NCBI RefSeq assembly: GCF_003994255.1
Contig: NZ_ML133853.1
Coordinates: forward strand, 229,951-293,950
Direction of reading: 5' to 3'
DNA: 64,000 bases
From: Brachybacterium paraconglomeratum
GTDB taxonomy: Bacteria > Actinomycetota > Actinomycetes > Actinomycetales > Dermabacteraceae
Under the pieces are notes generated by a model. That model had not been told where the DNA came from. It ran no database searches and saw only the letters and a list, made by a program, of their open reading frames with translations. Position numbers and translations under genes: made by a program. This document shows positions 1 to 64,000 of this stretch, piece after piece (the first letter of the stretch is position 1; each line of letters opens with the position of its first letter).

Positions 1-54
1 TCGCCTCTTCCTCGCCCCCCGTGGCGGGGTTTCTTCCCGGCCCGTACCCAGTTT

Positions 55-225
55 CCTGGTACCGGACGTCGAACAACTGGCAGGGCCTGGTACCCGACGT
101 CGCACAACTGGCAGGGCCTGGTATCGGACGTCGTTCAAGCGGCGGGGTGCCGGTGCCGGGGTCGGGTGAGTTCCCGGTCGGGGGTGCCGGGGTCGGGTGA
201 AGTCCCGGTCAGGGGTGCCGTGCCG
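55..225. repeat. 31-nt tandem repeats, two diverged blocks
   Basis: The block starting CCTGGTACC recurs at 55, 86 and 117, exactly 31 nt apart, each copy containing the palindrome GACGTC. A second block starting GGTGCCGGGG recurs at 152 and 183, with a partial copy at 214, again 31 nt apart. Both unit types begin GGT(A/G)CCGG, so they may be diverged forms of one repeat with a 1-nt slip between blocks. The array lies downstream of the RpiB-type gene. There are no unique spacers, so it is not CRISPR-like. Its role is unknown. Confidence 0.8.
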
Positions 226-239
226 TGCCCGGGCTCAGC

Positions 240-707
240 TCACTTGTCGAGGGAGCCGTCGTAGGCGCAGATCGCATGGACCTTCGCCGCGGAGCTCGAC
301 TCCGGGTCGAACTCGAGGTCGAGCCACACCTTCACCAGCTCCTTCGCGAGCTCCAGCCCGATCACGCGCTCGCCCATGCAGAGGACCTGCGCGTTGTTCG
401 AGAGCACCGAGCGCTGCACGGAGTAGAGGTCGTGCGCGGTCACGGCGCGGATGCCGGAGACCTTGTTCGCCGCGATCGCGACGCCCAGACCGGTGCCGCA
501 GACCAGCAGGGCCCGGTCGGCCTCGCCGGCGGCGACCTTCTCGGCGGCGGCGACGGCGATGTTGGGGTAGAGCTCGTTGTCCTCACGCCCGGCGACGCCG
601 ACGTCGATGACCTTCCCGACGCGGGGATCGTTCTCGAGCAGCTCCTTGAGCGCGGACTTGTGGCCGTGGCCGGCGTTGTCGGAACCGGTGACGATGGTGA
701 GAGCCAT
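240..707 (-). CDS. RpiB/LacAB-type sugar-phosphate isomerase (candidate D-erythrulose-4-phosphate isomerase)
   Basis: 155-residue protein of the RpiB/LacA/LacB aldose-ketose isomerase family, cytosolic. The N-terminal GSDNAGHGHK fits the family G-D-H-A-G phosphate loop, and VCGTGLGVAIAANK carries the catalytic cysteine (C70). The C-terminal SNNAQVLCMGERVIG fits the family HN-ANVL-lG-R block. The start has a good GAAGGAG site. It is the last gene of a leftward group behind a DhaK-like kinase and an ApnO-like dehydrogenase. Characterised mycobacterial relatives in such settings (DerI) interconvert D-erythrulose 4-phosphate and D-erythrose 4-phosphate, and that role is inferred here. Ordinary ribose-5-phosphate isomerase B is the alternative. 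Family assignment is firm; substrate is not. Confidence 0.85.
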   Translation of the reverse strand: MALTIVTGSDNAGHGHKSALKELLENDPRVGKVIDVGVAGREDNELYPNIAVAAAEKVAAGEADRALLVCGTGLGVAIAANKVSGIRAVTAHDLYSVQRSVLSNNAQVLCMGERVIGLELAKELVKVWLDLEFDPESSSAAKVHAICAYDGSLDK

Positions 708-911
708 GATGTTCTCCTTCGGGTGATGCGTGACGGATGTGCAGGTGGCGGGTACGGATCGGGGGTCGAGGCGGTGGGTCCCTCGGTCCTGGGTGGTGGG
801 GTCCTTCGTCCCAGCATGCCCGGGACGGGATCGCGGCGTGAACCCGCGGTCGGTGCGAGTCCCGGGGCGAAGCCGCGGCGGGGGAGGGACTCTCCCGTCC
901 GTGGGGGTCCC

Positions 912-943
912 GGCCGGGAGGGGAGCTGATCACCCTCCCGGCC
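912..943 (-). terminator. hairpin between kinase and isomerase genes
   Basis: GGCCGGGAGGG and CCCTCCCGGCC form a perfect 11-bp stem with a 10-nt loop about 20 nt beyond the kinase stop codon. There is no clear T-tract, so it may attenuate or process the transcript rather than end it, because the isomerase gene follows on the same strand. Confidence 0.5.
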
Positions 944-966
944 AGGAGGATTCAGGGGCGGGCGGG

Positions 967-2685
967 TCAGGACAGGTGCCGGCCGAGCTCGCGCATGAGG
1001 ATGGAGAAGGAGATCGCCCCCGGGTCCGGGGTGCCGACCGACTTCTCACCGAGCACGCGGGCACGGCCCAGGGTCGCGGTGATCTCGGCGGTCGCGTCGG
1101 CCGCCTCGCGGGCCACCTCCGCGGCCTGCAGGATCGCCTCGGCCGCGTTCGCGCCGGTGAAGGCCTTCGCGAGCTCCTCGCGGAAGGGTGCGGCGGCGTC
1201 GACCATGGTCTTGTCGCCCACCTGCGCCCCGCCGAGGCGCTGGATCGCGTCGATCCCGGCGTCGACCGCGTCCACGACGGTGCGCGCCTCCGCTCCGGCC
1301 TGGTCGTCGTAGACGGCGCCGGCCGCGATGAGGGCCGCGCCCCAGAGCGCGCCGGAGGTGCCGCCGGCGGACTCGGACCAGGCCTCACCGGCACGGACCA
1401 GCAGGGTGCGAGCCCCTGCGCCGTCCTCGAGCGCCTGGCGGGCCGCGGCCGCGGCGCCCTTGGAGCCGTAGGCCATGCCCTGGCCGTGGTCGCCGTCGCC
1501 CGCGATCGCGTCGATCCGGCCGAGCTCGGCCTCCTCGCGCGCGCACACGCCCGCGAACAGGTCCAGCACGCCGGCGACCTTCCCGGCGACCTCGCGGGAC
1601 TCGCTGCTCGCCACGGGGATCTCGTCGGCCCCGGCCTCCCAGAAGACGGTGCGGCGCGGGCGCTCCGCCGCGCCGGTCATCGCGCCGCGGTGGAGGGCGG
1701 GGGTGTCGACGGGCGCGAGCCAGTGCTGCTCGAGCTCCTCGTCGAGGAACACCAGGGTCAGCGACAGCCCGGCCATGTCGAGGCTGGTCACGAGCTCGCC
1801 GACCTCGGGACGGACCGGCGTGATGCCCGCGGTCTCGAGCAGCTCGGCGACCTTCGCGTAGACGACGAAGAGCTCCTCGTGCTTCACGGTGCCGAGGCCG
1901 TTGACGAGCACCGCGGCGCGGCCCTGGTAGCCGCCCTCCGTGCGCTCGGGCTGCTCGGCGAGCACGCCCTCGACCAGCATCGTCGCGATCTCGTCGGCGG
2001 TGCCGATCGGCTCGTCGCGCACGCCGGGCTCGCCGTGGATGCCCAGACCCACTCCCATCTGCCCCTCGGGCACGTGGAAGAGGGCGCCGGCGGCGCCGGG
2101 GAGGGTCGGGCCGTCGAAGGCGACGCCGAAGGAGCGGGTCGCGTCATTGGCCTTCCACGCGAGGCGCTCGGCCTCGTCGAGGTCCGCGCCGGCCTCGATC
2201 GCGGCGCCGGCGATCTTGAAGACGGGCAGGTCGCCGGCGATGCCGCGGCGGTCGCGGTGGTTCTCGGGAGTGTTGGAGACGATGTCGTCGCTGACCTTGA
2301 TGATCCGCACGTCGATGCCCTCCGCGCGCAGCTTCTCGGCCGCGGCGCCGAAGTGGAGCACGTCGCCGGCGTAGTTGCCGAAGCCGAGGATCACGCCGCC
2401 GCCGTTCTCGGCGTTGCGCGCGACGGAGTACACCTGCGAGGCCGACGGGGAGGCGAACACGTTGCCGCAGGGGGCGCCGTGACCCATGCCCGGGCCGACC
2501 CAGCCGGCGAAGGCGGGATAGTGGCCGGAGCCGCCGCCGATCACGAGGGCGGGCTGGCCGGCGGGGGTCTCGGTTGCGCGGACCACGCCGCCGTGGACCA
2601 CGGCCACGTGGTCGGGATGCGACAGGGCCAGGCCCTGGACCGCGTCGGCGGCGAAGGCGGCCGGGTCGTTGAAGAGGTACGTCAT
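967..2685 (-). CDS. DhaK-DhaL fusion kinase, likely tetrulose (erythrulose) kinase
   Basis: 572-residue ATP-dependent dihydroxyacetone-kinase family protein with the DhaK substrate domain (about 1-330) and the DhaL nucleotide domain (about 365-572) in one chain. DhaL signatures are DGDHGQGM, AGGTSGALWG and DKTMVDA. In DhaK the usual GSGHEP is GSGHYP (53-57), which may reflect a substrate other than dihydroxyacetone. The start at 2685 is chosen because MTYLFNDPAAF follows a GGAGGAA site; the frame stays open upstream to 2763 with non-family sequence. In mycobacterial tetritol pathways fused kinases of this type phosphorylate D- or L-erythrulose. Neighbouring RpiB and ApnO-like genes favour that role, which remains inferred. 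Confidence 0.88.
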   Translation of the reverse strand: MTYLFNDPAAFAADAVQGLALSHPDHVAVVHGGVVRATETPAGQPALVIGGGSGHYPAFAGWVGPGMGHGAPCGNVFASPSASQVYSVARNAENGGGVILGFGNYAGDVLHFGAAAEKLRAEGIDVRIIKVSDDIVSNTPENHRDRRGIAGDLPVFKIAGAAIEAGADLDEAERLAWKANDATRSFGVAFDGPTLPGAAGALFHVPEGQMGVGLGIHGEPGVRDEPIGTADEIATMLVEGVLAEQPERTEGGYQGRAAVLVNGLGTVKHEELFVVYAKVAELLETAGITPVRPEVGELVTSLDMAGLSLTLVFLDEELEQHWLAPVDTPALHRGAMTGAAERPRRTVFWEAGADEIPVASSESREVAGKVAGVLDLFAGVCAREEAELGRIDAIAGDGDHGQGMAYGSKGAAAAARQALEDGAGARTLLVRAGEAWSESAGGTSGALWGAALIAAGAVYDDQAGAEARTVVDAVDAGIDAIQRLGGAQVGDKTMVDAAAPFREELAKAFTGANAAEAILQAAEVAREAADATAEITATLGRARVLGEKSVGTPDPGAISFSILMRELGRHLS

Positions 2686-2768
2686 CGTGGATTCCTCCGG
2701 AAGCTGCCGTGCGAGGTCGACGGCGCGGGGTCGTGGGGAGCCGGGCGCACCGCGCCGCAGCATGCTGA

Positions 2769-2778
2769 TCCTATAGGA
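2769..2778. promoter_or_regulatory. palindromic operator candidate, site 1
   Basis: The perfect palindrome TCCTATAGGA lies 84 nt upstream of the kinase start. The same word occurs at 7618-7627, and TCCAATAGGA at 9530-9539. On the coding strand each reads ...TAGGAT, which resembles a -10 hexamer, so a bound repressor would block the promoter. The linked FadR-type GntR protein is the natural candidate binder (inference). Confidence 0.6.
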
Positions 2779-2912
2779 AATGTACAGGGTAGGGCAGGGG
2801 GCCGAGCGGTAGGAGAGTCCCGTCGGGCGGAGCCTCCCCTGGAGCGGAGTGCCCTGCCCGACCCCTGATCATGCGGTGCCGGCCCTCCGGGCGGAGAGCC
2901 ACCGGGAAATGG

Positions 2913-4454
2913 TCAGACCACCATCCACACCAGCGACAGCAGGAGCATGCTCGTGAACCCCAGGGCCGAGGTGAGCACCGTCCAGGTGCGCAGACCGTCG
3001 GCCACCGAGAGGCCCAGGAACTTCGTGGCGATCCAGAAGCCCGAGTCGTTGATGTGGGAGAGCGAGACCGATCCCAGCCCGATCGCGAGGATGATCAGCA
3101 CGACCTGCATCGGCGAGTAGTCCCCGGCCATCACCGTGCCCTGGACGATGCCCGCGGCCGAGAGGGTCGCGACCGTGCCGGAGCCCTGGGCGACCTTGAA
3201 GGCGAGCGCGACGAGGAAGGCGAGCAGCAGGATCGGCACGCCCGCGTCCAGGAGCAGTCCGGAGACCGCATCGCCCACGCCGGTCTCGGTCAGCACCTTC
3301 GCGAAGACGCCGCCGGCGCCGGTGACCAGGATGACGATCGCGGCCGGGCCGAGCGCGCCGTCCATCACCTCGCTGATCTGGGCCCTGCCCCATCCGTGCA
3401 TGATGCCCAGCAGGTACATCGCGGCGAGCGTCGCGACCAGCAGAGCGAAGGCGGGGGCACCGAGGAAGGAGACCACGTGCGCGGCGGTCGAGCCCTCGGT
3501 CAGCAGGAGCCCGCCGACGGTTCCGAGCGCGATCAGCAGGATCGGCAGCAGGATCAGCGCGATCACCAGGCCGGCCGACGGGCGATGCCCGGCGAGTTCC
3601 CCGTCGGCCGAGGACACGGCGCTCGAACCGTCGCCGGTGAAGTCGTCGCCCGTGCGGGCGTCCGCGGGGGCGAGGGCGAGGGACGAGGCAGCGGCGACGT
3701 GCGAGGAGCCGGAGGCGCCGTCGACCGCTGCGCCGTCGTTCCCACCGACGTGGGCGCGGCGACCGTGCCCCGCGCTGCCGAGCTCGGCCGCGCCGGTGCC
3801 GGCGTACTTCTCCTCGATCTCCGGGGAGAGCGCGAAGACCTTCGAGGTCACGCGCTTGCCGACGAGGTGGACGAGCAGGCTCATCGGGATCGCGAGCACG
3901 ATGCCGGAGAGGGTCACCAGGCCCATCAGGTCCTCGCCCAGCAGGGTGGTGGAGCCGACGATGCCGGGATGCGGCGGCACGGTGTTGTGGATGAACACCA
4001 TGAACACGGCGACCGGCATGCCGATCGCGACCGGTCCGCGGTGCCCGGCCGCCTTCGCGAAGGCGAAGATGATCGGGACCAGGATGATGAAGGCGACGTC
4101 GAAGAAGATCGGGATCGCCACCAGGCCGGACGCGATCAGCAGCGCCTGGGCGAGGCGCTTCTCGCCGAGCGCCTCGGCGGCCGCGTGGGCGATGACCTCG
4201 GCGCCGCCGGTGCGCTCGATGATCCCGCCGAGCATCGCGCCGAGCCCGACGAGCAGGGCGACGCTGCCGAGCGTGCCGCCCATGCCCTCGATCATCAGGG
4301 GGACGACGTCCTGGACGGGGATGCCGCCGGCCAGCGCCGTCAGCACCGCGACGAGGAGCAGGGCGACGAAGGCCGGCCACTTGAGCTTGATGACCGTGAA
4401 CAGCAGGATCGCGATCGCGCCGGCGGCGATGCCGACGAGGAGGAGGGGGTCCAT
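2913..4454 (-). CDS. GntP-family acid-sugar permease
   Basis: 513-residue polytopic membrane protein of the gluconate:H+ symporter (GntP) family, which imports sugar acids. It opens with a hydrophobic N-terminal segment and later carries family blocks such as IHNTVPPHPG, LITGAGGVFAK-like sequence and SHINDSGFW near the C-terminus. A hydrophilic, Gly/Ala/Ser-rich loop at about residues 215-290 makes it longer than the usual 440-450. A GGAAGGA site precedes the ATG. It sits between the ApnO-like dehydrogenase and the fused kinase, so a C4 or C5 acid sugar such as D-apionate is the inferred cargo. Confidence 0.9.
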   Translation of the reverse strand: MDPLLLVGIAAGAIAILLFTVIKLKWPAFVALLLVAVLTALAGGIPVQDVVPLMIEGMGGTLGSVALLVGLGAMLGGIIERTGGAEVIAHAAAEALGEKRLAQALLIASGLVAIPIFFDVAFIILVPIIFAFAKAAGHRGPVAIGMPVAVFMVFIHNTVPPHPGIVGSTTLLGEDLMGLVTLSGIVLAIPMSLLVHLVGKRVTSKVFALSPEIEEKYAGTGAAELGSAGHGRRAHVGGNDGAAVDGASGSSHVAAASSLALAPADARTGDDFTGDGSSAVSSADGELAGHRPSAGLVIALILLPILLIALGTVGGLLLTEGSTAAHVVSFLGAPAFALLVATLAAMYLLGIMHGWGRAQISEVMDGALGPAAIVILVTGAGGVFAKVLTETGVGDAVSGLLLDAGVPILLLAFLVALAFKVAQGSGTVATLSAAGIVQGTVMAGDYSPMQVVLIILAIGLGSVSLSHINDSGFWIATKFLGLSVADGLRTWTVLTSALGFTSMLLLSLVWMVV

Positions 4455-4517
4455 CAGGTCCTTCCGGAACGGGCCGGGGTGGTCGTCAGCGACCGCCCCG
4501 GCGTGAGGGTGTGCTGG

Positions 4518-5420
4518 TCAGCGCTCGATCTTGTCGAGATTGAGCATCTGGGCGAGGACCTTGTCGAGCTCCTCGTCGTCCCAGACCTTCGTCCAGTCGG
4601 GCTTGATGATGGACTCGCGGCCGTAGTCCATCGCGCGCAGGCACGCCTCGGAGAAGGGGTTCGAGCCGCGCAGCGCGTTGGTGAGCGAGATGAAGATGTG
4701 GCCGTAGAACAGCGCCTTCACGGCCTTCTCTGGGATGCCGACCTCGTTGATCGCGTGGTCCATCGAGTCCTTGAGGAACTGGCCGATCATGCACCCGGTG
4801 GTCTCCACCAGGGTGGGCTCGAGCTGGGCGAGCTGCTTGATCGTCACCCAGTGCACGTCGATGACGGGGGCGTAGATCGCGCGGATCACCTCGGCGGTGC
4901 GTGTGCGGACCTGCTCGTCGCCGCCCTCGTAGGCGGCCACGACCTCCTGCGGCGCGGCGATGCCGCCGAAGGTGTCGGCCCACTCCTCGGGCGTGGTGCG
5001 CTCGAGGAAGACCGACGGGTGGGCGGGGTGCGCGCAGGCCTGGTGGACGCCCTCGCGCTCGGCGAGCAGGCCCGCGTAGGCGGCCGCCGGGTCCAGGGTC
5101 AGCAGTACCGAACCGTCCTTCATCAGCGGCACGACCTGCTCGGAGATCTTTCCGAGGACCACGTCGGGGACCGCGAGGATCACGACGTCGGCCGCGGTCG
5201 CGGCGTCCTCGAGGGTGGAGACCTCGCGGCCGAGCTCCTTCAGGCGCTCCTGGCCCGCCTCGGACGCCTCGACGTAGAGGATCGGGGCGTCGGTGAGGTT
5301 CAGGTTGTTCGAGACGCGGGTGCCCATCTTCCCGGCCGCGCCGACGACGGCGACGGCGATCGACGGGTCGAGCTCCACGGTCTTGCCGTACAGGGGGTTC
5401 AGTTCCTTGCTGCTGGTCAT
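4518..5420 (-). CDS. ApnO-like dehydrogenase (phosphogluconate dehydrogenase C-terminal family)
   Basis: 300-residue NAD(P)-dependent oxidoreductase. A Rossmann motif VVGAAGKMG lies at residues 25-33, and AVPD, DPAAAYAG, HPAHPSVF (about 131-138), FGGIAAPQE and LEPTLVETT follow in the order I recall for D-apionate oxidoisomerase (ApnO), which makes 3-oxo-isoapionate. The family HPCHPP block reads HPAHPS here. An AGAAGGAG site precedes the ATG. Neighbours are a TIM-barrel protein upstream and a GntP permease plus tetrulose-type kinase downstream, matching the apionate branch through 3-oxo-isoapionate decarboxylase and L-erythrulose. Family placement is firm; the exact substrate is inferred. Confidence 0.8.
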   Translation of the reverse strand: MTSSKELNPLYGKTVELDPSIAVAVVGAAGKMGTRVSNNLNLTDAPILYVEASEAGQERLKELGREVSTLEDAATAADVVILAVPDVVLGKISEQVVPLMKDGSVLLTLDPAAAYAGLLAEREGVHQACAHPAHPSVFLERTTPEEWADTFGGIAAPQEVVAAYEGGDEQVRTRTAEVIRAIYAPVIDVHWVTIKQLAQLEPTLVETTGCMIGQFLKDSMDHAINEVGIPEKAVKALFYGHIFISLTNALRGSNPFSEACLRAMDYGRESIIKPDWTKVWDDEELDKVLAQMLNLDKIER

Positions 5421-5575
5421 CGGTGACTCCTTCTGGTGGGGCGACGGGTTTCGTCGGCGTGTGGGGCGACGGGTGTCGCGGGGGTGTGCGGTGGGGCCGC
5501 GGGGCGGTGCGACACGGGGCCGGCGGGGCCGGTGCGGGTGGGGCCGGGCCGACGGGGTCGACGTCGGCCGACTGG

Positions 5576-6418
5576 TCAGGCAGGGGAGGGGTGGTGCGCC
5601 TCGCGCCAGGCGCGCAGCGCGGCGAGGGTGCGGTCGGTCCAGGTGCGCTCGGTCTCGAGGGTGGTGGCGAGGTCGCCCTGCCAGGGCAGCCAGTGCTCGA
5701 CGATCGCGGACGGTGCGCGGCCGATGGCCGATGCGGAGCGGTCGCCGGAGTAGACGTGGCGCAGCTCGTGGTCGAGGTCGAGCAGGCCCTCGCCGAGCGG
5801 GGCGCCGGAGTAGGTGAAGCCCACCCAGCCCTCCTGGCGTGCGAAGGCGAAGTCCTTCACGTGCAGGTTCACGGTGCGCGGGGCGCAGGCCTCGACCACG
5901 TCCTTCGGATGCTCGAGCGCCGAGACGCAGTTGGCCGGGTCCAGGCAGATCCCCACGTGCGGGGAGTCGAGCTCCTCGACGATGCCGAGCAGGGTGGAGG
6001 TGGGGACCTGCTCGTAGGTCTCGAGCGCGAGGGAGACGCCTGCCGCCTCGAGGCGGGGGAGCGAGGCGCGCAGCTCGGAGACCGCCTCCTCGGAGCCGGA
6101 GGCGATCTCCTGGGACTGGATCATCGAGCGCAGGGTGCGGGCGCCGAGCGCCTCGGCGATGTCGAGGTACCGGCCCAGGTGCTCGCGCCCGATGGTGCGG
6201 GTGCCCAGCTCGAGCTCTACGCCGAGCAGCTCGGCCCGCTCGCGCAGGTCGTGCAGGCTGGCTGTGTCGCGCTGCTCGACGCGGGGGTCGTCGCAGATCT
6301 GGAAGACCTCGCAGCCGAGCTGAGCGGCGCGGTCGATCATCCCCGGGATGTCGAGCGGGGAGGGGTTGCGGCTCTCGAACTCCCAGAACAGGGAGTAGGT
6401 GCCGATGCCGATCTTCAT
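5576..6418 (-). CDS. TIM-barrel sugar isomerase/epimerase family protein, OiaC candidate
   Basis: 280-residue xylose-isomerase-like TIM barrel. Metal-ligand positions of the fold are visible as ALETYEQ (Glu), CLDPANC (Asp), LHVKDF (His) and VEHWLPWQG (Glu). The start at MKIGIGTYSLFWEF is chosen because it is the family N-terminus; upstream in-frame sequence to 6679 is Arg/Thr-rich junk. It is the first gene of the leftward operon, followed after 155 nt by the ApnO-like gene. Characterised 3-oxo-isoapionate decarboxylase (OiaC), which yields L-erythrulose, belongs as I recall to this superfamily, so that role is proposed. Another isomerase or epimerase activity is possible. Confidence 0.8.
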   Translation of the reverse strand: MKIGIGTYSLFWEFESRNPSPLDIPGMIDRAAQLGCEVFQICDDPRVEQRDTASLHDLRERAELLGVELELGTRTIGREHLGRYLDIAEALGARTLRSMIQSQEIASGSEEAVSELRASLPRLEAAGVSLALETYEQVPTSTLLGIVEELDSPHVGICLDPANCVSALEHPKDVVEACAPRTVNLHVKDFAFARQEGWVGFTYSGAPLGEGLLDLDHELRHVYSGDRSASAIGRAPSAIVEHWLPWQGDLATTLETERTWTDRTLAALRAWREAHHPSPA

Positions 6419-6784
6419 TGTCCGGGAACTCCGTCGTTGGTGTCGGGCAGGTGCGTGGTGTTCACCGTAGACGGAAGAACCGCAATTGGTCAACCGGTTG
6501 GCCGTAGATGGACCCGCGGGAGGGCGGTTCAGAGCGTCGGGGTGCCGAAGGCGGCGAGGTGTTGCGCCGCTGCGAGCATGGGTGCGCCGAGATGCGGTCG
6601 AGCGAGAGCGCGCTTCTCGGGTGGGGGTGTGCTGAGTCTGCTCGCGTCGACCCATCCCCGTCCGAGGTGTCGGAATCACCCGGTCAATCGGACAGCTCAG
6701 ACGGGACTTACCCCCATAGCGGCACCTCAGGAGGGATGGGCCTCGAGAACGGCCCAGCAGGGTGAGCGGGGGCGGGCGGCTGGG
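6419..6784. other. promoter region of the leftward operon, no gene
   Basis: 366 nt between the GntR regulator gene and the TIM-barrel gene, both leftward. No convincing coding sequence was found on either strand. It holds the palindrome at 6488-6503 and otherwise shows no clear repeat or hairpin. Confidence 0.6.
6488..6503. promoter_or_regulatory. GGTCAACCGGTTGGCC palindrome, operator candidate
   Basis: This 16-bp near-perfect palindrome (perfect core CAACCGGTTG) lies 70 nt upstream of the first gene of the apionate-type operon. It differs from the TCCTATAGGA sites. GGTC...GACC spacing is common for FadR-type GntR operators, so the linked regulator or a second regulator could bind it. No other copy was noticed. 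Confidence 0.5.
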
Positions 6785-7558
6785 TCAGCCCGCGTCGACG
6801 CCCTCGCCGGGCCTCGCCCCGGCGTCCTCGGCGACCCGCAGCAGACGAGTCCGGGCGGTGGCCATGTGGGCGATCATCGCGGAGGCCGCGCGGTCGCCGT
6901 CGTGCGCCTCGAGCGCCTCGAGGATCGCGGCGTGCTCCTCCAGCGCGATGCGCATGTCCTCGGCCTCGTGCACGGAGCGATCGTTGTAGACGCGCAGAAG
7001 CTGCCGGCTCACGGCGAGCAGGTCCGTGACGATCGGGTTCTGCGCGGCGGCGCCGAGCACTGCATGGAAAGCGGCGTCCGCGGTGACGAAGGCGTCGAGG
7101 TCCTCGAAGCCATCGCGCATGCCCTCGATCGACTCGTGCAGAGCGTCGATCTGCACGGAGGAGATCCGCTCGGCGGCCAGGCGGGCACAGAAGCTCTCGA
7201 GGCCCGCTCGCAGCTCCATCAGCTGGTCGGTGCTGCGCTCGCCGATCATCAGGCCCCAGCTGAGGGTCTGGGGGAGCAGCTCGCTCGCGGTGCCGCGCAG
7301 GTAGGTGCCCGAGCCGGGGCGCACGTCGACGATCCCGAGGATCTCGAGCGCCGCGAGCGCCTCGCGGATGGCCGAGCGGCCGACGCCGAGGACGGAGGCG
7401 AGCTGGCGCTCCGGGGGGAGGCGGGTGCCCGGCTCCAGTCCGCCGCCCGTGAACAGCTCGAGCATCCGGCCCGCGACGCCGGAGACCGGCGTTCCCGCGG
7501 GGACGGCCGACAGCGCCTCGGCGAGGGCGTCGGAGGTGCTGTCGGAGAAGGCGGGCAT
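6785..7558 (-). CDS. FadR-subfamily GntR transcriptional regulator
   Basis: 257-residue repressor-type protein. The winged helix-turn-helix spans about residues 45-88, with LPPERQLASVLGVGRSAIRE as the recognition region and a GSGTYL wing. A helical FCD effector domain follows (about 95-245), with SFCARLAAE, DAAFHAVL and EEHAAILEAL as family blocks. FCD domains bind metal and small organic acids, matching a location between two acid-sugar operons. It diverges from the TIM-barrel gene at 7663, sharing a 104-nt spacer that contains TCCTATAGGA. Control of both operons and of itself is inferred. Confidence 0.9.
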   Translation of the reverse strand: MPAFSDSTSDALAEALSAVPAGTPVSGVAGRMLELFTGGGLEPGTRLPPERQLASVLGVGRSAIREALAALEILGIVDVRPGSGTYLRGTASELLPQTLSWGLMIGERSTDQLMELRAGLESFCARLAAERISSVQIDALHESIEGMRDGFEDLDAFVTADAAFHAVLGAAAQNPIVTDLLAVSRQLLRVYNDRSVHEAEDMRIALEEHAAILEALEAHDGDRAASAMIAHMATARTRLLRVAEDAGARPGEGVDAG

Positions 7559-7617
7559 GCCTGGAAAGGTACCAAGAGGAGAGCTTCTCCTTCCGGCACT
7601 TCCGCGACTCCCGAAGT

Positions 7618-7627
7618 TCCTATAGGA
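7618..7627. promoter_or_regulatory. palindromic operator candidate, site 2
   Basis: TCCTATAGGA, identical to the site at 2769-2778, lies in the divergent spacer 36 nt before the start codon at 7663. TAGGAT reads as a possible -10 element for the rightward operon. It is also placed to affect the regulator gene. Confidence 0.6.
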
Positions 7628-7662
7628 TCGATGACACGAGTGACCCCCGTGAAAGGACGACG

Positions 7663-8592
7663 ATGTTCACCGCAGAGAACTGGCCCATCGGAGCCAACAT
7701 GCTCTCGTTCGGCAGCACCACGCCGGACGGCACTCCCACCCTCGAGGCCTCCTCGAGCATCTGGGCCTCCCAGCTGCGACAGGTCAAGGAGCTCGGCGTC
7801 GACCAGATCGACCCCACCGACGCCTGGCTGCCGCTCGCGAAGCTCAGCGACGAGCGCGTCGAGGAGTTCCGCCGTGTCCTCGACGGCGAGGGGCTGACCC
7901 TCTCCTCCATCTCCATGACCCGCAACTCCGTGGTCGATGTCGAGAACGGCGAGCAGAACCTCGCCGACGCGCTGCGCTTCATCGAACTGGCCCCGAGCTT
8001 CGGCGTGACCGTCGTGAACACCGGCTTCATGCAGGCCCTCACCAAGGAGCAGGCCGCGGCGATCTGGTTCTGGCTCGCCGACGGGCACGTCGACGACCCG
8101 GCGCTGCGCGACCTCGCGATCGAGCGGGTCCGCACCCTCGGCGACGCCGCGAAGGCGCAGGGCATCGAGGTCAGCCTCGAGATGTACGAGGACACCTACA
8201 TCGGTACGGCCGACGATGCCGTGGCATTCCTCCGCGACGTCGACCACGAGAGCGTCGGCCTGAACCCGGACCTCGGCAACCTCGTGCGCCTGCACCGCGA
8301 GGTCGAGCCCTGGCCGGACATGTTCGAGAAGGTGCTGCCGCACTCGAACTTCTGGCATATCAAGAACTACACCCGCGACCTCGACCCGGCCACCGGCGCC
8401 TACTCGAGCGCGCCCATGCCGCTGAAGTACGGCTACATCAACTACCGCCAGGTCATCCGCCGAGCCCTCGACCTCGGCTACACCGGCCCGTTCTGCTGCG
8501 AGCACTACGGCTCCGACTCCCTCGGCGTGATCGCCGAGAACGTCCAGTACATCCGCCAGGTGCTCAGCTCGGCGCTGGCCCAGGACGCCTGA
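7663..8592 (+). CDS. TIM-barrel sugar phosphate isomerase/epimerase family protein
   Basis: 309-residue xylose-isomerase-like TIM barrel, first gene of the rightward acid-sugar operon. Candidate metal ligands are SLEMYED (Glu), LNPDLGN (Asp), FWHIKNY (His) and CCEHYG (Glu). An AAAGGA site precedes the ATG. Known relatives in acid-sugar clusters include hydroxypyruvate-isomerase-like OtnI (2-oxo-tetronate isomerase, about 258 residues) and 3-oxo-isoapionate decarboxylase. This protein is longer and I cannot assign a substrate. The operon also has an SDR, a DUF1537 kinase and an LtnD-like dehydrogenase. Confidence 0.85.
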   Translation: MFTAENWPIGANMLSFGSTTPDGTPTLEASSSIWASQLRQVKELGVDQIDPTDAWLPLAKLSDERVEEFRRVLDGEGLTLSSISMTRNSVVDVENGEQNLADALRFIELAPSFGVTVVNTGFMQALTKEQAAAIWFWLADGHVDDPALRDLAIERVRTLGDAAKAQGIEVSLEMYEDTYIGTADDAVAFLRDVDHESVGLNPDLGNLVRLHREVEPWPDMFEKVLPHSNFWHIKNYTRDLDPATGAYSSAPMPLKYGYINYRQVIRRALDLGYTGPFCCEHYGSDSLGVIAENVQYIRQVLSSALAQDA

Positions 8593-8633
8593 GTCCCCGC
8601 CCCGACGCACCTAGTTCGAAGGAGAACCCCCAG

Positions 8634-9437
8634 ATGACCATCGAGACCCGCACCATCCAGCCCTTCCCCGCCCGCCGCACCGCGGTCGTCACCGGCGCCG
8701 GCGCGCCCCGCGGCATCGGCCGACGCGTCGTCCGCAAGCTGCTGGCCGAGGGCTGGAGCGTCGCCGCGGCCGACATCGACGGCACGGCCGTCGAGGAGTT
8801 CGCCGCCGAGCTGAGCGCCGAGCTGCCCGCCGAGTCGGAGCAGAAGGTGATCGGCGTCGGCGTCGACATCTCCGACCAGGCCTCGGTCGACGCCGCCTTC
8901 GCGCGCATCGACGTGGAGCTGCCCCAGGTGGTGAGCCTGGTGAACCTCGCCGGGATCCCCAGCCCCCACTCCTTCTTCGAGCTCACCTCGGAGATCTGGG
9001 ACCGCGTCATGGACGTCAACGCCAAGGGCACTCTGCTGATGACCCAGGCCGCGGCGAAGCGCATGGTCGACGGCGGCGTGGGCGGTCGCATCGTCAACAC
9101 CGCCTCGATCACCGCCCTCGACGGCGGCGGCACCTTCTCCAAGACCGGCTACGCCGCCGCGAAGGCCGCCGTGCAGGGCCTGACCCGCGGCTTCGCCCGC
9201 GAGCTCGGCCAGTACGGCATCACCGCGAACGTCATCCTGCCCGGCCCGATCGACACCGACATCATGGGCGGCACACTCACCGACGAGCGCAAGGAGGGGA
9301 TGAGCGCGAACATCCCGCTGCAGCGCGTGGGCCAGCCCGAGGAGGTCGCGGGCCTCATCGCGTTCCTCGTCGGCGAGGACTCGAGCTTCGTCAGCGGCAC
9401 GTCGATCAACGTCGACGGCGGCAAGCACATGCACTGA
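8634..9437 (+). CDS. SDR-family NAD(P)-dependent oxidoreductase
   Basis: 267-residue classical short-chain dehydrogenase. The cofactor motif TGAGAPRGIG is at residues 20-29, the NxAG equivalent is NLAG, the serine lies in NTASITALDGG, and the catalytic pair is Y173/K177 in GYAAAK. The C-terminal GTSINVDGG is typical. Insertion of AP in the glycine motif is slightly unusual. A GAAGGAG site lies at good spacing, and the gene follows the TIM-barrel gene by 41 nt. It probably oxidises a polyol, sugar or sugar acid feeding this operon's pathway; the substrate is unknown. Confidence 0.9.
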   Translation: MTIETRTIQPFPARRTAVVTGAGAPRGIGRRVVRKLLAEGWSVAAADIDGTAVEEFAAELSAELPAESEQKVIGVGVDISDQASVDAAFARIDVELPQVVSLVNLAGIPSPHSFFELTSEIWDRVMDVNAKGTLLMTQAAAKRMVDGGVGGRIVNTASITALDGGGTFSKTGYAAAKAAVQGLTRGFARELGQYGITANVILPGPIDTDIMGGTLTDERKEGMSANIPLQRVGQPEEVAGLIAFLVGEDSSFVSGTSINVDGGKHMH

Positions 9438-9529
9438 CCTGCGCGACAGGCAGGGGCAAGGCGCCCATAAGGTGCCTCGGTCCTCGGTTCTGCGGCAGTA
9501 TCACGTCGCAGGACCACCCCTGGTCAATA

Positions 9530-9539
9530 TCCAATAGGA
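9530..9539. promoter_or_regulatory. palindromic operator candidate, site 3
   Basis: TCCAATAGGA differs by one base from the perfect sites at 2769 and 7618 and lies 113 nt before the start at 9653. TAGGAT again follows in the direction of the gene, with TAGAAT at 9544-9549 as an alternative -10. It suggests an internal promoter within the rightward cluster. Confidence 0.5.
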
Positions 9540-9652
9540 TAGCTAGAATGGCTGTCACGAGCCCACGGAACGCCTTCACGAAGGCGGCGTCGGGCGTGGC
9601 AGCGCTGGCGCCCTCGTCCGAGAGGCGCCCCCGGACGAAGGAGTTCCCCCGA

Positions 9653-10633
9653 ATGACCATCTCGACCATCTCGACCGTCACCATCGTCGGCGCCGGATAC
9701 ATGGGCGGCGGCATCGCCCAGGTCCTCGCCATCGCCGGCTTCGACGTCACCATCGCCGACGTCAGCGTCGAGAACGCGAACGCCTCCCTCGAGCGCCTGC
9801 AGCGCGAGGCGCGCGAGTTCGAGGAGCAGGGCCTGTTCTCGCCCGGCTCCGCGGACCTCGTCGCGAAGAACATCTCCGCCGGCAAGAGCCTCGAGGAGGC
9901 CGTCGCGGACGTCGACTTCATCGAGGAGGCCGTCTTCGAGCGCCTCGACGTCAAGCGCGACGTGCTCGGCACGATCTCGCAGCACGCGCGACCCGACGCG
10001 ATCATCGGCACCAACACCTCGACCATCCCGGTCAAGGAGCTGGTCAGCGCGGTGAAGAACCCCGAGCGCTTCCTCACCGTCCACTTCTCCAACCCCGCCC
10101 CCTTCATTCCCGGCGTCGAGCTCGTCGCGGGTGAGGCCACGACGCCCGAGACCGTCTCCGCGGTCAAGGAGCTGCTGGAGAAGTCGGGGAACGAGGGCGC
10201 CCAGGTCGCCGACACCCCCGGCATGGTGCTGAACCGCCTCCAGTACGCGCTGCTGAAGGAGGCGACCTCCATCGTCGAGGAGGGCGTCGCCACCGCAGAG
10301 GACGTCGACACCATCGTCCGCACCACCTTCGGCTTCCGCCTGGGCTTCTTCGGCCCCTTCGCGATCGCCGACCAGGCGGGCCTGGACGTCTACGCGAACT
10401 GCTTCGTGACCTTCGAGGACGCCTTCGGCGACCGCCTCGCCACCCCGAAGATCCTCACCGACGCCGTCGCCGCAGACCGCAAGGGCGTCAAGAACGGCAA
10501 GGGCCTGCTGGGCGACTACGACGAGGCGACCGCCGCGGAGCTGATCGCCTACCGCAACAAGGCCTACGCGAAGATGTCGCAGCTCCTGGCCGAGCTCGGT
10601 CCCGCGCCGAAGGCGACGCCGAAGGACTCCTGA
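9653..10633 (+). CDS. 3-hydroxyacyl-CoA-dehydrogenase-like oxidoreductase
   Basis: 326-residue NAD-binding dehydrogenase of the 3-hydroxyacyl-CoA dehydrogenase/L-gulonate dehydrogenase superfamily. A GAGYMGGGIA Rossmann motif lies near residues 14-23, GTNTSTIPV and VHFSNPAPFIP follow, and a helical C-terminal domain occurs with GFRLGFFGP. The family His is in TVHFSNP. The start at 9653 is chosen over 9548 because it has AAGGAG upstream and begins just before the Rossmann strand. In this setting a hydroxy-acid sugar is a likelier substrate than an acyl-CoA. It is followed by a strong hairpin. Confidence 0.85.
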   Translation: MTISTISTVTIVGAGYMGGGIAQVLAIAGFDVTIADVSVENANASLERLQREAREFEEQGLFSPGSADLVAKNISAGKSLEEAVADVDFIEEAVFERLDVKRDVLGTISQHARPDAIIGTNTSTIPVKELVSAVKNPERFLTVHFSNPAPFIPGVELVAGEATTPETVSAVKELLEKSGNEGAQVADTPGMVLNRLQYALLKEATSIVEEGVATAEDVDTIVRTTFGFRLGFFGPFAIADQAGLDVYANCFVTFEDAFGDRLATPKILTDAVAADRKGVKNGKGLLGDYDEATAAELIAYRNKAYAKMSQLLAELGPAPKATPKDS

Positions 10634-10640
10634 CGACGGA

Positions 10641-10667
10641 GGCCGGCCGACGCCCCATCGGCCGGCC
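10641..10667 (+). terminator. GGCCGGCCGA hairpin
   Basis: GGCCGGCCGA and TCGGCCGGCC form a perfect 10-bp stem with a 7-nt loop starting 8 nt after the dehydrogenase stop. There is no T-run, as is common for high-GC terminators. Confidence 0.55.
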
Positions 10668-10690
10668 CTGCGCCGCACCTCTTCGATCAG

Positions 10691-10763
10691 TCCTGCGGGC
10701 TCTGCCCGTCGGACAGGATCACGCCGTAACCCACCCATCCATCCTGCGGGCTCCGCCCGTCGG
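10691..10763. repeat. 22-nt direct repeat pair
   Basis: TCCTGCGGGCTCTGCCCGTC at 10691 and TCCTGCGGGCTCCGCCCGTC at 10742 differ at one base over 22 nt. Each copy can fold as CGGGC...GCCCG. They lie between two hairpins in the spacer before the second GntP gene. Confidence 0.7.
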
Positions 10764-10790
10764 CCGGGCATCGACGCCCGGGACTCGAGC

Positions 10791-10832
10791 GAGCGCTCGG
10801 GACCCGCGCGTCGACCCGGGTCCCGAGCGCTC
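10791..10832 (+). terminator. hairpin upstream of second GntP gene
   Basis: GAGCGCTCGGGACCCG and CGGGTCCCGAGCGCTC form a perfect stem of 16 bp around a 10-nt loop. It lies 53 nt before the GTG start of the permease gene, so it may attenuate readthrough or shape that gene's leader. Confidence 0.5.
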
Positions 10833-10884
10833 CGGCGTGACGGCACCCGACGAGCACCGCCACCACACCCCTGGAGACACTCCC

Positions 10885-12285
10885 GTGGAAGAACTCGTCC
10901 TCGCGGAGCGGCCTGTGTGGCTGCTCCTGACGATCGCGGTCGTCGCGATCGCCTTCCTGCTGTTCCTGATCATCAAGACCCGTCTGCACGCCTTCTTCTC
11001 GCTGCTGATCGTCGCCGTTCTGACCGGCCTCGCCGCCGGCATCGGCGTCGCCGACGTGATCGACGTGGTCATCGCCGGCTTCAGCAGCACCGTGGGCACA
11101 GTCGCCCTGCTCGTGGGCTTCGGTGCGGTCCTCGGACGCATCATCGAGGTCACCGGCGGCGCGCAGGTGCTCGCCGACAAGATGCTCGACACCTTCGGGG
11201 AGAAGCGGGCGCCGCTCGCCCTCTCGGTCGCCTCGCTGTTCTACGCGTTCCCGATCTTCCTGGACGCCGGCTTCATCGTGATGCTGCCGGTCATCTATAC
11301 GGTCGCCCGACGCCTCGGCGGCTCGTTCATGCTCTACGTGCTCCCCTCGATCGCGTCGTTCATGATGATGCACGCGCTGCTGCCGCCCCACCCCGGGCCC
11401 ACGGCCGCCGCGACGGTGATGGGCGCGGACATCGGTCTCGTGATCATCGTCGGGCTTCTGATCGGGCTTCCCACCTGGTACTTCGGCGGCTACCTGGTCG
11501 CCCGGGCGATCTCGAAGCGCTTCCCGGACACCCCGGTGCCGGCCCTGCTCGGCGAGCCGCGCGAGGTCCCGGTCGAGGAACGGCCCGCCTTCGGGGCGAT
11601 CCTGCTGGTCCTCCTCATGCCGCTGGCGCTGATCTTCTTCAACACCGGGCTCTCGACCATGGAGGCCTCCGGCTCCGTCTCCGACCAGAACGCCCTCTAC
11701 CAGCTCTCCCGACTAGTGGGCGCGACCCCGGTCGCGATGGCCCTGTCCGCGCTGACCGCGATGCTGGTGCTCTATGTGATCCCGCGCCGTCGCTCCGGTC
11801 AGCAGGTGGGCGGACTTCTCGAGGAGCTCGTGGACGACGCGCTCGCCCCCGTCTGCTCGATCATCCTGATCACCGGCGCCGGCGGGGCCTTCGGCCGCGT
11901 CCTCACCGAGACCGGCATCGGCGGACTTGTCGCCGAGGGCCTGGATGCGATGGGGCTCCCGCTGATCATCGCCGCGTACCTGGTGACCATGGCGATGCGC
12001 ATCGCCCAGGGCTCGGCGACCGTCGCCGCGACCACCGGCGCCTCGATCATGGCGCCGGCGATCATGGCCGGCGACTTCGGGACCATCGCGGTCGCCGCCG
12101 TCGTCATCGCGATCGGCGCGGCGTCGATCGGCTGGTCGCACGTGAACGACTCCGGCTTCTGGCTGATCGGCAAGTTCTGCGGCTTCGACACGATCACCAC
12201 CTTCAAGACCTGGTCGTTGATCGGTACGACGATCTCGCTGCTCGCCTTCGCGCTGTCCTCGGTCGTGTTCGTGATCGCCGCGTAG
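10885..12285 (+). CDS. GntP-family acid-sugar permease (second copy)
   Basis: 466-residue polytopic permease of the gluconate:H+ symporter family. Family blocks include LVGFGAVLGRIIEVTGGAQ, LLPPHPGPTAAA, LITGAGGAFGRVLTETGIG and SHVNDSGFWLIGKF near the C-terminus. The GTG at 10885 is chosen because GGAG lies 8 nt upstream and the family N-terminal helix follows; a GTG at 10837 would add 16 hydrophilic residues. Two GntP permeases in divergent operons suggest two related acid substrates. It precedes a DUF1537 kinase, a common pairing in tetronate clusters. Confidence 0.9.
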   Translation: MEELVLAERPVWLLLTIAVVAIAFLLFLIIKTRLHAFFSLLIVAVLTGLAAGIGVADVIDVVIAGFSSTVGTVALLVGFGAVLGRIIEVTGGAQVLADKMLDTFGEKRAPLALSVASLFYAFPIFLDAGFIVMLPVIYTVARRLGGSFMLYVLPSIASFMMMHALLPPHPGPTAAATVMGADIGLVIIVGLLIGLPTWYFGGYLVARAISKRFPDTPVPALLGEPREVPVEERPAFGAILLVLLMPLALIFFNTGLSTMEASGSVSDQNALYQLSRLVGATPVAMALSALTAMLVLYVIPRRRSGQQVGGLLEELVDDALAPVCSIILITGAGGAFGRVLTETGIGGLVAEGLDAMGLPLIIAAYLVTMAMRIAQGSATVAATTGASIMAPAIMAGDFGTIAVAAVVIAIGAASIGWSHVNDSGFWLIGKFCGFDTITTFKTWSLIGTTISLLAFALSSVVFVIAA

Positions 12286-12418
12286 ACGACCGGTGCAGAT
12301 CTGACAAGGTGGGAGCAGGGGCGCTCGTCGTCCCTGCTCCGCCTCGTCCCGGACCTGCTCATGAAGCGGCATCTGCCGCGTGCTGCCCGCCTCGTCCCGC
12401 CTCCTGGAAGAAGGACCC

Positions 12419-13780
12419 GTGACCGCCACCGCGCCCACCGACCGTCGCCTGCTGATCCTCGACGACGACCCCACCGGCTCGCAGTGCGTCGCCGGGATCG
12501 ATGTCGCCTTCGACCTCGACCCGGCGATCCCCGTCGGCGTCCTCGAGCAGCCCGGCAGCGCCTGCTTCGTCCTGACGAACACGCGCGCGCTCGACGAGCA
12601 GGAGGCGGTCGCGCTGAACCGGCGCGTCCTCGCCGGGGTGCTCGACGGGGGAGTGCCGGCGTCCGGGCTCCACGTCGTCTCCCGCTCCGACTCGACCCTG
12701 CGCGGGCACGTCATCGCCGAACCGGTCGCGATCGCCGACGAGCTCGCCGCGCGCGGCATCGACGTCGACGCCTTTGTGCTGTGCCCGGCGATGCTCGAGG
12801 CCGGACGGTTCACCGAGGGCGACATCCACTACGCCCGCGTGGACGGGATGGCCGTCGAGGTCGCCGAGACCGACTTCGCCCGCGACGCCACCTTCGGCTA
12901 CACCAGCTCCGACCTGCGGGAATTCCTCGAGGAGCGCTCCGGCGGCGCCGTGCGCGCGAGCGAGGTCCTCTCGCTCTCGCTTGAGGACATCCGTGAGGGC
13001 GGCACCGCGCGGGTGCGGACGCTCCTCGCCGGCGCCCGCGAGCGGACCTGGGTCGTCGTCAACGCCACCGAGTACGAGGACCTCGAGGTCGTCGCCGGGG
13101 CGATGGCGGCGCTCGAGGCGGAGGGACGCACCTTCGTCACCCGCTGTGCGCCCTCCTTCGTCCGCCCCCTCGTCGGGCAGCAGGGCGCCCGGGTCGTCGA
13201 CCCCGCCTCGATCACGATCCCCGCAGGCCGGCTCGACCACGGCCTCGTGGTCGTCGGCTCCCACGTGGGGCTGACCACCACGCAGCTGCGCGCCGTCCAG
13301 CGCCGCGGTACCCTCGCCGAGCTCGAGATCCACGTCCCCTCCGTGCTCGACGAGCGCCGCGAGCAGCACCTCGCCGAGGTCGCCGCCCGGGCCGAAGAGA
13401 CCCTCGCGAGCTCCGACTGCGTCGTCTACACCAGCCGCGACCTCGTGCGCACCGACGACCCCGCCGAGTCCCTCGCCATCGCCCGCAGCGTCTCCGACGC
13501 CGTGGTCGAGGTGGTTCGCCGGGTGCGAGCCGCCCGGCCCGCCTGGGTCGTCGCCAAGGGCGGGATCACCTCCCACGAGGTCGCCGAGAAGGGCCTCGGG
13601 ATCCGCCGCGCCCGCGTAGAGGGGCAGTTCTGGCCCGGCCAGGTCTCCCTGTTCTCCGCCCAGGAGGCGCCCGACGAGGTCATGGGCGCCCCCTACGTCG
13701 TCTTCCCCGGCAACGTCGGCGGCGAGGAGGCGCTCGCCGACGTGGTCGACGTGCTCAACGCCTCCGTCGCCGCCCGCTGA
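12419..13780 (+). CDS. four-carbon acid-sugar kinase family protein (DUF1537, OtnK/DtnK-like)
   Basis: 453-residue ATP-dependent kinase. The N-terminal substrate domain has DDDPTGS (15-21) and SRSDSTLRGH; the C-terminal nucleotide domain has KGGITSHEVA and GQVSLF with FPGNVGG at the end. The family phosphorylates D-threonate, 3-oxo-tetronates or 3-oxo-isoapionate (OiaK). The GTG at 12419 follows GAAGAAGGA; 12380 would add unlikely residues. It sits between GntP and an LtnD-like dehydrogenase. The usual partners OtnC, PdxA2 or a RuBisCO-like protein are not in the window, so the substrate cannot be fixed. Confidence 0.92.
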   Translation: MTATAPTDRRLLILDDDPTGSQCVAGIDVAFDLDPAIPVGVLEQPGSACFVLTNTRALDEQEAVALNRRVLAGVLDGGVPASGLHVVSRSDSTLRGHVIAEPVAIADELAARGIDVDAFVLCPAMLEAGRFTEGDIHYARVDGMAVEVAETDFARDATFGYTSSDLREFLEERSGGAVRASEVLSLSLEDIREGGTARVRTLLAGARERTWVVVNATEYEDLEVVAGAMAALEAEGRTFVTRCAPSFVRPLVGQQGARVVDPASITIPAGRLDHGLVVVGSHVGLTTTQLRAVQRRGTLAELEIHVPSVLDERREQHLAEVAARAEETLASSDCVVYTSRDLVRTDDPAESLAIARSVSDAVVEVVRRVRAARPAWVVAKGGITSHEVAEKGLGIRRARVEGQFWPGQVSLFSAQEAPDEVMGAPYVVFPGNVGGEEALADVVDVLNASVAAR

Positions 13781-13829
13781 CGCCGACCGCCACCCTGCCG
13801 TCTCCAGCCCCCGACCTGAGGAGCTCCCG

Positions 13830-14711
13830 ATGACCACCACCCCCGCTGTCGCCTGGATCGGACTGGGCGCGATCGGCGCCCCCATGGCCCGCGCCCTCGC
13901 CGGCGCCGGGCTGCCCGTGACCACCTACGACCTGTTCCCCGCGGCCCGTGAGGCGATCGCCGAGGTCGCCGCCACGACGGAGACAGCGCGCGAGGCCGCG
14001 CGAGGCGCCGACGTCGTCGCCGTCATGGTCGCGACCCCCGACCAGCTGGACGCCGTCCTCTTCGGCGAGGAGGACGGGATCGCCGGCGAGCTCGCCGACG
14101 GGACCATCCTGCTGATCATGTCGACCGTCGGCCCCGCCGCCCTCGACGCGACCGCGACCCGTCTGGCGGGCACGGGCGTGCGGATCGTGGACGCGCCCGT
14201 CTCCGGCGGGGCCGCCCGCGCGGCCGACGGCGACCTGTTGGTCATGGTCGGCGGTGCGGAGTCCGACGTCGCGGACGCGCGGCCGGTCCTGGACGCCCTG
14301 GCCTCGAACGCCCCCGTCGTCGGCCCGAAGCCCGGGGACGGGCAGCGCTTCAAGATCGTCAACCAGCTGCTGTGCGGCGTGCACATCGCCGCCGCCGGTG
14401 AGGCGCTCGCGCTCGCCGACGCGATGGGCCTGGACCTCCGCCAGGTCCACGAGGTGCTCGGCACCGGCGCGGCCGCCTCGTTCATGTTCGGCGATCGCGG
14501 CGCACGCATGGTCGAGGGCGCCTACGACGACGTCCGCTCCGCGCTGACCATCTTCGTCAAGGACATGGGGCTGGTCGCCGAGGCCGCAGAGGAGGTGGAC
14601 CAGCAGGTGCCGCTCGCGATCGCCGCACAGCAGCTCTACCAGCGGGGCAGCGAGCTCGGCTGGGACCGCCGCGACGACTCGATCGTGCACGAGGTGCTGC
14701 GGGAGGGCTGA
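13830..14711 (+). CDS. LtnD-like beta-hydroxyacid dehydrogenase
   Basis: 293-residue NAD(P)-dependent 3-hydroxyisobutyrate-dehydrogenase family protein. The Rossmann motif GLGAIGAPMA is at residues 11-20, the substrate loop DAPVSGGAA follows, and the catalytic lysine is K175 in FKIVNQLL. Helices for dimerisation make up the C-terminal half. L-threonate dehydrogenase (LtnD) and D-erythronate/glycerate dehydrogenases are in this family and typically neighbour DUF1537 kinases, as here. GAGGAG lies 9 nt before the ATG. Oxidation of an aldonate at C2 is the likely step; substrate unproven. Confidence 0.9.
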   Translation: MTTTPAVAWIGLGAIGAPMARALAGAGLPVTTYDLFPAAREAIAEVAATTETAREAARGADVVAVMVATPDQLDAVLFGEEDGIAGELADGTILLIMSTVGPAALDATATRLAGTGVRIVDAPVSGGAARAADGDLLVMVGGAESDVADARPVLDALASNAPVVGPKPGDGQRFKIVNQLLCGVHIAAAGEALALADAMGLDLRQVHEVLGTGAAASFMFGDRGARMVEGAYDDVRSALTIFVKDMGLVAEAAEEVDQQVPLAIAAQQLYQRGSELGWDRRDDSIVHEVLREG

Positions 14712-14769
14712 TCGGGGAGGAGACTCGGTGCAGGCCCGCACGCCCGACTCGAAGGAGAGCCCCACCGCC

Positions 14770-16059
14770 ATGAGCGACCCCTCGACCTGGGATTCCCTCC
14801 CGCAGCGACTGCCCGACTGGTTCCGCGACGCGCCGCTCGGCATCTTCATCCACTGGGGCCCCTACTCGGTGCCCGCCTGGGCCGAGCCCACCGCAGAGCT
14901 CGGCGCGGTCCCCGACGACGCCGGCTGGTTCGCCCACAACCCCTACGCCGAGTGGTACTTCAACACGATCCGCATCGAGGGCTCCCCAGCGGCCGAGCAC
15001 CACCGGGAGGTCCACGGCGACGCGCCCTACGACGATTTCCTGGACCAGTGGGACGCCTCCGACTTCGACCCCGCCGCCTGGGCCGACCTGTTCCGCCGCG
15101 CCGGCGCGGACTACGTCGTGCCCACCACCAAGCACCATGACGGCGTGACCCTGTGGGACGCCCCCGGCACCGGGGACCGCAACACCGTCCGCCGCGGCCC
15201 GCAGCGGGACCTCGTCGGCGAGATCGCGACCGCGGTGACCGAGGCGGGGATGCGCTTCGGCGTCTACTACTCCGGGGGCCTGGACTGGCATGTGCGGCCG
15301 ACGGAGCCGCTGGTCAGCGGGGAGGACGTGCACGACCTGAAGCGTCCGCGGGATGACGAGTACGGGAAGTACTGCGCCTCCCACGTCCGCGACCTCATCG
15401 ACCGCTACTCACCCGACGTGTTATGGAACGACATCGGCTGGCCCGACGAGAACTTCCACTTCGAGGAGGGCGGGCTCGGCGAGCTGCTCGAGCACTTCTA
15501 TGCCGCGCGGCCCGAGGGCCTGATCAACGACCGCTTCGCCGGCGCGCACCAGGACTTCGTGACCACCGAGTACCAGGCCGGCGAGATCCCCGAGGGGCTG
15601 CCCTGGGAGAACTGCCGCGGCGTGGGCCTCTCCTTCGGCTACAACCAGGTCGAGGACGCCTCCCAGTACATGTCCGGCGCGCAGGCCGTGCGCCACGTCG
15701 TCGACGCGGTCTCCAAGGGCGGCCGGGTGCTGCTGAACGTCGGCCCGCGCGCCGACGGCTCCTTCCACGAGCTGCAGGTCGCGGCGCTGGAGTCCCTCGG
15801 CGAGTTCATGGCCGAGCACAAGGCGCACCTGGCCGGCTCCCGCGGCCTCGGCGAGCTGGAGCTGGACGGGGTCGACTGGGCGCGGGCGGTCGAGAAGGAC
15901 GGGATGTGCCACGTCTTCCTCAGCGGCCCGACCGGTGCGGTGCGGCTCGACGCCTCCGCGCTGCCGGGGGGCTTCGACTGGCCGACGGGCGGGATGGAGG
16001 CGACCCTCGCCGGTGAGGACGCGGCACCGGTCGCGATCTCGGCGGCACGGGCGGGCTGA
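14770..16059 (+). CDS. alpha-L-fucosidase (GH29)
   Basis: 429-residue retaining glycoside hydrolase that releases terminal alpha-L-fucose. GH29 features are GIFIHWGPYSVPAWAEP near the N-terminus, PTTKHHDGVTLWD, and the nucleophile aspartate in VLWNDIGWP; the tail has LLNVGPRADGSFHE. No signal peptide is seen, so it is probably cytosolic. The start at 14770 follows GAAGGAGAG; an upstream GTG at 14728 is poor. It closes the acid-sugar operon, 58 nt after the dehydrogenase. Fucose and apiose both occur in plant pectin side chains, which could link it to the island (inference). Confidence 0.92.
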   Translation: MSDPSTWDSLPQRLPDWFRDAPLGIFIHWGPYSVPAWAEPTAELGAVPDDAGWFAHNPYAEWYFNTIRIEGSPAAEHHREVHGDAPYDDFLDQWDASDFDPAAWADLFRRAGADYVVPTTKHHDGVTLWDAPGTGDRNTVRRGPQRDLVGEIATAVTEAGMRFGVYYSGGLDWHVRPTEPLVSGEDVHDLKRPRDDEYGKYCASHVRDLIDRYSPDVLWNDIGWPDENFHFEEGGLGELLEHFYAARPEGLINDRFAGAHQDFVTTEYQAGEIPEGLPWENCRGVGLSFGYNQVEDASQYMSGAQAVRHVVDAVSKGGRVLLNVGPRADGSFHELQVAALESLGEFMAEHKAHLAGSRGLGELELDGVDWARAVEKDGMCHVFLSGPTGAVRLDASALPGGFDWPTGGMEATLAGEDAAPVAISAARAG

Positions 16060-16124
16060 GGCGACCGGAACGTCGGCGGCGCGCCTGCGCCGAACGGGCT
16101 GACGCCGCTCACCTCGTCGGGCGT

Positions 16125-16199
16125 GCACGATTCGGCGTCCCCCGCGTGACCTCAGCTCGCACAGGGCGGTGAGATCACGCAGGGGACGCAGAATTGTGC
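16125..16199. terminator. long bidirectional hairpin between convergent genes
   Basis: The 25-nt arms at 16125-16149 and 16175-16199 pair with only three mismatches (GCACGATTC...GAATTGTGC at the ends, GCGTCCCC...GGGGACGC inside). It lies between the convergent fucosidase and Gfo/Idh genes, as expected for a shared terminator. Stem length is well above a standard intrinsic terminator. Confidence 0.7.
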
Positions 16200-16250
16200 G
16201 CTGCAGCGAGAACGGTTCCGGCGTGGGCGGGAGCCATCGCCCTGGCGCCG

Positions 16251-17426
16251 TCAGTCCTGGACAACGTCCTCCCAGCTGCGGGAGGCGGCCGAGCGCACGA
16301 TCGTCTCGCAGATCTCGGCGGCGCTGACCCCGTCGGCCGCGCTCGGCGCGAGGCGCGTGCCGTGGACCGCGTCGGAGAGGAAGGCGGCGCCCTCGATGGT
16401 CTTGAGGTCGTCGAAGCTCATGGGGATGCCGGGGCCGGGCTGGAAGCGGGCGTAGTCCCCGTGGCCGGGGCCGGCGAGCACGGTGGTGTAGCCGTGCTCG
16501 GTGCCGCCCTCGCCGATCATCACCTCGAACTCGTTCATGCGGGTGAAGGACCAGCGGGCCGAGCCCTCGGTGCCGAACACCTCCAGCGCGTAGTCGCTGC
16601 GATGGCCGCGGGCGACGCGGGAGGACTCCAGCGTCGCGTGCGCCCCGCCGTCGAGCCGGGCGAGCGCCGCGACCCAGTCCTCGTTCTCGACCTCCCCGCG
16701 CTCCTCGCCCACCTCGAAGCCGCCGTGGCCCACGCCGAGCTTCGTCGGGATCGGCCGGTCGCGGACGAAGATGTCGGTGGCCGCGGAGACCTCGGCGATC
16801 CGCTGCCCGGTGACGTGCTGGACCAGGTCCGCGCCGTGGGAGAGCAGGTCGCCGATCACGCCGCTGCCGCCCTTGGCGCGATCATAGCGCCAGGTCAGCG
16901 GGCCCTCGGGGGAGGAGGCGTAGTCGGCGATCAGCCAGCAGCGCACGTTCGTGATCCGCCCCAGCCGCCCACCGCGGACGAGCTCGCGCAGGTGCGCGAT
17001 CGCGGGGGCATGGCGGTAGTTGAAGCCCACCGCGGTCGCGATGCCGGCGCCGCCCCGGGCCGCCGCCGCGGCGTCGCGGATCTCGCGGGACTGCTCGGCG
17101 GAGACGCCCATCGGCTTCTCGATCCAGAAGGGTTTTCCCGCCGTGGCCGCCTTCACCGCGAAGTCGCGGTGGAGGAAGTTCGGGGAGCAGATCGAGACGA
17201 CGTCCACTTCCGGATCGGCGAGCACCTCGTCGATCGAGGCGACGGCCTTCTCGAAGCCGAACTGCTCCACGGCGGCCTGCTGGTTCTCCTCGATCGGGTC
17301 CGCCGCGACCACGAGCCGCGGGCGGATGCCCAGCTCCGGGAAGCGGGAGGGGAGGCGCTGGTAGGACGCGGAGTGCAGCCGCCCCATCCAGCCGAGGCTC
17401 ACCACGCCGATGCCGATCTCACGCAT
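16251..17426 (-). CDS. Gfo/Idh/MocA-family oxidoreductase
   Basis: 391-residue NAD(P)-dependent dehydrogenase, last gene of the leftward inositol-side operon. The N-terminal Rossmann motif is VVSLGWMGRLH, in which the usual GxG is SLG. The cofactor/catalytic block WIEKPMG carries the family EKP lysine, and GGGRLGRIT and GDLLSHGADL follow, the histidine being the family catalytic position. The start at 17426 has GAAGGAGA upstream. Inositol clusters often hold several such paralogues that oxidise or reduce inositol isomers (IolW, IolX and similar). Exact substrate unknown. Confidence 0.88.
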   Translation of the reverse strand: MREIGIGVVSLGWMGRLHSASYQRLPSRFPELGIRPRLVVAADPIEENQQAAVEQFGFEKAVASIDEVLADPEVDVVSICSPNFLHRDFAVKAATAGKPFWIEKPMGVSAEQSREIRDAAAAARGGAGIATAVGFNYRHAPAIAHLRELVRGGRLGRITNVRCWLIADYASSPEGPLTWRYDRAKGGSGVIGDLLSHGADLVQHVTGQRIAEVSAATDIFVRDRPIPTKLGVGHGGFEVGEERGEVENEDWVAALARLDGGAHATLESSRVARGHRSDYALEVFGTEGSARWSFTRMNEFEVMIGEGGTEHGYTTVLAGPGHGDYARFQPGPGIPMSFDDLKTIEGAAFLSDAVHGTRLAPSAADGVSAAEICETIVRSAASRSWEDVVQD

Positions 17427-17559
17427 GTCGTCTCCTTCAGGAAGTCCGGAAGATGGAGATGGCCGAGGGGACGCGGGTCCCGTCGCCCTGGGCCGGCGAT
17501 GCCGTCGCCCATCGGCCCGGTGGTGGGGCCGGGGCGCTGCCGCACGTCGGCCCCGGGGC

Positions 17560-18429
17560 TCAGTCGGCGCCGAGCTCCTTCTGGATCCGTTCGCGCATCC
17601 GCACGTTGATCGCGTCGGCCTCCTCCTCCCAGCCGAACACGCACACGGACACGGGCCCGTCGTACTCGCGCTCGCGCAGGTAGGCGAAGGCGGCGTCCCA
17701 GTCGATCTGGCCGTTGCCGATCTCGTTGTGCTGGTGGATGCGGGCATCGACTCCGGGCGGGTTCACGATGTAGCGGTTGCCGACGTTCGCGGTGTGGTCG
17801 AAGACGTCCGCGATGTGCAGGTGCTTCAGGCGGTCCCCGGCGTAGTCCATCATCTCGCGCGGGTCCCGGGCGCCCTGGCCCAGGTGGTAGGCGTGCGGGA
17901 AGCAGAACTCGTAGTTGAGCCAGTCGCGGTCCACGCCGCGGATGATCTGCACGGCCCGGTCGTTCTCCTCGACGAAGTCGTAGGGGTGCGCCTCGATCGT
18001 GCACTCCAGGCCGTACTTCTCGAAGACGGGGACAAGCTCCTCCATCGACCTGTAGAACTGCCCCTCGCTCTGCCGGGGACGGTTCGGGTCGCCGGAGAAC
18101 TCGGTCGCGATCAGCGGCACCTCGAGGGCGTCGGCGATCTCCAGCAGCCGCCTCCAGTTGCGCACCTGCGCCTGGCGCTCCTGCTCGTCGGGGCTCGCCC
18201 AGTCGAAGACGGGGTTGAAGGTCCAGATCTTCACCCCCGTATCCTTGATCGCCTGCTTCACCTCGGCGATCTGGTGACGGTCCACCTTGGGGTAGTGGTG
18301 CCACTCGTGGAAGTCCGCGCGAGGCGAGAGCTCGAGGTACTCGAAGCCGAGCTCGGCGGCCTTCGCGAGCTCCTCGGCGACGCTGAGGTGGGGGTGGTAC
18401 ATGGACGGGTCAAGCAGGATCTTCACCAT
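17560..18429 (-). CDS. iolH: IolH-like TIM-barrel sugar isomerase family protein
   Basis: 289-residue xylose-isomerase-like TIM barrel. Its N-terminal LAKAAELGFEYLELSPRADF, the block VRNWRRLLEIADALEVPLI, EAHPYDF and HLHIADVFDH match the pattern I know for IolH of actinobacterial and Bacillus inositol clusters. Likely metal ligands are the Glu of TIEAHP and His residues of FPHAYH and LHIAD. A GGAGG site precedes the ATG. It lies 66 nt after the IolE-like gene and 133 nt before the Gfo/Idh gene. IolH has no firmly settled reaction; an isomerase or epimerase role is inferred. Confidence 0.75.
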   Translation of the reverse strand: MVKILLDPSMYHPHLSVAEELAKAAELGFEYLELSPRADFHEWHHYPKVDRHQIAEVKQAIKDTGVKIWTFNPVFDWASPDEQERQAQVRNWRRLLEIADALEVPLIATEFSGDPNRPRQSEGQFYRSMEELVPVFEKYGLECTIEAHPYDFVEENDRAVQIIRGVDRDWLNYEFCFPHAYHLGQGARDPREMMDYAGDRLKHLHIADVFDHTANVGNRYIVNPPGVDARIHQHNEIGNGQIDWDAAFAYLREREYDGPVSVCVFGWEEEADAINVRMRERIQKELGAD

Positions 18430-18495
18430 GGAGGTCCTCCTTCGAAGGGGCGGGGCCGACGCGGTGCGCGGCGCGGCGGGGTCAGCGGGGACGGG

Positions 18496-19452
18496 TCACT
18501 TCACGCCCAGGCCGCACTCGGCCAGGAACTCGCGGGTCGCGATGGCGTTGGGCAGCGGGAGCGACGGATCGCAGGGGTAGAGGTCCTGCTCGCAGATCAC
18601 GTACAGCTCCTTGTCGAGGGTGACCAGCTTCTGGACCAGGTCCTCCATGTCCGGCAGACCGGCTGGCGGCTTCACCGAGGCGCCCTTGGCGACGGCCTCG
18701 CCGAAGGGCCAGTCCTTCTCGTGCGCCTCGCGGGTGATGTCCGGGTCGAAGGCCTTGATGTGCACGTAGCCGATCCGCTCGGGGTACTCGTCGATCATCG
18801 AGATCGGGTCGCCGCCGCCGTAGACGATGTGGCCGGTGTCCAGGCAGAAGCTGACCAGCTCCGGATCGGTCGCCTCGAAGACGCGGGCGATCTCCTCGGG
18901 GGTCTCGATGTGGGAGTCGCCGTGGGGGTGCAGCACCATCGTGAGGCCGTAGTCCTGCTTCATGATGCGGCCCAGCTCGTTCGCGTTCTCGACGTAGCGC
19001 CGCCACGCCTCGCCGGTCAGCTCCCGGTCGTCGGTGAACTCCCAGGTCTTCTCGTCGCGGTACATCGGCGGCAGGTGCACCATGTACTCCGCGCCGACGG
19101 CGGCGTGGGTCTCGGCGATCGCGCGGAAGGTCCTCTCCGTCTCCGGCCAGGCCTCCTCCTTGTGCAGGATGCCCCAGCCGGTGCCGGCCACGACGCGGAA
19201 GCCGTGCTCGTCCATCACGGACGTCAGCTCCTTCGCGTCCTTCGGGAAGTAGCCCCAGGGCCCGGTCTCCATCACGGAGAAGCCGGCCTCGGCCATCTCG
19301 CCGAGCGCGGTGCGCCACGGGATCTGCTTCTCGTCCTCGGGGAACCACACGCCCCACTGGTCGGGGCAGACGCCGATCGTGAGCTTGTCGTAGGGCGCGA
19401 CGGGATTGCGGGACTTGTCGCCGGCGGCGGGGGAGGGCGAGGTGGTGGTCAA
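18496..19452 (-). CDS. iolE: IolE-like inosose dehydratase family TIM barrel
   Basis: 318-residue TIM barrel. The N-terminal IGVCPDQWGVWFPED, the metal-site stretch VLHPHGDSHIETPEE, CLDTGHIVYGGGDP and GYVHIKAFDPDI follow the order in inosose dehydratase IolE, which removes water from 2-keto-myo-inositol. The best start is TTG at 19452: GAAGGAG lies just upstream and no ATG or GTG fits. It follows mmsA after a spacer with a long hairpin and is followed by iolH. Assignment as the operon's dehydratase is likely, since no other IolE candidate is closer in sequence, but a related isomerase is possible. Confidence 0.65.
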   Translation of the reverse strand: MTTTSPSPAAGDKSRNPVAPYDKLTIGVCPDQWGVWFPEDEKQIPWRTALGEMAEAGFSVMETGPWGYFPKDAKELTSVMDEHGFRVVAGTGWGILHKEEAWPETERTFRAIAETHAAVGAEYMVHLPPMYRDEKTWEFTDDRELTGEAWRRYVENANELGRIMKQDYGLTMVLHPHGDSHIETPEEIARVFEATDPELVSFCLDTGHIVYGGGDPISMIDEYPERIGYVHIKAFDPDITREAHEKDWPFGEAVAKGASVKPPAGLPDMEDLVQKLVTLDKELYVICEQDLYPCDPSLPLPNAIATREFLAECGLGVK

Positions 19453-19532
19453 GACTCTGCTCCTTCGGAGGTCATGCGGGGCGTGGGGCCGGAGTGCCGG
19501 ACGTGGAGCCGGCGGTGGGGCGGCTGCTGATG

Positions 19533-19594
19533 AGGTTTTGCTGTCACTACGACTCATGCGGGTGCTGTCATGAGTCGTAGCGGACGCAAAACCT
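19533..19594 (-). terminator. long hairpin downstream of mmsA
   Basis: The 26-nt arms 19533-19558 and 19569-19594 are inverted repeats: AGGTTTTGC pairs with GCAAAACCT and ACGACTCATG with CATGAGTCGT, with an internal mismatched section. The loop is 10 nt. It follows mmsA on the leftward strand and probably lowers transcription into the iolE-like gene. Confidence 0.7.
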
Positions 19595-19748
19595 GCGGGG
19601 CCGGGAATCCGGGGGCCGGCGGGACGGGCCTGGGGGCCGACGGGACGGCCAGGCGGCTGACGAGACGGGGTTGCGGCCGGGCGGCCGACGGGACGGGCCG
19701 GGCGGCCGACGGGGGCCGCCCGGCCCCGTCGGCCGCCCGTGCGGCTGC

Positions 19749-21245
19749 TCAGTCGTGGGTCGGGAAGCTCATCGAGGACTCGACCGTCTCGTTCTGGGAG
19801 GGCCAGCGGGTGGTGACGGCCTTCTGGCGGGTGTAGAAGGAGACGCCCTCGGGGCCGTGGGCGTGGTGCTCGCCGAACAGCGAGTCGTTCCAGCCGCCGA
19901 AGGAGTAGTAGCCCACCGGGGTCGGGATCGGGACGTTGATGCCGATCATGCCCACCTGGATCTCGTCCCCGAAGCGGCGCGCGTAGTGGCCGGAGTCGGT
20001 GAAGATCGCGGTGCCGTTGCCGAAGGGCGAGGCGTTGACCAGGTCGATCGCCTCGTCGAAGTTGTTCACGTGCATCACCACGAGCACCGGGCCGAAGACC
20101 TCCTCGGTGTAGGTCGGGTGGTCGGCGGCCAGGTCGGTGATGATCGTCGGCCCCACGAAGTTGCCGTTCTCGTGGCCCTCGACCACGAGGCCGCGGCCGT
20201 CGACGACGATGGTGGCGCCGGCCTGCTCGGCCTCGTCTGTCATGCGGATCACGCGCGCCTTCGCGTCGGGCGTGATGACCGGCGGCATGTCGGTCCTCTC
20301 GTCGTCGCCCGGACCGACCACGAGCTTCTCCGCCTCGGCCTTGATGGCCGCGATGAACTCGTCGTGGATGTCGCCGACGGTGACGGCGACCGGCACGGCC
20401 ATGCAGCGCTCGCCGGCGGAGCCGAAGGCGCCCGAGGCGACCTGCGCGGCGGCGAACTCGACGTTCGCATCCGGCATCACCACGGCGTGGTTGTTCGCGC
20501 CGCCCAGGGCCTGGACCCGCTTGCCGGCCGCGGAGGCGGTGGCGTGGACGTGCTTGGCGATCGGCGTGGAGCCGACGAAGGAGACGCCCTTGATGCCGTC
20601 GTGGGTGCACAGCGCGTCGACGACGGTCTTGCCGCCGTGGACGACCTGGAACACGCCGTCGGGCAGGCCGGCCTCCTGGTAGAGGCGGGCGACGATGTTC
20701 GAGGCGGAGGGGTCGCGCTCGGAGGGCTTGAGGATGAACGCGTTGCCGGTCGCGATCGCGATCGGGTGCATCCAGAAGGGCACCATCGCCGGGAAGTTGA
20801 ACGGGGTGATCCCGGCGACGACGCCGAGCGGCTGGCGCAGCGTGTGCGCGTCGACGCCGGTGGAGACGTTCGCCGAGAAGCCGCCCTTGAGGTCCTGCGT
20901 GATCGAGGTGGCGAACTCGAGGGTCTCCAGGCCGCGGGCGATCTCGCCCTTCGCATCGCCGACGGTCTTGCCGTGCTCGCGGGAGATCACGACGGCGATC
21001 TCGTCGGTGTGCTCGATCATCAGCTGGCGCATCCGGTAGAGGATCTGGGTGCGCTTGGCGAGCGACACCTTCGCCCAGCCCTTCTGCGACTCGAGCGCGA
21101 CCTGGACGGCCTGGTCGACGGTGGCCTCGTCGCCGAGGTGGAGGGTGCCGACCTCCCTGCCGGTGGCGGGGTTCATGATCGGCTGGGTGGAGCCGGCGGT
21201 GGCGACCTCCTGGCCACCGATCCAATGCGTGATCTCGTATCCCAT
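19749..21245 (-). CDS. mmsA: methylmalonate-semialdehyde dehydrogenase (acylating), MmsA/IolA
   Basis: 498-residue CoA-acylating aldehyde dehydrogenase that converts malonate semialdehyde (last inositol step) or methylmalonate semialdehyde to acetyl- or propanoyl-CoA. Family blocks are GVVAGITPFNFPAMVP, KPSERDP, the nucleophile C281 in GERCMAVP, and EEVFGPVL. A TGAGGAGAA site precedes the ATG. It lies downstream of iolD in the same orientation, consistent with the end of the inositol pathway. Length is normal for the family and no key residue is missing. Confidence 0.95.
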   Translation of the reverse strand: MGYEITHWIGGQEVATAGSTQPIMNPATGREVGTLHLGDEATVDQAVQVALESQKGWAKVSLAKRTQILYRMRQLMIEHTDEIAVVISREHGKTVGDAKGEIARGLETLEFATSITQDLKGGFSANVSTGVDAHTLRQPLGVVAGITPFNFPAMVPFWMHPIAIATGNAFILKPSERDPSASNIVARLYQEAGLPDGVFQVVHGGKTVVDALCTHDGIKGVSFVGSTPIAKHVHATASAAGKRVQALGGANNHAVVMPDANVEFAAAQVASGAFGSAGERCMAVPVAVTVGDIHDEFIAAIKAEAEKLVVGPGDDERTDMPPVITPDAKARVIRMTDEAEQAGATIVVDGRGLVVEGHENGNFVGPTIITDLAADHPTYTEEVFGPVLVVMHVNNFDEAIDLVNASPFGNGTAIFTDSGHYARRFGDEIQVGMIGINVPIPTPVGYYSFGGWNDSLFGEHHAHGPEGVSFYTRQKAVTTRWPSQNETVESSMSFPTHD

Positions 21246-21276
21246 GGTGGTTCTCCTCAGGTGCGTTGCGGGTCGG

Positions 21277-21387
21277 GGTGCGGCCTGTGGGGGCCGCGGG
21301 TCCGGGGGTGCGGCCGACGGGGGCCGCGGGGCGGGTGCGGCCGACGGTGGCCGCGGGGCGGGTGCGGCCGACGGTGGCCGCGGGACA
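21277..21387. repeat. tandem repeat of about 27 nt in the iolD-mmsA spacer
   Basis: GGTGCGGCCGACGG units start at 21307, 21334 and 21361, exactly 27 nt apart, with a diverged 30-nt unit at 21277. Each contains GGCCGACGG and GGCCGCGGG. The same GGCCGACGGG word crowds the spacer after mmsA (about 19605-19735). Function unknown; it separates two genes of one operon. Confidence 0.75.
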
Positions 21388-21408
21388 GGGCCGGTCAGGC
21401 CCGGCAGG

Positions 21409-23328
21409 TCACAGGTAGTGGCGCTGCGGGGCGAGGTCGGCCTCGTACTGCGCGCGGGCGTCCTTGGTGGACTCCAGGCGGGAGACGGCGCTGACCGGCA
21501 CGTCCCACCAGCCGATCCCGGGCGGGTTCGGGCCGTACAGGTTCGTGTTGACCACGATCGCGGTCGCCTCGGCCGACTCCTCCGCGCGGCGGTACGCCTC
21601 GCGGAAGGACTCGGTGTCGGAGACCTCCTGCACCTCGAGGCCGTAGGAGCGGATGTTCGCGGGGATGTCGAAGGGCAGCTTGTCGCCGTCGAGCATCCCG
21701 CTCTTCTCGTCGCGCATGCGGTACTTGGTGCCGAAGCGCTGGCTGCCGTGGGACTCCGAGAGGGAGCCGATCGAGGACCAGCCGTGGTTCTGCAGGATCA
21801 CGAGGATGACCTTGATCCGCTCGGCGACGATGGTCGCGATCTCCTGCGGTGCCATCTGGAAGGTGCCGTCGCCGATGATCGCGACGACCTCCGACTCCGG
21901 CGCGGCCATCTTCGCGCCGAGCGAGGCGGGCAGCTCGTAGCCCATGCAGGAGTAGCCGTACTCGAGGTGGTACTGCTGCGGGGAGCGGGCCTTCCACAGC
22001 GCCTGCAGGTCGCCGGGCATGGACCCGGCGGCGTTGATGACGATGTCGGTGTCGCCCATCAGCTCGTTCAGCGCGCCGAAGATCTCGGTCTGGGCGGGCA
22101 GCTCCTGGTCGTGGGGCTGGAAGCAGGGCTCGACGAGCTGCTCCCAGTCGGCGCGGAGCTGCCTGGCCCGCTCGCCGTGCGCGGCGGGGGCCTGCCAGCC
22201 GGAGAGCCCGACCTGTAGCGCGGCGAGGCCCTCGCGGGCGTCGGCCACCAGCATCGTCGCGGCGTGCTTCGCGGCGTCGAAGGCCTTGACGTTGAGGTTC
22301 ACGAAGCGCACGTCGGGGTTGCGGAAGGCGGTGTGGGAGGCGGTGGTGAAGTCGGTGTAGCGGGTGCCCACGCCGATCACCACGTCGGCCTCGGCCGCGA
22401 GCGTGTTCGCCGCGTCGTTGCCGGTCGCGCCGACGCCGCCGATGCACAGCGGGTGGTCGGCACTCAGCGCGCCCTTGCCGGCCTGGGTGTCCAGCACCGG
22501 GATGCCGGTCGCGTCGGTGAAGGCCGCGAGCGCCTCGCTCGCCTCGGAGTAGATCGCGCCGCCGCCGGCGATGACGACGGGGCGCTCCGCCCCGCGGATC
22601 ACCTCGAGGGCGCGGTCCAGCGCCGCGGGCTCCGGCACGGGGCGGCCGACGTGCCAGGTGCGCTCGGCGAACAGCTCCGCGGGCCAGTCGTGCGCCTCGG
22701 CCTGCACGTCCTGGGGAAGACAGATCGTCACGGCGCCGGTCTCGGCGGGGTCGGTGAGCACGCGCATCGCGGCCAGCAGCGAGGGGATCAGCTGCTCGGG
22801 CCGCCAGATGCGGTCGAAGTAGCGCGAGACGGGGCGGAAGGCGTCGTTGACGGTGACGTCCATGGCCCGCTCGTCCTCGAGCTGCTGCAGCACGGGGTCC
22901 ACGGCGCGGTTGGCGAAGACGTCGCTGGGCAGGATCAGCACGGGGATCCGGTCGATCGTGGCGAGGGCCGCGCCGGTGACCATGTTGGTCGAGCCGGGGC
23001 CGATCGAGGCGGTGCACGCCATGGCCTGCAGGCGGTTCTTCGTGCGCGCGTAGGCCACGGCCGTGTGGACCATGTTCTGCTCGTTGCGCGCCTGGTAGTA
23101 GGGCATCTGCTCCTCGGCCGGGGCGCCGGCCTCGGCGGGGGCGGGGTCCAGCGCGTTCTGCAGGAGCGCCTGGCCGACGCCCGCGACGTTGCCGTGGCCG
23201 AAGATGCCGAAGGCGCCGGGGACCAGGCGCTGTCGCACGCCGTCGCGCTCGCTGTGCTGGGCGGCGAGGAATCGCACCAGCGCCTGGGCGACGGTGAGTC
23301 GGATCGTGCCGGTGGGGCTCTCGCTCAT
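21409..23328 (-). CDS. iolD: 3D-(3,5/4)-trihydroxycyclohexane-1,2-dione acylhydrolase (IolD)
   Basis: 639-residue ThDP-dependent ring-opening hydrolase of inositol catabolism, giving 5-deoxy-glucuronate. The N-terminal RLTVAQALVRFLAAQ and FGIFGHGNVAGVG, the middle IGPGSTNMV, PVVIAGGGA and AGKGALSADHP, and the C-terminal cofactor block IIGDGTFQMAPQE are typical of the family. The start at 23328 (MSESPTG) has GGAGG upstream; the frame continues open to 23427 with unrelated sequence. It is the first gene of the leftward inositol operon and diverges from the MFS transporter. Confidence 0.95.
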   Translation of the reverse strand: MSESPTGTIRLTVAQALVRFLAAQHSERDGVRQRLVPGAFGIFGHGNVAGVGQALLQNALDPAPAEAGAPAEEQMPYYQARNEQNMVHTAVAYARTKNRLQAMACTASIGPGSTNMVTGAALATIDRIPVLILPSDVFANRAVDPVLQQLEDERAMDVTVNDAFRPVSRYFDRIWRPEQLIPSLLAAMRVLTDPAETGAVTICLPQDVQAEAHDWPAELFAERTWHVGRPVPEPAALDRALEVIRGAERPVVIAGGGAIYSEASEALAAFTDATGIPVLDTQAGKGALSADHPLCIGGVGATGNDAANTLAAEADVVIGVGTRYTDFTTASHTAFRNPDVRFVNLNVKAFDAAKHAATMLVADAREGLAALQVGLSGWQAPAAHGERARQLRADWEQLVEPCFQPHDQELPAQTEIFGALNELMGDTDIVINAAGSMPGDLQALWKARSPQQYHLEYGYSCMGYELPASLGAKMAAPESEVVAIIGDGTFQMAPQEIATIVAERIKVILVILQNHGWSSIGSLSESHGSQRFGTKYRMRDEKSGMLDGDKLPFDIPANIRSYGLEVQEVSDTESFREAYRRAEESAEATAIVVNTNLYGPNPPGIGWWDVPVSAVSRLESTKDARAQYEADLAPQRHYL

Positions 23329-23458
23329 GCTGCCTCCGTTGTGCAGTCCCGCCGAGGCGGGAGTCGGTGCCTGCGTCGGCGGTCCGCGCGCCGCGGTCCA
23401 CTCGACGGTGAGTTCGTGATGGGTCAAGCATGGCCCGTCGGCCGGACCATGTCAAGAC

Positions 23459-23471
23459 TTTGTCATGACAA
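23459..23471. promoter_or_regulatory. iol operator candidate TTTGT-N4-ACAA (iolD side)
   Basis: TTGTCATGACAA is a perfect 12-bp palindrome within TTTGTCATGACAA, 131 nt upstream of iolD. The half-sites TTTGT and ACAA at the same 4-nt spacing recur upstream of iolC at 28375-28388. TTGT...ACAA is close to known HutC-family operators, and a HutC-type GntR gene ends this cluster. Confidence 0.6.
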
Positions 23472-23580
23472 GATTGATCCCGAGGTCCTGCAGGTCCGGC
23501 CCCAGAAGTGGGGGATCCGAGGTTCGAAAGGTCCTTCCGCACCCCAGGATGGTGTGTTAGCTTGCGTTCTCGTCAGCCCC

Positions 23581-23631
23581 GTCCGGTGGATAAGACCGGA
23601 CAATAAAGCTTTCCATAGGTCCCGAGGACCT
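23581..23631. promoter_or_regulatory. palindrome pair upstream of the MFS transporter
   Basis: GTCCGGT and ACCGGAC are separated by 7 nt at 23581-23601, and AGGTCC and GGACCT by 3 nt at 23617-23631. They sit about 170-220 nt before the transporter start and may be operators or part of its leader. No matching copies were noticed elsewhere. Confidence 0.4.
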
Positions 23632-23804
23632 GACATGGTGTCACCGTCGACCACACCCGAGCGTCGAGACGGCGGCGTCGGCCGGTCGCCGGCCCATCCT
23701 CCGGGGGACTCCCGGGAAGCGACTCCCAGACAGCGTGCGGCCCCCACAGCACAGCAGCCGCGCACCGACGCCCCGGCGTCGGCCTCAGGTTCCAAGGAGG
23801 GAAC

Positions 23805-25415
23805 ATGAGCTCCACACCGTCGGAGACGACCAGACAGATCCGTCAGCTGGTCGAGAGGACCCCGGCTTCGGGCAAGAAGCGTCGGATCGGCCTCCTCGCC
23901 ATCGTCGCCTGCCTCGGCGGCTTCCTCTTCGGCTACGACACCGGCGTGATCTCCGGCGCCCTGCCCTACATGCACATGCCCCTCCAGGCCGGCGGCCTGG
24001 AGCTGACCTCCCTCGAGGAGGGGCTCATCGGCGGCTTCCTGCTGGCCGGCTGCGCCGTCGGCGCGGTGCTGGGCGGGCGCCTGTCGGACCGCTTCGGCCG
24101 CCGCCACAACATCATGATCCTGGCCGCGCTGTTCTTCTTCGGCGCGCTGGCCGTGGCCTTCGCCCCCAACCTGCCGTTCATGTACGTCGCCCGCTTCGTG
24201 CTCGGCCTCGCCGTCGGCGGCGCGTCCACGACGGTCCCGGTGTACCTCTCCGAGTCCGCTCCCAAGGAGCAGCGCGGCATGCTGGTCGCGGTCGACCAGC
24301 TCATGATCGTCACCGGTCAGCTCGCGGCCTTCGCGATGAACGCGGTGATCGCCGCGGTCCAGGGCGGCCCCACCGCGGTCGTGGAGAACGACCCCTCGGG
24401 CACCTACGAGTCCGGCGCCTCCGTCTCCTGGGATCTCCTCGCGGGCATCGCCGGCGTCACCGTCTCGGACGGCAACGGCTTCGCCTGGCGCTGGATGCTC
24501 GTGGTCTGCTCCCTGCCCGCGATCGCGCTGTGGATCGGCATCCGCATGATGCCGGAGTCGGCCCGCTGGCACGTGGGCCGCGGCGAGCTCAAGGAAGCCA
24601 TCGGCGCCCTGAAGCGGATCCGTATCGAGGGGAAGCACGACGTCGTCACCGAGGTCGCCGAGATGGAGGAGAACCGCCGCCAGGAGGAGAAGCGCGAGAA
24701 GCTCAGCCTCAAGGCGGGCCTCAGGGTCCCGTGGCTGCGCTCGATCATCATCTTCGGCGGCACCTTCGCCATCCTCCAGCAGCTCACCGGCGTGAACACG
24801 ATGATGTACTACGCCCCCCGCGTGCTGATGGCCGCCGGCTTCGACTCGCAGGCCTCGATCATCCTCAACGTCTTCACCGGCGTCGCCTCGGTGATCGGCT
24901 CCGCCGCCGGCCTGCTGGCGCTGCGCCGCTTCGGCCGCCGCCAGGTGCTGCTGGTGGGCCAGGTGATCCTGACCCTGTCCCTGATCGCGATGACTGCGAT
25001 CTTCCTCTTCGGCATCAACCCCTACATCGGCCTGGACGGGCAGGTCTCCGCGGACATCCCGCAGTTCGTGCCCTACCTCGTCGTCGTGGTGATCGTGCTG
25101 TTCATGCTCGGCATGCAGTCCGGCCCCGGCCCGGTCATGTGGGTGATGCTCTCGGAGATCTTCCCCAACGCCATCCGCGGCGCCGCCAACGGCTTCGCGG
25201 TGATGATCCTGTGGATCACCAACATGATCGTGACCGTCATGTTCCCGGTGCTGATGGACGGGGTGGGCCCGGTGTTCACCTACGCCCTGTTCGCGGCGAT
25301 CAACATCTTCGCGGTCATCTACTACTACATCCGCGTGCCCGAGACGAGGAAGTTCACCCTCGAGCGCATCGAGTGGGAGTTCCGCGAGGCCGGCGGAGTG
25401 ATCCGCCTGCGCTGA
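23805..25415 (+). CDS. MFS sugar transporter, IolT-like inositol permease
   Basis: 536-residue inner-membrane symporter of the sugar porter family with about 12 transmembrane segments. Signatures are GFLFGYDTGVISGALPYM in TM1, DRFGRRHN in the TM2-3 loop, MPESARWHV after TM6, QQLTGVNTMMYYAP in TM7 and PETRKFTLE after TM12. Two periplasm-side loops are longer than usual (about residues 185-215 and 405-425). AGGAGGGAAC directly precedes the ATG. Its place opposite iolD makes inositol uptake the likely job; other cyclitols are possible. Confidence 0.92.
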   Translation: MSSTPSETTRQIRQLVERTPASGKKRRIGLLAIVACLGGFLFGYDTGVISGALPYMHMPLQAGGLELTSLEEGLIGGFLLAGCAVGAVLGGRLSDRFGRRHNIMILAALFFFGALAVAFAPNLPFMYVARFVLGLAVGGASTTVPVYLSESAPKEQRGMLVAVDQLMIVTGQLAAFAMNAVIAAVQGGPTAVVENDPSGTYESGASVSWDLLAGIAGVTVSDGNGFAWRWMLVVCSLPAIALWIGIRMMPESARWHVGRGELKEAIGALKRIRIEGKHDVVTEVAEMEENRRQEEKREKLSLKAGLRVPWLRSIIIFGGTFAILQQLTGVNTMMYYAPRVLMAAGFDSQASIILNVFTGVASVIGSAAGLLALRRFGRRQVLLVGQVILTLSLIAMTAIFLFGINPYIGLDGQVSADIPQFVPYLVVVVIVLFMLGMQSGPGPVMWVMLSEIFPNAIRGAANGFAVMILWITNMIVTVMFPVLMDGVGPVFTYALFAAINIFAVIYYYIRVPETRKFTLERIEWEFREAGGVIRLR

Positions 25416-25524
25416 CCCCGGCGCCGTCGGCCCGCCCGTCGGACCGCCCAGCTCCCGTCCCACCGACCACCCGCACGTCACCCGTCCCGCCGACCCCGTC
25501 GGCAGCCCGACCCGAGAGGCCCCC

Positions 25525-26718
25525 ATGACCACCGCACCGCTCTCCGTCGCCGTGATCGGAGCCGGCATGGCCGGCAAGACCCACGCCAACGCCTGGCGCC
25601 AGGCCGGCACCGTCTACGACCTCGGCCTTCCGCCCGTGCGCCTGGCGACCATCGCCGACGCCCACCTGCCCTTCGCCGAGGACGCCGCGAAGCGCTACGG
25701 CTACGAGAACGCCGTCGGCGACTGGCGCGAGGTCGCCGAGGACGACTCCATCGACATCGTCTCGATCGTGGTGGGCAACGCCCTGCACCGCGAGATCGCC
25801 GAGGCGATGGCCGCGAGCGGCAAGCACGTGCTCTGCGAGAAGCCCCTGGCCGGCACCCTCGAGGACGCCAAGGCCATGGCCGAGCTCGAGGCGAAGCACC
25901 CCGACCTGGTCCTCGCCACCGGCTACACCTTCCGCCGCAACGCCGGCATCGCCATGCTCGCCAAGCTCGCGCAGGAGGGCGCGCTCGGCGAGGTCGCCCA
26001 CCTCGACGCCCGCTACTGGTGCGACTACGGCGCCGACCCGAACGTGCCGATGGCCTGGCGCTACAAGGGCCCGATGGGCTCCGGCGCCCTCGGCGACGTC
26101 GGCTCTCACCTGGTCGACTCCGCCGAGCTCATCATGGGCCCGGTCGTCGAGGTCTCCGGCGCGCAGCTGGTCCGCACCATCGCCGAGCGCCCCGTGGCGA
26201 CCGGTGCCGTCGCGGGCGGCCGCGGGGTCACCGCCGCGGCCGACGCCCCCAAGGAGGAGGTGGAGAACGACGACGTCGCGACCTTCACCGCCCGTTTCGC
26301 CTCCGGCGCGGCCGGCACCTTCTCCGTCTCCCGCGTCGCCCACGGACTGCCCAACTACAAGAACCTCGCCGTGCTCGGCACCGGCGGCTCCGCCACCTGG
26401 TCCCTGGACCGCACCGGCGAGATCCAGCTGGCCGACGCCTCCTCGCCCGCGGGCCTCGGCGGACTCCGCCAGGTGCTGGTCAACCCCGACTTCCCCTATT
26501 TCAAGAACGGCTCCTCCATGGCCTTCGGCGGCGTGGGCCTGAACCAGATCGAACAGTTCACCTACCAGGCCCACGCCTTCCTCCAGCAGGTCGCGGGCAT
26601 CGAGGACGGCGCCCTGCCGCGCTGCGCGAGCTTCTCCGACGGCTACCGCCAGATGCGGATCCTCGGCGCGGTCGCCGAGTCCGCCGATCGCGGCGGCGCG
26701 GCCATCCAGATCGACTGA
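25525..26718 (+). CDS. Gfo/Idh/MocA-family oxidoreductase
   Basis: 397-residue NAD(P)-dependent dehydrogenase. The Rossmann motif is VIGAGMAGKTHANA near the N-terminus, the EKP motif is in CEKPLAGT, and the catalytic region is GDVGSHLVDSAELIMG. It follows the transporter by 109 nt and precedes a TIM-barrel gene by 30 nt, so the two probably act together. It is longer than the IolG-like copy at 31374 and differs from the one at 16251. Epimerisation or oxidation of an inositol isomer is plausible; the substrate is unknown. Confidence 0.88.
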   Translation: MTTAPLSVAVIGAGMAGKTHANAWRQAGTVYDLGLPPVRLATIADAHLPFAEDAAKRYGYENAVGDWREVAEDDSIDIVSIVVGNALHREIAEAMAASGKHVLCEKPLAGTLEDAKAMAELEAKHPDLVLATGYTFRRNAGIAMLAKLAQEGALGEVAHLDARYWCDYGADPNVPMAWRYKGPMGSGALGDVGSHLVDSAELIMGPVVEVSGAQLVRTIAERPVATGAVAGGRGVTAAADAPKEEVENDDVATFTARFASGAAGTFSVSRVAHGLPNYKNLAVLGTGGSATWSLDRTGEIQLADASSPAGLGGLRQVLVNPDFPYFKNGSSMAFGGVGLNQIEQFTYQAHAFLQQVAGIEDGALPRCASFSDGYRQMRILGAVAESADRGGAAIQID

Positions 26719-26748
26719 TCCCGTCCACGACCCCCGAAAGGACCCGAC

Positions 26749-27753
26749 ATGGCCTTCACCTACGGCGCCTACACCGCCTGCCTGCAGGACCGCTCCCTCT
26801 CCGAGGCCCTCGACGTGCTCGCCGGGGCGAGCCTGAAGGGCGCCGAGCTCAACACCGGCGGCTTCATCCCCTCCCCGCACGCCCACGTCGACGCGCTGCT
26901 GGCCAGCGAGAAGGAGCGCGGCGAGCTGCGCGCCCTCTTCGCCGACAAGGGCATGGAGCTGACGGGCCTGACCGTCTCCGGCAACCCGCTCTCCCCGCTG
27001 CCCACCGAGGGCCTCCCGCACGCCCACGACCTGCGCCGCACCATCGAGCTGGCCGGCAGCCTCGGCGTGCGCGACGTGGTCGCGATGTCCGGCACGCCCG
27101 GCACCGACCCCGGCGCCCGCTACCCGGCCTGGATCGTGAACCCCTGGAACGGCATCGATCTGGAGATCCTGGAGCACCAGTGGTCCGTCGCGGTGCCCTT
27201 CTGGAAGGAGATCGACGCCCTCGCCCGGGAGCGCGACGTGCAGCTCGCCTTCGAGATGCACCCGCGCAACCTCGTCTTCTCCCCGCTCACCTTCGAGCAG
27301 TTCCTCGACCGCGTGGAGCCGACGAACATCGGTGTGAACCTCGATCCCTCGCACCTGTTCTGGCAGCAGATGGAGCCGATCGACTGCATCGAGCGGCTCG
27401 GCGCGCACATCACCCACGTGCACGCCAAGGACACCGCGGTGCTGCCGGGCGCGGCCGTGCGCGGCGTGCTCGACACCGCCTTCGACCCGGTGCCCGAGGA
27501 TCCCGCCCAGCGCACCCCCACCGGCATCGGCCACTACTGCAGCACCTGGCCCGAGGACCCGGCCTGGCGCTTCGTGGCCCTCGGCGAGGGGCACGACGTG
27601 GACTACTGGACCCGGTTCCTCACGGCGCTCGCGGCGGTGAGCCCGGACCTCAGCGTCAACATCGAGCACGAGGACGCGGCCTTCGGCAAGGTCGAGGGCC
27701 TCGAGCGCGGTGCCCGCACCCTGCTCGCCGCCGCCGAGGCCGCCGGGGTCTGA
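26749..27753 (+). CDS. TIM-barrel sugar isomerase/epimerase family protein
   Basis: 334-residue xylose-isomerase-like TIM barrel. Likely metal ligands are the Glu of FEMHPRN, the Asp of NLDPSHLFW, the His of HVHAKDT and the Glu of IEHEDA. A GAAAGGA site lies upstream and the gene follows the Gfo/Idh gene after 30 nt. Proteins of this subgroup commonly pair with Gfo/Idh dehydrogenases in cyclitol and glycoside degradation. It is a paralogue of the IolE- and IolH-like genes in the opposite operon, and no reaction can be assigned. Confidence 0.85.
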   Translation: MAFTYGAYTACLQDRSLSEALDVLAGASLKGAELNTGGFIPSPHAHVDALLASEKERGELRALFADKGMELTGLTVSGNPLSPLPTEGLPHAHDLRRTIELAGSLGVRDVVAMSGTPGTDPGARYPAWIVNPWNGIDLEILEHQWSVAVPFWKEIDALARERDVQLAFEMHPRNLVFSPLTFEQFLDRVEPTNIGVNLDPSHLFWQQMEPIDCIERLGAHITHVHAKDTAVLPGAAVRGVLDTAFDPVPEDPAQRTPTGIGHYCSTWPEDPAWRFVALGEGHDVDYWTRFLTALAAVSPDLSVNIEHEDAAFGKVEGLERGARTLLAAAEAAGV

Positions 27754-27773
27754 CCCCGACGGCGGCCCCGTCG

Positions 27774-27825
27774 ATTCCATGAGAAGTGTCGTTATCGGGC
27801 CTGATTCCCGCACTTCTCATGGGAT
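27774..27825 (+). terminator. hairpin with 15-bp stem after the TIM-barrel gene
   Basis: ATTCCATGAGAAGTG (27774-27788) pairs along its full length with CACTTCTCATGGGAT (27811-27825), counting one G-U pair. The loop is 22 nt. It begins 20 nt after the stop codon and precedes the tautomerase gene, so it probably ends the transporter transcript. Confidence 0.7.
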
Positions 27826-27902
27826 GGGCCGCCGAGACCGCTTCGGTCCGCCCCTTCCGCTCTGATCCCTCCGCAGTCCCATCCCCACAGAAGGAGCTCC
27901 TC

Positions 27903-28292
27903 ATGCCTCTCGTCCGCATCACCCAGCAGGATGTCCGCACCCCCGAAGAGTCCCGGCAGATGGCCGACATCGTCCAGGACGTCATGCTCGAGCTGTTCGC
28001 CGCCCCGCCCGGGGACCGCTACCAGATCCTCGAGACCCTGCCCGTCGGCTCGATCATCGCTGAGGACACCGGTCTCGGCTTCGAGCGCAGCGACGGCGTG
28101 GTGATCATCCACATCACCCAGCAGGGCCGTGGCGAGGAGCAGAAGAAGGCGATCTACGCGGCGCTGTCGGAACGCCTCGCCGCCGCAGGTCTCGTGCGCG
28201 AGGACGACCTGATCGTCTCCGTCGTGGAGAACGGCCACGAGGACTGGTCCTTCGGCCGAGGTCGCGCGCAGTTCCTCACCGGCGAGCTCTGA
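27903..28292 (+). CDS. tautomerase family protein
   Basis: 129-residue member of the 4-oxalocrotonate tautomerase/MIF-like superfamily. After removal of Met, Pro2 of MPLVRITQQD becomes the N-terminal proline base of the family. The sequence VIIHITQQGR and the C-terminal WSFGRGRAQF occur in the longer tautomerases with two beta-alpha-beta units. AGAAGGAG lies before the ATG; the open frame upstream overlaps the hairpin and is rejected. In an inositol locus it may tautomerise a keto intermediate, but no role is established. Confidence 0.88.
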   Translation: MPLVRITQQDVRTPEESRQMADIVQDVMLELFAAPPGDRYQILETLPVGSIIAEDTGLGFERSDGVVIIHITQQGRGEEQKKAIYAALSERLAAAGLVREDDLIVSVVENGHEDWSFGRGRAQFLTGEL

Positions 28293-28374
28293 GCCCGGGC
28301 GCCCGGCAGCCGGGCACTCGCCCGGTCCCGGGAGATCGAGTGGCGGACCGTCGGCCGCCCGACAATCACCTATA

Positions 28375-28388
28375 TTTGTATGGACAAA
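28375..28388. promoter_or_regulatory. iol operator candidate TTTGT-N4-ACAAA (iolC side)
   Basis: TTTGTATGGACAAA is a palindrome with a 4-nt centre, 101 nt before iolC. TATATT directly upstream could act as a -10 element. It matches the half-sites and spacing of the site at 23459-23471 upstream of iolD. Confidence 0.6.
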
Positions 28389-28488
28389 GACCGTTCCCCA
28401 TGTGATCATGGGTGGTGACCGGAGGGTCGTGGGGCAGAGCAGCCCGCGACACCGCACCAGGTTCTGACGCAGGGAGGCATGGAGAGCC

Positions 28489-29526
28489 ATGGCATCTGAT
28501 CTCGACATCATCACGTTCGGCCGCAGCGGCGTGGACATCTATCCCTTGGAGATCGAGAAGGGCCTCGAGGACATCCACAGCTTCGGCAAGTTCCTCGGCG
28601 GCAGCCCCACCAACGTCGCCGTCGCCGCGGCCCGTCTCGGGCACACGCCCGCGGTGATCACGGGCGTGGGCGACGACCCCTTCGGCCGCTACGTGGTCAA
28701 GGAGATGGAGCGCCTGGGCGTCTCCGGCCGCTACGTCGTGAAGAACGACGAGCTGAACACCCCGATCACGCTGTGCGAGATCTTCCCGCCGGACGACTTC
28801 CCGCTGTACTTCTACCGCAAGCCCAGCGCCCCCGACCTGCAGGTCGCGCCCGAGCACCTCGACTTCGCCGCGATCCGCAGGGTGCCGCTGTTCTGGTTCT
28901 CCGGCACCGGCCTGTCCGAGGAGCCCAGCCGCTCCGCCCACCACGCGGCGCTCGAGGCGCGCGGGAAGGACGGCGGCCCCGAGGGCGGGCACACCGTCTT
29001 CGACCTCGACTACCGGCCCATGTTCTGGTCCTCGATCGAGGAGGCTCGGGAGCAGTACCGCGAGGCGCTGGCGTACACGACGGTCGCGGTCGGCAACAAG
29101 GAGGAGTGCGAGGTCGCCGTCGGCGAGACCGAGCCCGAGCGTGCGGCCGACGCGCTGCTCGAGGCCGGCGTGAAGGTCGCGATCGTCAAGCAGGGCCCCA
29201 AGGGCGTGCTCGGCAAGACCGCCGACGAGCGCGTGGTCGTCGCCCCGAACATGATCCAGGTCATCAACGGCCTCGGCGCCGGCGACAGCTTCGGCGGCTC
29301 GCTCTGCCACGGCCTGCTCACCGGCCAGTCCCTCGAGGAGACGCTGACCCGCTGCAACGCGGCCGGCGCCATCGTGACCTCCCGCCTCGAGTGCTCCACC
29401 GCCATGCCCACCACCGAGGAGATCGACCTGCTCATCGCGGGCGGCGATCCCAACAAGGGGCAGACGGTCGACGAGATGCTCGGCGCCCTGCGGGGGCGCG
29501 GCGCCGTCGGGGCGGAGCAGCGATGA
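28489..29526 (+). CDS. iolC: 5-dehydro-2-deoxygluconokinase (IolC)
   Basis: 345-residue PfkB-family kinase that phosphorylates 2-deoxy-5-keto-gluconate in inositol catabolism. The N-terminal ITFGRSGVDIYP and GGSPTNVAVAAARLG are typical of IolC. PfkB motif 2 is GLGAGDSFGG, carrying the catalytic Asp, and GNKEECEVAVG lies in the middle. The ATG at 28489 has AGGGAGG/GGAGAG upstream. Its stop overlaps the next start (ATGA), indicating translational coupling with the aldolase-like gene. It heads the iolC-aldolase-iolB-iolG operon behind a TTTGT-N4-ACAAA site. Confidence 0.95.
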   Translation: MASDLDIITFGRSGVDIYPLEIEKGLEDIHSFGKFLGGSPTNVAVAAARLGHTPAVITGVGDDPFGRYVVKEMERLGVSGRYVVKNDELNTPITLCEIFPPDDFPLYFYRKPSAPDLQVAPEHLDFAAIRRVPLFWFSGTGLSEEPSRSAHHAALEARGKDGGPEGGHTVFDLDYRPMFWSSIEEAREQYREALAYTTVAVGNKEECEVAVGETEPERAADALLEAGVKVAIVKQGPKGVLGKTADERVVVAPNMIQVINGLGAGDSFGGSLCHGLLTGQSLEETLTRCNAAGAIVTSRLECSTAMPTTEEIDLLIAGGDPNKGQTVDEMLGALRGRGAVGAEQR

Positions 29527-30458
29527 CCACCAGCCCCACCACCGTCGGAGCCGACGGCTTCGTCTCGACCTACGACGAGGTCACGCGCGTGCGGATCGAG
29601 GACCCGGGCCGCTTCGCCCGCCTCGCCGCCGCGCGGAAGCGCCGCACCGTCGCCGACACCGACGGCACGATGATGATCATCGCCGCCGACCACCCGGCAC
29701 GCGGCGCCCTCGGCGTCGGCTCCCGCGACCAGGCCATGGCCTCCCGCACCGAGCTGCTGGACCGCATGCGCGAGGCGCTGGCCGTGCCCGGCGTGGACGG
29801 GGTGCTCGGCACCGCCGACATCCTCGAGGACCTGCTGGTCATGGGTGCGCTCGAGGACAAGGTCGTGTTCGCCTCGATGAACCGCGGCGGACTGCAGGGC
29901 GGGTCCTGGGAGATCGAGGACCGCTTCACCGCCTACGACGCCGCCTCGATCAAGCAGGCCGGCTTCGACGGCGGGAAGATGCTCACCCGCATCGACCTCG
30001 ACGACGACCGCACCTCCTTCATCCTCGAGGCGAGCGCGAACGCCGTCACCGACCTCGCCCGCCACGAGCTGATCGCCATGGTCGAGCCGTTCATGTCCTC
30101 CCGCCCCGGCGGGCCGGGCACGAAGGTCGTCAACGACCTCTCCCCGGAGGCGGTCATCAAGTCCATCCATATCGCCCAGGGCCTCGGCGCCACCAGCGCC
30201 TACACCTGGCTGAAGCTCCCGGCGGTCGAGGACATGGAGCGGGTCATGGACGCCACCACCATGCCCACCCTGATCCTCGGCGGCGACCCGGTGGACGAAG
30301 ATCCCGAGACGATCCGCGCCTCGTGGGGGAGGGCGCTGGCCCGTCCGAACGTGCGCGGCCTCGTCGTCGGCCGGACCCTGCTGTACCCCGCGGGGGACGA
30401 CGTCACCGCGGCGGTCTCCGCCTCGGTCGACATGATCCGCTCCGCGAGCGCGTCCTGA
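29523..30458 (+). CDS. (beta/alpha)8-barrel aldolase-like protein of inositol clusters (Cgl0158-type)
   Basis: 311-residue barrel protein coupled to iolC by an ATGA overlap. Recognisable blocks are MMIIAADHPARGAL, NRGGLQGGSWEIEDR, GGKMLTRIDLDD and YTWLKLPAVEDM, with lysines placed as in class I aldolase-like barrels. Proteins of this type sit beside iolC in many actinobacterial inositol loci. No IolJ-type class II aldolase is seen in the window, so this protein is a good candidate to cleave 2-deoxy-5-keto-gluconate 6-phosphate into DHAP and malonate semialdehyde. That role is inferred. Confidence 0.75.
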   Translation: MTTSPTTVGADGFVSTYDEVTRVRIEDPGRFARLAAARKRRTVADTDGTMMIIAADHPARGALGVGSRDQAMASRTELLDRMREALAVPGVDGVLGTADILEDLLVMGALEDKVVFASMNRGGLQGGSWEIEDRFTAYDAASIKQAGFDGGKMLTRIDLDDDRTSFILEASANAVTDLARHELIAMVEPFMSSRPGGPGTKVVNDLSPEAVIKSIHIAQGLGATSAYTWLKLPAVEDMERVMDATTMPTLILGGDPVDEDPETIRASWGRALARPNVRGLVVGRTLLYPAGDDVTAAVSASVDMIRSASAS

Positions 30459-30495
30459 CGATCCCGCTCCCAGCATCGAGAACAGGAGAGCATCC

Positions 30496-31377
30496 ATGAG
30501 CACCACCGAGCAGCTCCATCTGCCGGCCGGGGCCACCGGCCGTGGGAACTACGAGACGATCATCGATCCCGGCGCCCGCGAGGGCTGGGTCCACACCGGC
30601 CTGCGCGTCCTCGCCCTCGCCCCGGGCGGCAGCGAGCTGGTCACCGCGGGCGGCGTCGAGGCGATGGTCGTGCCGCTGAACGGGGCGTGCGACGTCACCG
30701 TGGACGGCGAGACCCACCGCCTGCGCGGCCGCGAGGACGTCTTCACCTCCGCGACCGACGTGCTCTACGTCCCCGTCGGCTCCCAGCTGACGATCTCCTC
30801 GGCCGAGGGCGGCCGCTTCGCGCTCGCCACCGCCGTCGCCACCGGCGCCCACCCCGTCGCGCTGATCCGCGCCGAGGATGTGCCCGTCGAGATCCGCGGC
30901 GGCGGGAACATGACCCGCAAGGTGCGCAACTTCGGCACCGTCGGCGCCTTCGACCAGATGGACTCCCTCATCGCCTGCGAGGTCATCACCCCCGGCGGGA
31001 ACTGGTCCAGCTATCCCGCGCACAAGCACGACGAGACGACCGAGACGGAATCGGAGCTGGAGGAGATCTACTACTACGAGATCCAGGACGGCCCGGCCGG
31101 TCCCGGCTTCGGCTTCCACCAGACCACCTCCAGCGGCGAGGACACGCCGATCGACGTGCTCACCGAGGTGCGCAGCGGCGACACGGTCCTGGTCCCGCAC
31201 GGCTGGCACGGCCCCTGCGCCGCCGCGCCCGGCCACGACATGTACTACCTCAACGTCATGGCCGGCCCCGAGGCGGAGCGGGCCTGGAACATCACCGACC
31301 ATCCCGAGCAGGGCTGGGTGCGCGACACCTGGGCCGACGCCGGGATCGACCCGCGACTCGAAGGAGAGGCCCGATGA
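30496..31377 (+). CDS. iolB: 5-deoxy-glucuronate isomerase (IolB)
   Basis: 293-residue bicupin isomerase that converts 5-deoxy-glucuronate to 2-deoxy-5-keto-gluconate. The metal-binding segment YPAHKHDETTE, EIYYYEIQ, GFGFHQTTSSG and VPHGWHGPCAAAPGHDMYYLN are the IolB hallmark blocks. AACAGGAGAG precedes the ATG. It follows the aldolase-like gene by 37 nt and overlaps iolG by ATGA. Length and motifs are normal. Confidence 0.95.
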   Translation: MSTTEQLHLPAGATGRGNYETIIDPGAREGWVHTGLRVLALAPGGSELVTAGGVEAMVVPLNGACDVTVDGETHRLRGREDVFTSATDVLYVPVGSQLTISSAEGGRFALATAVATGAHPVALIRAEDVPVEIRGGGNMTRKVRNFGTVGAFDQMDSLIACEVITPGGNWSSYPAHKHDETTETESELEEIYYYEIQDGPAGPGFGFHQTTSSGEDTPIDVLTEVRSGDTVLVPHGWHGPCAAAPGHDMYYLNVMAGPEAERAWNITDHPEQGWVRDTWADAGIDPRLEGEAR

Positions 31378-32447
31378 CCGCAGAGCATGCAGCCCCGTTG
31401 CAGCAGAACGCGGCGCCGCAGACCGCACCCCCGCAGGACGTCCGCGTCGGCGTGATCGGCGTGGGGCGGATGGGCGCCGACCACGTCGAGCGCATCACGC
31501 GCCGCATCAAGGGCGTGCGCGTCAGCGTGCTCAGCGACTACCTGCGCGAGACCGCCGAGAAGGTCTCCGCCACCGCCGCCGGCTCCCGCGTGGTCGACAC
31601 CTGGCAGGAGGTCGTCGCGGCCGAGGACGTCGACGCCGTGCTCATCGCCAGCCCCGGCGAGTTCCACCGCGAGCAGGTCCTGGCCTGCATCGAGGCGGGC
31701 AAGCCGGTGCTCTGCGAGAAGCCGCTGGCGATGAACCCGTCCGACGCCTACGACGTGGTCCGCGCCGAGGCCGAGGCCGGCGCCCCGCTGGTCTCCCTCG
31801 GCTTCATGCGCCGCTTCGACGTCGGCTACGGCGAACTGAAGGACGCCCTCGAGGCGGGCGAGCTCGGCACGCCGATGCTGCTGAACTGCAAGCACCGCAA
31901 CGCCTCGGTGCTGCCCGGCTTCACCGACACCCACATGGTCTACGACTCGGCCGTGCACGAGATCGACGCGATCTCCTTCTTCCTCGAGGAGCCGGTGGTC
32001 TCGGTGCAGACCGTCATGCCGCGCAGCACCGAGAAGGCGCCCGAGGGGCTGCACGACCCGCTGCTGTTCCTGTTCCGCACCGCCTCCGGCACCGTGGTCA
32101 CCGACGAGCTGTGGGTCAGCACCGACGCCGGCTACGAGGTGCGCACCGAGCTCGTCGGCTCGAAGGGCGCGGCGACCGTGGGCCAGGAGTCCGGGATGGT
32201 CACCACCCAGCAGGCCGGCTCCCGCTGGGGCGGGCAGGTGCCGCTGGACTTCCGCCCCCGCTTCATCGCCGCCTACGACGCGGAGGTGCAGGCGTGGGTC
32301 GCCGCGGTGGCCGACGGCAGCAACATCGCACCCCGCTCGGCGACCGCCTGGGACGGCTACGCGGCCGCCGCCGTGTGCGAGGCCGCGGAGCGGTCGCTCA
32401 CGGCCGAGGGCGCCGTGGACGTGACCCTGCAGGAGCGCCCCGCCTGA
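31374..32447 (+). CDS. iolG: inositol 2-dehydrogenase (IolG), Gfo/Idh/MocA family
   Basis: 357-residue NAD-dependent dehydrogenase oxidising myo-inositol to 2-keto-myo-inositol. The Rossmann motif VIGVGRMGADHVE lies at about residues 26-38 behind a disordered, Ala/Gln-rich tail. Lys of CEKPLAMNP and the D-x-x-x-H of YDSAVHEIDA are the expected catalytic residues. The start is set by the ATGA overlap with iolB and a GAAGGAGAG site. It is the closest of three Gfo/Idh paralogues here to IolG. Confidence 0.9.
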   Translation: MTAEHAAPLQQNAAPQTAPPQDVRVGVIGVGRMGADHVERITRRIKGVRVSVLSDYLRETAEKVSATAAGSRVVDTWQEVVAAEDVDAVLIASPGEFHREQVLACIEAGKPVLCEKPLAMNPSDAYDVVRAEAEAGAPLVSLGFMRRFDVGYGELKDALEAGELGTPMLLNCKHRNASVLPGFTDTHMVYDSAVHEIDAISFFLEEPVVSVQTVMPRSTEKAPEGLHDPLLFLFRTASGTVVTDELWVSTDAGYEVRTELVGSKGAATVGQESGMVTTQQAGSRWGGQVPLDFRPRFIAAYDAEVQAWVAAVADGSNIAPRSATAWDGYAAAAVCEAAERSLTAEGAVDVTLQERPA

Positions 32448-32579
32448 AGCGGCGCGCCTGAAGAGCCCCGACCGCGGTCCTACGGCTCAGCCCGCCCCGT
32501 ATCCTGCGGGGCGGGCCCGCGCCGCGGCGGGGGAGGACCCGGAACTCGCTGGGGAGACCCGGAGGACGAGGAGACAGAC

Positions 32580-33410
32580 GTGGACAGCGAGAGCACGAGC
32601 GACGCCATCGGGAGCACGACGGAGCACGCGGCGCCGGTGAACGGCGCGGCGGGCAGCGCCGCGTCGGAGAACGGCGCGATCACCCTGGACCTCACGATCG
32701 AGCGCGATACCAGCACCCCTCTGTACCTGCAGCTCGCCGGCGGGATCGAGGACGCGATCCGCTCCGGCGTGCTGCCCCCGGGCAGCCGCCTCGAGAACGA
32801 GCTGGCCCTCTCCAAGCGGCTGAAGCTCTCCCGGCCCACCGTGCGCCAGGGCATCCAGGAGCTCGTGGACAAGGGCATGCTGGTGCGCAAGCGCGGCGTC
32901 GGCACCCAGGTGGTGCAGGCCCCCGTGAACCGGCAGGTCGCGCTGACCTCGCTGTACGACGACCTGCGCACCGCCGGGAAGGCGCCGCGCACCGAGATCA
33001 TCGAGTACCGCATCGGCCGGCCCTCCCCGGAGGCGCTGGACCGCCTGCAGCTCTCCCCGGGCGAGCAGGTCCTGGACCTCATCCGCGTCCGCTACGCCGA
33101 CGGGGAGCCGCTCGCCGTCATGCGCAACACGATCCCCGAGCGGATCGCGCCCTCCCGCGAGGCGCTGGCCGCCTCCGGCCTGTACGCCTGCCTGCGTGAG
33201 CGCGGCATCACCACCGTGCTCGCCCATGAGCGGATCGGCGCGACCATCGCCGATGAGGAGCACGCCGAGCTGCTCGAGGAGGAGATCGGCGCGCCGCTGC
33301 TGACCATGGAGCGCAAGTCCTTCGCGAACGACGGCGGCGTCGTCGAGTTCGGGTACCACGTGTATCGCGCCTCGCGGTACTCGTTCGAGGTCACGCTGGT
33401 CGATTCCTGA
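32580..33410 (+). CDS. HutC-subfamily GntR regulator, likely inositol-cluster repressor
   Basis: 276-residue regulator. An acidic, low-complexity N-terminus (1-35) precedes a GntR winged helix (about 40-105) with LENELALSKRLKLSRPTVRQ and GVGTQVV. A UTRA ligand domain follows (about 120-270), with EQVLDLIRVRYADGEPLAV and VEFGYHVYRASRYSFEV. The GTG start has GAGGAGA six nt upstream. Its place after iolG and the TTTGT-N4-ACAA sites upstream of iolC and iolD suggest it controls the inositol genes, with an inositol intermediate as inducer (inference). Confidence 0.88.
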   Translation: MDSESTSDAIGSTTEHAAPVNGAAGSAASENGAITLDLTIERDTSTPLYLQLAGGIEDAIRSGVLPPGSRLENELALSKRLKLSRPTVRQGIQELVDKGMLVRKRGVGTQVVQAPVNRQVALTSLYDDLRTAGKAPRTEIIEYRIGRPSPEALDRLQLSPGEQVLDLIRVRYADGEPLAVMRNTIPERIAPSREALAASGLYACLRERGITTVLAHERIGATIADEEHAELLEEEIGAPLLTMERKSFANDGGVVEFGYHVYRASRYSFEVTLVDS

Positions 33411-33419
33411 GGTCGCCGG

Positions 33420-34451
33420 TCACAGTGCCGTCCACGCGGCAGGCTCCAGCGCGACCGGGGCAGGCCGGCCGGGGACGAGCACGTGGCGGCAACGGTCCGA
33501 GAGGCTCACGAGCAGCAGCGTCGTCCCGTCGTTGATCGCCCAGATGAGTCCGTCGGCGGAGCGGGCGGTGACCAGGGAATCCTCTGCCGGTTCGGTCGGC
33601 AGCGGCCGGTCTGCACGTCCCAGCGCGGCGAGTGCGTCGGGTACCTGCTCGTAGGTCAGCGACGCGACCCCGGGGACGGCCAGCGCCGCGGCGCTCGCTA
33701 TCGTCCGTGCCTCGTGCAGCGCGGTGCCCGCCCGGGGGTCGACCGGCGGTGCTGGCGCGGGCACCGGCTGGGGGCGGGTGGCGACGTTAGCGAAGCGCGG
33801 GCGAAGGGTGATCGGTCCGACGTGCACGGGCAGGTCGGGTGCACGGGCGGTGAGCTGCTCGGCGAGCAGTCGCTGCATCGCGATCGCCTCGACGAGCTGC
33901 TCGGTCTCCAGCGTGTGGAACAGCGGCGTGGTCGCGAAGGCGAGAGCCTCCGGCTCCGCGGCGAGGACCGTGTCCCACTCGCGGATCAGCTCCGTGAAGT
34001 GGGAGCGCGCCCCGGCGGCGACGGGGAGACCCTCCGGCAGCGCCGAGCGCAGGGCGGCGGCGAGCTCCGGGGTGGTCACGTGCCGGGCGTCGTCGGCGAT
34101 CCCGACGAAGCGCAGCGGCGCTCCCTGCCGGGCTGCTGCGGCGAGGCGTCGCCGCAGCTCGGCGAGGGCCGACGTATCGGCAGAGGAGGGGGAGACGATC
34201 CAGAGGGCGAGCCCGGTGCCCGCGTCCGCGAGCGCCGCGTCGAGCCGCTCCGGCCAGTCCGGGTCCGCGAGCTCGAGGTCGAGATGGCCGGTGCCGATCC
34301 TCGGCACGGCGCCGGCCATCTCGACCTCGAGCGACCAGCGGCCGGACGCCCAAGGCCTGCTCGTAGGGGACGCGACCGCGGGGGAGTGGCCCTCCGCAGA
34401 GCGTCCAGCGGCTGATGCGGTGGGGGAGGGAGCGCCGTCGGCGGCGCTCAC
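33420..34451 (-). CDS. shortened D-apionate-lactonase-like TIM-barrel protein
   Basis: 343-residue protein whose core resembles the TIM-barrel domain of D-apionate lactonase (ApnL): LALWIVSP, PLRFVGIADD, VAAGARSHFTELIREW, LPVHVGPITLRPRF and GVASLTYEQ appear in the expected order. The usual family has a beta-rich N-terminal domain and totals about 550-650 residues, so most of that domain is missing. The DPRQ-type stretch reads DPRAG here. The GTG start overlaps the SDR stop (GTGA), implying coupling. It may be a reduced relic or a divergent enzyme. Assignment is by recalled motif pattern, not a search. Confidence 0.5.
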   Translation of the reverse strand: MSAADGAPSPTASAAGRSAEGHSPAVASPTSRPWASGRWSLEVEMAGAVPRIGTGHLDLELADPDWPERLDAALADAGTGLALWIVSPSSADTSALAELRRRLAAAARQGAPLRFVGIADDARHVTTPELAAALRSALPEGLPVAAGARSHFTELIREWDTVLAAEPEALAFATTPLFHTLETEQLVEAIAMQRLLAEQLTARAPDLPVHVGPITLRPRFANVATRPQPVPAPAPPVDPRAGTALHEARTIASAAALAVPGVASLTYEQVPDALAALGRADRPLPTEPAEDSLVTARSADGLIWAINDGTTLLLVSLSDRCRHVLVPGRPAPVALEPAAWTAL

Positions 34452-35104
34452 AGCGAGGTCATGCCGCCGTCGACGCGGAACAGCGCGCCGGTGGCGAAGG
34501 CGGCGTCGTCGCTCGCGAGGAACACCATGATCCCCTCGACGTCGGCCGGCGTGCCGGGGCGGCCCATCGGGATCCGGCCGACGATCGCGGCGCGCTCGGC
34601 CGGATCGTCGGAGATCGTCGTGACCAGCGGGGTCTCGGTGTAGCCGGGGACCACGGCGTTCACACGGATCCCGTCGGCCGCGTAGGCGGCGGCGACGGTG
34701 CGGGCGAGTCCGTGGATCCCGGCCTTCGTGGTCGCGTAGGAGGTGAAGTCGTTGCCCTCCCCGGTCAGTCCCGTCGGGGAGCCGGTGAGGATGATCGAGC
34801 CGCCGCCGGTGGTGAGCATCGAGCGGACCGCGTGCTTCACGGTGAGCATGGTGCTGGTGAGGTTCACGTCCACGGTCCGCTGCCAGACGGCGAGGTCAAG
34901 GTCGGCGATCTTCGCGTCCTGCCCGAACAGCTGCACGCCGGCGTTCGCGACCACCATGTCCGGACTCCAGCCAGCCTCCGCGAGCTCGGCGAATCCGGCC
35001 TCGACCGCGGGCTCCGAGGAGATGTCGATGGCGAGGGGGTGGTGGAGGCGCGGAGGCGCAGCGGCTGCGGCGTCGTCGGGAGCAGGCGGCGCGCGCCACC
35101 GCAT
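34448..35104 (-). CDS. N-terminally truncated SDR oxidoreductase, possible pseudogene
   Basis: 218-residue short-chain dehydrogenase with the middle and C-terminal motifs intact: VVANAGV (NAG), ILTGSPTGLTG (Ser), Y-x-x-x-K in SYATTKAG, VVPGYTETPL and FRVDGG. The first 40-50 residues, including the TGxxxGxG dinucleotide motif, are absent; the start is preceded only by Ala/Pro-rich sequence, and just 92 nt separate it from the divergent VOC gene. No upstream frame restores the motif. It is therefore probably inactive or a remnant, although its end is still coupled to the lactonase-like gene. Confidence 0.7.
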   Translation of the reverse strand: MRWRAPPAPDDAAAAAPPRLHHPLAIDISSEPAVEAGFAELAEAGWSPDMVVANAGVQLFGQDAKIADLDLAVWQRTVDVNLTSTMLTVKHAVRSMLTTGGGSIILTGSPTGLTGEGNDFTSYATTKAGIHGLARTVAAAYAADGIRVNAVVPGYTETPLVTTISDDPAERAAIVGRIPMGRPGTPADVEGIMVFLASDDAAFATGALFRVDGGMTSL

Positions 35105-35196
35105 CGGCCCCGGACCCCTCCCGTCCGTCGGCCCGCGGCCGTACGCTTCCCCCGAGCCCCCGCACCGGCGCGGGACCGCACCGGAGAGGATCCGTC

Positions 35197-35664
35197 ATGA
35201 CCGAGAACTCCGCACAGGGCGGCACCGCAGGCAGCACCGACGGCGACACCGCGCAGGGCCAGGACTGGTCGAAGGGCCGCCCCGTCCACTTCGAGATCCA
35301 GGCCGCCGATCCGCAGCGCGCCGTCGAGTTCTACACGAGCGTGTTCGGATGGACGACCGAGGACTGGTCCGGCTTCGCGGGCATGCCGTACTTCGGCGTC
35401 ACCACCGGCACCGGCCCCGGCATCGACGGCGCGATCCTCGGCCGCCCGGGCGGGGAGAACGCCGAGGTGGGCGGCCCGGTCATGGGCGCCACCCTGACCA
35501 TGGGCGTCGCCGACTTCGACGAGGTCGCCGCGCGGATCACCGCCGCGGGCGGCACGGTCGCGCTGCCGAAGTACGCGCTGCCCGGCATGGCCTGGCAGGG
35601 CTACTTCCACGACACCGAGAACAACGTCTTCGGCATCCACCAGCCCGACCCCGAGGCGAAGTGA
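35197..35664 (+). CDS. VOC-family (glyoxalase/bleomycin-resistance fold) protein
   Basis: 155-residue protein with a vicinal-oxygen-chelate fold after a 28-residue Gly/Thr-rich tail. VHFEIQAADPQRAVEFYTSVFGW opens the first beta-alpha-beta-beta-beta unit, and GVADFDEVAARITAAGGTV begins the second. GMAWQGYFHDTENNVFGIHQ supplies the usual C-terminal Glu-Asn-Asn segment. A GGAGAGG site precedes the ATG. It resembles single-gene VOC proteins annotated as enzymes of unknown substrate. It stands alone, diverging from the truncated SDR. Confidence 0.9.
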   Translation: MTENSAQGGTAGSTDGDTAQGQDWSKGRPVHFEIQAADPQRAVEFYTSVFGWTTEDWSGFAGMPYFGVTTGTGPGIDGAILGRPGGENAEVGGPVMGATLTMGVADFDEVAARITAAGGTVALPKYALPGMAWQGYFHDTENNVFGIHQPDPEAK

Positions 35665-35793
35665 GCGATGCGGCCCGGCAGCGCTGAGGGAAGCCGGGCC
35701 CCGGAGCCGGGCACCGGATGTTGCCCGCTGCCTGCGGGCGGGTCCGTGGCCCGCGGGGAGAGCTGAGCTGCGCAGCGCGGGAGCTGGGAGGGC

Positions 35794-36789
35794 TCAGCGC
35801 CCGAACAGGTCGCCGATCCCCAGGTCGGAGAGTTGGTCGCCGAAGCCGGTGAGCTGCTCGCCGAGATCGGTGATGCCGCCGCCGAGACCGTCGGCCGCGC
35901 CGTCGAGGCCCTCGAGCCCCTCGAGGCCCTCCTTCCCCTCGAACCCCTCGGTGAATCCTGCGAGCTGGTCGGAGAGGTCGGGGGCGAGGGCGTCGACGTC
36001 GATCCCGTCGCCGATCGCGGACTCGAGCAGGGAGCCGCCGACGGAGCTGAGCACCGCGCCGCCCGCGACCACGGCGAGCAGACCGCCCGCCGCTGCGCCC
36101 GCCGCTCCGAGGCCGACGGCTCCGGCGCCGAGCGCGGCCTTCCCGATCGCGCCGGAACGGCCGCTCCCGGCGCTGCCGCCGGAACGACCCAGCAGCCGCG
36201 TGAGCCGCCGCGGATCCAGCACCCCGAGACGGGTCGCGGAGCGGGCCAGGTCCTGAGGGGCATCGGAGCGCGGCCGCTCGCCCTCGGGCAGCTCGCTGCG
36301 CATCGACGAGCTCAGCTGCTCACGCTGGGCCGGGGTGAGGCGCTCGAACGCCTCGCGGTGCACGCGCTCGAGCTGGTCCGGCTCGGCGGTGCGCACCAGG
36401 TAGTCGTAGCGGGCGATCGCCCGACGGTCCTCCGCGGAGAGCTCCGCCGCCGCGGCGCCGCCCCCTCCGCTCCTGCCGGCGGGCCCGCTCGCGCCGGCGG
36501 CGTCACGGGACGCATGGTCCCCGGCCAGCGACGGCATGGACGTCGTCGGGATGCCCACGCCCGCCCGCCGCGAGGAGCTCCCGTCCCGCTGATCGCGGCG
36601 GGGGCTGTCGTCGTGGCGCGACGAGGAGCCGTGTGCGGAGCGCTGCGAGGAGTCGTCCCCGGTGAGGGCATCGGCGGCGCCGCGCACGAGGGAGCGCCAG
36701 TCCGAGCCCCCTCCCGTGCGGGAGCGGCCCGAGCCCTGCTGGTCCAGGGCCTTCTGGGCGGTGCCGATCAGGCGGCGGAACGTGCTCAT
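35794..36789 (-). CDS. uncharacterised protein with hydrophobic Gly/Ala segment
   Basis: 331 residues, no function recognised. The N-terminal 125 residues are Ser/Arg/Asp-rich and probably disordered, after a conserved-looking MSTFRRLIGTAQKALDQQG. The middle (about 125-190) is a helical block with RYDYLVRTAEPDQLERVHRE and RLTPAQREQL. Residues about 210-255 form one or two hydrophobic Gly/Ala segments, and the tail is acidic and Gly-rich (GLEGLEGLDG). A GGAAGGA site precedes the ATG. Actinobacterial proteins of this layout are called hypothetical or, without support, cation-transporting ATPase. Confidence 0.75.
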   Translation of the reverse strand: MSTFRRLIGTAQKALDQQGSGRSRTGGGSDWRSLVRGAADALTGDDSSQRSAHGSSSRHDDSPRRDQRDGSSSRRAGVGIPTTSMPSLAGDHASRDAAGASGPAGRSGGGGAAAAELSAEDRRAIARYDYLVRTAEPDQLERVHREAFERLTPAQREQLSSSMRSELPEGERPRSDAPQDLARSATRLGVLDPRRLTRLLGRSGGSAGSGRSGAIGKAALGAGAVGLGAAGAAAGGLLAVVAGGAVLSSVGGSLLESAIGDGIDVDALAPDLSDQLAGFTEGFEGKEGLEGLEGLDGAADGLGGGITDLGEQLTGFGDQLSDLGIGDLFGR

Positions 36790-37233
36790 GAGGGTCCTTC
36801 CGGTGGGACGCGCCCGGGGCTCCGGGCAGGGGACGAGAGTGACGGCGCCGCCTCCGCGCCGTCCGGGATGTCCCTGGACCGCGCCTGGGAGCGGGAGTGA
36901 TCCGCCGACGGTGCTCCGCCGGCGGCGATGACCCGTTCATCGAGGCGCCCTCGCCCTGACCTCGTCGTGCCGGGGCGTCAGGCGCCGCCGCCTCGCCGCA
37001 CGTCCGCCGCGGCGGGGGCAGGGATCTCCGGATCGAAGGGGATCATCGGCCGGTCGATGCGGGTGTGACCCAGCCGCAGCAGGTCCTGGTCCACGCCGCT
37101 CGGTGACGACCAGGTCAGCCCGGTCCGGGATGCCTCGACGAGGGAGGCCGACGGGTCGGCGCCCGGGCCGCCGGACCGGGTCCTGTTGGCGGTGCGCTCG
37201 CCGGGGTCCCTGGGCGGGGCCGCGTCGGAGTGC
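36790..37233. other. spacer without a supported gene
   Basis: 444 nt between two leftward genes. A leftward frame ending at 36978 reads SPSGVDQDLLRLGHTRIDRP and then PFDPEIPAPA, which looks protein-like, but it has no start codon with a ribosome site that leaves more than about 50 residues. It may be the tail of a decayed gene. No terminator-grade hairpin was noticed. Confidence 0.4.
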
Positions 37234-37986
37234 TCAGCCCAGCAGCAGCCGCAGCCCGGTCCACAGCGACAGCGCCGCGCCGATGAAGCCCAGCACGATC
37301 ACGAGACGGTGGATGCCGAGCTCCCCGAGCTTCCGCTGCAGCGCCTCGCCGAGACCGACCGCGAGGACGAGGGAGCCGAGCATCGCCGCCCACACCCAGA
37401 CGGGCATGTCCGGCAGCTGACCGTCGTCCCAGGCCAGCTTGCTGCCGAAGGACACGAACGAGACCAGGATCCACAGCGGCTGGAGCGTGGCGACCATCGC
37501 CAGGGCCGGCCACCGCGAGAGGACCGCGTACACGGTCGCGGCCGGTCCGCCGACCCCGCCGAGCACCGTGCCCAGACCGATCCCGACCCCGGTGCCGATC
37601 TGCACCGGGACGCCGTCGACGGTGGTGTGGACGCGGGCGAGGAGCACCGAGATCACCAGGCTCAGCAGCACCAGCGTGGAGACCACCAGGTACAGCGGCG
37701 CGGGCGGGGAGATGGAGGACAGCCAGGCGGCGAAGGGCATCACCGCGATCGCCGGCAGTCCCAGCCGCAGCACCTTGCCCCACTCGATCTGCGACCAGAT
37801 CCGCGGCAGCATCACCACCGGCACGAGCCCGCCGAGCAGGTTCGCGAGCATGATCCCCTCGTGCGCACCGATCAGCACCACCGCATAGGGCGCGAAGACG
37901 ATGCCGAGCCCCATCCCGGCCACACGCTGGATGATCGCGCAGACCAGCACCAGGGCGATCAGGCTCAGGAACAGGGTGAGGGACAC
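37234..37986 (-). CDS. TauE/SafE-family membrane permease
   Basis: 250-residue membrane protein with about seven or eight hydrophobic segments. Family cues are the N-terminal QRVAGMGLGIVFAP and the mid-protein GVGIGLGTVLGGVGGPAATVY, a glycine-rich repeat typical of the sulfite/sulfonate/anion exporter group. Substrates of this family include sulfoacetate, sulfite and other organic anions; none can be assigned here. It is monocistronic by appearance, with a 71-nt hairpin element 62 nt upstream of its start on the leftward strand. Confidence 0.88.
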   Translation of the reverse strand: MSLTLFLSLIALVLVCAIIQRVAGMGLGIVFAPYAVVLIGAHEGIMLANLLGGLVPVVMLPRIWSQIEWGKVLRLGLPAIAVMPFAAWLSSISPPAPLYLVVSTLVLLSLVISVLLARVHTTVDGVPVQIGTGVGIGLGTVLGGVGGPAATVYAVLSRWPALAMVATLQPLWILVSFVSFGSKLAWDDGQLPDMPVWVWAAMLGSLVLAVGLGEALQRKLGELGIHRLVIVLGFIGAALSLWTGLRLLLG

Positions 37987-38047
37987 GCGGCCACCGTATC
38001 GAGCGGTCCGGCCGAGCGGTCAGCCGTCCACGGCGCGAGGGGGATCA

Positions 38048-38118
38048 GCAGAAAGGGGACTCCAGCGGCACGCCGCGGAGCTCAGCTCCTCGCCGTGCCG
38101 CTGGAGTCCCTCTTCTGC
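38048..38118 (-). terminator. 71-nt hairpin element, copy 1
   Basis: The element folds into one long stem: outer GCAGAA...TTCTGC, middle GGGACTCC...GGAGTCCC, inner AGCGGCAC...GTGCCGCT, tip GGAGCTCAGCTCC. A 26-nt core (38064-38089) is identical to 49129-49154, and both copies are 71 nt. Read leftward it ends CCCCTTTCT, terminator-like. It lies downstream of the leftward GH4 gene. Confidence 0.8.
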
Positions 38119-38230
38119 GGACGGGACCCGGTGACCGCTGCGACGAGCGGTCAATCCTGGCACGTGCGCTGCACGGGCGGTGGGTTCAGGAGGAGGGGCA
38201 GGCGCTGCTCAGCCCTGGCCCAGTCCCCGC

Positions 38231-39742
38231 TCAGCGGCCGGAGAACAGCGCCGCGATCTGCGGGTGTCCGGCCTCGTATCCCTCGAGCAGCTTCCGGCCG
38301 AGCTCGGGCGAGCTGACCAGCGGGTGCGTGGCGAAGCCCTGCCAGGCCGCCTCGCGGGAGCCGGTCGTCGCGGCCTCGAGGATCTTCCGCTCGGCGGCGC
38401 GGAGGGTCGACATCATCCCGAGCCTGCCGAGCTCCACCGGCGCGATCGGCAGGGGGTGCACCCCGTCGCCGTCGACCTCGCACAGCACCTCGAGCACGCA
38501 GTCCGCAGGCAGCTCGGGCACGATCCGCTCGCTCGCCGGCGCGTCCTCGCGGCCGGCGGCGATGTTGCCGACGTCCAGGATCATCCGCTCGGGACGGCCG
38601 GTGGCGAGGGCGGTCATGAGTCGCATCGCGACCTCCTGGTAGCCGCCGCCGGCGACGTCCTCCTCTCGCCGCTCCTCGTCGCGGGACTCGGCCATGTAGG
38701 TCGCCTCCCGCTCGTGAAGGGTCTCGCGCCAGAGAGCCAGCGGCGAGGCGCAGCAGGAGTCGGATTCACCCTCCCCTCCGGCTCCGCCCGCTCCGTCGGG
38801 GCGACCCGCCGAGCCGGCAGCCCCGGCGTGCCCGCTCGCGCGCGCCTCCGGTCCCCGCCCGTCGGCCTCCGCGGCGGCGAGATAGAAGTCGCCCTGCTGC
38901 TTGGCGAGGAACTCCCCGCGCGTGGTCGCAGCGCCGGTGATCCGCTCGATCGCGTCGGAGGTGTGGAGGTAGTAGAAGAGGTACTCGTTGGGCAGCGCCC
39001 CGTCGGCCCGCACCCAGTCCTTGCCGATCAGCCGCGCCTCCTCGATCTCCTCGAGGGCCGCGTCGTCGGCGAGCAGGTCGGGGAGGCGCTCGGTCCCCTC
39101 CAGCCGCACCGAGCGCAGCCATCCGAGGTGGTTCAGGCCCACGTAGTCGACCTCCGCGCCGCGCTCGCCGGCGACGAGGTCCGCGCCCAGCAGCCGGCCG
39201 ACGCGGCGCACCAGCCCGATCGGGGTGTCGCAGATCCCGACGACGCGGTCGCCGAGCACGGAGCGCATCGCCTCGGTGACGATCCCGGCGGGGTTGGTGA
39301 AGTTGATGGTCCACGCCGACGGGGCGAGCTCTGAGATGGTCCGCGCGATCTCGAGGGCGACGGGGAGGGTGCGCAGCGCGTAGGCGAGGCCGCCCGGCCC
39401 GATCGTCTCCTGGCCCAGCAGGCCGAGGCCGAGCGCGACCCGCTCGTCGATCGTGCGGGCCTCGGCCCCGCCCACGCGCACGGCGCTGAACACGAAGTCC
39501 GCGCCGGCCACGGCCTCGCACAGGTCGGTGGTGGCGATCAGGCGGGGGAGGGCGGCGGCCCGTCCCTCGGCGGCCAGGCGCGCGCCCTGCTCCTCGATGA
39601 CCGCGCTGATGGTCGCGAGGCGCTCGGGGTCGACGTCGTGCAGCGCGATCTCGTCGACGGTGAGGCCGGTGGCGGCGGTGGCGACCGCCTCGTGGACGAG
39701 GGGGACGCGGAACCCTCCGCCTCCCAGGATGGTGAGCTTCAT
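38231..39742 (-). CDS. 6-phospho-glycosidase, GH4 family
   Basis: 503-residue NAD- and Mn-dependent glycosidase of the 6-phospho-beta-glucosidase type. The N-terminal LTILGGGGFRVP binds NAD; CDTPIG carries the metal-binding Cys, NHLGW the metal-site His, and INFTNPAG is the usual NTNP-like block. The family length is about 440. The excess is a Gly/Ala-rich insert with a Cys-Cys pair at about residues 287-334, unusual for the family. The start overlaps the DeoR stop by ATGA. No PTS genes are nearby, so its phosphorylated substrate probably comes from the PfkB kinase in the divergent operon (inference). Confidence 0.9.
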   Translation of the reverse strand: MKLTILGGGGFRVPLVHEAVATAATGLTVDEIALHDVDPERLATISAVIEEQGARLAAEGRAAALPRLIATTDLCEAVAGADFVFSAVRVGGAEARTIDERVALGLGLLGQETIGPGGLAYALRTLPVALEIARTISELAPSAWTINFTNPAGIVTEAMRSVLGDRVVGICDTPIGLVRRVGRLLGADLVAGERGAEVDYVGLNHLGWLRSVRLEGTERLPDLLADDAALEEIEEARLIGKDWVRADGALPNEYLFYYLHTSDAIERITGAATTRGEFLAKQQGDFYLAAAEADGRGPEARASGHAGAAGSAGRPDGAGGAGGEGESDSCCASPLALWRETLHEREATYMAESRDEERREEDVAGGGYQEVAMRLMTALATGRPERMILDVGNIAAGREDAPASERIVPELPADCVLEVLCEVDGDGVHPLPIAPVELGRLGMMSTLRAAERKILEAATTGSREAAWQGFATHPLVSSPELGRKLLEGYEAGHPQIAALFSGR

Positions 39743-40506
39743 GGCAGCAGGACCTCCACGGCCTCCCCCTCGGGGAGGTCGATCTCGATGGGCAGGGGGC
39801 GGTCGGTGAGCAGGGCGGTGAAGCGCGGCAGGCGGGCGACCTCGAGGAAGCCGGAGCCGGGGAACTTCTCGTGGTCGGCCAGCAGGTAGGAGCAGGTCGC
39901 GACCTCGAGCAGGCCCCGCTTGACGGGGACCTCGCTGGGGGTGGAGTCGAGCACCGCGCCGTCGGCCCGCACCCCGGCGGTGCCGAGGAAGGCGCGGTCC
40001 ACGCGCAGCTGGCGCAGTGCCGATTCGGTGAGGGTGCCGACGAGGGAGTCGTAGTTGGGGCGCAGCAGCCCGCCGAGCACGACGATGTCGATCGCCGGTG
40101 CGCTCGCGAGCGCCCGCACCACGGCGAGGGAGGCGGTGACCACGGTGAGGGAGCGCTCGGCCAGCAGCGGGCACATCGCGGCGACGGTGGTGCCGATGTC
40201 CAGCGCGATCACCTCGCCGTCGCGGATCTGGGTGCAGGCGAGCGCCGCGATCGCCTGCTTCGCGGCGGGGGCGGAGGCGGCGACGTCCGCGAAGGAGCGC
40301 GGATCGGCCTCGGGACGCACGGAGCCGCGCGGATCGGTGGCGCCGCCGCGGACCCGTCGGACCAGGCCCTGCTCGGCGAGCGCGTCGAGGTCCCGACGGA
40401 TCGTCGCCTCGGAGACCTGCAGGTCAGCGCTGAGAGCGGCGACGGTCGCCGCACCGCTGCGGCGGATCGCCGACACGATCGCCCGGTGGCGCTCCTCGCT
40501 CAGCAT
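39739..40506 (-). CDS. DeoR-family transcriptional regulator
   Basis: 255-residue sugar-metabolism repressor. The N-terminal MLSEERHRAIVSAIRRSG and the helix-turn-helix QVSEATIRRDLDALAEQGLV (about 25-50) with RVRGGA as the wing are typical. The C-terminal DeoRC domain has ALDIGTTVAAM, VVLGGLLRPNYDSLVG and LLADHEKF, an isomerase-like fold that senses sugar phosphates. The start is at 40506; residues encoded upstream to 40578 do not match the family. It is coupled to the GH4 gene by ATGA and diverges from the ABC transporter genes, so it probably controls both. Confidence 0.92.
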   Translation of the reverse strand: MLSEERHRAIVSAIRRSGAATVAALSADLQVSEATIRRDLDALAEQGLVRRVRGGATDPRGSVRPEADPRSFADVAASAPAAKQAIAALACTQIRDGEVIALDIGTTVAAMCPLLAERSLTVVTASLAVVRALASAPAIDIVVLGGLLRPNYDSLVGTLTESALRQLRVDRAFLGTAGVRADGAVLDSTPSEVPVKRGLLEVATCSYLLADHEKFPGSGFLEVARLPRFTALLTDRPLPIEIDLPEGEAVEVLLP

Positions 40507-40528
40507 GGCGATACCGTAGCATCGAGCA

Positions 40529-40548
40529 CGCAACTTCACGCAGCTTCG
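40529..40548. promoter_or_regulatory. 10-nt direct repeat in DeoR/ABC divergent promoter
   Basis: CGCAACTTCA and CGCAGCTTCG are adjacent direct copies, one helical turn apart, 23 nt upstream of the deoR start. Short direct repeats are typical DeoR-family sites. CGTGCAG also occurs twice about 10 nt apart at about 40556-40572. Operator function is inferred. Confidence 0.4.
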
Positions 40549-40663
40549 AACAGGAGCGTGCAGTCCCGTGCAGATCATGCCATCATGGTGCCGTGCACCA
40601 CACCCGGGTGCTCGGACGGGCGGACGCGACGGAGCGGCACCGCCGACCCTTCAGGAGGACACC

Positions 40664-42031
40664 ATGCGACGACGTCATTTCCTCGGGACCAGCGCAGCGC
40701 TCGGCGGCCTGGGGCTCCTCGCGGCCTGCGCCCCCGGCTCGGACGGCGGCGGCGGGGACGCCTCCGACGGCGGCGGCCCGGCGGCCGGCGACGTCGAGAC
40801 CGACATCGCCTCCCTCGGGGACGTGACCCTCACGGTCTGGGACCAGGAGGTCCGCGGCGCGCAGAACGACGCGATCGAAGCCCTGATCACCGCGTTCCAG
40901 GAGAAGTACCCCAACGTCACCGTGGACCGGCAGAGCCAGTCCTTCGACGACCTCCAGCAGCAGACGGGCCTGGCCCTGTCCGGCAACGACGTGCCCGACG
41001 TGCTCCAGGTCAACAACGCCCGCGGCGACATGGGCGCCTACGTCGCCGACCAGCTGCTCACCGACCTCACCGGCTACGCCGAGGCCTACGGCTGGGAGGA
41101 CCGCTTCAGCGACAGCGTGCTGGCGAAGATGCGCTACTCGGCCGACGGGGTCACCTTCGGCGAGGGCGCCCTCTACGGCCTCGCCCAGACCGGCGAGATC
41201 TGCGGCATCTACTACTCCCAGAAGAAGCTCGACGAGCTCGGCCTCGAGGCCCCCGCCACCTGGGACGAGCTCTTCGCCCTGGTCGACGCCGCGAAGGAGG
41301 CCGGGGAGCAGCCGATCATGCTCGGCAACCTCGACCAGTGGCCGGCCCTGCACGTCTTCGGCCCGCTGCAGGCCAACTTCGTGCCCGCCGAGGAGATCGT
41401 CACCCTCGGCATGGGCAACGCCGGCGCCGACTGGACCAGCGAGCAGAACGTCGCCGCCCTCACCCAGCTCGCCGAATGGGGCACCTCCGGCGCGATGGGC
41501 GACTCCCCCAACGGCCTCGCCTACGACGACGCCTGGCCGCTGTACACCAAGGGCACCGGCGTGCTCCTCATCGGCGGCTCCTGGCTCGCCCCCGACATGG
41601 AGGCCGTGATGGGCGAGGACCTGCGCTTCATGGCCCCGCCGCCCGGGGCCGACGGCGCGGTCGCCACCACCGGCGGCACCGGCATCCCCTTCTCGATCCC
41701 CGCCGCCGCCGAGAACAAGGACGTCGCCGCCGCCTACATCGACTTCCTCACCAGCGACGAGGCGATGCAGCTCATCGCCGACAACGGCGGCATGCCCGTG
41801 AACCGCACCGCCGAGCTCGCCCCCGAGTCCGGGGTGAACAAGGACGTCTACGAGGCCTTCGACGCGGTCTCCACCGACGGCACCCTGCTGCCCTATCTCG
41901 ACTACGCCACCCCGTCCTTCGCCGACACCGCCGGGGCAACCCTGCAGGAGGTGATCGGCGGGCAGACCGAGCCCGCGGCCGCCGCCGACGCGCTGCAGGA
42001 GGACTACGCCGCGTTCACCGAGGGGTCCTGA
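40664..42031 (+). CDS. ABC transporter sugar-binding lipoprotein
   Basis: 455-residue extracellular solute-binding protein (family 1). The signal peptide MRRRHFLGTSAALGGLGLLA followed by AC combines a twin-arginine-like start with a lipobox cysteine at about residue 22, so it may be a Tat-exported lipoprotein. A Gly/Asp linker follows, then the binding fold beginning at VTLTVWDQEVRGAQ. AGGAGG lies 6 nt before the ATG; the open frame upstream is not coding. It is the first gene of the transport operon diverging from the DeoR gene. The ligand is unknown; an oligosaccharide or glycoside is likely. Confidence 0.92.
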   Translation: MRRRHFLGTSAALGGLGLLAACAPGSDGGGGDASDGGGPAAGDVETDIASLGDVTLTVWDQEVRGAQNDAIEALITAFQEKYPNVTVDRQSQSFDDLQQQTGLALSGNDVPDVLQVNNARGDMGAYVADQLLTDLTGYAEAYGWEDRFSDSVLAKMRYSADGVTFGEGALYGLAQTGEICGIYYSQKKLDELGLEAPATWDELFALVDAAKEAGEQPIMLGNLDQWPALHVFGPLQANFVPAEEIVTLGMGNAGADWTSEQNVAALTQLAEWGTSGAMGDSPNGLAYDDAWPLYTKGTGVLLIGGSWLAPDMEAVMGEDLRFMAPPPGADGAVATTGGTGIPFSIPAAAENKDVAAAYIDFLTSDEAMQLIADNGGMPVNRTAELAPESGVNKDVYEAFDAVSTDGTLLPYLDYATPSFADTAGATLQEVIGGQTEPAAAADALQEDYAAFTEGS

Positions 42032-42035
42032 CCAC

Positions 42036-43061
42036 ATGGCGTCAGCTCACCGGAGCACGGCCCGGGCAGGAGGAGGGGCCGACGGGGCGGCCGCCCGCGC
42101 GTCCGCCGACGGGGCGCCCGCCCGCGCGTCGGCCGACGGGACGCGGGTGACACGACGTGGCACATTTGCCACGTCGCGCCGTCCGCGTCCCTCGGCCGTG
42201 GCCCGCTCGTGGGTCACGCCTCTGCTGTTCCTGCTGCCCGCCTTCGCGGTCTACGCCGCGTTCGCGCTCTACCCGCTGGGCCGCGCCGCGCAGTTCTCCC
42301 TCTTCGAGTGGCGCGGCTTCGGGGCCTCCACCTTCGTGGGCCTCCAGAACTACGTCGACCTCGCCGGGGACGCCGCCTTCCGCGCCGCGATCGGGAACGC
42401 CCTGGTCCTGATCGTGTTCTACGCGGTGATCCCGCTGGTCGTCGGCCTCGTGCTCGCCGCGATCCTGCGCCGCGGCCAGGTGCGCGGGATGGGCTTCTTC
42501 CGCACCGTGATCTTCCTGCCGCAGGTGATCGCGCTGGTCGTCGTCGCGGTCGCGTGGCGGCAGATCTACTCGCCCGTCGGCCCGCTGAACCAGGTGCTGG
42601 AGGCCGTCGGCCTCGGAGGCCTCACCCGCGGCTGGCTCGGCGACCCGGGCACGGCGCTCGCGTCCGTCGGCTTCATCGGCACCTGGGTAGAGATGGGGCT
42701 GGTGATGCTGCTGATGCTGTCCGGGATGAGCCGCATCCCCGCCGAGCTGTTCGAGGCGGCGCGGCTGGACGGCGCCGGACCCGTGAAGGAGTTCTTCGCG
42801 ATCACCCTGCCCGCAGTGCGCGGCGAGATCACCGTCGCGCTCGTGCTGACCATCATCGCGGCGCTGAAGACCTTCGACCTCGTCTACATGACCACCTCCG
42901 GCGGCCCCGGCAACTCCACCACCGTGCCCAGCTACGAGGTGTACTTCCGCGCCTTCGACCTGCGCGAGGTCGGCTCCGCGAGCGCCGTCGCGATCGTGCT
43001 GACGCTGCTGATCTTCGCGATCAACGTGGGCGTCACCCGCATCGGGGAGCGTGAGTCATGA
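42036..43061 (+). CDS. ABC sugar transporter permease (MalF/UgpA type)
   Basis: 341-residue inner-membrane permease with about six transmembrane segments and the EAA loop FEAARLDGAGPVKEFFAITLP that contacts the ATPase. The ATG at 42036 gives an unusual 60-residue cytoplasmic tail made of Ala/Arg/Asp/Gly repeats (ARASADGAP twice), encoded by GCCGACGGG-type repeats also seen in spacers. A GTG at about 42198 would remove it. It follows the binding protein by 4 nt and overlaps the next permease. No ATPase gene is nearby, so a shared MsiK-type ATPase is expected. Confidence 0.92.
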   Translation: MASAHRSTARAGGGADGAAARASADGAPARASADGTRVTRRGTFATSRRPRPSAVARSWVTPLLFLLPAFAVYAAFALYPLGRAAQFSLFEWRGFGASTFVGLQNYVDLAGDAAFRAAIGNALVLIVFYAVIPLVVGLVLAAILRRGQVRGMGFFRTVIFLPQVIALVVVAVAWRQIYSPVGPLNQVLEAVGLGGLTRGWLGDPGTALASVGFIGTWVEMGLVMLLMLSGMSRIPAELFEAARLDGAGPVKEFFAITLPAVRGEITVALVLTIIAALKTFDLVYMTTSGGPGNSTTVPSYEVYFRAFDLREVGSASAVAIVLTLLIFAINVGVTRIGERES

Positions 43062-43861
43062 GGGTCTCCCGCGGCGAGGTCGTGATGAACTACGTCCTCC
43101 TGATCGCCTTCGCGCTGTTCGCGCTCGCGCCCGTGCTGACGATCCTGATCGGCTCCGTCTCGGCGCCGCTGGGGGAGCCGGCCGGCTTCTACCCCGGCAA
43201 CTACCTCGAGGCATGGACGGTGGGCGGCTTCGGCAGCTCGCTCGGGAACTCCGTCGTGGTCGCCGCGATCGTGGTGGGCCTGGCGACCGTGCTCTCGATC
43301 GGCTCCGGCTATGCGCTGGGCACCATGCGCTTCCCCGGCGCGACGGTGCTCTTCTACCTGTTCCTGCTGGGCATGATGATCCCCGCCGAGGCGACGATCA
43401 TCCCGCTGTTCTTCGACCTGCGCACCCTGGGCCTGACCGACACCTATCTCGCGATCGCCCTGCCGCAGGTCGCCCAGTCCATCGCCTTCGGCACCTTCTG
43501 GCTGCGGGCGCAGTTCCGTTCGATGCCGACGAGCCTGCTCGAGGCCGCCGCGCTCGACGGCGCAGGCCCCCTGCGCGCGCTGCGCAGCATCCTCGTGCCT
43601 GCCTCCCGGCCGGCGATCGTGACGCTCGTGGTGCTGGTGTTCATGTGGACATGGAACGAGTTCCTCATCGCCCTGATCATGACCCCGAGCGGCAGCCGAC
43701 GCACCGCCCCGCTGGGCCTGGCGACCTTCCAGGGCCAGTACACCTCCGAGACCGCGCTGCTCGCCGCGGCCGCCGTGATCATCGCCCTGCCCACCGTGAT
43801 CCTGTTCCTGTTCCTCCAACGCCACTTCATCCGCGGGATGCTCGAAGGAGTCGCCAAGTGA
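43058..43861 (+). CDS. ABC sugar transporter permease (MalG/UgpE type)
   Basis: 267-residue inner-membrane permease, partner of the preceding one, started by ATG within an ATGA overlap. About six hydrophobic segments are visible. The EAA loop is LLEAAALDGAGPLRALRSIL and the C-terminal segment FIRGMLEGVAK is typical of this subfamily. The stop is shared with the next start (TGATG), so the kinase gene is translationally coupled to it. Confidence 0.93.
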   Translation: MRVSRGEVVMNYVLLIAFALFALAPVLTILIGSVSAPLGEPAGFYPGNYLEAWTVGGFGSSLGNSVVVAAIVVGLATVLSIGSGYALGTMRFPGATVLFYLFLLGMMIPAEATIIPLFFDLRTLGLTDTYLAIALPQVAQSIAFGTFWLRAQFRSMPTSLLEAAALDGAGPLRALRSILVPASRPAIVTLVVLVFMWTWNEFLIALIMTPSGSRRTAPLGLATFQGQYTSETALLAAAAVIIALPTVILFLFLQRHFIRGMLEGVAK

Positions 43862-45045
43862 TGACCGACCGCCCCGACGCCCTGACCGACGGGCCCGCCG
43901 CCGCCTCGCACGCCCCGGGCGCCGCGACCCCGGCCCCGCCCGAGGCCGCCGAGCGGCAGGACTGGGACCCGCTGGCCTCGCTGCGCACCCCGTCGGACCC
44001 GCCGCTGGACGTGCTGCTCTCCGGCACCGTGTTCTTCGACATCGTCTTCACCGGCATGGACCGCCTGCCCCAGCCCGGCGAGGAGCTGTGGTCCAAGGGG
44101 ATGGGCTCGAGCCCCGGCGGCATCGCGAACCTCGCCACCGCCGCCGCCCGGCTCGGCCTGCGCACGGGCCTGGTCGCCGGCTTCGGCGACGACGCCTACG
44201 GCGACTGGATGTGGCAGACCCTCGCCGAGGAGGAGGGCATCGACCTGTCCGCCTCGCGACGCTTCGACGACTTCCACTCGGCGCTGACCGTCTCCATCGC
44301 CGCCCACGGCGACCGGGCCATGGCCACCCACGGCCACGACCTGCCCGAGCCGCTGTCGGCCATGATCGCCCGCGCCCCCGCCGCCCGCGCCGCCGTCGTG
44401 GACCTCGCGGGGGAGACCTCCTGGTGGGCGGAGCTCGCCCGCGGCGGCGCGCTGATCTTCGCCGACATCGGCTTCGATGCGACCGGCCGCTGGGACCCCG
44501 CGGACCTCGCCCCGCTCGCCCACTGTCACGCCTTCACCCCCAACGCGCTCGAGGCCACGGCCTACACCCGCACCGACAGCCCCGGCCGCGCCGTGCGGGC
44601 GCTCGCCGAGAAGGTGCCGCTGGCAGTGGTGACCGACGGGGTCGACGGCGCCTACGCGATCGACGCCTCCACCGGCGAGGAGGCGTTCTGCCCCGCCGTG
44701 CCCGTCCACGCCATCGACACCACCGGCGCCGGGGACGTGTTCGCCGCCGGAATGGTGCTGGGCACCCTGGCCGAGTGGCCGCTCGATCAGCGGCTGCGCT
44801 TCGCCTCGCTGTGCTCGGCGCTGGCCGTGCAGCAGTTCGGCGGCTCCCTCGCAGCGCCCGGCTGGGGCGACATCACCGACTGGTGGCGCCACCTCAGCGA
44901 CGGCGCGGCCGACGGGGACCTCCGCGCCGCCTTCACCCGCGGCGGCTACGAGTTCCTCGACGGCATCGTCCCCGACCGCCCCGTGCTCGGCCGACGCCGC
45001 GCCCAGGGCACCTTCGCGCTCCGCTCCGACGCCGGCCGGCACTGA
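43861..45045 (+). CDS. PfkB-family carbohydrate kinase
   Basis: 394-residue ribokinase-like protein. A 55-residue Ala/Pro-rich N-terminus leads into DVLLSGTVFFDIVFTGMD. GGIANLATAAARLG is PfkB motif 1, and TTGAGDVFAAG is motif 2 with the catalytic Asp. FTPNALEATAY and VVTDGVDGAYAI are also family-like. It is coupled to the second permease by TGATG. A kinase in this position, with a GH4 phospho-glycosidase across the promoter, suggests it phosphorylates the imported sugar or glycoside so that GH4 can act, replacing PTS phosphorylation. This is inference; adenosine or nucleoside kinases share the fold. Confidence 0.88.
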   Translation: MTDRPDALTDGPAAASHAPGAATPAPPEAAERQDWDPLASLRTPSDPPLDVLLSGTVFFDIVFTGMDRLPQPGEELWSKGMGSSPGGIANLATAAARLGLRTGLVAGFGDDAYGDWMWQTLAEEEGIDLSASRRFDDFHSALTVSIAAHGDRAMATHGHDLPEPLSAMIARAPAARAAVVDLAGETSWWAELARGGALIFADIGFDATGRWDPADLAPLAHCHAFTPNALEATAYTRTDSPGRAVRALAEKVPLAVVTDGVDGAYAIDASTGEEAFCPAVPVHAIDTTGAGDVFAAGMVLGTLAEWPLDQRLRFASLCSALAVQQFGGSLAAPGWGDITDWWRHLSDGAADGDLRAAFTRGGYEFLDGIVPDRPVLGRRRAQGTFALRSDAGRH

Positions 45046-45137
45046 CCCCGGCCGGCACTGACGCAGGCCCGGCCCGTACGACCCCGACCCATCCACCGGT
45101 GCATCGACGCACCGCCGCACGAGAGAAGTCAGGAACC

Positions 45138-47921
45138 ATGTCGCACCCTCCCCTCCCCGCCCGCCCCGCCTCTGCCGCACCCGTCCCCGACGCCCCCGCC
45201 GCCCGCGGGCTCTCCCGCCGGCGCCTCCTGAAGGGCTCGGCAGTGCTCGGACTCGCCGCCGGCGCCACCGCCCTGGACCTCAGCGGGCTGCCGCCCATGG
45301 AGCGCGCCCTCGCCGACGGCGGCGTCGACCTGGACATCCTCTACATCGGCGCCCACCCCGACGACGAGGCCTGGACCCTGGCCGCCTTCGGGCAGTGGAA
45401 CGAGTACGAGGATCAGACGGCCGGGGTCATCACGATCACCCGCGGCGAGGGCGGCGGGAACGCCGTCGGCCTCGAGGAGGGCCCGGCGCTGGGGCTGCTC
45501 CGCGAGGGCGAGGAGCGCACCGCCGTCGGCCTCGCCGGGATCGAGCACGTCTTCAACCTCGACGCGGTCGACTTCTTCTACACCCTCTCCGCCCCGCTCA
45601 GCCACGAGGTGTGGGGCGGGCGGGACGTGCTCAGCCGCGTGATCCGCGTCGTGCGCGCGACCCGGCCGGACGTGATCGTGACGATGAACCCCTCGGCCGT
45701 GCAGGGCAACCACGGCAACCACCAGCAGGCCGCGATGTTCGCGGTGGAGGCGTACCTCCTCGCCGGTCGCGAGGACGTCTTCCCCGAGCACTTCGACGAG
45801 GGGCTCGCGCCCTTCGCCCCGAAGCGGCTGCTGCGCTCGGGCTCCGACGGGCAGGCGCCGACCGGGCCCGACGCCGTCGCGACCGGGTTCACGCCGCTGG
45901 TGGCGAGCGACGTCGTGTTCGGGGCGTGGAACGGCACCGAGTCCGAGACGCACGGCAAGCGCTGGTCCGCCGTGCGCGACGACTCGATCCACGCCTATCG
46001 CACCCAGGGCTGGCACGTCTTCCCGCCCACCACCACGGACCCCGCGAAGATCCCCGCCGCCTGGTTCACCCTCATCGACTCCCGCACCCCGTTCCCGGAC
46101 CCGACCAGCGGTGACACCGCAGCGCTCGGCGGGGCGAGCCTCCCGGTCGAGGGCGGGCTGCCGCTCGGCACCACGCTCGAGCTGCGCAGCGAGCAGTTCG
46201 CCGTGCAGACCGGCGGCAGCGTCGAGGTCGAGGTGGAGATCGGCTCCCCGGGCAGCGCCCTGCCCGGCGTGCAGGTCGAGCTCGAGGTCCCCGACGGCTG
46301 GGACGCCGGGCGCCGGCAGGTCCTCGGCACGATCCCCGCCAAGCAGTCCCGCACCGCGACCTTCACCGTCGAGGTGCCGGAGAGCGCGACCCCCGGCGAG
46401 CACGTGCTGCTGCGCGCCCGCGTCACCTCCCGCAAGGGCAGCGGTGAGAACGTGCTCCCGCTGCGCACCGCCGGCGTGGTCGAGGCCGGGATCGCCGACC
46501 GCGCCGAGATCGCCGCCTTCCTCGAGTGGACCGAGGAGCTCGGCATGCAGCGCCTCGACGCGCTCGTGCCCACCCGTCGCTCGCTCGGCCAGGGCCGCGC
46601 CGAGGAGTTCGAGATCGTGGTGCGCAACCGCTCCGAGCAGGTCCAGGACGCGGAGGTCACCCTCACCCTGCCCGACGGCTTCACCGCCGAGCCCGCCCAG
46701 CTGCTGGTGGAAGGCGTGCCCGCGCTCGGCGAGTCGACGGCCACGGTGCGGATCGAGAACACCGACCCCTCGCTGCCGACGGCGAACCGCGCCCCGGACG
46801 GCGGCGTCTACGCCGTCACGGTCACCGCGTCGGCCGGAGGCGTCGCCGCCGCGACCCCGCAGGGCCTCCACCTCGTGCCGCGGCTGGTCGCCTCCCGCAC
46901 CGAGGGCGTCGAGGTCGACGCGGTGCGCGGCACAGGGGAGTACCCCAGCGAGCCGATCGACATCGGCACCCTGTGGGAGGGCTCGGAGGTCACCCCCGAG
47001 GACGCCTCCGGCTCCACCTGGGTCACCTACGACGACGCAGCGCTGCACGTGTTCGTGCAGGTCACCGACGACGTGCTCGGCACACTTCTGCCGGCGGAGG
47101 ACAACAAGCAGCGCTTCCGCACCGACTCCGTCGAGATCATGATCGACCCGCGCGGCACCTCCGACCACACCGCCACCACCTTCATCCTCGGGGCGCTGCC
47201 CGGCACGGACGACGGCACGGGCGGCGCGGGCGGACCGGTCGCCGGACGCGACCACGACAACCGCCAGGGCCCGATCGAGGAGGTCGCGCCCTCGGTGCGG
47301 ATCGCCGCCGAGATCTCCGAGCCCTACCAGGGCTACGTGCTCGAGACGACGATCCCCTTCGCGGAGCTGCCCGACGGCATCGACCCCACCCGCATGGGCT
47401 TCAACGTGGTCGTCTACGACTCCGACACCCAGGACCGCACCGGCCAGTCCCGCATCGGCTGGTCCACCTTCCCCGGCGTGCAGGCCGACCCCTTCCGCTG
47501 GGGCGTGCTCGAGCTACCGGGCCTCGAGGCCCAGCCGTCGGCGCCGGTCGAGCCCAGGATCCCGAACACCTCGGCCCGCTCCGTCGCCTCGCCCCAGTCG
47601 ATCCTGCAGTCCGCGGCCGACGGGGTGGGGCTCGGCGGCTTCCCCACGCTCGGCGCGGACGCGGTGCGGGTGGACAAGGCGACCCGCCGACGCCGCGAGA
47701 TCAGCGCCGTGGTGCGCACCGCGGCGCCCGGCACCCGGCGCGTGTTCGTCTGGGACGGGGAGCGGACCGTCGGAGAGCTCGAGGCGGCCGACGTCCGCTC
47801 CGCCCGCGAGGTCGTGACGATCCCGCTGGTCGGGGACGTGCCGGCCGACGCGACGCTGACGGTGGCCGTGTCGCTGGAGAACGAGGACGGCGCCGGCGCG
47901 GGCGCCGCGGCGGTGCGCTGA
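45138..47921 (+). CDS. secreted PIG-L family deacetylase with NEW3 and CBM9-like domains
   Basis: 927 residues. A Tat-type signal (SRRRLLKGSAVLGLAAGA, about 26-43) precedes a zinc-dependent PIG-L/LmbE deacetylase domain (about 62-320) with AHPDDE at 72-77 and a GNHGNHQQA His block near 190. Two NEW3-like beta domains follow (about 348-432 and 476-571), then a CBM9-like region (about 583-795, with TDSVEIMIDPRG and PFAELPDG) and a C-terminal beta domain. PIG-L enzymes deacetylate N-acetylglucosamine groups. With a binding protein and GH4 enzyme in the locus, it probably acts outside the cell on a GlcNAc-containing glycan (inference). Confidence 0.9.
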   Translation: MSHPPLPARPASAAPVPDAPAARGLSRRRLLKGSAVLGLAAGATALDLSGLPPMERALADGGVDLDILYIGAHPDDEAWTLAAFGQWNEYEDQTAGVITITRGEGGGNAVGLEEGPALGLLREGEERTAVGLAGIEHVFNLDAVDFFYTLSAPLSHEVWGGRDVLSRVIRVVRATRPDVIVTMNPSAVQGNHGNHQQAAMFAVEAYLLAGREDVFPEHFDEGLAPFAPKRLLRSGSDGQAPTGPDAVATGFTPLVASDVVFGAWNGTESETHGKRWSAVRDDSIHAYRTQGWHVFPPTTTDPAKIPAAWFTLIDSRTPFPDPTSGDTAALGGASLPVEGGLPLGTTLELRSEQFAVQTGGSVEVEVEIGSPGSALPGVQVELEVPDGWDAGRRQVLGTIPAKQSRTATFTVEVPESATPGEHVLLRARVTSRKGSGENVLPLRTAGVVEAGIADRAEIAAFLEWTEELGMQRLDALVPTRRSLGQGRAEEFEIVVRNRSEQVQDAEVTLTLPDGFTAEPAQLLVEGVPALGESTATVRIENTDPSLPTANRAPDGGVYAVTVTASAGGVAAATPQGLHLVPRLVASRTEGVEVDAVRGTGEYPSEPIDIGTLWEGSEVTPEDASGSTWVTYDDAALHVFVQVTDDVLGTLLPAEDNKQRFRTDSVEIMIDPRGTSDHTATTFILGALPGTDDGTGGAGGPVAGRDHDNRQGPIEEVAPSVRIAAEISEPYQGYVLETTIPFAELPDGIDPTRMGFNVVVYDSDTQDRTGQSRIGWSTFPGVQADPFRWGVLELPGLEAQPSAPVEPRIPNTSARSVASPQSILQSAADGVGLGGFPTLGADAVRVDKATRRRREISAVVRTAAPGTRRVFVWDGERTVGELEAADVRSAREVVTIPLVGDVPADATLTVAVSLENEDGAGAGAAAVR

Positions 47922-47936
47922 GCGGGCGAGCGGCGG

Positions 47937-48458
47937 CTACTGCGCCGTCACCGCCCGCTCGAGCGCGGCGAGGGACTCCTCGAGGAAGCGCGGCGGGAAC
48001 GGCGGCAGGCCGAACTCCTCCCGGAGCGGGTCGGGCACAGCGCTCCAGTCGTAGGTCAGCGTGACCTCGGTGGCTGAGTCCCCGTCGCCCGCGCCGCCTG
48101 CGGGGGCGAGGTCGTAGCGCCAGGTCCATCCGCCGGTGCCGAGCTCGCCGTCCGGGCCGTACTGCCCCGGCTCCCAGGCGATCGTCCGGTCCTGCGCGAA
48201 GGCGATCACGCGGTTGTGCATGTCGTAGCGGCCGTGGGCGTTCTCGTGGAACATCTCGATGCCGAACACCTGCCCCACCCCGATCAGCGGCGCGGGGTCC
48301 TCCTCGAGGGAGCCGCGAACCCAGTCCGTCGGCTCGGTCTCGTGGTGCCGGGCCGGGTCCGCGAGCAGCGCGAACACCGCCTCGGGCGGAGCGGCGATCG
48401 TGCGGGTGACGGCGTAGCGGGTGCCGGTGTCCGGGGTGGAGGGGTCGGCGGTGGTCAT
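47937..48458 (-). CDS. SRPBCC-family protein
   Basis: 173-residue START-like (polyketide cyclase/ligand-binding) fold protein. TRYAVTRTIAAPPEAVFALLADPARHHETEP is the family opening, followed by strands around RVIAFAQDRTIAWEP and WTWRYDLAP, and the long closing helix FLEESLAALERAV. The start at 48458 is set by the ATGA overlap with the upstream DHFR-like gene and a GAAGGA site. Ligand unknown. The two genes form a small leftward operon. Confidence 0.88.
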   Translation of the reverse strand: MTTADPSTPDTGTRYAVTRTIAAPPEAVFALLADPARHHETEPTDWVRGSLEEDPAPLIGVGQVFGIEMFHENAHGRYDMHNRVIAFAQDRTIAWEPGQYGPDGELGTGGWTWRYDLAPAGGAGDGDSATEVTLTYDWSAVPDPLREEFGLPPFPPRFLEESLAALERAVTAQ

Positions 48459-49012
48459 GAGCGGTCCTTCCGGGAGGTCCAACGGGTGTAGGTGACGCCG
48501 GAGGCGAAGGAGAGGTGCTCGACGAGCTCGAGCCGCTCGCTGTGCCCGTCGGGGAAGAGCCGGCGTCCACGCCCCTGCACGTACGCGTAGGTCCACAGGC
48601 AGTACCCGTCCACGAGCCCGGCGGCGATGAGCGCGTGGCAGAGGGTGATCGACCCGGTCAGGGAGATCTCCGCGCCCTCGGTCTGCTTCAGTGCGCGCAC
48701 CTGCGCGACCGGGTCGCCGGTGAGGATCGTGGAGTTCTGCCACGCGGGGTCCGTCATCGTGGAGCTGACCACGTACTTCTGCAGGGCGTTCAGCTCGTCG
48801 GAGACGCCGGTGGTGTCCTCGGTCTGCTCCGGCCAGAAGCCGCGGAAGTCCTCGAAGGTATGCCGGCCCAGCAGGATCGCGTCGCAGGCGGCGCTGTCGC
48901 GGGCGACGATCTGGGCCTGGTCGGCGTCCTGGGCCATCGGGTCGAACCAGTCGTCGAGCAGCTCGACGCTGCCGTCGGCGGTGATGTTCTGGGTGAGGAT
49001 CAGGGGGCGCAC
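48455..49012 (-). CDS. dihydrofolate reductase family protein (RibD C-terminal type)
   Basis: 185-residue protein with the DHFR/RibD reductase fold. LILTQNITADGSVE opens the fold, ILLGRHTFEDFRGFWP and SLTGSITLCHALIAAGLVD carry the expected NADPH-site glycine and helix, and the tail LELVEHLSFASGVTYTRW is typical. These solitary proteins are usually of unknown substrate and are not true folA. A GGAGGT site precedes the ATG. It is coupled to the SRPBCC gene. Confidence 0.9.
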   Translation of the reverse strand: MRPLILTQNITADGSVELLDDWFDPMAQDADQAQIVARDSAACDAILLGRHTFEDFRGFWPEQTEDTTGVSDELNALQKYVVSSTMTDPAWQNSTILTGDPVAQVRALKQTEGAEISLTGSITLCHALIAAGLVDGYCLWTYAYVQGRGRRLFPDGHSERLELVEHLSFASGVTYTRWTSRKDRS

Positions 49013-49112
49013 GGGACCTCCTCCGGTCGGTGCCTCGGAGCGCCCACGCTAGCGGGGCGGGGAGGCGCAGGTGCGTCCGATCCTGCGCAGTCCGGGCCAG
49101 TCGCCGCGGCCG

Positions 49113-49183
49113 GCAGAAAGGGGCTCTGAGCGGCACGCCGCGGAGCTCAGCTCCACGGCGTGCCGCTCAGAGCCCCATTGTGC
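49113..49183 (-). terminator. 71-nt hairpin element, copy 2
   Basis: Same architecture and length as 38048-38118. The 26-nt core 49129-49154 is identical, but the middle stem is GGGCTCTG...CAGAGCCC instead of GGGACTCC...GGAGTCCC, so changes on one arm are matched on the other. Read leftward it ends CCCCTTTCT. It lies downstream of the leftward TelA gene, before the DHFR-like gene. Confidence 0.8.
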
Positions 49184-49261
49184 AGATCACCTGCCGCCGC
49201 AGGCTGATCCGGGAGACGCCGGCCGGTGCCGCCGCAGGTCGACTCCGGCCGTCCCGCCAGG

Positions 49262-50479
49262 TCAGCGGTCCTCAATCTCCAGCAGGCTCGCCGCGCTCTC
49301 GATCTCCTCGTGCTCGGGGCGCTCCTTCTGCATCCGCTCCATGTACGGCCGCGCCCGCTCGACCTGCTGCTCCAGGTTCGTCACCGTGGTGAGGAAGTTC
49401 TGGTTGGCCTGGGTGCGGAAGGAGTCGATGCCGTCCATCGTGGTGAACAGGTTGTCGAAGGCCTTCTGCAGCGTCTCGGCGGAGACGCCGGAGCTCGCGG
49501 CCTGCTGCTGCACCTTCACCGAGTTGTCGGCGAGCATCTTCGAGGTGGAGGAGATGAGGTTGTCGGTGGTGGCGTTGACCGCGTCGATCTGGTCGAGCAC
49601 GAGCTTCTGGTTCTCGAGCGCCTGCGCGGTGATCACGGCGGTGCGCAGCGCGGTGACGGTGGTGGTGCGAGCCCGCTCCACGCCCTGCTGGAGCTTGGTG
49701 TTGTTGTCCTCGATGACGCCCATCGAGAGGTAGGCCTGCACGGTCACCGCGATCTGGGTGGCGACGTCCTGGCGGCGCTGACGCACGGCGAAGAGCACGT
49801 CCCGCTCGAGCGCGTCGGCGTCGGCCTGCTTGCCGGAGGCGCGCATCTCCTCGGCCTTGCGCACGGCCCGATCATCCAGCAGCCCCAGCAGGTGGGAGGC
49901 CTTCTGGAGGGCGCCGAGGTCCTCCCAGAGGGCGCGGCGCTCGACGGCGAGCTCCGCGTTGTCGCGCTGGAGCCCCTCCTGGCCGCGGGAGAGCGCGCCG
50001 AGGACGTGGTCGAGCTGGTCCTGGTTCGACTCGAAGCTGCGGAAGTAGCGCTTGGCGCGGTTGCGGCCGGGCAGGAAGCCGAGCGCCTTGTCGGCGAAGG
50101 TCTCCTCCTTCGGCGCGAGCTCCTCCATGGTGGTGCGCAGCTCGGTGAGCGACTTCGCGACGTTCTCCTGGGCGCTGCCCTTCTTGTCCTTCGCGTCCCG
50201 CAGCGACTGCTCCATGAAGCGGGAGGAGGTCTGCGAGGTGCGCTCGAAGGTGCGCCGCGCGACCGCGCCGAGAGCGTTGACCTGCGCGGTGAACTCCTGG
50301 GAGTGCGGGTTCAGGGCGGAGACCTGGTCGACCCAGGCGTCGGCCCGCTGCTCGAGCTCCTGCTGCTTCTCGGCCGGGAGGTCGGGCAGGACGGAGACCG
50401 CGTCGTCGTCGCTGATCTCCTGGACCGGCTCGGCCGGGGTGATCTCCTGGGCGGGGGTGGGCGGCTGGAGCTTGTCCAT
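49262..50479 (-). CDS. TelA/YaaN-family toxic-anion resistance protein
   Basis: 405-residue cytosolic, largely helical protein of the TelA family (tellurite and other toxic-anion or cell-envelope stress resistance). Family blocks include FLPGRNRAKRYFRSFESNQD, LQRDNAELAVERRALWEDL, VRQRRQDVATQIAV and the C-terminal coiled-coil. The acidic, Pro-rich first 35 residues are not conserved. The start at 50479 follows AGGAGG. It lies 137 nt after a membrane protein gene, an arrangement like xpaC-yaaN in Bacillus, suggesting the two work together. Biochemical role is not settled for the family. Confidence 0.92.
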   Translation of the reverse strand: MDKLQPPTPAQEITPAEPVQEISDDDAVSVLPDLPAEKQQELEQRADAWVDQVSALNPHSQEFTAQVNALGAVARRTFERTSQTSSRFMEQSLRDAKDKKGSAQENVAKSLTELRTTMEELAPKEETFADKALGFLPGRNRAKRYFRSFESNQDQLDHVLGALSRGQEGLQRDNAELAVERRALWEDLGALQKASHLLGLLDDRAVRKAEEMRASGKQADADALERDVLFAVRQRRQDVATQIAVTVQAYLSMGVIEDNNTKLQQGVERARTTTVTALRTAVITAQALENQKLVLDQIDAVNATTDNLISSTSKMLADNSVKVQQQAASSGVSAETLQKAFDNLFTTMDGIDSFRTQANQNFLTTVTNLEQQVERARPYMERMQKERPEHEEIESAASLLEIEDR

Positions 50480-50616
50480 CGGTGCCTCCTGTGCGGGTCG
50501 CGGGTGATGGCTGGTGGTCGATGCCGGCGGGGCCGGGCAACTCTCGGGCGGATGGTCGGTGGGTGCGGTCGGTCGGCGGTGGTGCGGAGGGGCGGCGGTG
50601 CGGCCGACGGGGCGGG

Positions 50617-51588
50617 TCAGACGTCGATGATCGGGTCCAGGTGCTGGTCGGCGAAGCGCTGGCGCAGGAACTCGGAGTGCACCTCGAGCGAATGGGAGAC
50701 GCCGCCGACGAGATCGCTCTCGATCCGCTCGACGCCCTCGCCGAGCACGTCGAGCTGCCTGTCGATCGAGGCGAGGTTCGCCAGCGCCTCCTCGCGAGCG
50801 GAGCCGGCGAAGGTGCGCAGGAAGGAGATGATGTCGGCGGCGGCGTCGACGAGGTCGGGGACGTAGCGGGTGGCGATGCCCTCCAGCATCGTCACCTCGC
50901 CCGCGGACGGTCGCATCGCCTGCAGCTGCTCCGCGCCGACGAGCGCGTCGATCCTGGTCAGCAGCGCGTCGACGTCGTCGAGCACCTGAGTTGCGGGGGC
51001 CGCGGAGGCCTGCGGACGCAGCTGCGCGACGCGGTCGCGGGTGGCGGCATCGGCCTCGAGGATCCGCTCGAGCACCTCGCGGGTGCCGCCGGCGACGCTC
51101 GCGTCGATCACGGGGCGCTCGGCGGATCCTGTCCGCGGACGGTTCACGGCCACGCCGACCCCGCCGAGGGCGACGGCGCCGATGCCGACCGCGGCGCCGA
51201 GGGCCAGCACGGGCCCGCCGAGGCCGGTGCCGAGCACGACGAGCAGGGTCGCGAGGCCGGCCAGCCCGCCGAGGACGGCGGGCGCACCGAGCCGCACCAG
51301 CCAGGAGGGTCGCGGCGCGGACACCTCGCGGGAGGCGGGGCCGCGGACCGTGCCCTCGAGCGCAGTCTGCTTCGGTCCCCACAGGTCACGACGCTCCGCG
51401 GTCGCCTTCCATGGCAGGTCCTGAGCGCCGGGGGCGGCGGATGGCCCGTCGGCCGACGGGGTGGGCTGCTGGGCCGGAGGCTCGGGCTGGAGGGCCTGCG
51501 GGGGCGGCGAGTCGGGCGCGAAGGGGTCCGGGAACCGGCTGCTCCCGCTGCTCGGCTGCTCGGCCGAGGGTGTCTCTCCTGCGCTCAC
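50617..51588 (-). CDS. membrane protein partner of TelA, XpaC-like organisation
   Basis: 323 residues. A Pro/Ala/Ser-rich cytosolic N-terminus (1-90) precedes two hydrophobic segments (about 98-145, APAVLGGLAGLATLLVVL and ALGAAVGIGAVALGGVGV). The C-terminal half is helical and charged, with REVLERILEADAATRDRVAQ and DVDALLTRIDALVGA, ending in FLRQRFADQHLDPI. No enzyme motif is recognised. The GTG start has only a weak ribosome site. Position upstream of TelA on the same strand mirrors the XpaC/5-bromo-4-chloroindolyl phosphate hydrolysis protein and TelA pair; sequence homology to XpaC is possible but not certain. Confidence 0.75.
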   Translation of the reverse strand: MSAGETPSAEQPSSGSSRFPDPFAPDSPPPQALQPEPPAQQPTPSADGPSAAPGAQDLPWKATAERRDLWGPKQTALEGTVRGPASREVSAPRPSWLVRLGAPAVLGGLAGLATLLVVLGTGLGGPVLALGAAVGIGAVALGGVGVAVNRPRTGSAERPVIDASVAGGTREVLERILEADAATRDRVAQLRPQASAAPATQVLDDVDALLTRIDALVGAEQLQAMRPSAGEVTMLEGIATRYVPDLVDAAADIISFLRTFAGSAREEALANLASIDRQLDVLGEGVERIESDLVGGVSHSLEVHSEFLRQRFADQHLDPIIDV

Positions 51589-52390
51589 TGCGATTCGCTG
51601 TCCTCCCCGGGACGGTGACGAGGTCCGAGCGTCGGCCCGTGCAGGCGGGGGACCGCCTCGAGGGCCGTGCGCACGCCTCGTCCTGGGCGTGCTGGAAGGC
51701 TACCGCGAGCAGCTGGACCGCAGGTGGGCGCGGGCTGGATTCGGGGGATGGCCGGGGGAGGGCATGGGGAGTTCTCCCCAGGCAGTTCGCCCCATCGCGC
51801 ATTCCCAGCACCCGTCATAGATTCCAGGCACTGGGTGCGGGACTCTCGGGGGAGAGGGATGGTGGCACTCCGCGGGGGCGGAGGCCGGCGCCGGGCCCGT
51901 GGCCCAGCGGAGGCGGGAGACGGATCGGGGGATCCGCTCCCGCCTTCATGCCGTCCGCGCCGTGCAGGTCCTCGCACAGCAGCGCTGCCACTCGGCGGCA
52001 TCGTCGAGGGCGCCGCGCCGATGCTCGGGCAGGGAGGAGCCGCGGGAGGATCGGCCGCGTCGGTCTCATCGGTCATGGGACCCTCTTCCGACGTCCACGG
52101 TGACCGTCGGCGGCCGACGGTGCGGGGCCAGGCGTGGGGTGTGCGGGCAGCTGGGACCGACTGTAGACCCCGGGCTCCGGCGCCGTGCGGGGAGGGCACA
52201 GGACGGGTCGACGGGCAGTGCGCCCGGGGCGGTGTGATCCCGCTGACGGGTGCTGGACAGCTCTTTCGCGCGCGCCCGCGAGGACCCTACTCTTGACCGG
52301 TGCGCCGAGGCGCACGATTCCCCCGACTGACCTGGCAGGACACGTCTTGCACCAGGCGCGTCCCACACACCGCTGAAGGAGGCCTCCGGC
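51589..52390. other. 802-nt spacer, no firmly supported gene
   Basis: Open frames exist on both strands but read as Pro/Arg-rich shadow sequence. A leftward ATG at 52076 (MTDETDAADPPAAPP) has a weak GAAGAGGG site. A different leftward frame ending DDAAEWQRCCARTCTARTA stops directly before the hairpin at 51911-51945, which could mark a small gene with a frameshift. The rightward promoter of the 60-residue gene must lie at the right end. Confidence 0.4.
51911..51945 (-). terminator. perfect-arm hairpin in the large spacer
   Basis: AGGCGGGAG-A-CGGATC pairs with GATCCG-CTCCCGCCT around a 4-nt loop, with one bulged A. It is the strongest secondary structure in the 51589-52390 spacer. On the leftward strand it directly follows the stop codon of a short open frame. 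Confidence 0.55.
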
Positions 52391-52573
52391 ATGGACTCTC
52401 GCACCGATATCCACCTCGGTCACGATCTGACCCCGACGACCCATACCGGGCCCATCCCGGTCGTGTCCGCGAGCGCCGACGCGGGACAGCGGGACTCCTC
52501 CGCGCGCACCACCATCGCGGTGGCCATCGCGCTCGTGCTCGCCTTCGCGGGCATCGTGCTGATGGGGCTCTGA
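52391..52573 (+). CDS. small single-span membrane protein
   Basis: 60 residues: a polar N-terminus (1-38) rich in Thr/Asp/Ser and one C-terminal transmembrane helix, TTIAVAIALVLAFAGIVLMG. GAAGGAGG lies at good spacing before the ATG, which is the main evidence that it is translated. No homologue is recognised. It is convergent with the MerR gene, whose stop lies 29 nt beyond its own. Confidence 0.65.
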   Translation: MDSRTDIHLGHDLTPTTHTGPIPVVSASADAGQRDSSARTTIAVAIALVLAFAGIVLMGL

Positions 52574-52601
52574 GCCCGGACGCCCTCCGACGGGCGGGCG
52601 C

Positions 52602-53381
52602 TCAGCCGCCGGCCTGATCCCCGGGGTCGGGCGTCGCGCCGACGTCGGACCGTGCTCCGCCGTCGTCGGCCCCTGCCTGCCGCGCGAGCACGTACGCGCG
52701 GCGCAGCACCTCGACCTGGGCCGGGTTGTAGAGCTCGGCCACGACCTGGATGAGATCCGGCAGGGTCGAGCGCCGCTCCGGCCCGAGCGGCGGGTTCCTC
52801 GTGCCGGGGTGCTCCTCGTGGATCGTGCGCAGCACCGGAGCGAGATCTGCGGCGACGGCGTCGATCTCCTCCTCGTCCGCGTCGGCCGGCAGGGCGTTGA
52901 ACGCGTGGTCGGCCTCCTGGTGCTCCGCGGCGATCTCTCGGAGGTCCTCCATGCCCTGCTCGTCGAACAGGCGCTCGCTGATCATGACGATCGCCCGGTC
53001 GGCCGGGGTGAGGGCGTCTGCGACGGAGGCGAAGCCCGCCGGGACGTCGGCCTCGGCATGGTGCTCGAGCAGCTCGGCGATCTCGGCGCGCAGGTGCTGG
53101 CTGCGAGCGATCGACTCGGCGAGCTGCGCATCGAGGGTGCGCAGGGTCTGCGTGAAGGTCTCCCCGGAGGTCTCGAGCTCGGCGATGTCCGCCAGCGGCA
53201 TCCCCAGCTCCCGCAGCCGCGCGATCTGCAGCAGACGCACCAGGTGCGCGGTCTCGTACTGCTTGTAGCCGTTCCCGGCACGACTGGGCTCCTCGAGCAG
53301 CCCGATCGCGTGATAGTGCCGGATCGTCTTGATCGTGGTGCCCGCGAGCTGGGCGAGGCGACGCGTGCTCCAGGCCATCAT
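52602..53381 (-). CDS. MerR-family transcriptional regulator
   Basis: 259-residue regulator. The N-terminal winged helix starts STRRLAQLAGTTIKTIRHYH with GNGYKQYETAHLVRL, followed by the dimerisation coiled coil (about 75-115). The C-terminal domain (120-245) is helical and shows no metal-binding Cys pattern, so an organic ligand sensor is likelier than a metal sensor. Two ATG codons are adjacent; either could start it. It diverges from the S9 peptidase gene with a 131-nt spacer and may control it. Confidence 0.9.
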   Translation of the reverse strand: MMAWSTRRLAQLAGTTIKTIRHYHAIGLLEEPSRAGNGYKQYETAHLVRLLQIARLRELGMPLADIAELETSGETFTQTLRTLDAQLAESIARSQHLRAEIAELLEHHAEADVPAGFASVADALTPADRAIVMISERLFDEQGMEDLREIAAEHQEADHAFNALPADADEEEIDAVAADLAPVLRTIHEEHPGTRNPPLGPERRSTLPDLIQVVAELYNPAQVEVLRRAYVLARQAGADDGGARSDVGATPDPGDQAGG

Positions 53382-53512
53382 GTCTCGCTGCGGGGTGCGG
53401 GCATGGGGGCCATCCTCCCTTCTCGACGGCGGGCGGGGAAGGGCGTCCTTGACCGTGCCCCCGGGGCACGGTGTGCGGTGCGGGCATCGCCATCGAGACC
53501 GAGGAGACGCTC

Positions 53513-55423
53513 ATGACCGCCCGCCCCGACCCCCGCCCCGCCGCTCCGGCCCCCCGCCGGCTCGAGGCGGCGGACCTGTTCCGAGACCCCGCCTTCTCCC
53601 ACCCCGTGATCTCGCCCGACGGCGAATCGCTCGCCTATCTGGCACCGTCCGGCGGGCGGAGGAACGTCTGGGTGCGCGACATCGACCAGGAGCACGAGGA
53701 CGCCCGCCGCGTCACCCACGACACCCGACGCGGGATCCTGACCTTCTTCTGGTCCGACGACCCGCGCTGGCTGCTCTACCTGCAGGACACCGACGGGAAC
53801 GAGGACTGGCACCTGTTCCGGGTGGACCTCGAGGACCCGTCGGCCGTGGCCGAGGACCTGACTCCGCTGGAGCCGGGATCGCGGGTCTTCTCCGCCGAAC
53901 CGCTGCCCGCTCGTCCCGGGACGGTGCTGGTCACGATGAACCCGCGGCCTGCGAGCTTCGACATGTTCCTCATCGACGTGTGCACGGGCGAGACCACGCT
54001 GCTGCACGAGCAGACGGAGCCCGGGGTGGATCTGCTGCTGGACCGGGAGGGGGAGCCCGTCTTCGCCTCGCGCGTCACGGCCGACGGGAGCACCGAGTTC
54101 TCCGCGATCGACCCGGACACCGGCGAGCGGCGCCCGCTGCTGCGCGCCGGCGGCCCGGAGCAGCCCCTGGGGGTCGAGGTGCAGCGCTCCACCCCCGACG
54201 GCACAGGCCTGCTCCTGAGCCTCTACCTCGACGGCGATGACCTGCAGCTGGTGCGCGTGGACCGCGAGAGCGCCGAGGTGAGCGTGCTGGCCGCCGTTCC
54301 CGGCCGGAGTCTGGACATCATGGGCATGCTGGCCCCCGGCGTGCTCCCGCCTCCCCTCTACATCGATCGCGGGACGGGGGAGGTCCTCGCCGCCCGCTTC
54401 GCGGGACCCCGCGCCCACATCGAGGTGGTCGATCCGGACTTCACCGAGGTCCACTCGGCGCTCGCCGCGCTCTCCGACGGGGTGCTCGGCACGCTGAGCT
54501 CGGACCTCACCGGGACCCGCTGGGTCGCGACCTTCGTCCACGATCGGGAGCCGGAGGCGTGGCTGTACGACCACGCCACCGGGGACAGCCGTCGGCTGTT
54601 CCGACCGCACCCGCACCTGGACCCCGCGCATCTCGCCCCGATGGAGCCCGTCTCGTTCCCCGCCGGGGACGGACCCGAGCTGCATGGCTACCTCACCCTG
54701 CCCGTCGGCGTTCCTGCCCGGGACCTGCCGCTCGTGCTCGTGACCCACGGCGGGCCGTGGGCGCATGACGCCTGGGGCTTCAGCGCGCAGGCGCAGTTCC
54801 TGGCCGACCGCGGGCACGCCGTGCTGCAGGTGAACTTCCGCGGCTCCACCGGACACGGCCGACGTCACACCCTCGCCGCGCAGGGAGAGTTCGCCGGCGC
54901 CATGCACACCGATCTCCTGGACGCGGTGGACTGGGCCGTCGGATGCGGCCTCGCCGACCCGGACCGGGTCGGGATCATGGGCGGCTCCTACGGCGGGTAC
55001 GCCGCGCTGGTCGGAGCGGCCTTCACCCCGGAGCGCTTCGCCGCGGCCGTGGACCTCGTCGGCATCGCGGACCTGACGAGCTTCGTCCGCGCCCTCCCGC
55101 CCTTCAGCCGCCCGTACCTCGCCAGCAACTGGCTCGCCTATGCCGGAGACCCCGACGATCCCGAGCGGGAGGCGGACATGCTCGCCCGCTCCCCGATCAG
55201 CCGGGTCGAGGAGATCACGACCCCGCTGCTGATCGCCCACGGCGCGAACGACGCACGGGTCATGCAGACCGAGTCCGACCGGATCGTCGCCTCGCTGCGC
55301 GAGCGCGGGGTGCCGGTCGAGTACCTGGTGGCGGACGACGAGGGCCACGGCTTCGGCAACCCCGAGAACGAGATCCGCCTGCAGCGCGCGATCGCCGCCC
55401 ACTTCGACCGTCACCTGAGCTGA
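53513..55423 (+). CDS. S9-family (prolyl oligopeptidase/acylaminoacyl peptidase) serine peptidase
   Basis: 636 residues, no signal peptide, probably cytosolic. The N-terminal part (about 20-370) is a beta-propeller with SPDGESLAYL, VWVRDIDQ and DDPRWLLYLQD repeats. The C-terminal alpha/beta hydrolase has the nucleophile in GGSYGGYAAL, Asp in HGANDARV and His in DDEGHGFGN. THGGPWAHDAWGF forms the oxyanion region. GAGGAGA lies upstream of the ATG. It hydrolyses short peptides, often releasing acyl or prolyl residues. It precedes the CPBP protease gene by 44 nt, so the two may be cotranscribed. Confidence 0.92.
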   Translation: MTARPDPRPAAPAPRRLEAADLFRDPAFSHPVISPDGESLAYLAPSGGRRNVWVRDIDQEHEDARRVTHDTRRGILTFFWSDDPRWLLYLQDTDGNEDWHLFRVDLEDPSAVAEDLTPLEPGSRVFSAEPLPARPGTVLVTMNPRPASFDMFLIDVCTGETTLLHEQTEPGVDLLLDREGEPVFASRVTADGSTEFSAIDPDTGERRPLLRAGGPEQPLGVEVQRSTPDGTGLLLSLYLDGDDLQLVRVDRESAEVSVLAAVPGRSLDIMGMLAPGVLPPPLYIDRGTGEVLAARFAGPRAHIEVVDPDFTEVHSALAALSDGVLGTLSSDLTGTRWVATFVHDREPEAWLYDHATGDSRRLFRPHPHLDPAHLAPMEPVSFPAGDGPELHGYLTLPVGVPARDLPLVLVTHGGPWAHDAWGFSAQAQFLADRGHAVLQVNFRGSTGHGRRHTLAAQGEFAGAMHTDLLDAVDWAVGCGLADPDRVGIMGGSYGGYAALVGAAFTPERFAAAVDLVGIADLTSFVRALPPFSRPYLASNWLAYAGDPDDPEREADMLARSPISRVEEITTPLLIAHGANDARVMQTESDRIVASLRERGVPVEYLVADDEGHGFGNPENEIRLQRAIAAHFDRHLS

Positions 55424-55467
55424 ACCGCTGATCGCACACCGCGCACGACCCGACCGGAAGGACCGTC

Positions 55468-56385
55468 GTGACCACCCCAGCCACCTCCGACCGCTCCGTG
55501 GACCGCAGTGGTCCCGTCGACCCCGCCCGCCCCTTCGGGGCCCATCTCGTCATGGGCTGGTGGAAGCCCGTGCTGATGACGGTCGTCGTGGTCGGCGCGC
55601 TCTATCTGCTGCAGATCCTGTTCCTGGCGGTCGCCGCGATCGTCGAGGTGCGCGTGCTGGGCAAGGATCCCGCCGACGAATCCCTCACCCCGCTCACCTA
55701 TCTCGCGCTGAACCTGTCGATCATCCTGCTGGTCCCGATCGCGCTTCCCGTGCTGCGCCTGATGACCGGTACGTCCTGGCGGGACGTGCTCGCGGTGGGC
55801 CGACGCTTCTCCTGGCGGCGCCTGGGCCGCTGGACCGCCGTGTTCGCCGGACTGATGGCGGTGGCGAACCTGATCCTCCCGCTCGTGCAGCCCTCCCCGC
55901 TCACCGCCGTCGCGGTCACCGGCACCACAGTCGCGCTGCTGGCGATTGTGCTGCTCACCACGCCGCTGCAGGCCGCGGCGGAGGAGATCGTGTTCCGCGG
56001 CGTGCTCACCGCCGCCTACGGCTCCTGGCTGCGCGCGGCCCGGCCCGCGCTCGCCCTCGGGATCAGCCTCTCCACCGTCCTGTTCGCCCTGGTGCACACC
56101 TCCGCGGACTCGTGGATGCTGCTGAACTACATCGGCCTCGGCGCGAGCACGGCGCTCATGGCGCTGCTCAGCCGCGGCCTCGAGGCCTCCATCGCCTTCC
56201 ACGCCATGAACAACGTGTTCGCGATGGGGATCGGCGCGGTCTTCGCCTACGGGGGCGGCATCGCCCAGGACCGCTCCGCCGGCGCGGGCGGCTCGTACAT
56301 GCTGCTGTTCCTGCTCGCGCAGGCCGTGGGAGTGCTGATCGTGTGGCGCGTCGAGAAGCGACGGACCGCGGCGCTCCGGGACTGA
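55468..56385 (+). CDS. CPBP-family intramembrane metalloprotease
   Basis: 305-residue polytopic membrane protein, about eight segments. The catalytic motif 1 is EEIVFRGVL in a transmembrane helix, with the conserved Arg; motif 2 FALVHTS and motif 3 near HAMNN supply the His residues. The CAAX-protease/bacteriocin-processing family cleaves within membranes; the substrate here is unknown. The GTG start follows GGAAGGA. It lies just downstream of the S9 peptidase gene. Confidence 0.92.
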   Translation: MTTPATSDRSVDRSGPVDPARPFGAHLVMGWWKPVLMTVVVVGALYLLQILFLAVAAIVEVRVLGKDPADESLTPLTYLALNLSIILLVPIALPVLRLMTGTSWRDVLAVGRRFSWRRLGRWTAVFAGLMAVANLILPLVQPSPLTAVAVTGTTVALLAIVLLTTPLQAAAEEIVFRGVLTAAYGSWLRAARPALALGISLSTVLFALVHTSADSWMLLNYIGLGASTALMALLSRGLEASIAFHAMNNVFAMGIGAVFAYGGGIAQDRSAGAGGSYMLLFLLAQAVGVLIVWRVEKRRTAALRD

Positions 56386-56534
56386 CTCGCTGTCACGGGC
56401 TCCTGCAGCGCGAGGGCGGCGGGCACCATCGCGCGGCGTCGGGCATCACCGGGGAAGGATCCGTCGGCCGAAGGCGTTGCCCCCTGGCACCCCGGAGCGC
56501 GAGGCCCTTGGGGGCACGAGGAGAGGACCATCCC

Positions 56535-57335
56535 ATGATCGACCTGGACCTGACCGGCAGGACGGCCTTCGTCAGCGGCTCCACGCAGGGCATCGGCCTC
56601 GCGATCGCGCAGCGGCTCGCGCTCGCCGGTGCGCGGGTGGCCGTTAACGGCCGCAGCTCCCAGCGGGTGCAGGAGGCGCTCGATGCCCTGGTCGGCGCCG
56701 GGGTCGACCCGTCGCGGCTGATCGCGGCGCCCGGCGACGTCACCGCCGAGGACGGTCTCGCCGCCGCGCTCGAGGCCGCCGGCGAGGTGGACGTGCTGGT
56801 GAACAACCTCGGCATCTTCGGCGCCGCACCGGCGCTCGAGATCACCGACGAGCAGTGGCAGCGCTACTGGGACGTGAACGTGATGGCCGCGGTGCGGCTG
56901 ATCCGCACGACCCTGCCCGGCATGAAGGAGCGCGGCTGGGGAAGGGTGCTGAACATCGCCAGCGACTCCGCGATCGTCACCCCGGCCGAGATGATCCACT
57001 ACGGCGTCTCCAAGACGGCGCTGCTGGCCGTCTCCCGCGGCTTCGCGAAGGACGCCGCCGGCACCGGCGTCACCGTGAACTCCGTGATCGCCGGGCCCAC
57101 GTACACCGAGGGCGTGCAGGACTTCGTCTACGAGCTGGTGGATCCGTCCCTGCCCTGGGAGGAGGCGGAGGTCGAGTTCATGCGCCTGCACCGCCCGCAG
57201 TCGCTGCTGCAGCGCCTGATCCGGCCCGAGGAGATCGCCAACATGGTCGTCTACCTCGCCTCGCCGCTCGCGTCGGCCACGACCGGCGGGGCGCTGCGAG
57301 TGGACGGCGGGTACACCGACGCGATCCTGCCGTGA
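56535..57335 (+). CDS. SDR-family oxidoreductase
   Basis: 266-residue classical short-chain dehydrogenase. The cofactor motif is SGSTQGIG at about residues 14-21, VNGRSS suggests NADP preference, and NNLG is the NxAG equivalent. Ser in NIASDSAIV and the pair in HYGVSK are catalytic. The C-terminal GGALRVDGGYTD is typical. A GAGGAGAGG site lies about 10 nt before the ATG. The sequence resembles 3-oxoacyl-ACP-reductase-like SDRs of unknown substrate. It is followed directly by a hairpin. Confidence 0.92.
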   Translation: MIDLDLTGRTAFVSGSTQGIGLAIAQRLALAGARVAVNGRSSQRVQEALDALVGAGVDPSRLIAAPGDVTAEDGLAAALEAAGEVDVLVNNLGIFGAAPALEITDEQWQRYWDVNVMAAVRLIRTTLPGMKERGWGRVLNIASDSAIVTPAEMIHYGVSKTALLAVSRGFAKDAAGTGVTVNSVIAGPTYTEGVQDFVYELVDPSLPWEEAEVEFMRLHRPQSLLQRLIRPEEIANMVVYLASPLASATTGGALRVDGGYTDAILP

Positions 57336-57341
57336 ACGACG

Positions 57342-57365
57342 GGCGCGGGTCGGGCTGCCCGCGCC
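57342..57365 (+). terminator. GGCGCGGG hairpin after the SDR gene
   Basis: GGCGCGGG and CCCGCGCC form a perfect 8-bp stem with an 8-nt loop seven nt after the stop codon. There is no T-run. The rest of the spacer to 57635 holds no clear gene. Confidence 0.55.
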
Positions 57366-57635
57366 GCGGCTCACGTCGACCCGCTGCACGGGACGCTGTC
57401 GGCTGCGGGCCGCACGCCGGGGCCGACGGTGGAGAGCGGCGGGACGTTGGTGCCCGGCCGGTTTCCGCACATCCGCGTGATGTCGGCGGCGTCGGACGAA
57501 AGTCCTGCTCATTCGTGGTTGTTGAACGGTAATCTTCGAGGGTCTCGGCTGTGGAGGCACAGGGGACGGGCGCAGGCCGCCGACGCCCCGGTCCGTGCCG
57601 CGCACGGACATCGGTGACGACCATGAAGGATGGGC

Positions 57636-58793
57636 ATGAACGCTCGCCACCAGACCCTGCAACGACCTCTCCAGGAGTCTGCCAGGACCCCCGTGATCGC
57701 ACGGGCGCTCATGCTCGCCCTCGCGTTCGTGGCCTCGGTCGCCCTCGCCGCATGCGCCCCGACGGTCCCGCGGGACGAGCTCGACGGCGGTGAGCCCACT
57801 GTCCTCGAATCGCCGGCGGCTCCGACGGACGAAGCCGATCCCTCGGCGCCGACGTCGGCCGCTCCCACGACGGAGGCGCCGACCACTCCGGCGCCCACCA
57901 CCACGGCCGCCCCCACCCCGGAGCCCGTTGCCGCCGAGGGCACCGCTCTCGCCCAGCTCGCCGGACTCGACGAGAAGGGCCGCGCCCCGAAGACCGACTA
58001 CGACCGCGACCTGTTCGGCTGGCGCGACGACATGGACCGCAACGGCTGCGACACACGCAACGACATCCTGCGCCGCGATCTCACCGCGATCACCCTCAAG
58101 GGCGGCATGGGCGGCATGGGCGGCTGCGTGGTGCTGCGCGGCACCCTCGACTCCCCGTACAGCGGAGACACCGTCGACTTCGACCGGGAGAACAGCACGG
58201 TCGACATCGACCACGTCATCGCGCTCTCCGACGCCTGGCAGACCGGCGCCGCGAGCTGGGACGAGCAGACCCGCCGCGAGTTCGCCAACGACCCGCTGAA
58301 CCTGCTGGCCGTCGAATCGAGCCTGAACCGGCAGAAGGGCGACGGCGACGCCGCCACCTGGCTCCCGCCGCTCAAGGACTACCGCTGCGAGTACGTTGCT
58401 CGGCAGATCGCCGTGAAGGACAAGTACGAGCTGTGGGTCAAGCCCGCCGAGGCCGACGCCATGGAGCGGGTGCTCGGCGACTGCGAGGGCTTCCTCGCGA
58501 TCGAGGATGACGACCAGTGGCCCGCGACCGGTGAGGGCGACGTCGTCGCCACCGAGGAGGAGCGCGCACCGGCGACGACCGAGCAGGAGCTGGCCCCTGA
58601 GCCTGCCCCGAAGCCCGAGCCCGCCTACGAGCCGGCGCCGACGGAGGAGCCCGGCAGCAGCGGCGCAGGCGTCAGCGGCCCGTTCGAGAACTGCACCGCA
58701 GCCCGCGAGGCCGGCGCGGCCCCCGTATACGCCACGGATCCCGGCTACGGTCCACACCTCGACGGAGACAACGACGGCGTCGGCTGTGAGTGA
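57636..58793 (+). CDS. secreted lipoprotein nuclease: DUF1524 HNH domain plus excalibur domain
   Basis: 385 residues. A long signal peptide ends in a lipobox, VALAAC, near residue 40, so it is anchored outside the membrane. A Thr/Pro/Ala linker (45-100) leads to a DUF1524/HNH-type nuclease domain (about 110-265) with DRNGCDTRNDIL, the DIDHVIALSDAW active-site segment and NDPLNLLAVESSLNRQKGD. After an acidic Pro-rich spacer, a C-terminal excalibur calcium-binding motif FENCTAAREAG...DGDNDGVGCE closes the protein. The second ATG, at 57636, has AAGGA at better spacing than 57630. It is probably an extracellular DNase for nutrition or competition. Confidence 0.9.
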   Translation: MNARHQTLQRPLQESARTPVIARALMLALAFVASVALAACAPTVPRDELDGGEPTVLESPAAPTDEADPSAPTSAAPTTEAPTTPAPTTTAAPTPEPVAAEGTALAQLAGLDEKGRAPKTDYDRDLFGWRDDMDRNGCDTRNDILRRDLTAITLKGGMGGMGGCVVLRGTLDSPYSGDTVDFDRENSTVDIDHVIALSDAWQTGAASWDEQTRREFANDPLNLLAVESSLNRQKGDGDAATWLPPLKDYRCEYVARQIAVKDKYELWVKPAEADAMERVLGDCEGFLAIEDDDQWPATGEGDVVATEEERAPATTEQELAPEPAPKPEPAYEPAPTEEPGSSGAGVSGPFENCTAAREAGAAPVYATDPGYGPHLDGDNDGVGCE

Positions 58794-58890
58794 GAGCGAC
58801 GGCGTGACCAGGATCTGACAGGCCCTGGCGGCGCCGGTCCGGGGCGGTCGGCTGCGGCGCAGTCGGCTCCGCTCGAGGGGCGGGTGCCTC

Positions 58891-59562
58891 TCAGAGCCTC
58901 CGCAGCACCAGCACCGCGTCCAGGTGCTCGCCGGGCGTGCCATCGGGGGCGACAGCTGCCCGGGGCCGCTCGTCTGCCTGCTCGACCTCCCACTCGTCGG
59001 CATGGCCGCCTAACTGTGCCGCCTCGTCATGCACGGAGACCATCTTCGCCGGATGGTCCTTCGCCCAGGACGGCGGCGCGGCGTGGGAGACGGTGGCCAG
59101 GCGCCCGCCGGTGCGCAGCGCAGTCATCGCACGGCGCAGGATCGCGACGCGGTGCAGCGCCACGTTCGACTGGAAGAAGCTCGCAGTGACCAGGTCGACC
59201 GATGCAGCCTCCGGCTCCCAGGCGTCGAGGTCGACGGCCTCGAAGCTCGCCCCATCGAGCCCCCGCGCGGCGGCCTCGTCACGGGCCCGGCCGACGGCGG
59301 TGGCGGAGATGTCCAGGCCGAGTGCGGTCCAGCCCTGCTCGGCGAGCCAGAGCACGTCCCCGCCCTCCCCGCAGCCGAGGTCGATCGCCGTGCCCGGTGA
59401 CAGCTCGGCGACGACCGACGCCATGGTCGCGTTGACCTTCCCTGACCAGACCCGCTCGCTGCCGGAGTAGCGCTGCTCCCAGTACTCGGTGGGGGAGAGA
59501 TCGGGGTCCGGCTCGGCGTGCGCGGGCGAGTGAGCGTGCGAGGCGTGATGGTGTGCGGTCAT
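58891..59562 (-). CDS. SAM-dependent class I methyltransferase
   Basis: 223-residue methyltransferase. A His-rich N-terminal tail (HHHASHAHSPAH) precedes SPTEYWEQRYSGSERVWSG, typical of TehB/thiopurine-like small-molecule methyltransferases. Motif I is DLGCGEGGDVLWLAEQGW, followed by GLDIS, and LVTASFFQSN is the motif IV region. The start at 59562 fits the family; upstream in-frame sequence to 59700 is not conserved. It diverges from the acyltransferase gene. Substrate unknown, and the His-rich tail could bind metal. Confidence 0.9.
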   Translation of the reverse strand: MTAHHHASHAHSPAHAEPDPDLSPTEYWEQRYSGSERVWSGKVNATMASVVAELSPGTAIDLGCGEGGDVLWLAEQGWTALGLDISATAVGRARDEAAARGLDGASFEAVDLDAWEPEAASVDLVTASFFQSNVALHRVAILRRAMTALRTGGRLATVSHAAPPSWAKDHPAKMVSVHDEAAQLGGHADEWEVEQADERPRAAVAPDGTPGEHLDAVLVLRRL

Positions 59563-59714
59563 GGACTGAGCCTCGCAGACCCTGCCGAGGCGCGGAAGCG
59601 CTCTTGCCGGGGACGCCAGAGCGAGCCGGTCCCGCGTGCGGAGTGCGAAGTTCGGGGTAGATTGTCGCCACTTCCAGCGGCTCCGCCGCCGCAGGGACAA
59701 GGGGAGGGGAGCCG

Positions 59715-61022
59715 GTGACGACCACGCGACAGAGCCGCGCCGAGAAGGTCGACGCCGCGACTCCTGCTTCCCGGAACCGGGTCGTCGACTTCCTGCGCGC
59801 CGCCGCGATCACGGTGGTGGTGCTCGGGCACTGGACGATCATCGCCGTCGACCCCGACGGTGGGATCCTCCCGCACGGCGCGCTCGACGGCGCGCGGTGG
59901 ACCCATCCGCTGACCTGGGTGTTCCAGGTGATGCCGATCTTCTTCCTCGTCGGCGGGTACTCCAACGGACTCTCCTGGCGCTCCGCGAGGCGCAAGGAGA
60001 TCGGCTACGCCGAATGGCTGCGCACCAGACTCCGACGCCTCGGCATCCCGCTGATCCCGCTGCTGCTCACCTGGCTCGTGATCGGGGTGGTCGCTGTCGC
60101 GCTCGGCGCCCCGCATGCGACGGTGCAGCTCGTCTCCCAGATGGCGCTGATCCCCACCTGGTTCCTCGCCGCGTACCTGATGGTGATCCTGGTGGCCCCG
60201 CCGTGCCTGGTGCTGTGGGAGTGGTTCGGGTGGTGGTCGATCGTGGGCGGCATCGCGCTCGCCGGAGCGGTGGACGCGGTGAGCCTCGTCGCCGACCAGC
60301 CGCTGCTCGGCTACCCGAACTACCTGCTGGTGTGGGCGGCGTTCCATCAGGTCGGGTACGCGTGGCTGGACGGTCGACTGGCTGGGAGCGGCAGGCGTCT
60401 TTTGCTCGCCGCGATCGGGCTGGTGGGCCTGCTGCTGCTGGTGCTTGTGGGTCCGTATCCGGTCTCGATGATCACCTCGGCTGCCGACGAGATCTCCAAC
60501 TCGAGCCCCACCCGAGTGACGATGGCGTTCCTGGGCATGATGCAGGCCGGGCTGGTGCTGCTGCTCGAGAAGCCACTGACCGCACTGCTGCGCCGGCCCC
60601 GGCTGTGGCTCGTCACAGTGCTGGTGAACCAGCGGATCATGACCTGGTTCCTGTGGCACCTCACCGTGATGGTGGGCCTCGCCCATCTGCTGCTGGCCCT
60701 CGACGCACGGGCGCTGCTGCCCGAGCCGCTGACGGGCCTGTGGTGGGCGACGCGGCCGCTGTGGGTGCTCGCGCTGCTCGCGCTCACGGGGCTGGTGGTG
60801 CTGGTGATGGGAAGGTTCGAGTCCCCGCGGGCCGACGAGCGACCGGCCCCGCCGGTGTGGAAGCCGATCCTCGCCGCCGTTACCGTGATCGCCGGCCTCG
60901 CGGTGATGGCGAACGTGGGCGTGGTGGGGGAAAGCGGCGTGACATGGTGGTGGCCGCTGCTGCCGGTGGTGGGAATGGTGGGCTCCGAAGTCCTGTGTGC
61001 ACGCTGGGAACGGACGGACTGA
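59715..61022 (+). CDS. acyltransferase family membrane protein (Acyl_transf_3)
   Basis: 435-residue polytopic protein, about ten transmembrane segments. RVVDFLRAAAITVVVLGHW supplies the N-terminal Arg and the catalytic His of the family, and FFLVGGYSNGLSW is the next hallmark. MIPTWFLAAYL-like sequence and FLWHLTVM lie further on. These enzymes O-acylate surface glycans, lipids or antibiotics. The GTG start follows AAGGGGAGGGG. It is the last gene before base composition drops. Confidence 0.9.
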   Translation: MTTTRQSRAEKVDAATPASRNRVVDFLRAAAITVVVLGHWTIIAVDPDGGILPHGALDGARWTHPLTWVFQVMPIFFLVGGYSNGLSWRSARRKEIGYAEWLRTRLRRLGIPLIPLLLTWLVIGVVAVALGAPHATVQLVSQMALIPTWFLAAYLMVILVAPPCLVLWEWFGWWSIVGGIALAGAVDAVSLVADQPLLGYPNYLLVWAAFHQVGYAWLDGRLAGSGRRLLLAAIGLVGLLLLVLVGPYPVSMITSAADEISNSSPTRVTMAFLGMMQAGLVLLLEKPLTALLRRPRLWLVTVLVNQRIMTWFLWHLTVMVGLAHLLLALDARALLPEPLTGLWWATRPLWVLALLALTGLVVLVMGRFESPRADERPAPPVWKPILAAVTVIAGLAVMANVGVVGESGVTWWWPLLPVVGMVGSEVLCARWERTD

Positions 61023-61151
61023 GCTGTGTTATCAGGATCGACCGAGCAGGCACCTGCTGGGGCTCAGGACTCCCTTTAGAGGTCGACCCACTCAAGACTC
61101 TGCTTCTCCGCGGCCGAGTAGGGAGGTCGCGATCAAATTCTCTGTGGTGGT

Positions 61152-62234
61152 TTACATTCTCTGATGCAAGGCCAGTTTCGGGTGCAACGCGCGAAGGGCC
61201 TCGGTCAGGTTATTGTAACGATATGTGGCGATCTTCCCGGACTCGAGGTCAATAACCACCTCAAAAAAATCGTCTTCACTTACCCAGTCTGAGGTTCTTG
61301 ATTGGACAAGGCCCGCCCGACTGTCGTCTCGGAACGTAATGCTTCGAACCTTGAGATCATTAACCATAGAGCGGTGGGTCTCGAGCTCCGAAAAAAGGTC
61401 CTCCGGGCCCATATGGGCACTGTCAAGAATAAACCTCAACATCGAGTGCCCCTCGAGGTCCTCGATCTCCCTTCCTTCGAAGTAGACAAATATTCCTCCG
61501 TCCAGATTGTTGACGAGGGCGGTCCAGCCGTTCCCAAGATCGACTTCTTCCTCGGAGCCGGATTTCGAGTTCATTGCAGGAAGTTGATCAAGCTCAGCGA
61601 GGCGTTGGGCAGCGCGAGTCTGCCCAGCAGCCGCAGCTTCCACGTAATATTCTCTAGCCGTGCGCAATTCCCCCTTTGTCTGAAATAGGTCTCCAAGGAG
61701 GTACTGGATGTCGAGGTCATCGTCCTCGACTGCCGACGTGAGAAGGAACTGGGCACGATCAAATCGGCCAGCCTGCTTCTCGTAAAGCGCAAGCTTCATG
61801 GAGCTTTGCATATTGAAATATTTGACGCCGTTTGCGAAATGGATCTCGGCTTCCTTGTTGCGACCGAGATGCTCACTGACTTCGCCTAGGCAATAGCAGA
61901 ATATTCCACAAATGTCTTCGAGTCGACTGGTCCTGGAGTCTTCCACGGGAGCGATCCCGACCGCTTGCGCATTCTCCTCATCGAGAAGTTGGAGCTCCGA
62001 TTCGGTCAACGCGTAGGCGAAGTGGCGGCGCACCGCTCCGAGTTTAGGTCCAGGGCCTTGCGAAAGGATGCCTGCGATCCGCATGTGACCTAAGAAATGA
62101 TTCGAATCGAGCGACGCTCGAAGCTCACGTAGCTCCCCCTCGGGATCGGAGCTGGGAGCAAAGATCCTCGCTTCCAGGCTGCTCATAGTCGAGAACTGCA
62201 TAGACCGCGGCGTCTCGCCGACAAAACTCACCAC
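61152..62234 (-). CDS. uncharacterised TPR/Sel1-like repeat protein in low-GC island
   Basis: 360 residues, function not recognised. The middle (about 95-215) is helical with tetratricopeptide-like units: LGRNKEAEIHFANGVKYF, ALYEKQAGRFDRAQFLLTSA, LLGDLFQTKGELRTAREYYV, then AAAAGQTRAAQRLAELD. The C-terminal third (about 225-350) is a separate mixed fold with WTALVNNLDGGIFVYFEG and FFEVVIDLESGKIATYRYNN. The GTG start follows GAGGAG. Its GC content is clearly below that of the rest of the window and codons ending in A or T are common, suggesting transfer. It lies downstream of a C5 methyltransferase and may belong to a defence locus. Confidence 0.8.
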   Translation of the reverse strand: MVSFVGETPRSMQFSTMSSLEARIFAPSSDPEGELRELRASLDSNHFLGHMRIAGILSQGPGPKLGAVRRHFAYALTESELQLLDEENAQAVGIAPVEDSRTSRLEDICGIFCYCLGEVSEHLGRNKEAEIHFANGVKYFNMQSSMKLALYEKQAGRFDRAQFLLTSAVEDDDLDIQYLLGDLFQTKGELRTAREYYVEAAAAGQTRAAQRLAELDQLPAMNSKSGSEEEVDLGNGWTALVNNLDGGIFVYFEGREIEDLEGHSMLRFILDSAHMGPEDLFSELETHRSMVNDLKVRSITFRDDSRAGLVQSRTSDWVSEDDFFEVVIDLESGKIATYRYNNLTEALRALHPKLALHQRM

Positions 62235-62340
62235 GTATCAGCTCCTCAGGTCGTCGTTCAGGACTCGCGTCTCTTCGGACTCTATCGGAGGTGGCCGATG
62301 AGAGTGGAAGCTTCGAAGTAATTTGGCGACGGGAGGAAGG

Positions 62341-63474
62341 TCATCGGTCATCACCGATGGTGCTGCCGCTCAGCGCGTCCAGCAGGTGCTCCCCGATCGC
62401 TTTCCCCAACGGAATCGGTACCGCATTGCCGATCTGCTTCACGATCTGGGTGATCGGGCCAACGAAGAGGTAGTCGTCGCGAAAGCCCTGGATGCGTGCA
62501 CCTTCGTGGGGCGAGATCGCGCGGTGGTGTACCGGGTGGAGATAGCGGCCCTTCTCGGGCTTGGTGAACTCGGTCCGAATCGTCACCGAGGGCTCTTCCC
62601 AGCGGAGTCGTCCCATGACGTCTCCACTCCCGGACGTGTGCTTCTTCCACGCCGCGCATTTGAGGTCTTCATCCAGGTCGAATCGACTCCCGCCGTACGG
62701 GATCTTCCGGAACCGACGCTTCGAGAGGTCGGAGTATTTCCGAGCGACGTGCAGTTCGTCCGAACGGAAGGGGCCAGGGTTCGACGTGCCGTCGTGGAGC
62801 GCGTGCACCCGCCCAGCGGGCAGTTCGCCGGGGAGGGGGAGCCCGCCGATGACCTCGCGTAACTTCGGCCACGCCGACTTTTCCGCCTGCCCTGTGGGGA
62901 AGCCCGGATCTGGGACGTCTCGCCGGTGTCCGACGACGATCACGCGTTTCCGGATCTGCGCGGTGCCGTACGCGGCGGCGTTCACCAGATGCGGGGTGAT
63001 CGCGTAGTCCTCGAGGACCCCGCCTGGTGCGGTCATCTCTCGGAACATGTCGAACTGAGCCGAGGAGAAGAATTGGGGGACGTTCTCCAAGACGAAGTAC
63101 TTCGGGACGGCTCGCACCACAGCCTCGGCGTAGTGGCGCCACAAGAGGTTCCGCTCGTCGTCGACCCGTCGTGCCCCTAGTGCCGAGAAGCCCTGGCACG
63201 GCGGCCCACCGATGACCATGTCGACCTCAGGAGTCTGCTCGGTCGCCAGCCAGTCCTGGATGCTTCCTACGAACACGTCGGTGTCGTGGTTCAGGGCGTA
63301 CCCCGCAGCGGCCCGTGGCTCCATCTCGACCGCGCGAACCGCACGGTACCGAGAATCAGCCTGGCTGAAGCCTTCCGAGAGGCCGCCGACCCCAGCGAAG
63401 AGATCGAGCATCCGGATGGCACTGGAGGAAGAATCTCCGGCTGCTGGCGGGAGAGACGCAGATGCGATGGTCAC
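62341..63474 (-). CDS. DNA (cytosine-5-)-methyltransferase
   Basis: 377-residue m5C DNA methyltransferase. Motif I is MLDLFAGVGGLSEGF, motif IV GGPPCQGFSALG with the nucleophile Cys, motif VI VLENVPQF, motif VIII AQIRKRVIVVG, and the late motifs are PSVTIRTEF, SPHEGARIQGFRDDYLF and QIGNAVPIPLG. The target-recognition region lies at about residues 180-280. All catalytic residues are present. The start is GTG at 63474. GC is somewhat below the window average. No restriction endonuclease is seen in the window; the neighbouring gene cut by the right edge is the place to look. Confidence 0.95.
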   Translation of the reverse strand: MTIASASLPPAAGDSSSSAIRMLDLFAGVGGLSEGFSQADSRYRAVRAVEMEPRAAAGYALNHDTDVFVGSIQDWLATEQTPEVDMVIGGPPCQGFSALGARRVDDERNLLWRHYAEAVVRAVPKYFVLENVPQFFSSAQFDMFREMTAPGGVLEDYAITPHLVNAAAYGTAQIRKRVIVVGHRRDVPDPGFPTGQAEKSAWPKLREVIGGLPLPGELPAGRVHALHDGTSNPGPFRSDELHVARKYSDLSKRRFRKIPYGGSRFDLDEDLKCAAWKKHTSGSGDVMGRLRWEEPSVTIRTEFTKPEKGRYLHPVHHRAISPHEGARIQGFRDDYLFVGPITQIVKQIGNAVPIPLGKAIGEHLLDALSGSTIGDDR

Positions 63475-63646
63475 GACATCGGAGCATAGCCGGCGGAGTA
63501 CGCGTTCCGTGGGACGAGAGGGCTGTAACGAGCGACGTCACAATCTGTAGGAACCGTCCCGCGTCGGAGTTGGCGCGGAAGCTCGAGCGGTCGGCCGTTC
63601 GAGCGCTCCGATTCCTCGTGCCCGTACGCCACGGATACCGAGCGCT

Positions 63647-64000
63647 TCATGCCAGCTCTCGAATGATTGTGTCCGCTGCATCTTGCGGGTCCATTTCGCA
63701 AGAGACGACCGTCCAACCGTCGTCTTCGAGGGAGACGTCCCTCTCGTCGTTGGCACTTCCGACGACTGTCACCAGAACCGACTCCCACGTCATGTCGACG
63801 CCGTAGCGATCAGTCCCGATCTCCGCGCCGAACGTCGGCAACGGGATCTCATTCTCGACGAGGATCCTGATCAGTCCTCGATGCTCAGGGAACTCGTCCC
63901 AGAACTCTCCCCATCCAGCTGCGAAAACCTCTGCCGGAGCTTCCGTAGAAGAGTGTGGTTCCGCAGCCGTCTGGCTCTTGGGGGAGGTCGCGATCCCTCG
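63647..64000 (-). CDS. 3' end of a gene running off the window, possible defence-helicase C-terminus
   Basis: 117 codons plus stop are visible; the 5' end lies beyond the right edge. The part from WGEFWDEFPEHRGLIRILV through LPTFGAEIGTDRYGVDMTW to SLEDDGWTVV resembles the C-terminal extension I associate with DEAD/DUF1998-type helicases in anti-phage loci, where a short nuclease-like module carries W(P/E)..VxV and GW-x-V. This is recalled resemblance only. The gene ends 172 nt before the methyltransferase start, same strand, so they may form one operon. Confidence 0.6.
   Translation of the reverse strand, partial: RGIATSPKSQTAAEPHSSTEAPAEVFAAGWGEFWDEFPEHRGLIRILVENEIPLPTFGAEIGTDRYGVDMTWESVLVTVVGSANDERDVSLEDDGWTVVSCEMDPQDAADTIIRELA

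What the first reader, a model, noticed from the sequence alone, without database searches (positions are those of the whole stretch)
61152..64000. Low-GC right end: C5 methyltransferase, TPR protein and truncated neighbour as a defence-island edge
Composition drops sharply after 61022. An intact m5C methyltransferase has no endonuclease beside it, is followed by an unknown TPR-like protein, and is preceded by the tail of a gene that recalls defence helicases. A DISARM-like or other multi-gene anti-phage system with a C5 methylase is possible, and the TPR protein could be an unrecognised component.
Basis: partly seen in the sequence, partly recalled or inferred. Interest (0 to 1): 0.6.

Follow-up and report, generated by a model that had tools for sequence, protein, structure and literature searches.

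The report
DISARM-like operon with sacsin-type helicase
The end of the window is the edge of a bacterial anti-phage island that carries a widespread, apparently undescribed relative of the DISARM defence system, in which a large ATPase-helicase and a second helicase replace the usual partners, usually near a DNA cytosine methylase.

Summary
GC falls from 0.72 to 0.54-0.63 after about 61,000. A TPR-like gene and an intact C5 methylase are followed by the tail of a gene cut by the window end. That gene is DrmB of DISARM. Upstream in the same operon lie DrmA, a UvrD-like helicase and a 1,637-aa protein ('HATPhel': sacsin-type GHKL ATPase, uncharacterised middle, SF2 helicase). The order HATPhel-UvrD-DrmA-DrmB is complete in 78 of 80 related loci. 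DrmA+DrmB adjoin HATPhel in 15 of 15 further places from a class sample (3 of the 15 recur from the 80). A catalytic C5 methylase lies in 69 of 80 cassette loci but 2 of 16 other DrmA loci. No DrmC was found. A complete ARMADA type II-like operon diverges from it; ARMADA adjoins the cassette in at least 5 of 17 genomes. In one congener HATPhel plus a 65%-identical methylase carries another back end (HATPase, DUF4420 nuclease family, Z1). Verdict: a distinct DISARM-family variant, perhaps a methylation-linked hub with swappable effectors. The mechanism is inferred; no phage test was run.

The parts
61152..62234 (-). TPR-like orphan protein, 360 aa, at the island edge; judged not to belong to the system
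   Evidence: matches below cut-off; 0 of 80 loci
62341..63474 (-). C5 cytosine DNA methyltransferase, 377 aa, intact
   Evidence: catalytic C5 MTase in 69 of 80 cassette loci
63647..64000 (-). C-terminal end of DrmB (whole gene 63647-65809, 720 aa, in window coordinates continued past 64000). The rest of the operon lies beyond the window, same strand: DrmA 65811-69149, UvrD-like helicase 69040-70878, HATPhel 70875-75788; then Vsr 75607-76341 (+), EVE-fold protein 76362-76907 (-), and the separate ARMADA type II-like operon 77038-94062 (+)

Best explanation
The finding is the downstream end of a DISARM-family anti-phage operon of a distinct class: HATPhel - UvrD - DrmA - DrmB, here with a C5 methylase downstream and Vsr and EVE genes upstream. 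Likely working, inferred: the C5 methylase marks host DNA, and Vsr repairs the T:G mismatches that methylation causes. HATPhel, a GHKL ATPase fused to an SF2 motor, acts as an ATP-gated clamp that tells marked host DNA from unmarked or structurally abnormal invading DNA. It then loads UvrD and the DrmA/DrmB helicase, which translocate on and unwind phage DNA and so block circularisation or replication. No cassette gene carries a recognised nuclease, so cutting, if any, would come from accessory or host enzymes. Shown here: gene identities, order, linkage and conserved catalytic motifs. Inferred: anti-phage activity, every step of the mechanism, and the methylase's role as the self mark. I put about 0.75 on the identity and about 0.3 on this order of events.
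For: DrmA and DrmB pass NCBI's curated cut-offs and align with the solved DISARM pair. The four-gene order is complete on one strand in 78 of 80 loci; DrmA+DrmB adjoin HATPhel in 15 of 15 further places of a class sample, UvrD in 14 of 15. Called genes overlap or lie within 20 bp at 67/67, 66/67 and 75/75 measured junctions. ATPase residues of HATPhel (82 sequences) and UvrD (69) are invariant. Cassette DrmAs are split from 16 others by a branch with support 100. Catalytic C5 MTase in 69 of 80 cassette loci against 2 of 16 other DrmA loci. The site is a defence hotspot. DrmAB of a class 1 system is activated by 5' overhangs and restrained by methylation (PMC9142583, discussion).
Against: No phage test exists. 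The methylase's place varies (median 2.3 kb from the cassette; only 23 of 69 within 500 bp) and 11 of 80 loci lack one by my motif test. Lack of DrmC is not special: 11 of 16 other DrmA loci showed none either. Extra HATPhel copies without DrmAB behind them occur (L108, L110), and in G303 HATPhel stands with no DrmAB at all. The fold search with the middle of HATPhel was inconclusive. In our locus the methylase is downstream and the Vsr gene upstream of the cassette, so they may not be one unit.
Confidence: 0.7

Rival explanations
1. It is an ordinary DISARM system that has merely lost DrmC and lies by chance beside unrelated helicase and methylase genes.
For: DrmA and DrmB pass the DISARM cut-offs; DrmC is reported as dispensable and often missing (PMC9142583); 11 of 16 other DrmA loci here also show no DrmC.
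Against: HATPhel and UvrD precede DrmA in 78 of 80 loci with overlapping or near-touching genes and their ATPase residues are invariant; cassette DrmAs form one side of a well-supported branch. DrmD, DrmMI and DrmE were not recognised in the operon (partly capped lists).
Confidence: 0.15
2. HATPhel plus the C5 methylase is the real system (a restriction-modification type), and UvrD-DrmA-DrmB is only its commonest add-on.
For: G303: HATPhel and a methylase 65% identical to ours, with HATPase_c_3, DUF4420 and Z1 instead of UvrD-DrmAB. Plasmid p2MP: methylase, a 1,096-aa HATPhel relative without the SF2 helicase, and the same three partners.
Against: Only two such cases were seen; 78 of 80 loci and all 15 class-sample places have DrmA and DrmB. 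In 11 of 80 loci no catalytic methylase was found nearby.
Confidence: 0.25
3. The TPR protein is an unrecognised component of the methylase system.
For: It follows the methylase on the same strand after about 106 bp.
Against: 0 of 80 cassette loci; only weak partial matches in 6 other phylum genomes of 296 and none in 46 other family genomes; GC 0.545 against 0.65 for the MTase.
Confidence: 0.03

Closest known systems
DISARM class 1 (Serratia sp., PDB 7s9v/7s9w; PMC9142583)
   Same: DrmA and DrmB as separate adjacent genes, alignable over DrmA residues 128-1299 and DrmB residues 12-616 of the solved pair; methylase linkage
   Different: No DrmC, DrmD or DrmMI recognised in the operon; HATPhel and UvrD precede DrmA; our DrmA has nothing aligned to the first 127 residues of 7s9v_A; DrmB has an extra C-terminal stretch
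DISARM class 2 (drmE, drmMII; contents recalled, partly restated in PMC9142583)
   Same: C5 methylase beside DrmA/DrmB
   Different: The methylase scores higher on DruM and MTase_II models than on DrmMII; no DrmE among the matches shown
ARMADA type II (PMC12458937)
   Same: Its four-gene set lies next door, divergently; a UvrD/GajB-like helicase occurs in both systems
   Different: A separate operon; its YprA-like helicase is one large protein matching DruE models, not a DrmA/DrmB pair
Tiamat (TmtA, PADLOC)
   Same: HATPhel's N-terminal part matches TmtA models (residues 58-465, 8e-52)
   Different: The match covers about a quarter of the TmtA profile; HATPhel ends in an SF2 helicase and lies in a DrmAB operon
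MORC/paraMORC restriction-modification operons (PMC2292703)
   Same: GHKL ATPase with SF2 helicase, cytosine methylase and Vsr; G303 and p2MP resemble the third operon type described there
   Different: Our locus has a sacsin-type GHKL fused to the helicase, plus DrmAB and UvrD, and no Z1 or DUF4420 was seen among its scanned proteins

Membership tests
DISARM (any class) | DrmA, a YprA-like SF2 helicase | tested here: met
   NCBIfam DISARM_DrmAS 980.5 bits, cut-off 950; PADLOC DrmA 4.8e-232; 7s9v_A 4.4e-161
DISARM (any class) | DrmB (DUF1998/MZB) as a separate adjacent gene | tested here: met
   NCBIfam DrmB_fam 441.6, cut-off 240; Pfam MZB 1.9e-8; starts one base after the DrmA stop
DISARM (any class) | DrmC, a PLD-type protein (core gene as recalled; reported dispensable and often missing in PMC9142583) | tested here: not met
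   0 of 80 cassette loci and not in L002; 5 of 16 other DrmA loci have it
DISARM (any class) | A DNA methyltransferase in the locus | tested here: met
   C5 MTase 62341-63474; 69 of 80 related loci
DISARM class 1 | DrmD and DrmMI in the operon | tested here: not met
   No such gene between HATPhel and the MTase; the DrmD/DrmMI-like genes next door belong to the divergent ARMADA-like operon
DISARM class 2 | DrmE and an orthologous DrmMII | tested here: inconclusive
   No DrmE among matches shown, but lists for HATPhel and UvrD were capped at 25 of 33 and 25 of 41; DrmMII 5e-46 against DruM 1.4e-87
ARMADA type II (right neighbour) | BrxHII/DrmD-like, PglX-like, YprA-like and GajB-like genes in that order | tested here: met
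   PADLOC matches: DrmD/BrxHII (first 337 aa tested), REase_MTase_IIG/DrmMI, DruE, C3a187/GajB; order
ARMADA type II (right neighbour) | RelE-like domain at the N-terminus of ArmD | tested here: inconclusive
   The first 255 aa of ArmD gave no Pfam match
ARMADA type II (right neighbour) | Vsr-type nuclease at the C-terminus of ArmC; place in the YprA tree | not tested
   No call
Tiamat | Full-length TmtA | tested here: not met
   Best match covers profile positions 10-415 of 1538
MORC/Z1 restriction-modification operon | Z1 helicase and RE-fold (DUF4420-type) protein beside GHKL and methylase | tested here: not met
   Neither among the island proteins scanned (chosen ORFs, not every one); both present in G303 and p2MP

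The most novel reading that the evidence does not exclude
HATPhel is a methylation-linked hub: one sacsin-type GHKL/SF2 protein that, with a C5 methylase and an EVE reader, plugs into different effector back ends, either UvrD-DrmA-DrmB or HATPase-DUF4420-Z1, and recurrently partners with ARMADA. DISARM-like and MORC-like systems would then be two outputs of one sensing platform.
Probability: 0.33. Interest if true: 0.78.

Novelty: new variant of a known kind. Interest (0 to 1): 0.64.

Why it matters
Annotation models see only parts of this locus (DrmA, DrmB, a methylase, a Tiamat-like ATPase, GajB-like helicases) and could split or mislabel it. A four-gene operon this tightly conserved, mostly in actinobacteria and without a recognised nuclease, makes an open question testable: how DrmAB restricts phage without DrmC. 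The swap seen in G303 and the repeated pairing with ARMADA offer natural comparisons of which genes sense and which do the damage.

Tried and rejected
Rejected: the TPR gene as a component. A chance neighbourhood. DrmC-lessness as a special trait of this class: 11 of 16 other DrmA loci also showed none. Spread by phage: no full-length HATPhel in viral contigs (2 helicase-only matches); of 6 plasmid records with a match, 1 carries the long N-terminal part and 5 the helicase part only. No tRNA was found in the window, in L002-L004 or in six relatives' stretches L192-L197.

Led nowhere: the fold search with HATPhel residues 395-1215 (model pLDDT 87) gave no PDB match at E<=0.001 and best Z 3.6; inconclusive, as an 821-residue piece can hide single domains. 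The DrmB extension against three Vsr sequences by profile comparison gave probability 51 only, and Pfam found nothing above its cut-offs; its alignment has no invariant acidic or lysine residue, so an active nuclease there is unlikely but not excluded. A literature search for a third DISARM class returned one unrelated paper.

Rows dropped and limits: L065 was left out of the DrmA tree because it is the same contig as L148; one shorter DrmA call (under 900 aa) was left out too. HATPhel calls of 1,400 aa or less and UvrD calls of 500 aa or less were left out of the motif counts. Exceptions to the 78 of 80: L108 (a HATPhel with DrmA and DrmB only on the other strand) and L128 (contig ends after UvrD); L110 has a complete cassette and a further HATPhel behind it. 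The 80 loci are the best of 437 relatives; the other 357 were not seen. The 16 'other DrmA' loci come from a sample of 296 genomes, 27 of them with DrmA; 23 had no cassette, and 16 of these were fetched. L227 gave no UvrD match, only a DEAQD motif. The C5 MTase and Vsr counts rest on my own ORF calls and motif or cluster rules.
Full report
WHAT IS IN THE WINDOW. The three genes reported are real. GC per kb is 0.721 (sd 0.021) up to 61,000, then 0.541, 0.629 and 0.633. Positions above 64,000 below are window coordinates continued.

THE CUT GENE AND ITS OPERON. The gene cut at 64,000 is DrmB (63647-65809). Upstream on the same strand lie DrmA (65811-69149), a UvrD/GajB-like helicase (69040-70878) and a 1,637-aa protein that I call HATPhel (70875-75788). 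DrmA scores 980.5 bits against NCBI's DISARM_DrmAS model (cut-off 950) and DrmB 441.6 against DrmB_fam (cut-off 240). Both align to the solved DISARM pair: DrmA to residues 128-1299 of 7s9v_A, DrmB to residues 12-616 of 7s9v_B. HATPhel has a sacsin-type GHKL ATPase near its N-terminus (NCBIfam P_loop_sacsin 73.3 bits, cut-off 50) and an SF2 helicase at its C-terminus, most like RadD but far below that model's cut-off. Its middle, residues 395-1215, gave a confident model (pLDDT 87) without a PDB match at E<=0.001; that is inconclusive. The HATPhel stop overlaps the UvrD start by four bases, and DrmB starts one base after the DrmA stop.

THE CASSETTE IS CONSERVED. A scan of 84,980 species genomes with four aligned HATPhels gave 437 relatives, of which the best 80 loci are kept. 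In 78 of 80 the order HATPhel-UvrD-DrmA-DrmB is complete on one strand. They are mostly Actinomycetota; L131 is an Acidobacterium and L139 a Dehalococcoidia bacterium. Called genes overlap or lie within 20 bp at 67 of 67, 66 of 67 and 75 of 75 measured junctions; my ORF caller takes the first start, so overlaps are exaggerated. Because that scan was anchored on HATPhel and ranked by likeness, I also used a sample of 394 genomes of the class: 17 have a full-length HATPhel, and an 18th, G128, only the helicase part. The remaining places are the own locus, G182 (cassette complete) and G278 (UvrD-DrmA-DrmB about 27 kb from HATPhel, with ARMADA between). In a tree of 97 DrmAs, 81 cassette rows and 16 others are split by a branch with support 100 (quick method, midpoint root, several long branches among the others).

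CATALYTIC RESIDUES. Over 82 HATPhels the GHKL E, N and D, the glycines of the G2 motif, the SF2 Walker lysine, the DEAH box and the motif VI arginines are invariant. Over 69 UvrDs the Walker lysine, the DE of motif II and the motif VI arginines are invariant. This suggests that all three ATPase sites are in use.

METHYLASE, VSR, EVE. A gene with both GxPCQ and Q[IV]GNA motifs lies in 69 of 80 cassette loci against 2 of 16 other DrmA loci (Fisher p 1.7e-8, without correction for relatedness). Its place varies: median 2.3 kb from the cassette, 23 of 69 within 500 bp. Vsr-cluster genes occur in 28 of 80; ours is at 75607-76341. Next to it, 76362-76907 encodes a protein whose model (pLDDT 72) matches EVE/YTH folds, among the best human THYN1 bound to 5-methylcytosine DNA and the restriction endonuclease VcaM4I. 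Eight Micrococcaceae homologues carry in addition a C-terminal domain with D and ExK residues; Pfam finds NOV_C in the one tested; ours lacks that domain.

NO NUCLEASE RECOGNISED IN THE CORE. DrmC was sought with tblastn and with a profile built from DrmCs of this phylum: 0 of 80 cassette loci and none in L002, but 5 of 16 other DrmA loci. Absence is therefore common, not special. DrmC is reported to be non-essential and often missing (PMC9142583, introduction and discussion). DrmB of our locus and of 13 relatives, out of 79 aligned, has a C-terminal extension of about 100-125 residues, which resembles Vsr only weakly and shows no invariant acidic or lysine residue.

THE TPR GENE. It has no match of 40 bits or more in 80 loci. 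Among 296 phylum genomes 6 others gave weak partial matches, 5 of them to the repeat region, and among 47 family genomes only the own one matched. It is an orphan at the island edge, GC 0.545. I drop it from the interpretation.

THE ISLAND AND ITS SITE. Eight congeners were compared. Synteny with all eight stops near 60,982. It resumes at about 98,130 in G297, G308 and G332, about 98,430 in G298 and about 98,760 in G322; those five have 3.8-6.8 kb of other DNA in between. In G316 and G304 it resumes some 3 kb further in, and in G302 not within the 20 kb fetched. The DNA at the site includes a Drt9-type reverse transcriptase and an HNH gene (G332), type IV-like enzymes (G298, G316), and a C5 methylase with a gene matching REase_II models (G322). 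The site is a defence hotspot.

ARMADA NEXT DOOR. The divergent operon 77038-94062 encodes ArmA-, ArmB-, ArmC- and ArmD-like proteins in the order of ARMADA type II (PMC12458937: abstract, text parts 1-3 of 8, passages and figure legends). A complete ArmA-D set adjoins the cassette in 5 of 17 genomes with full-length HATPhel: own, G278, G596, G427 and G605. Orientation differs: divergent here, co-directional and downstream of DrmB in G427 and G605, convergent in G596, between DrmB and HATPhel in G278. The other 12 genomes were seen only in 20-kb stretches, so 5 is a lower bound. The cited preprint reports synergy between ARMADA and Druantia III; whether the present pair cooperates is untested.

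THE SWAP. In congener G303, whose right flank is collinear with ours (the left flank was not established), HATPhel is followed by a C5 methylase (65% identical to ours), a relative of the EVE/NOV_C protein, a HATPase_c_3 protein, DUF4420 (a putative PD-(D/E)XK family) and Z1; no UvrD, DrmA or DrmB match above 50 bits lies in the 33 kb fetched. Plasmid p2MP of Arthrobacter sp. 68b has a methylase, a 1,096-aa HATPhel relative without the SF2 helicase, HATPase_c_3, DUF4420 and Z1. GHKL-helicase-methylase-Vsr operons of that sort were described in 2008 (PMC2292703, passages). Many cassette loci, mostly of Streptomyces, also have a GHKL-like gene (cluster in 39 of 80; GHKL read by eye from its consensus, Pfam saw only its HTH), a DUF6339-type gene (31 of 80) or Z1 (10 of 80) beside the cassette. 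HATPhel may thus be a shared front end with two back ends; two clear cases do not prove it.

MECHANISM. Most likely: the methylase marks self; HATPhel clamps DNA in an ATP-dependent way and senses unmarked or abnormal DNA; UvrD and DrmAB are loaded and unwind invading DNA, blocking circularisation or replication; cutting, if any, is done by accessory or host nucleases. The DrmAB part rests on published work on a relative (5'-overhang activation, restraint by methylation, PMC9142583). The HATPhel part is inference from its domains and from the analogy with MutL and UvrD drawn in PMC2292703. Nothing here was tested against phage.

KNOWN OR NOT. I searched a library of openly licensed papers. Only PMC12458937 came near; its figure legend says that the DISARM-like clade contains many uncharacterised classes, so this class may already lie in that tree. 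Its supplementary files and the rest of its text were not seen. The paper that defined the DISARM classes (Ofir et al. 2018) was not read; class contents are recalled apart from what PMC9142583 restates. PMC8011034, PMC10482375 and PMC13118837 were seen as passages only; those passages do not describe the cassette. PMC10482375 calls Tiamat enriched in Actinobacteria; since HATPhel matches TmtA models near its N-terminus, some such calls could be HATPhel. That is a guess.

VERDICT. A new variant of a known kind: DISARM-family DrmAB with a new pair of partners. It is not filed as class 1 or class 2. Interest 0.64, for its breadth, its tightness and the possible hub role, held down by the lack of any functional test.

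Noticed in passing
window coordinates 77038-94062, beyond the window (L002:18989 onward, L003): A complete ARMADA type II-like operon next to the cassette; complete ARMADA sets also adjoin it in G278, G596, G427 and G605, in different orientations.
   Followed up: partly
L210:4556-17858 (G303, same genus): HATPhel, C5 methylase (65% identical to ours), EVE/NOV_C-like, HATPase_c_3, DUF4420 and Z1 in one run, without DrmAB, with a right flank collinear with that of our island.
   Followed up: partly
L202:7182-17386 (Arthrobacter sp. 68b plasmid p2MP): The same kind of run on a mobilizable plasmid, with a HATPhel relative that lacks its SF2 helicase.
   Followed up: partly
Streptomyces loci such as L106, L112, L130, upstream of HATPhel: A recurrent block with Z1, Vsr, two tandem C5-MTase-like genes (one without the PCQ motif), DUF6339, an unknown 331-aa protein and an HTH-GHKL-like protein, in varying completeness, beside the cassette.
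   Followed up: partly
L087:21768-22763 and 7 homologues: EVE-like domain joined to a domain with D and ExK residues (NOV_C in the one tested): a candidate modification-dependent endonuclease next to the cassette in Micrococcaceae.
   Followed up: no
L194:11362-12897 (G332); L196:2202-5423 (G298); L193:3396-6539 (G316): The same chromosomal site holds other defence genes in congeners: a Drt9-type reverse transcriptase and type IV-like restriction enzymes.
   Followed up: partly
L004:18392-19078 (-): Transposase-like ORF near the contig's right end, recognised by eye; no family search was run.
   Followed up: no
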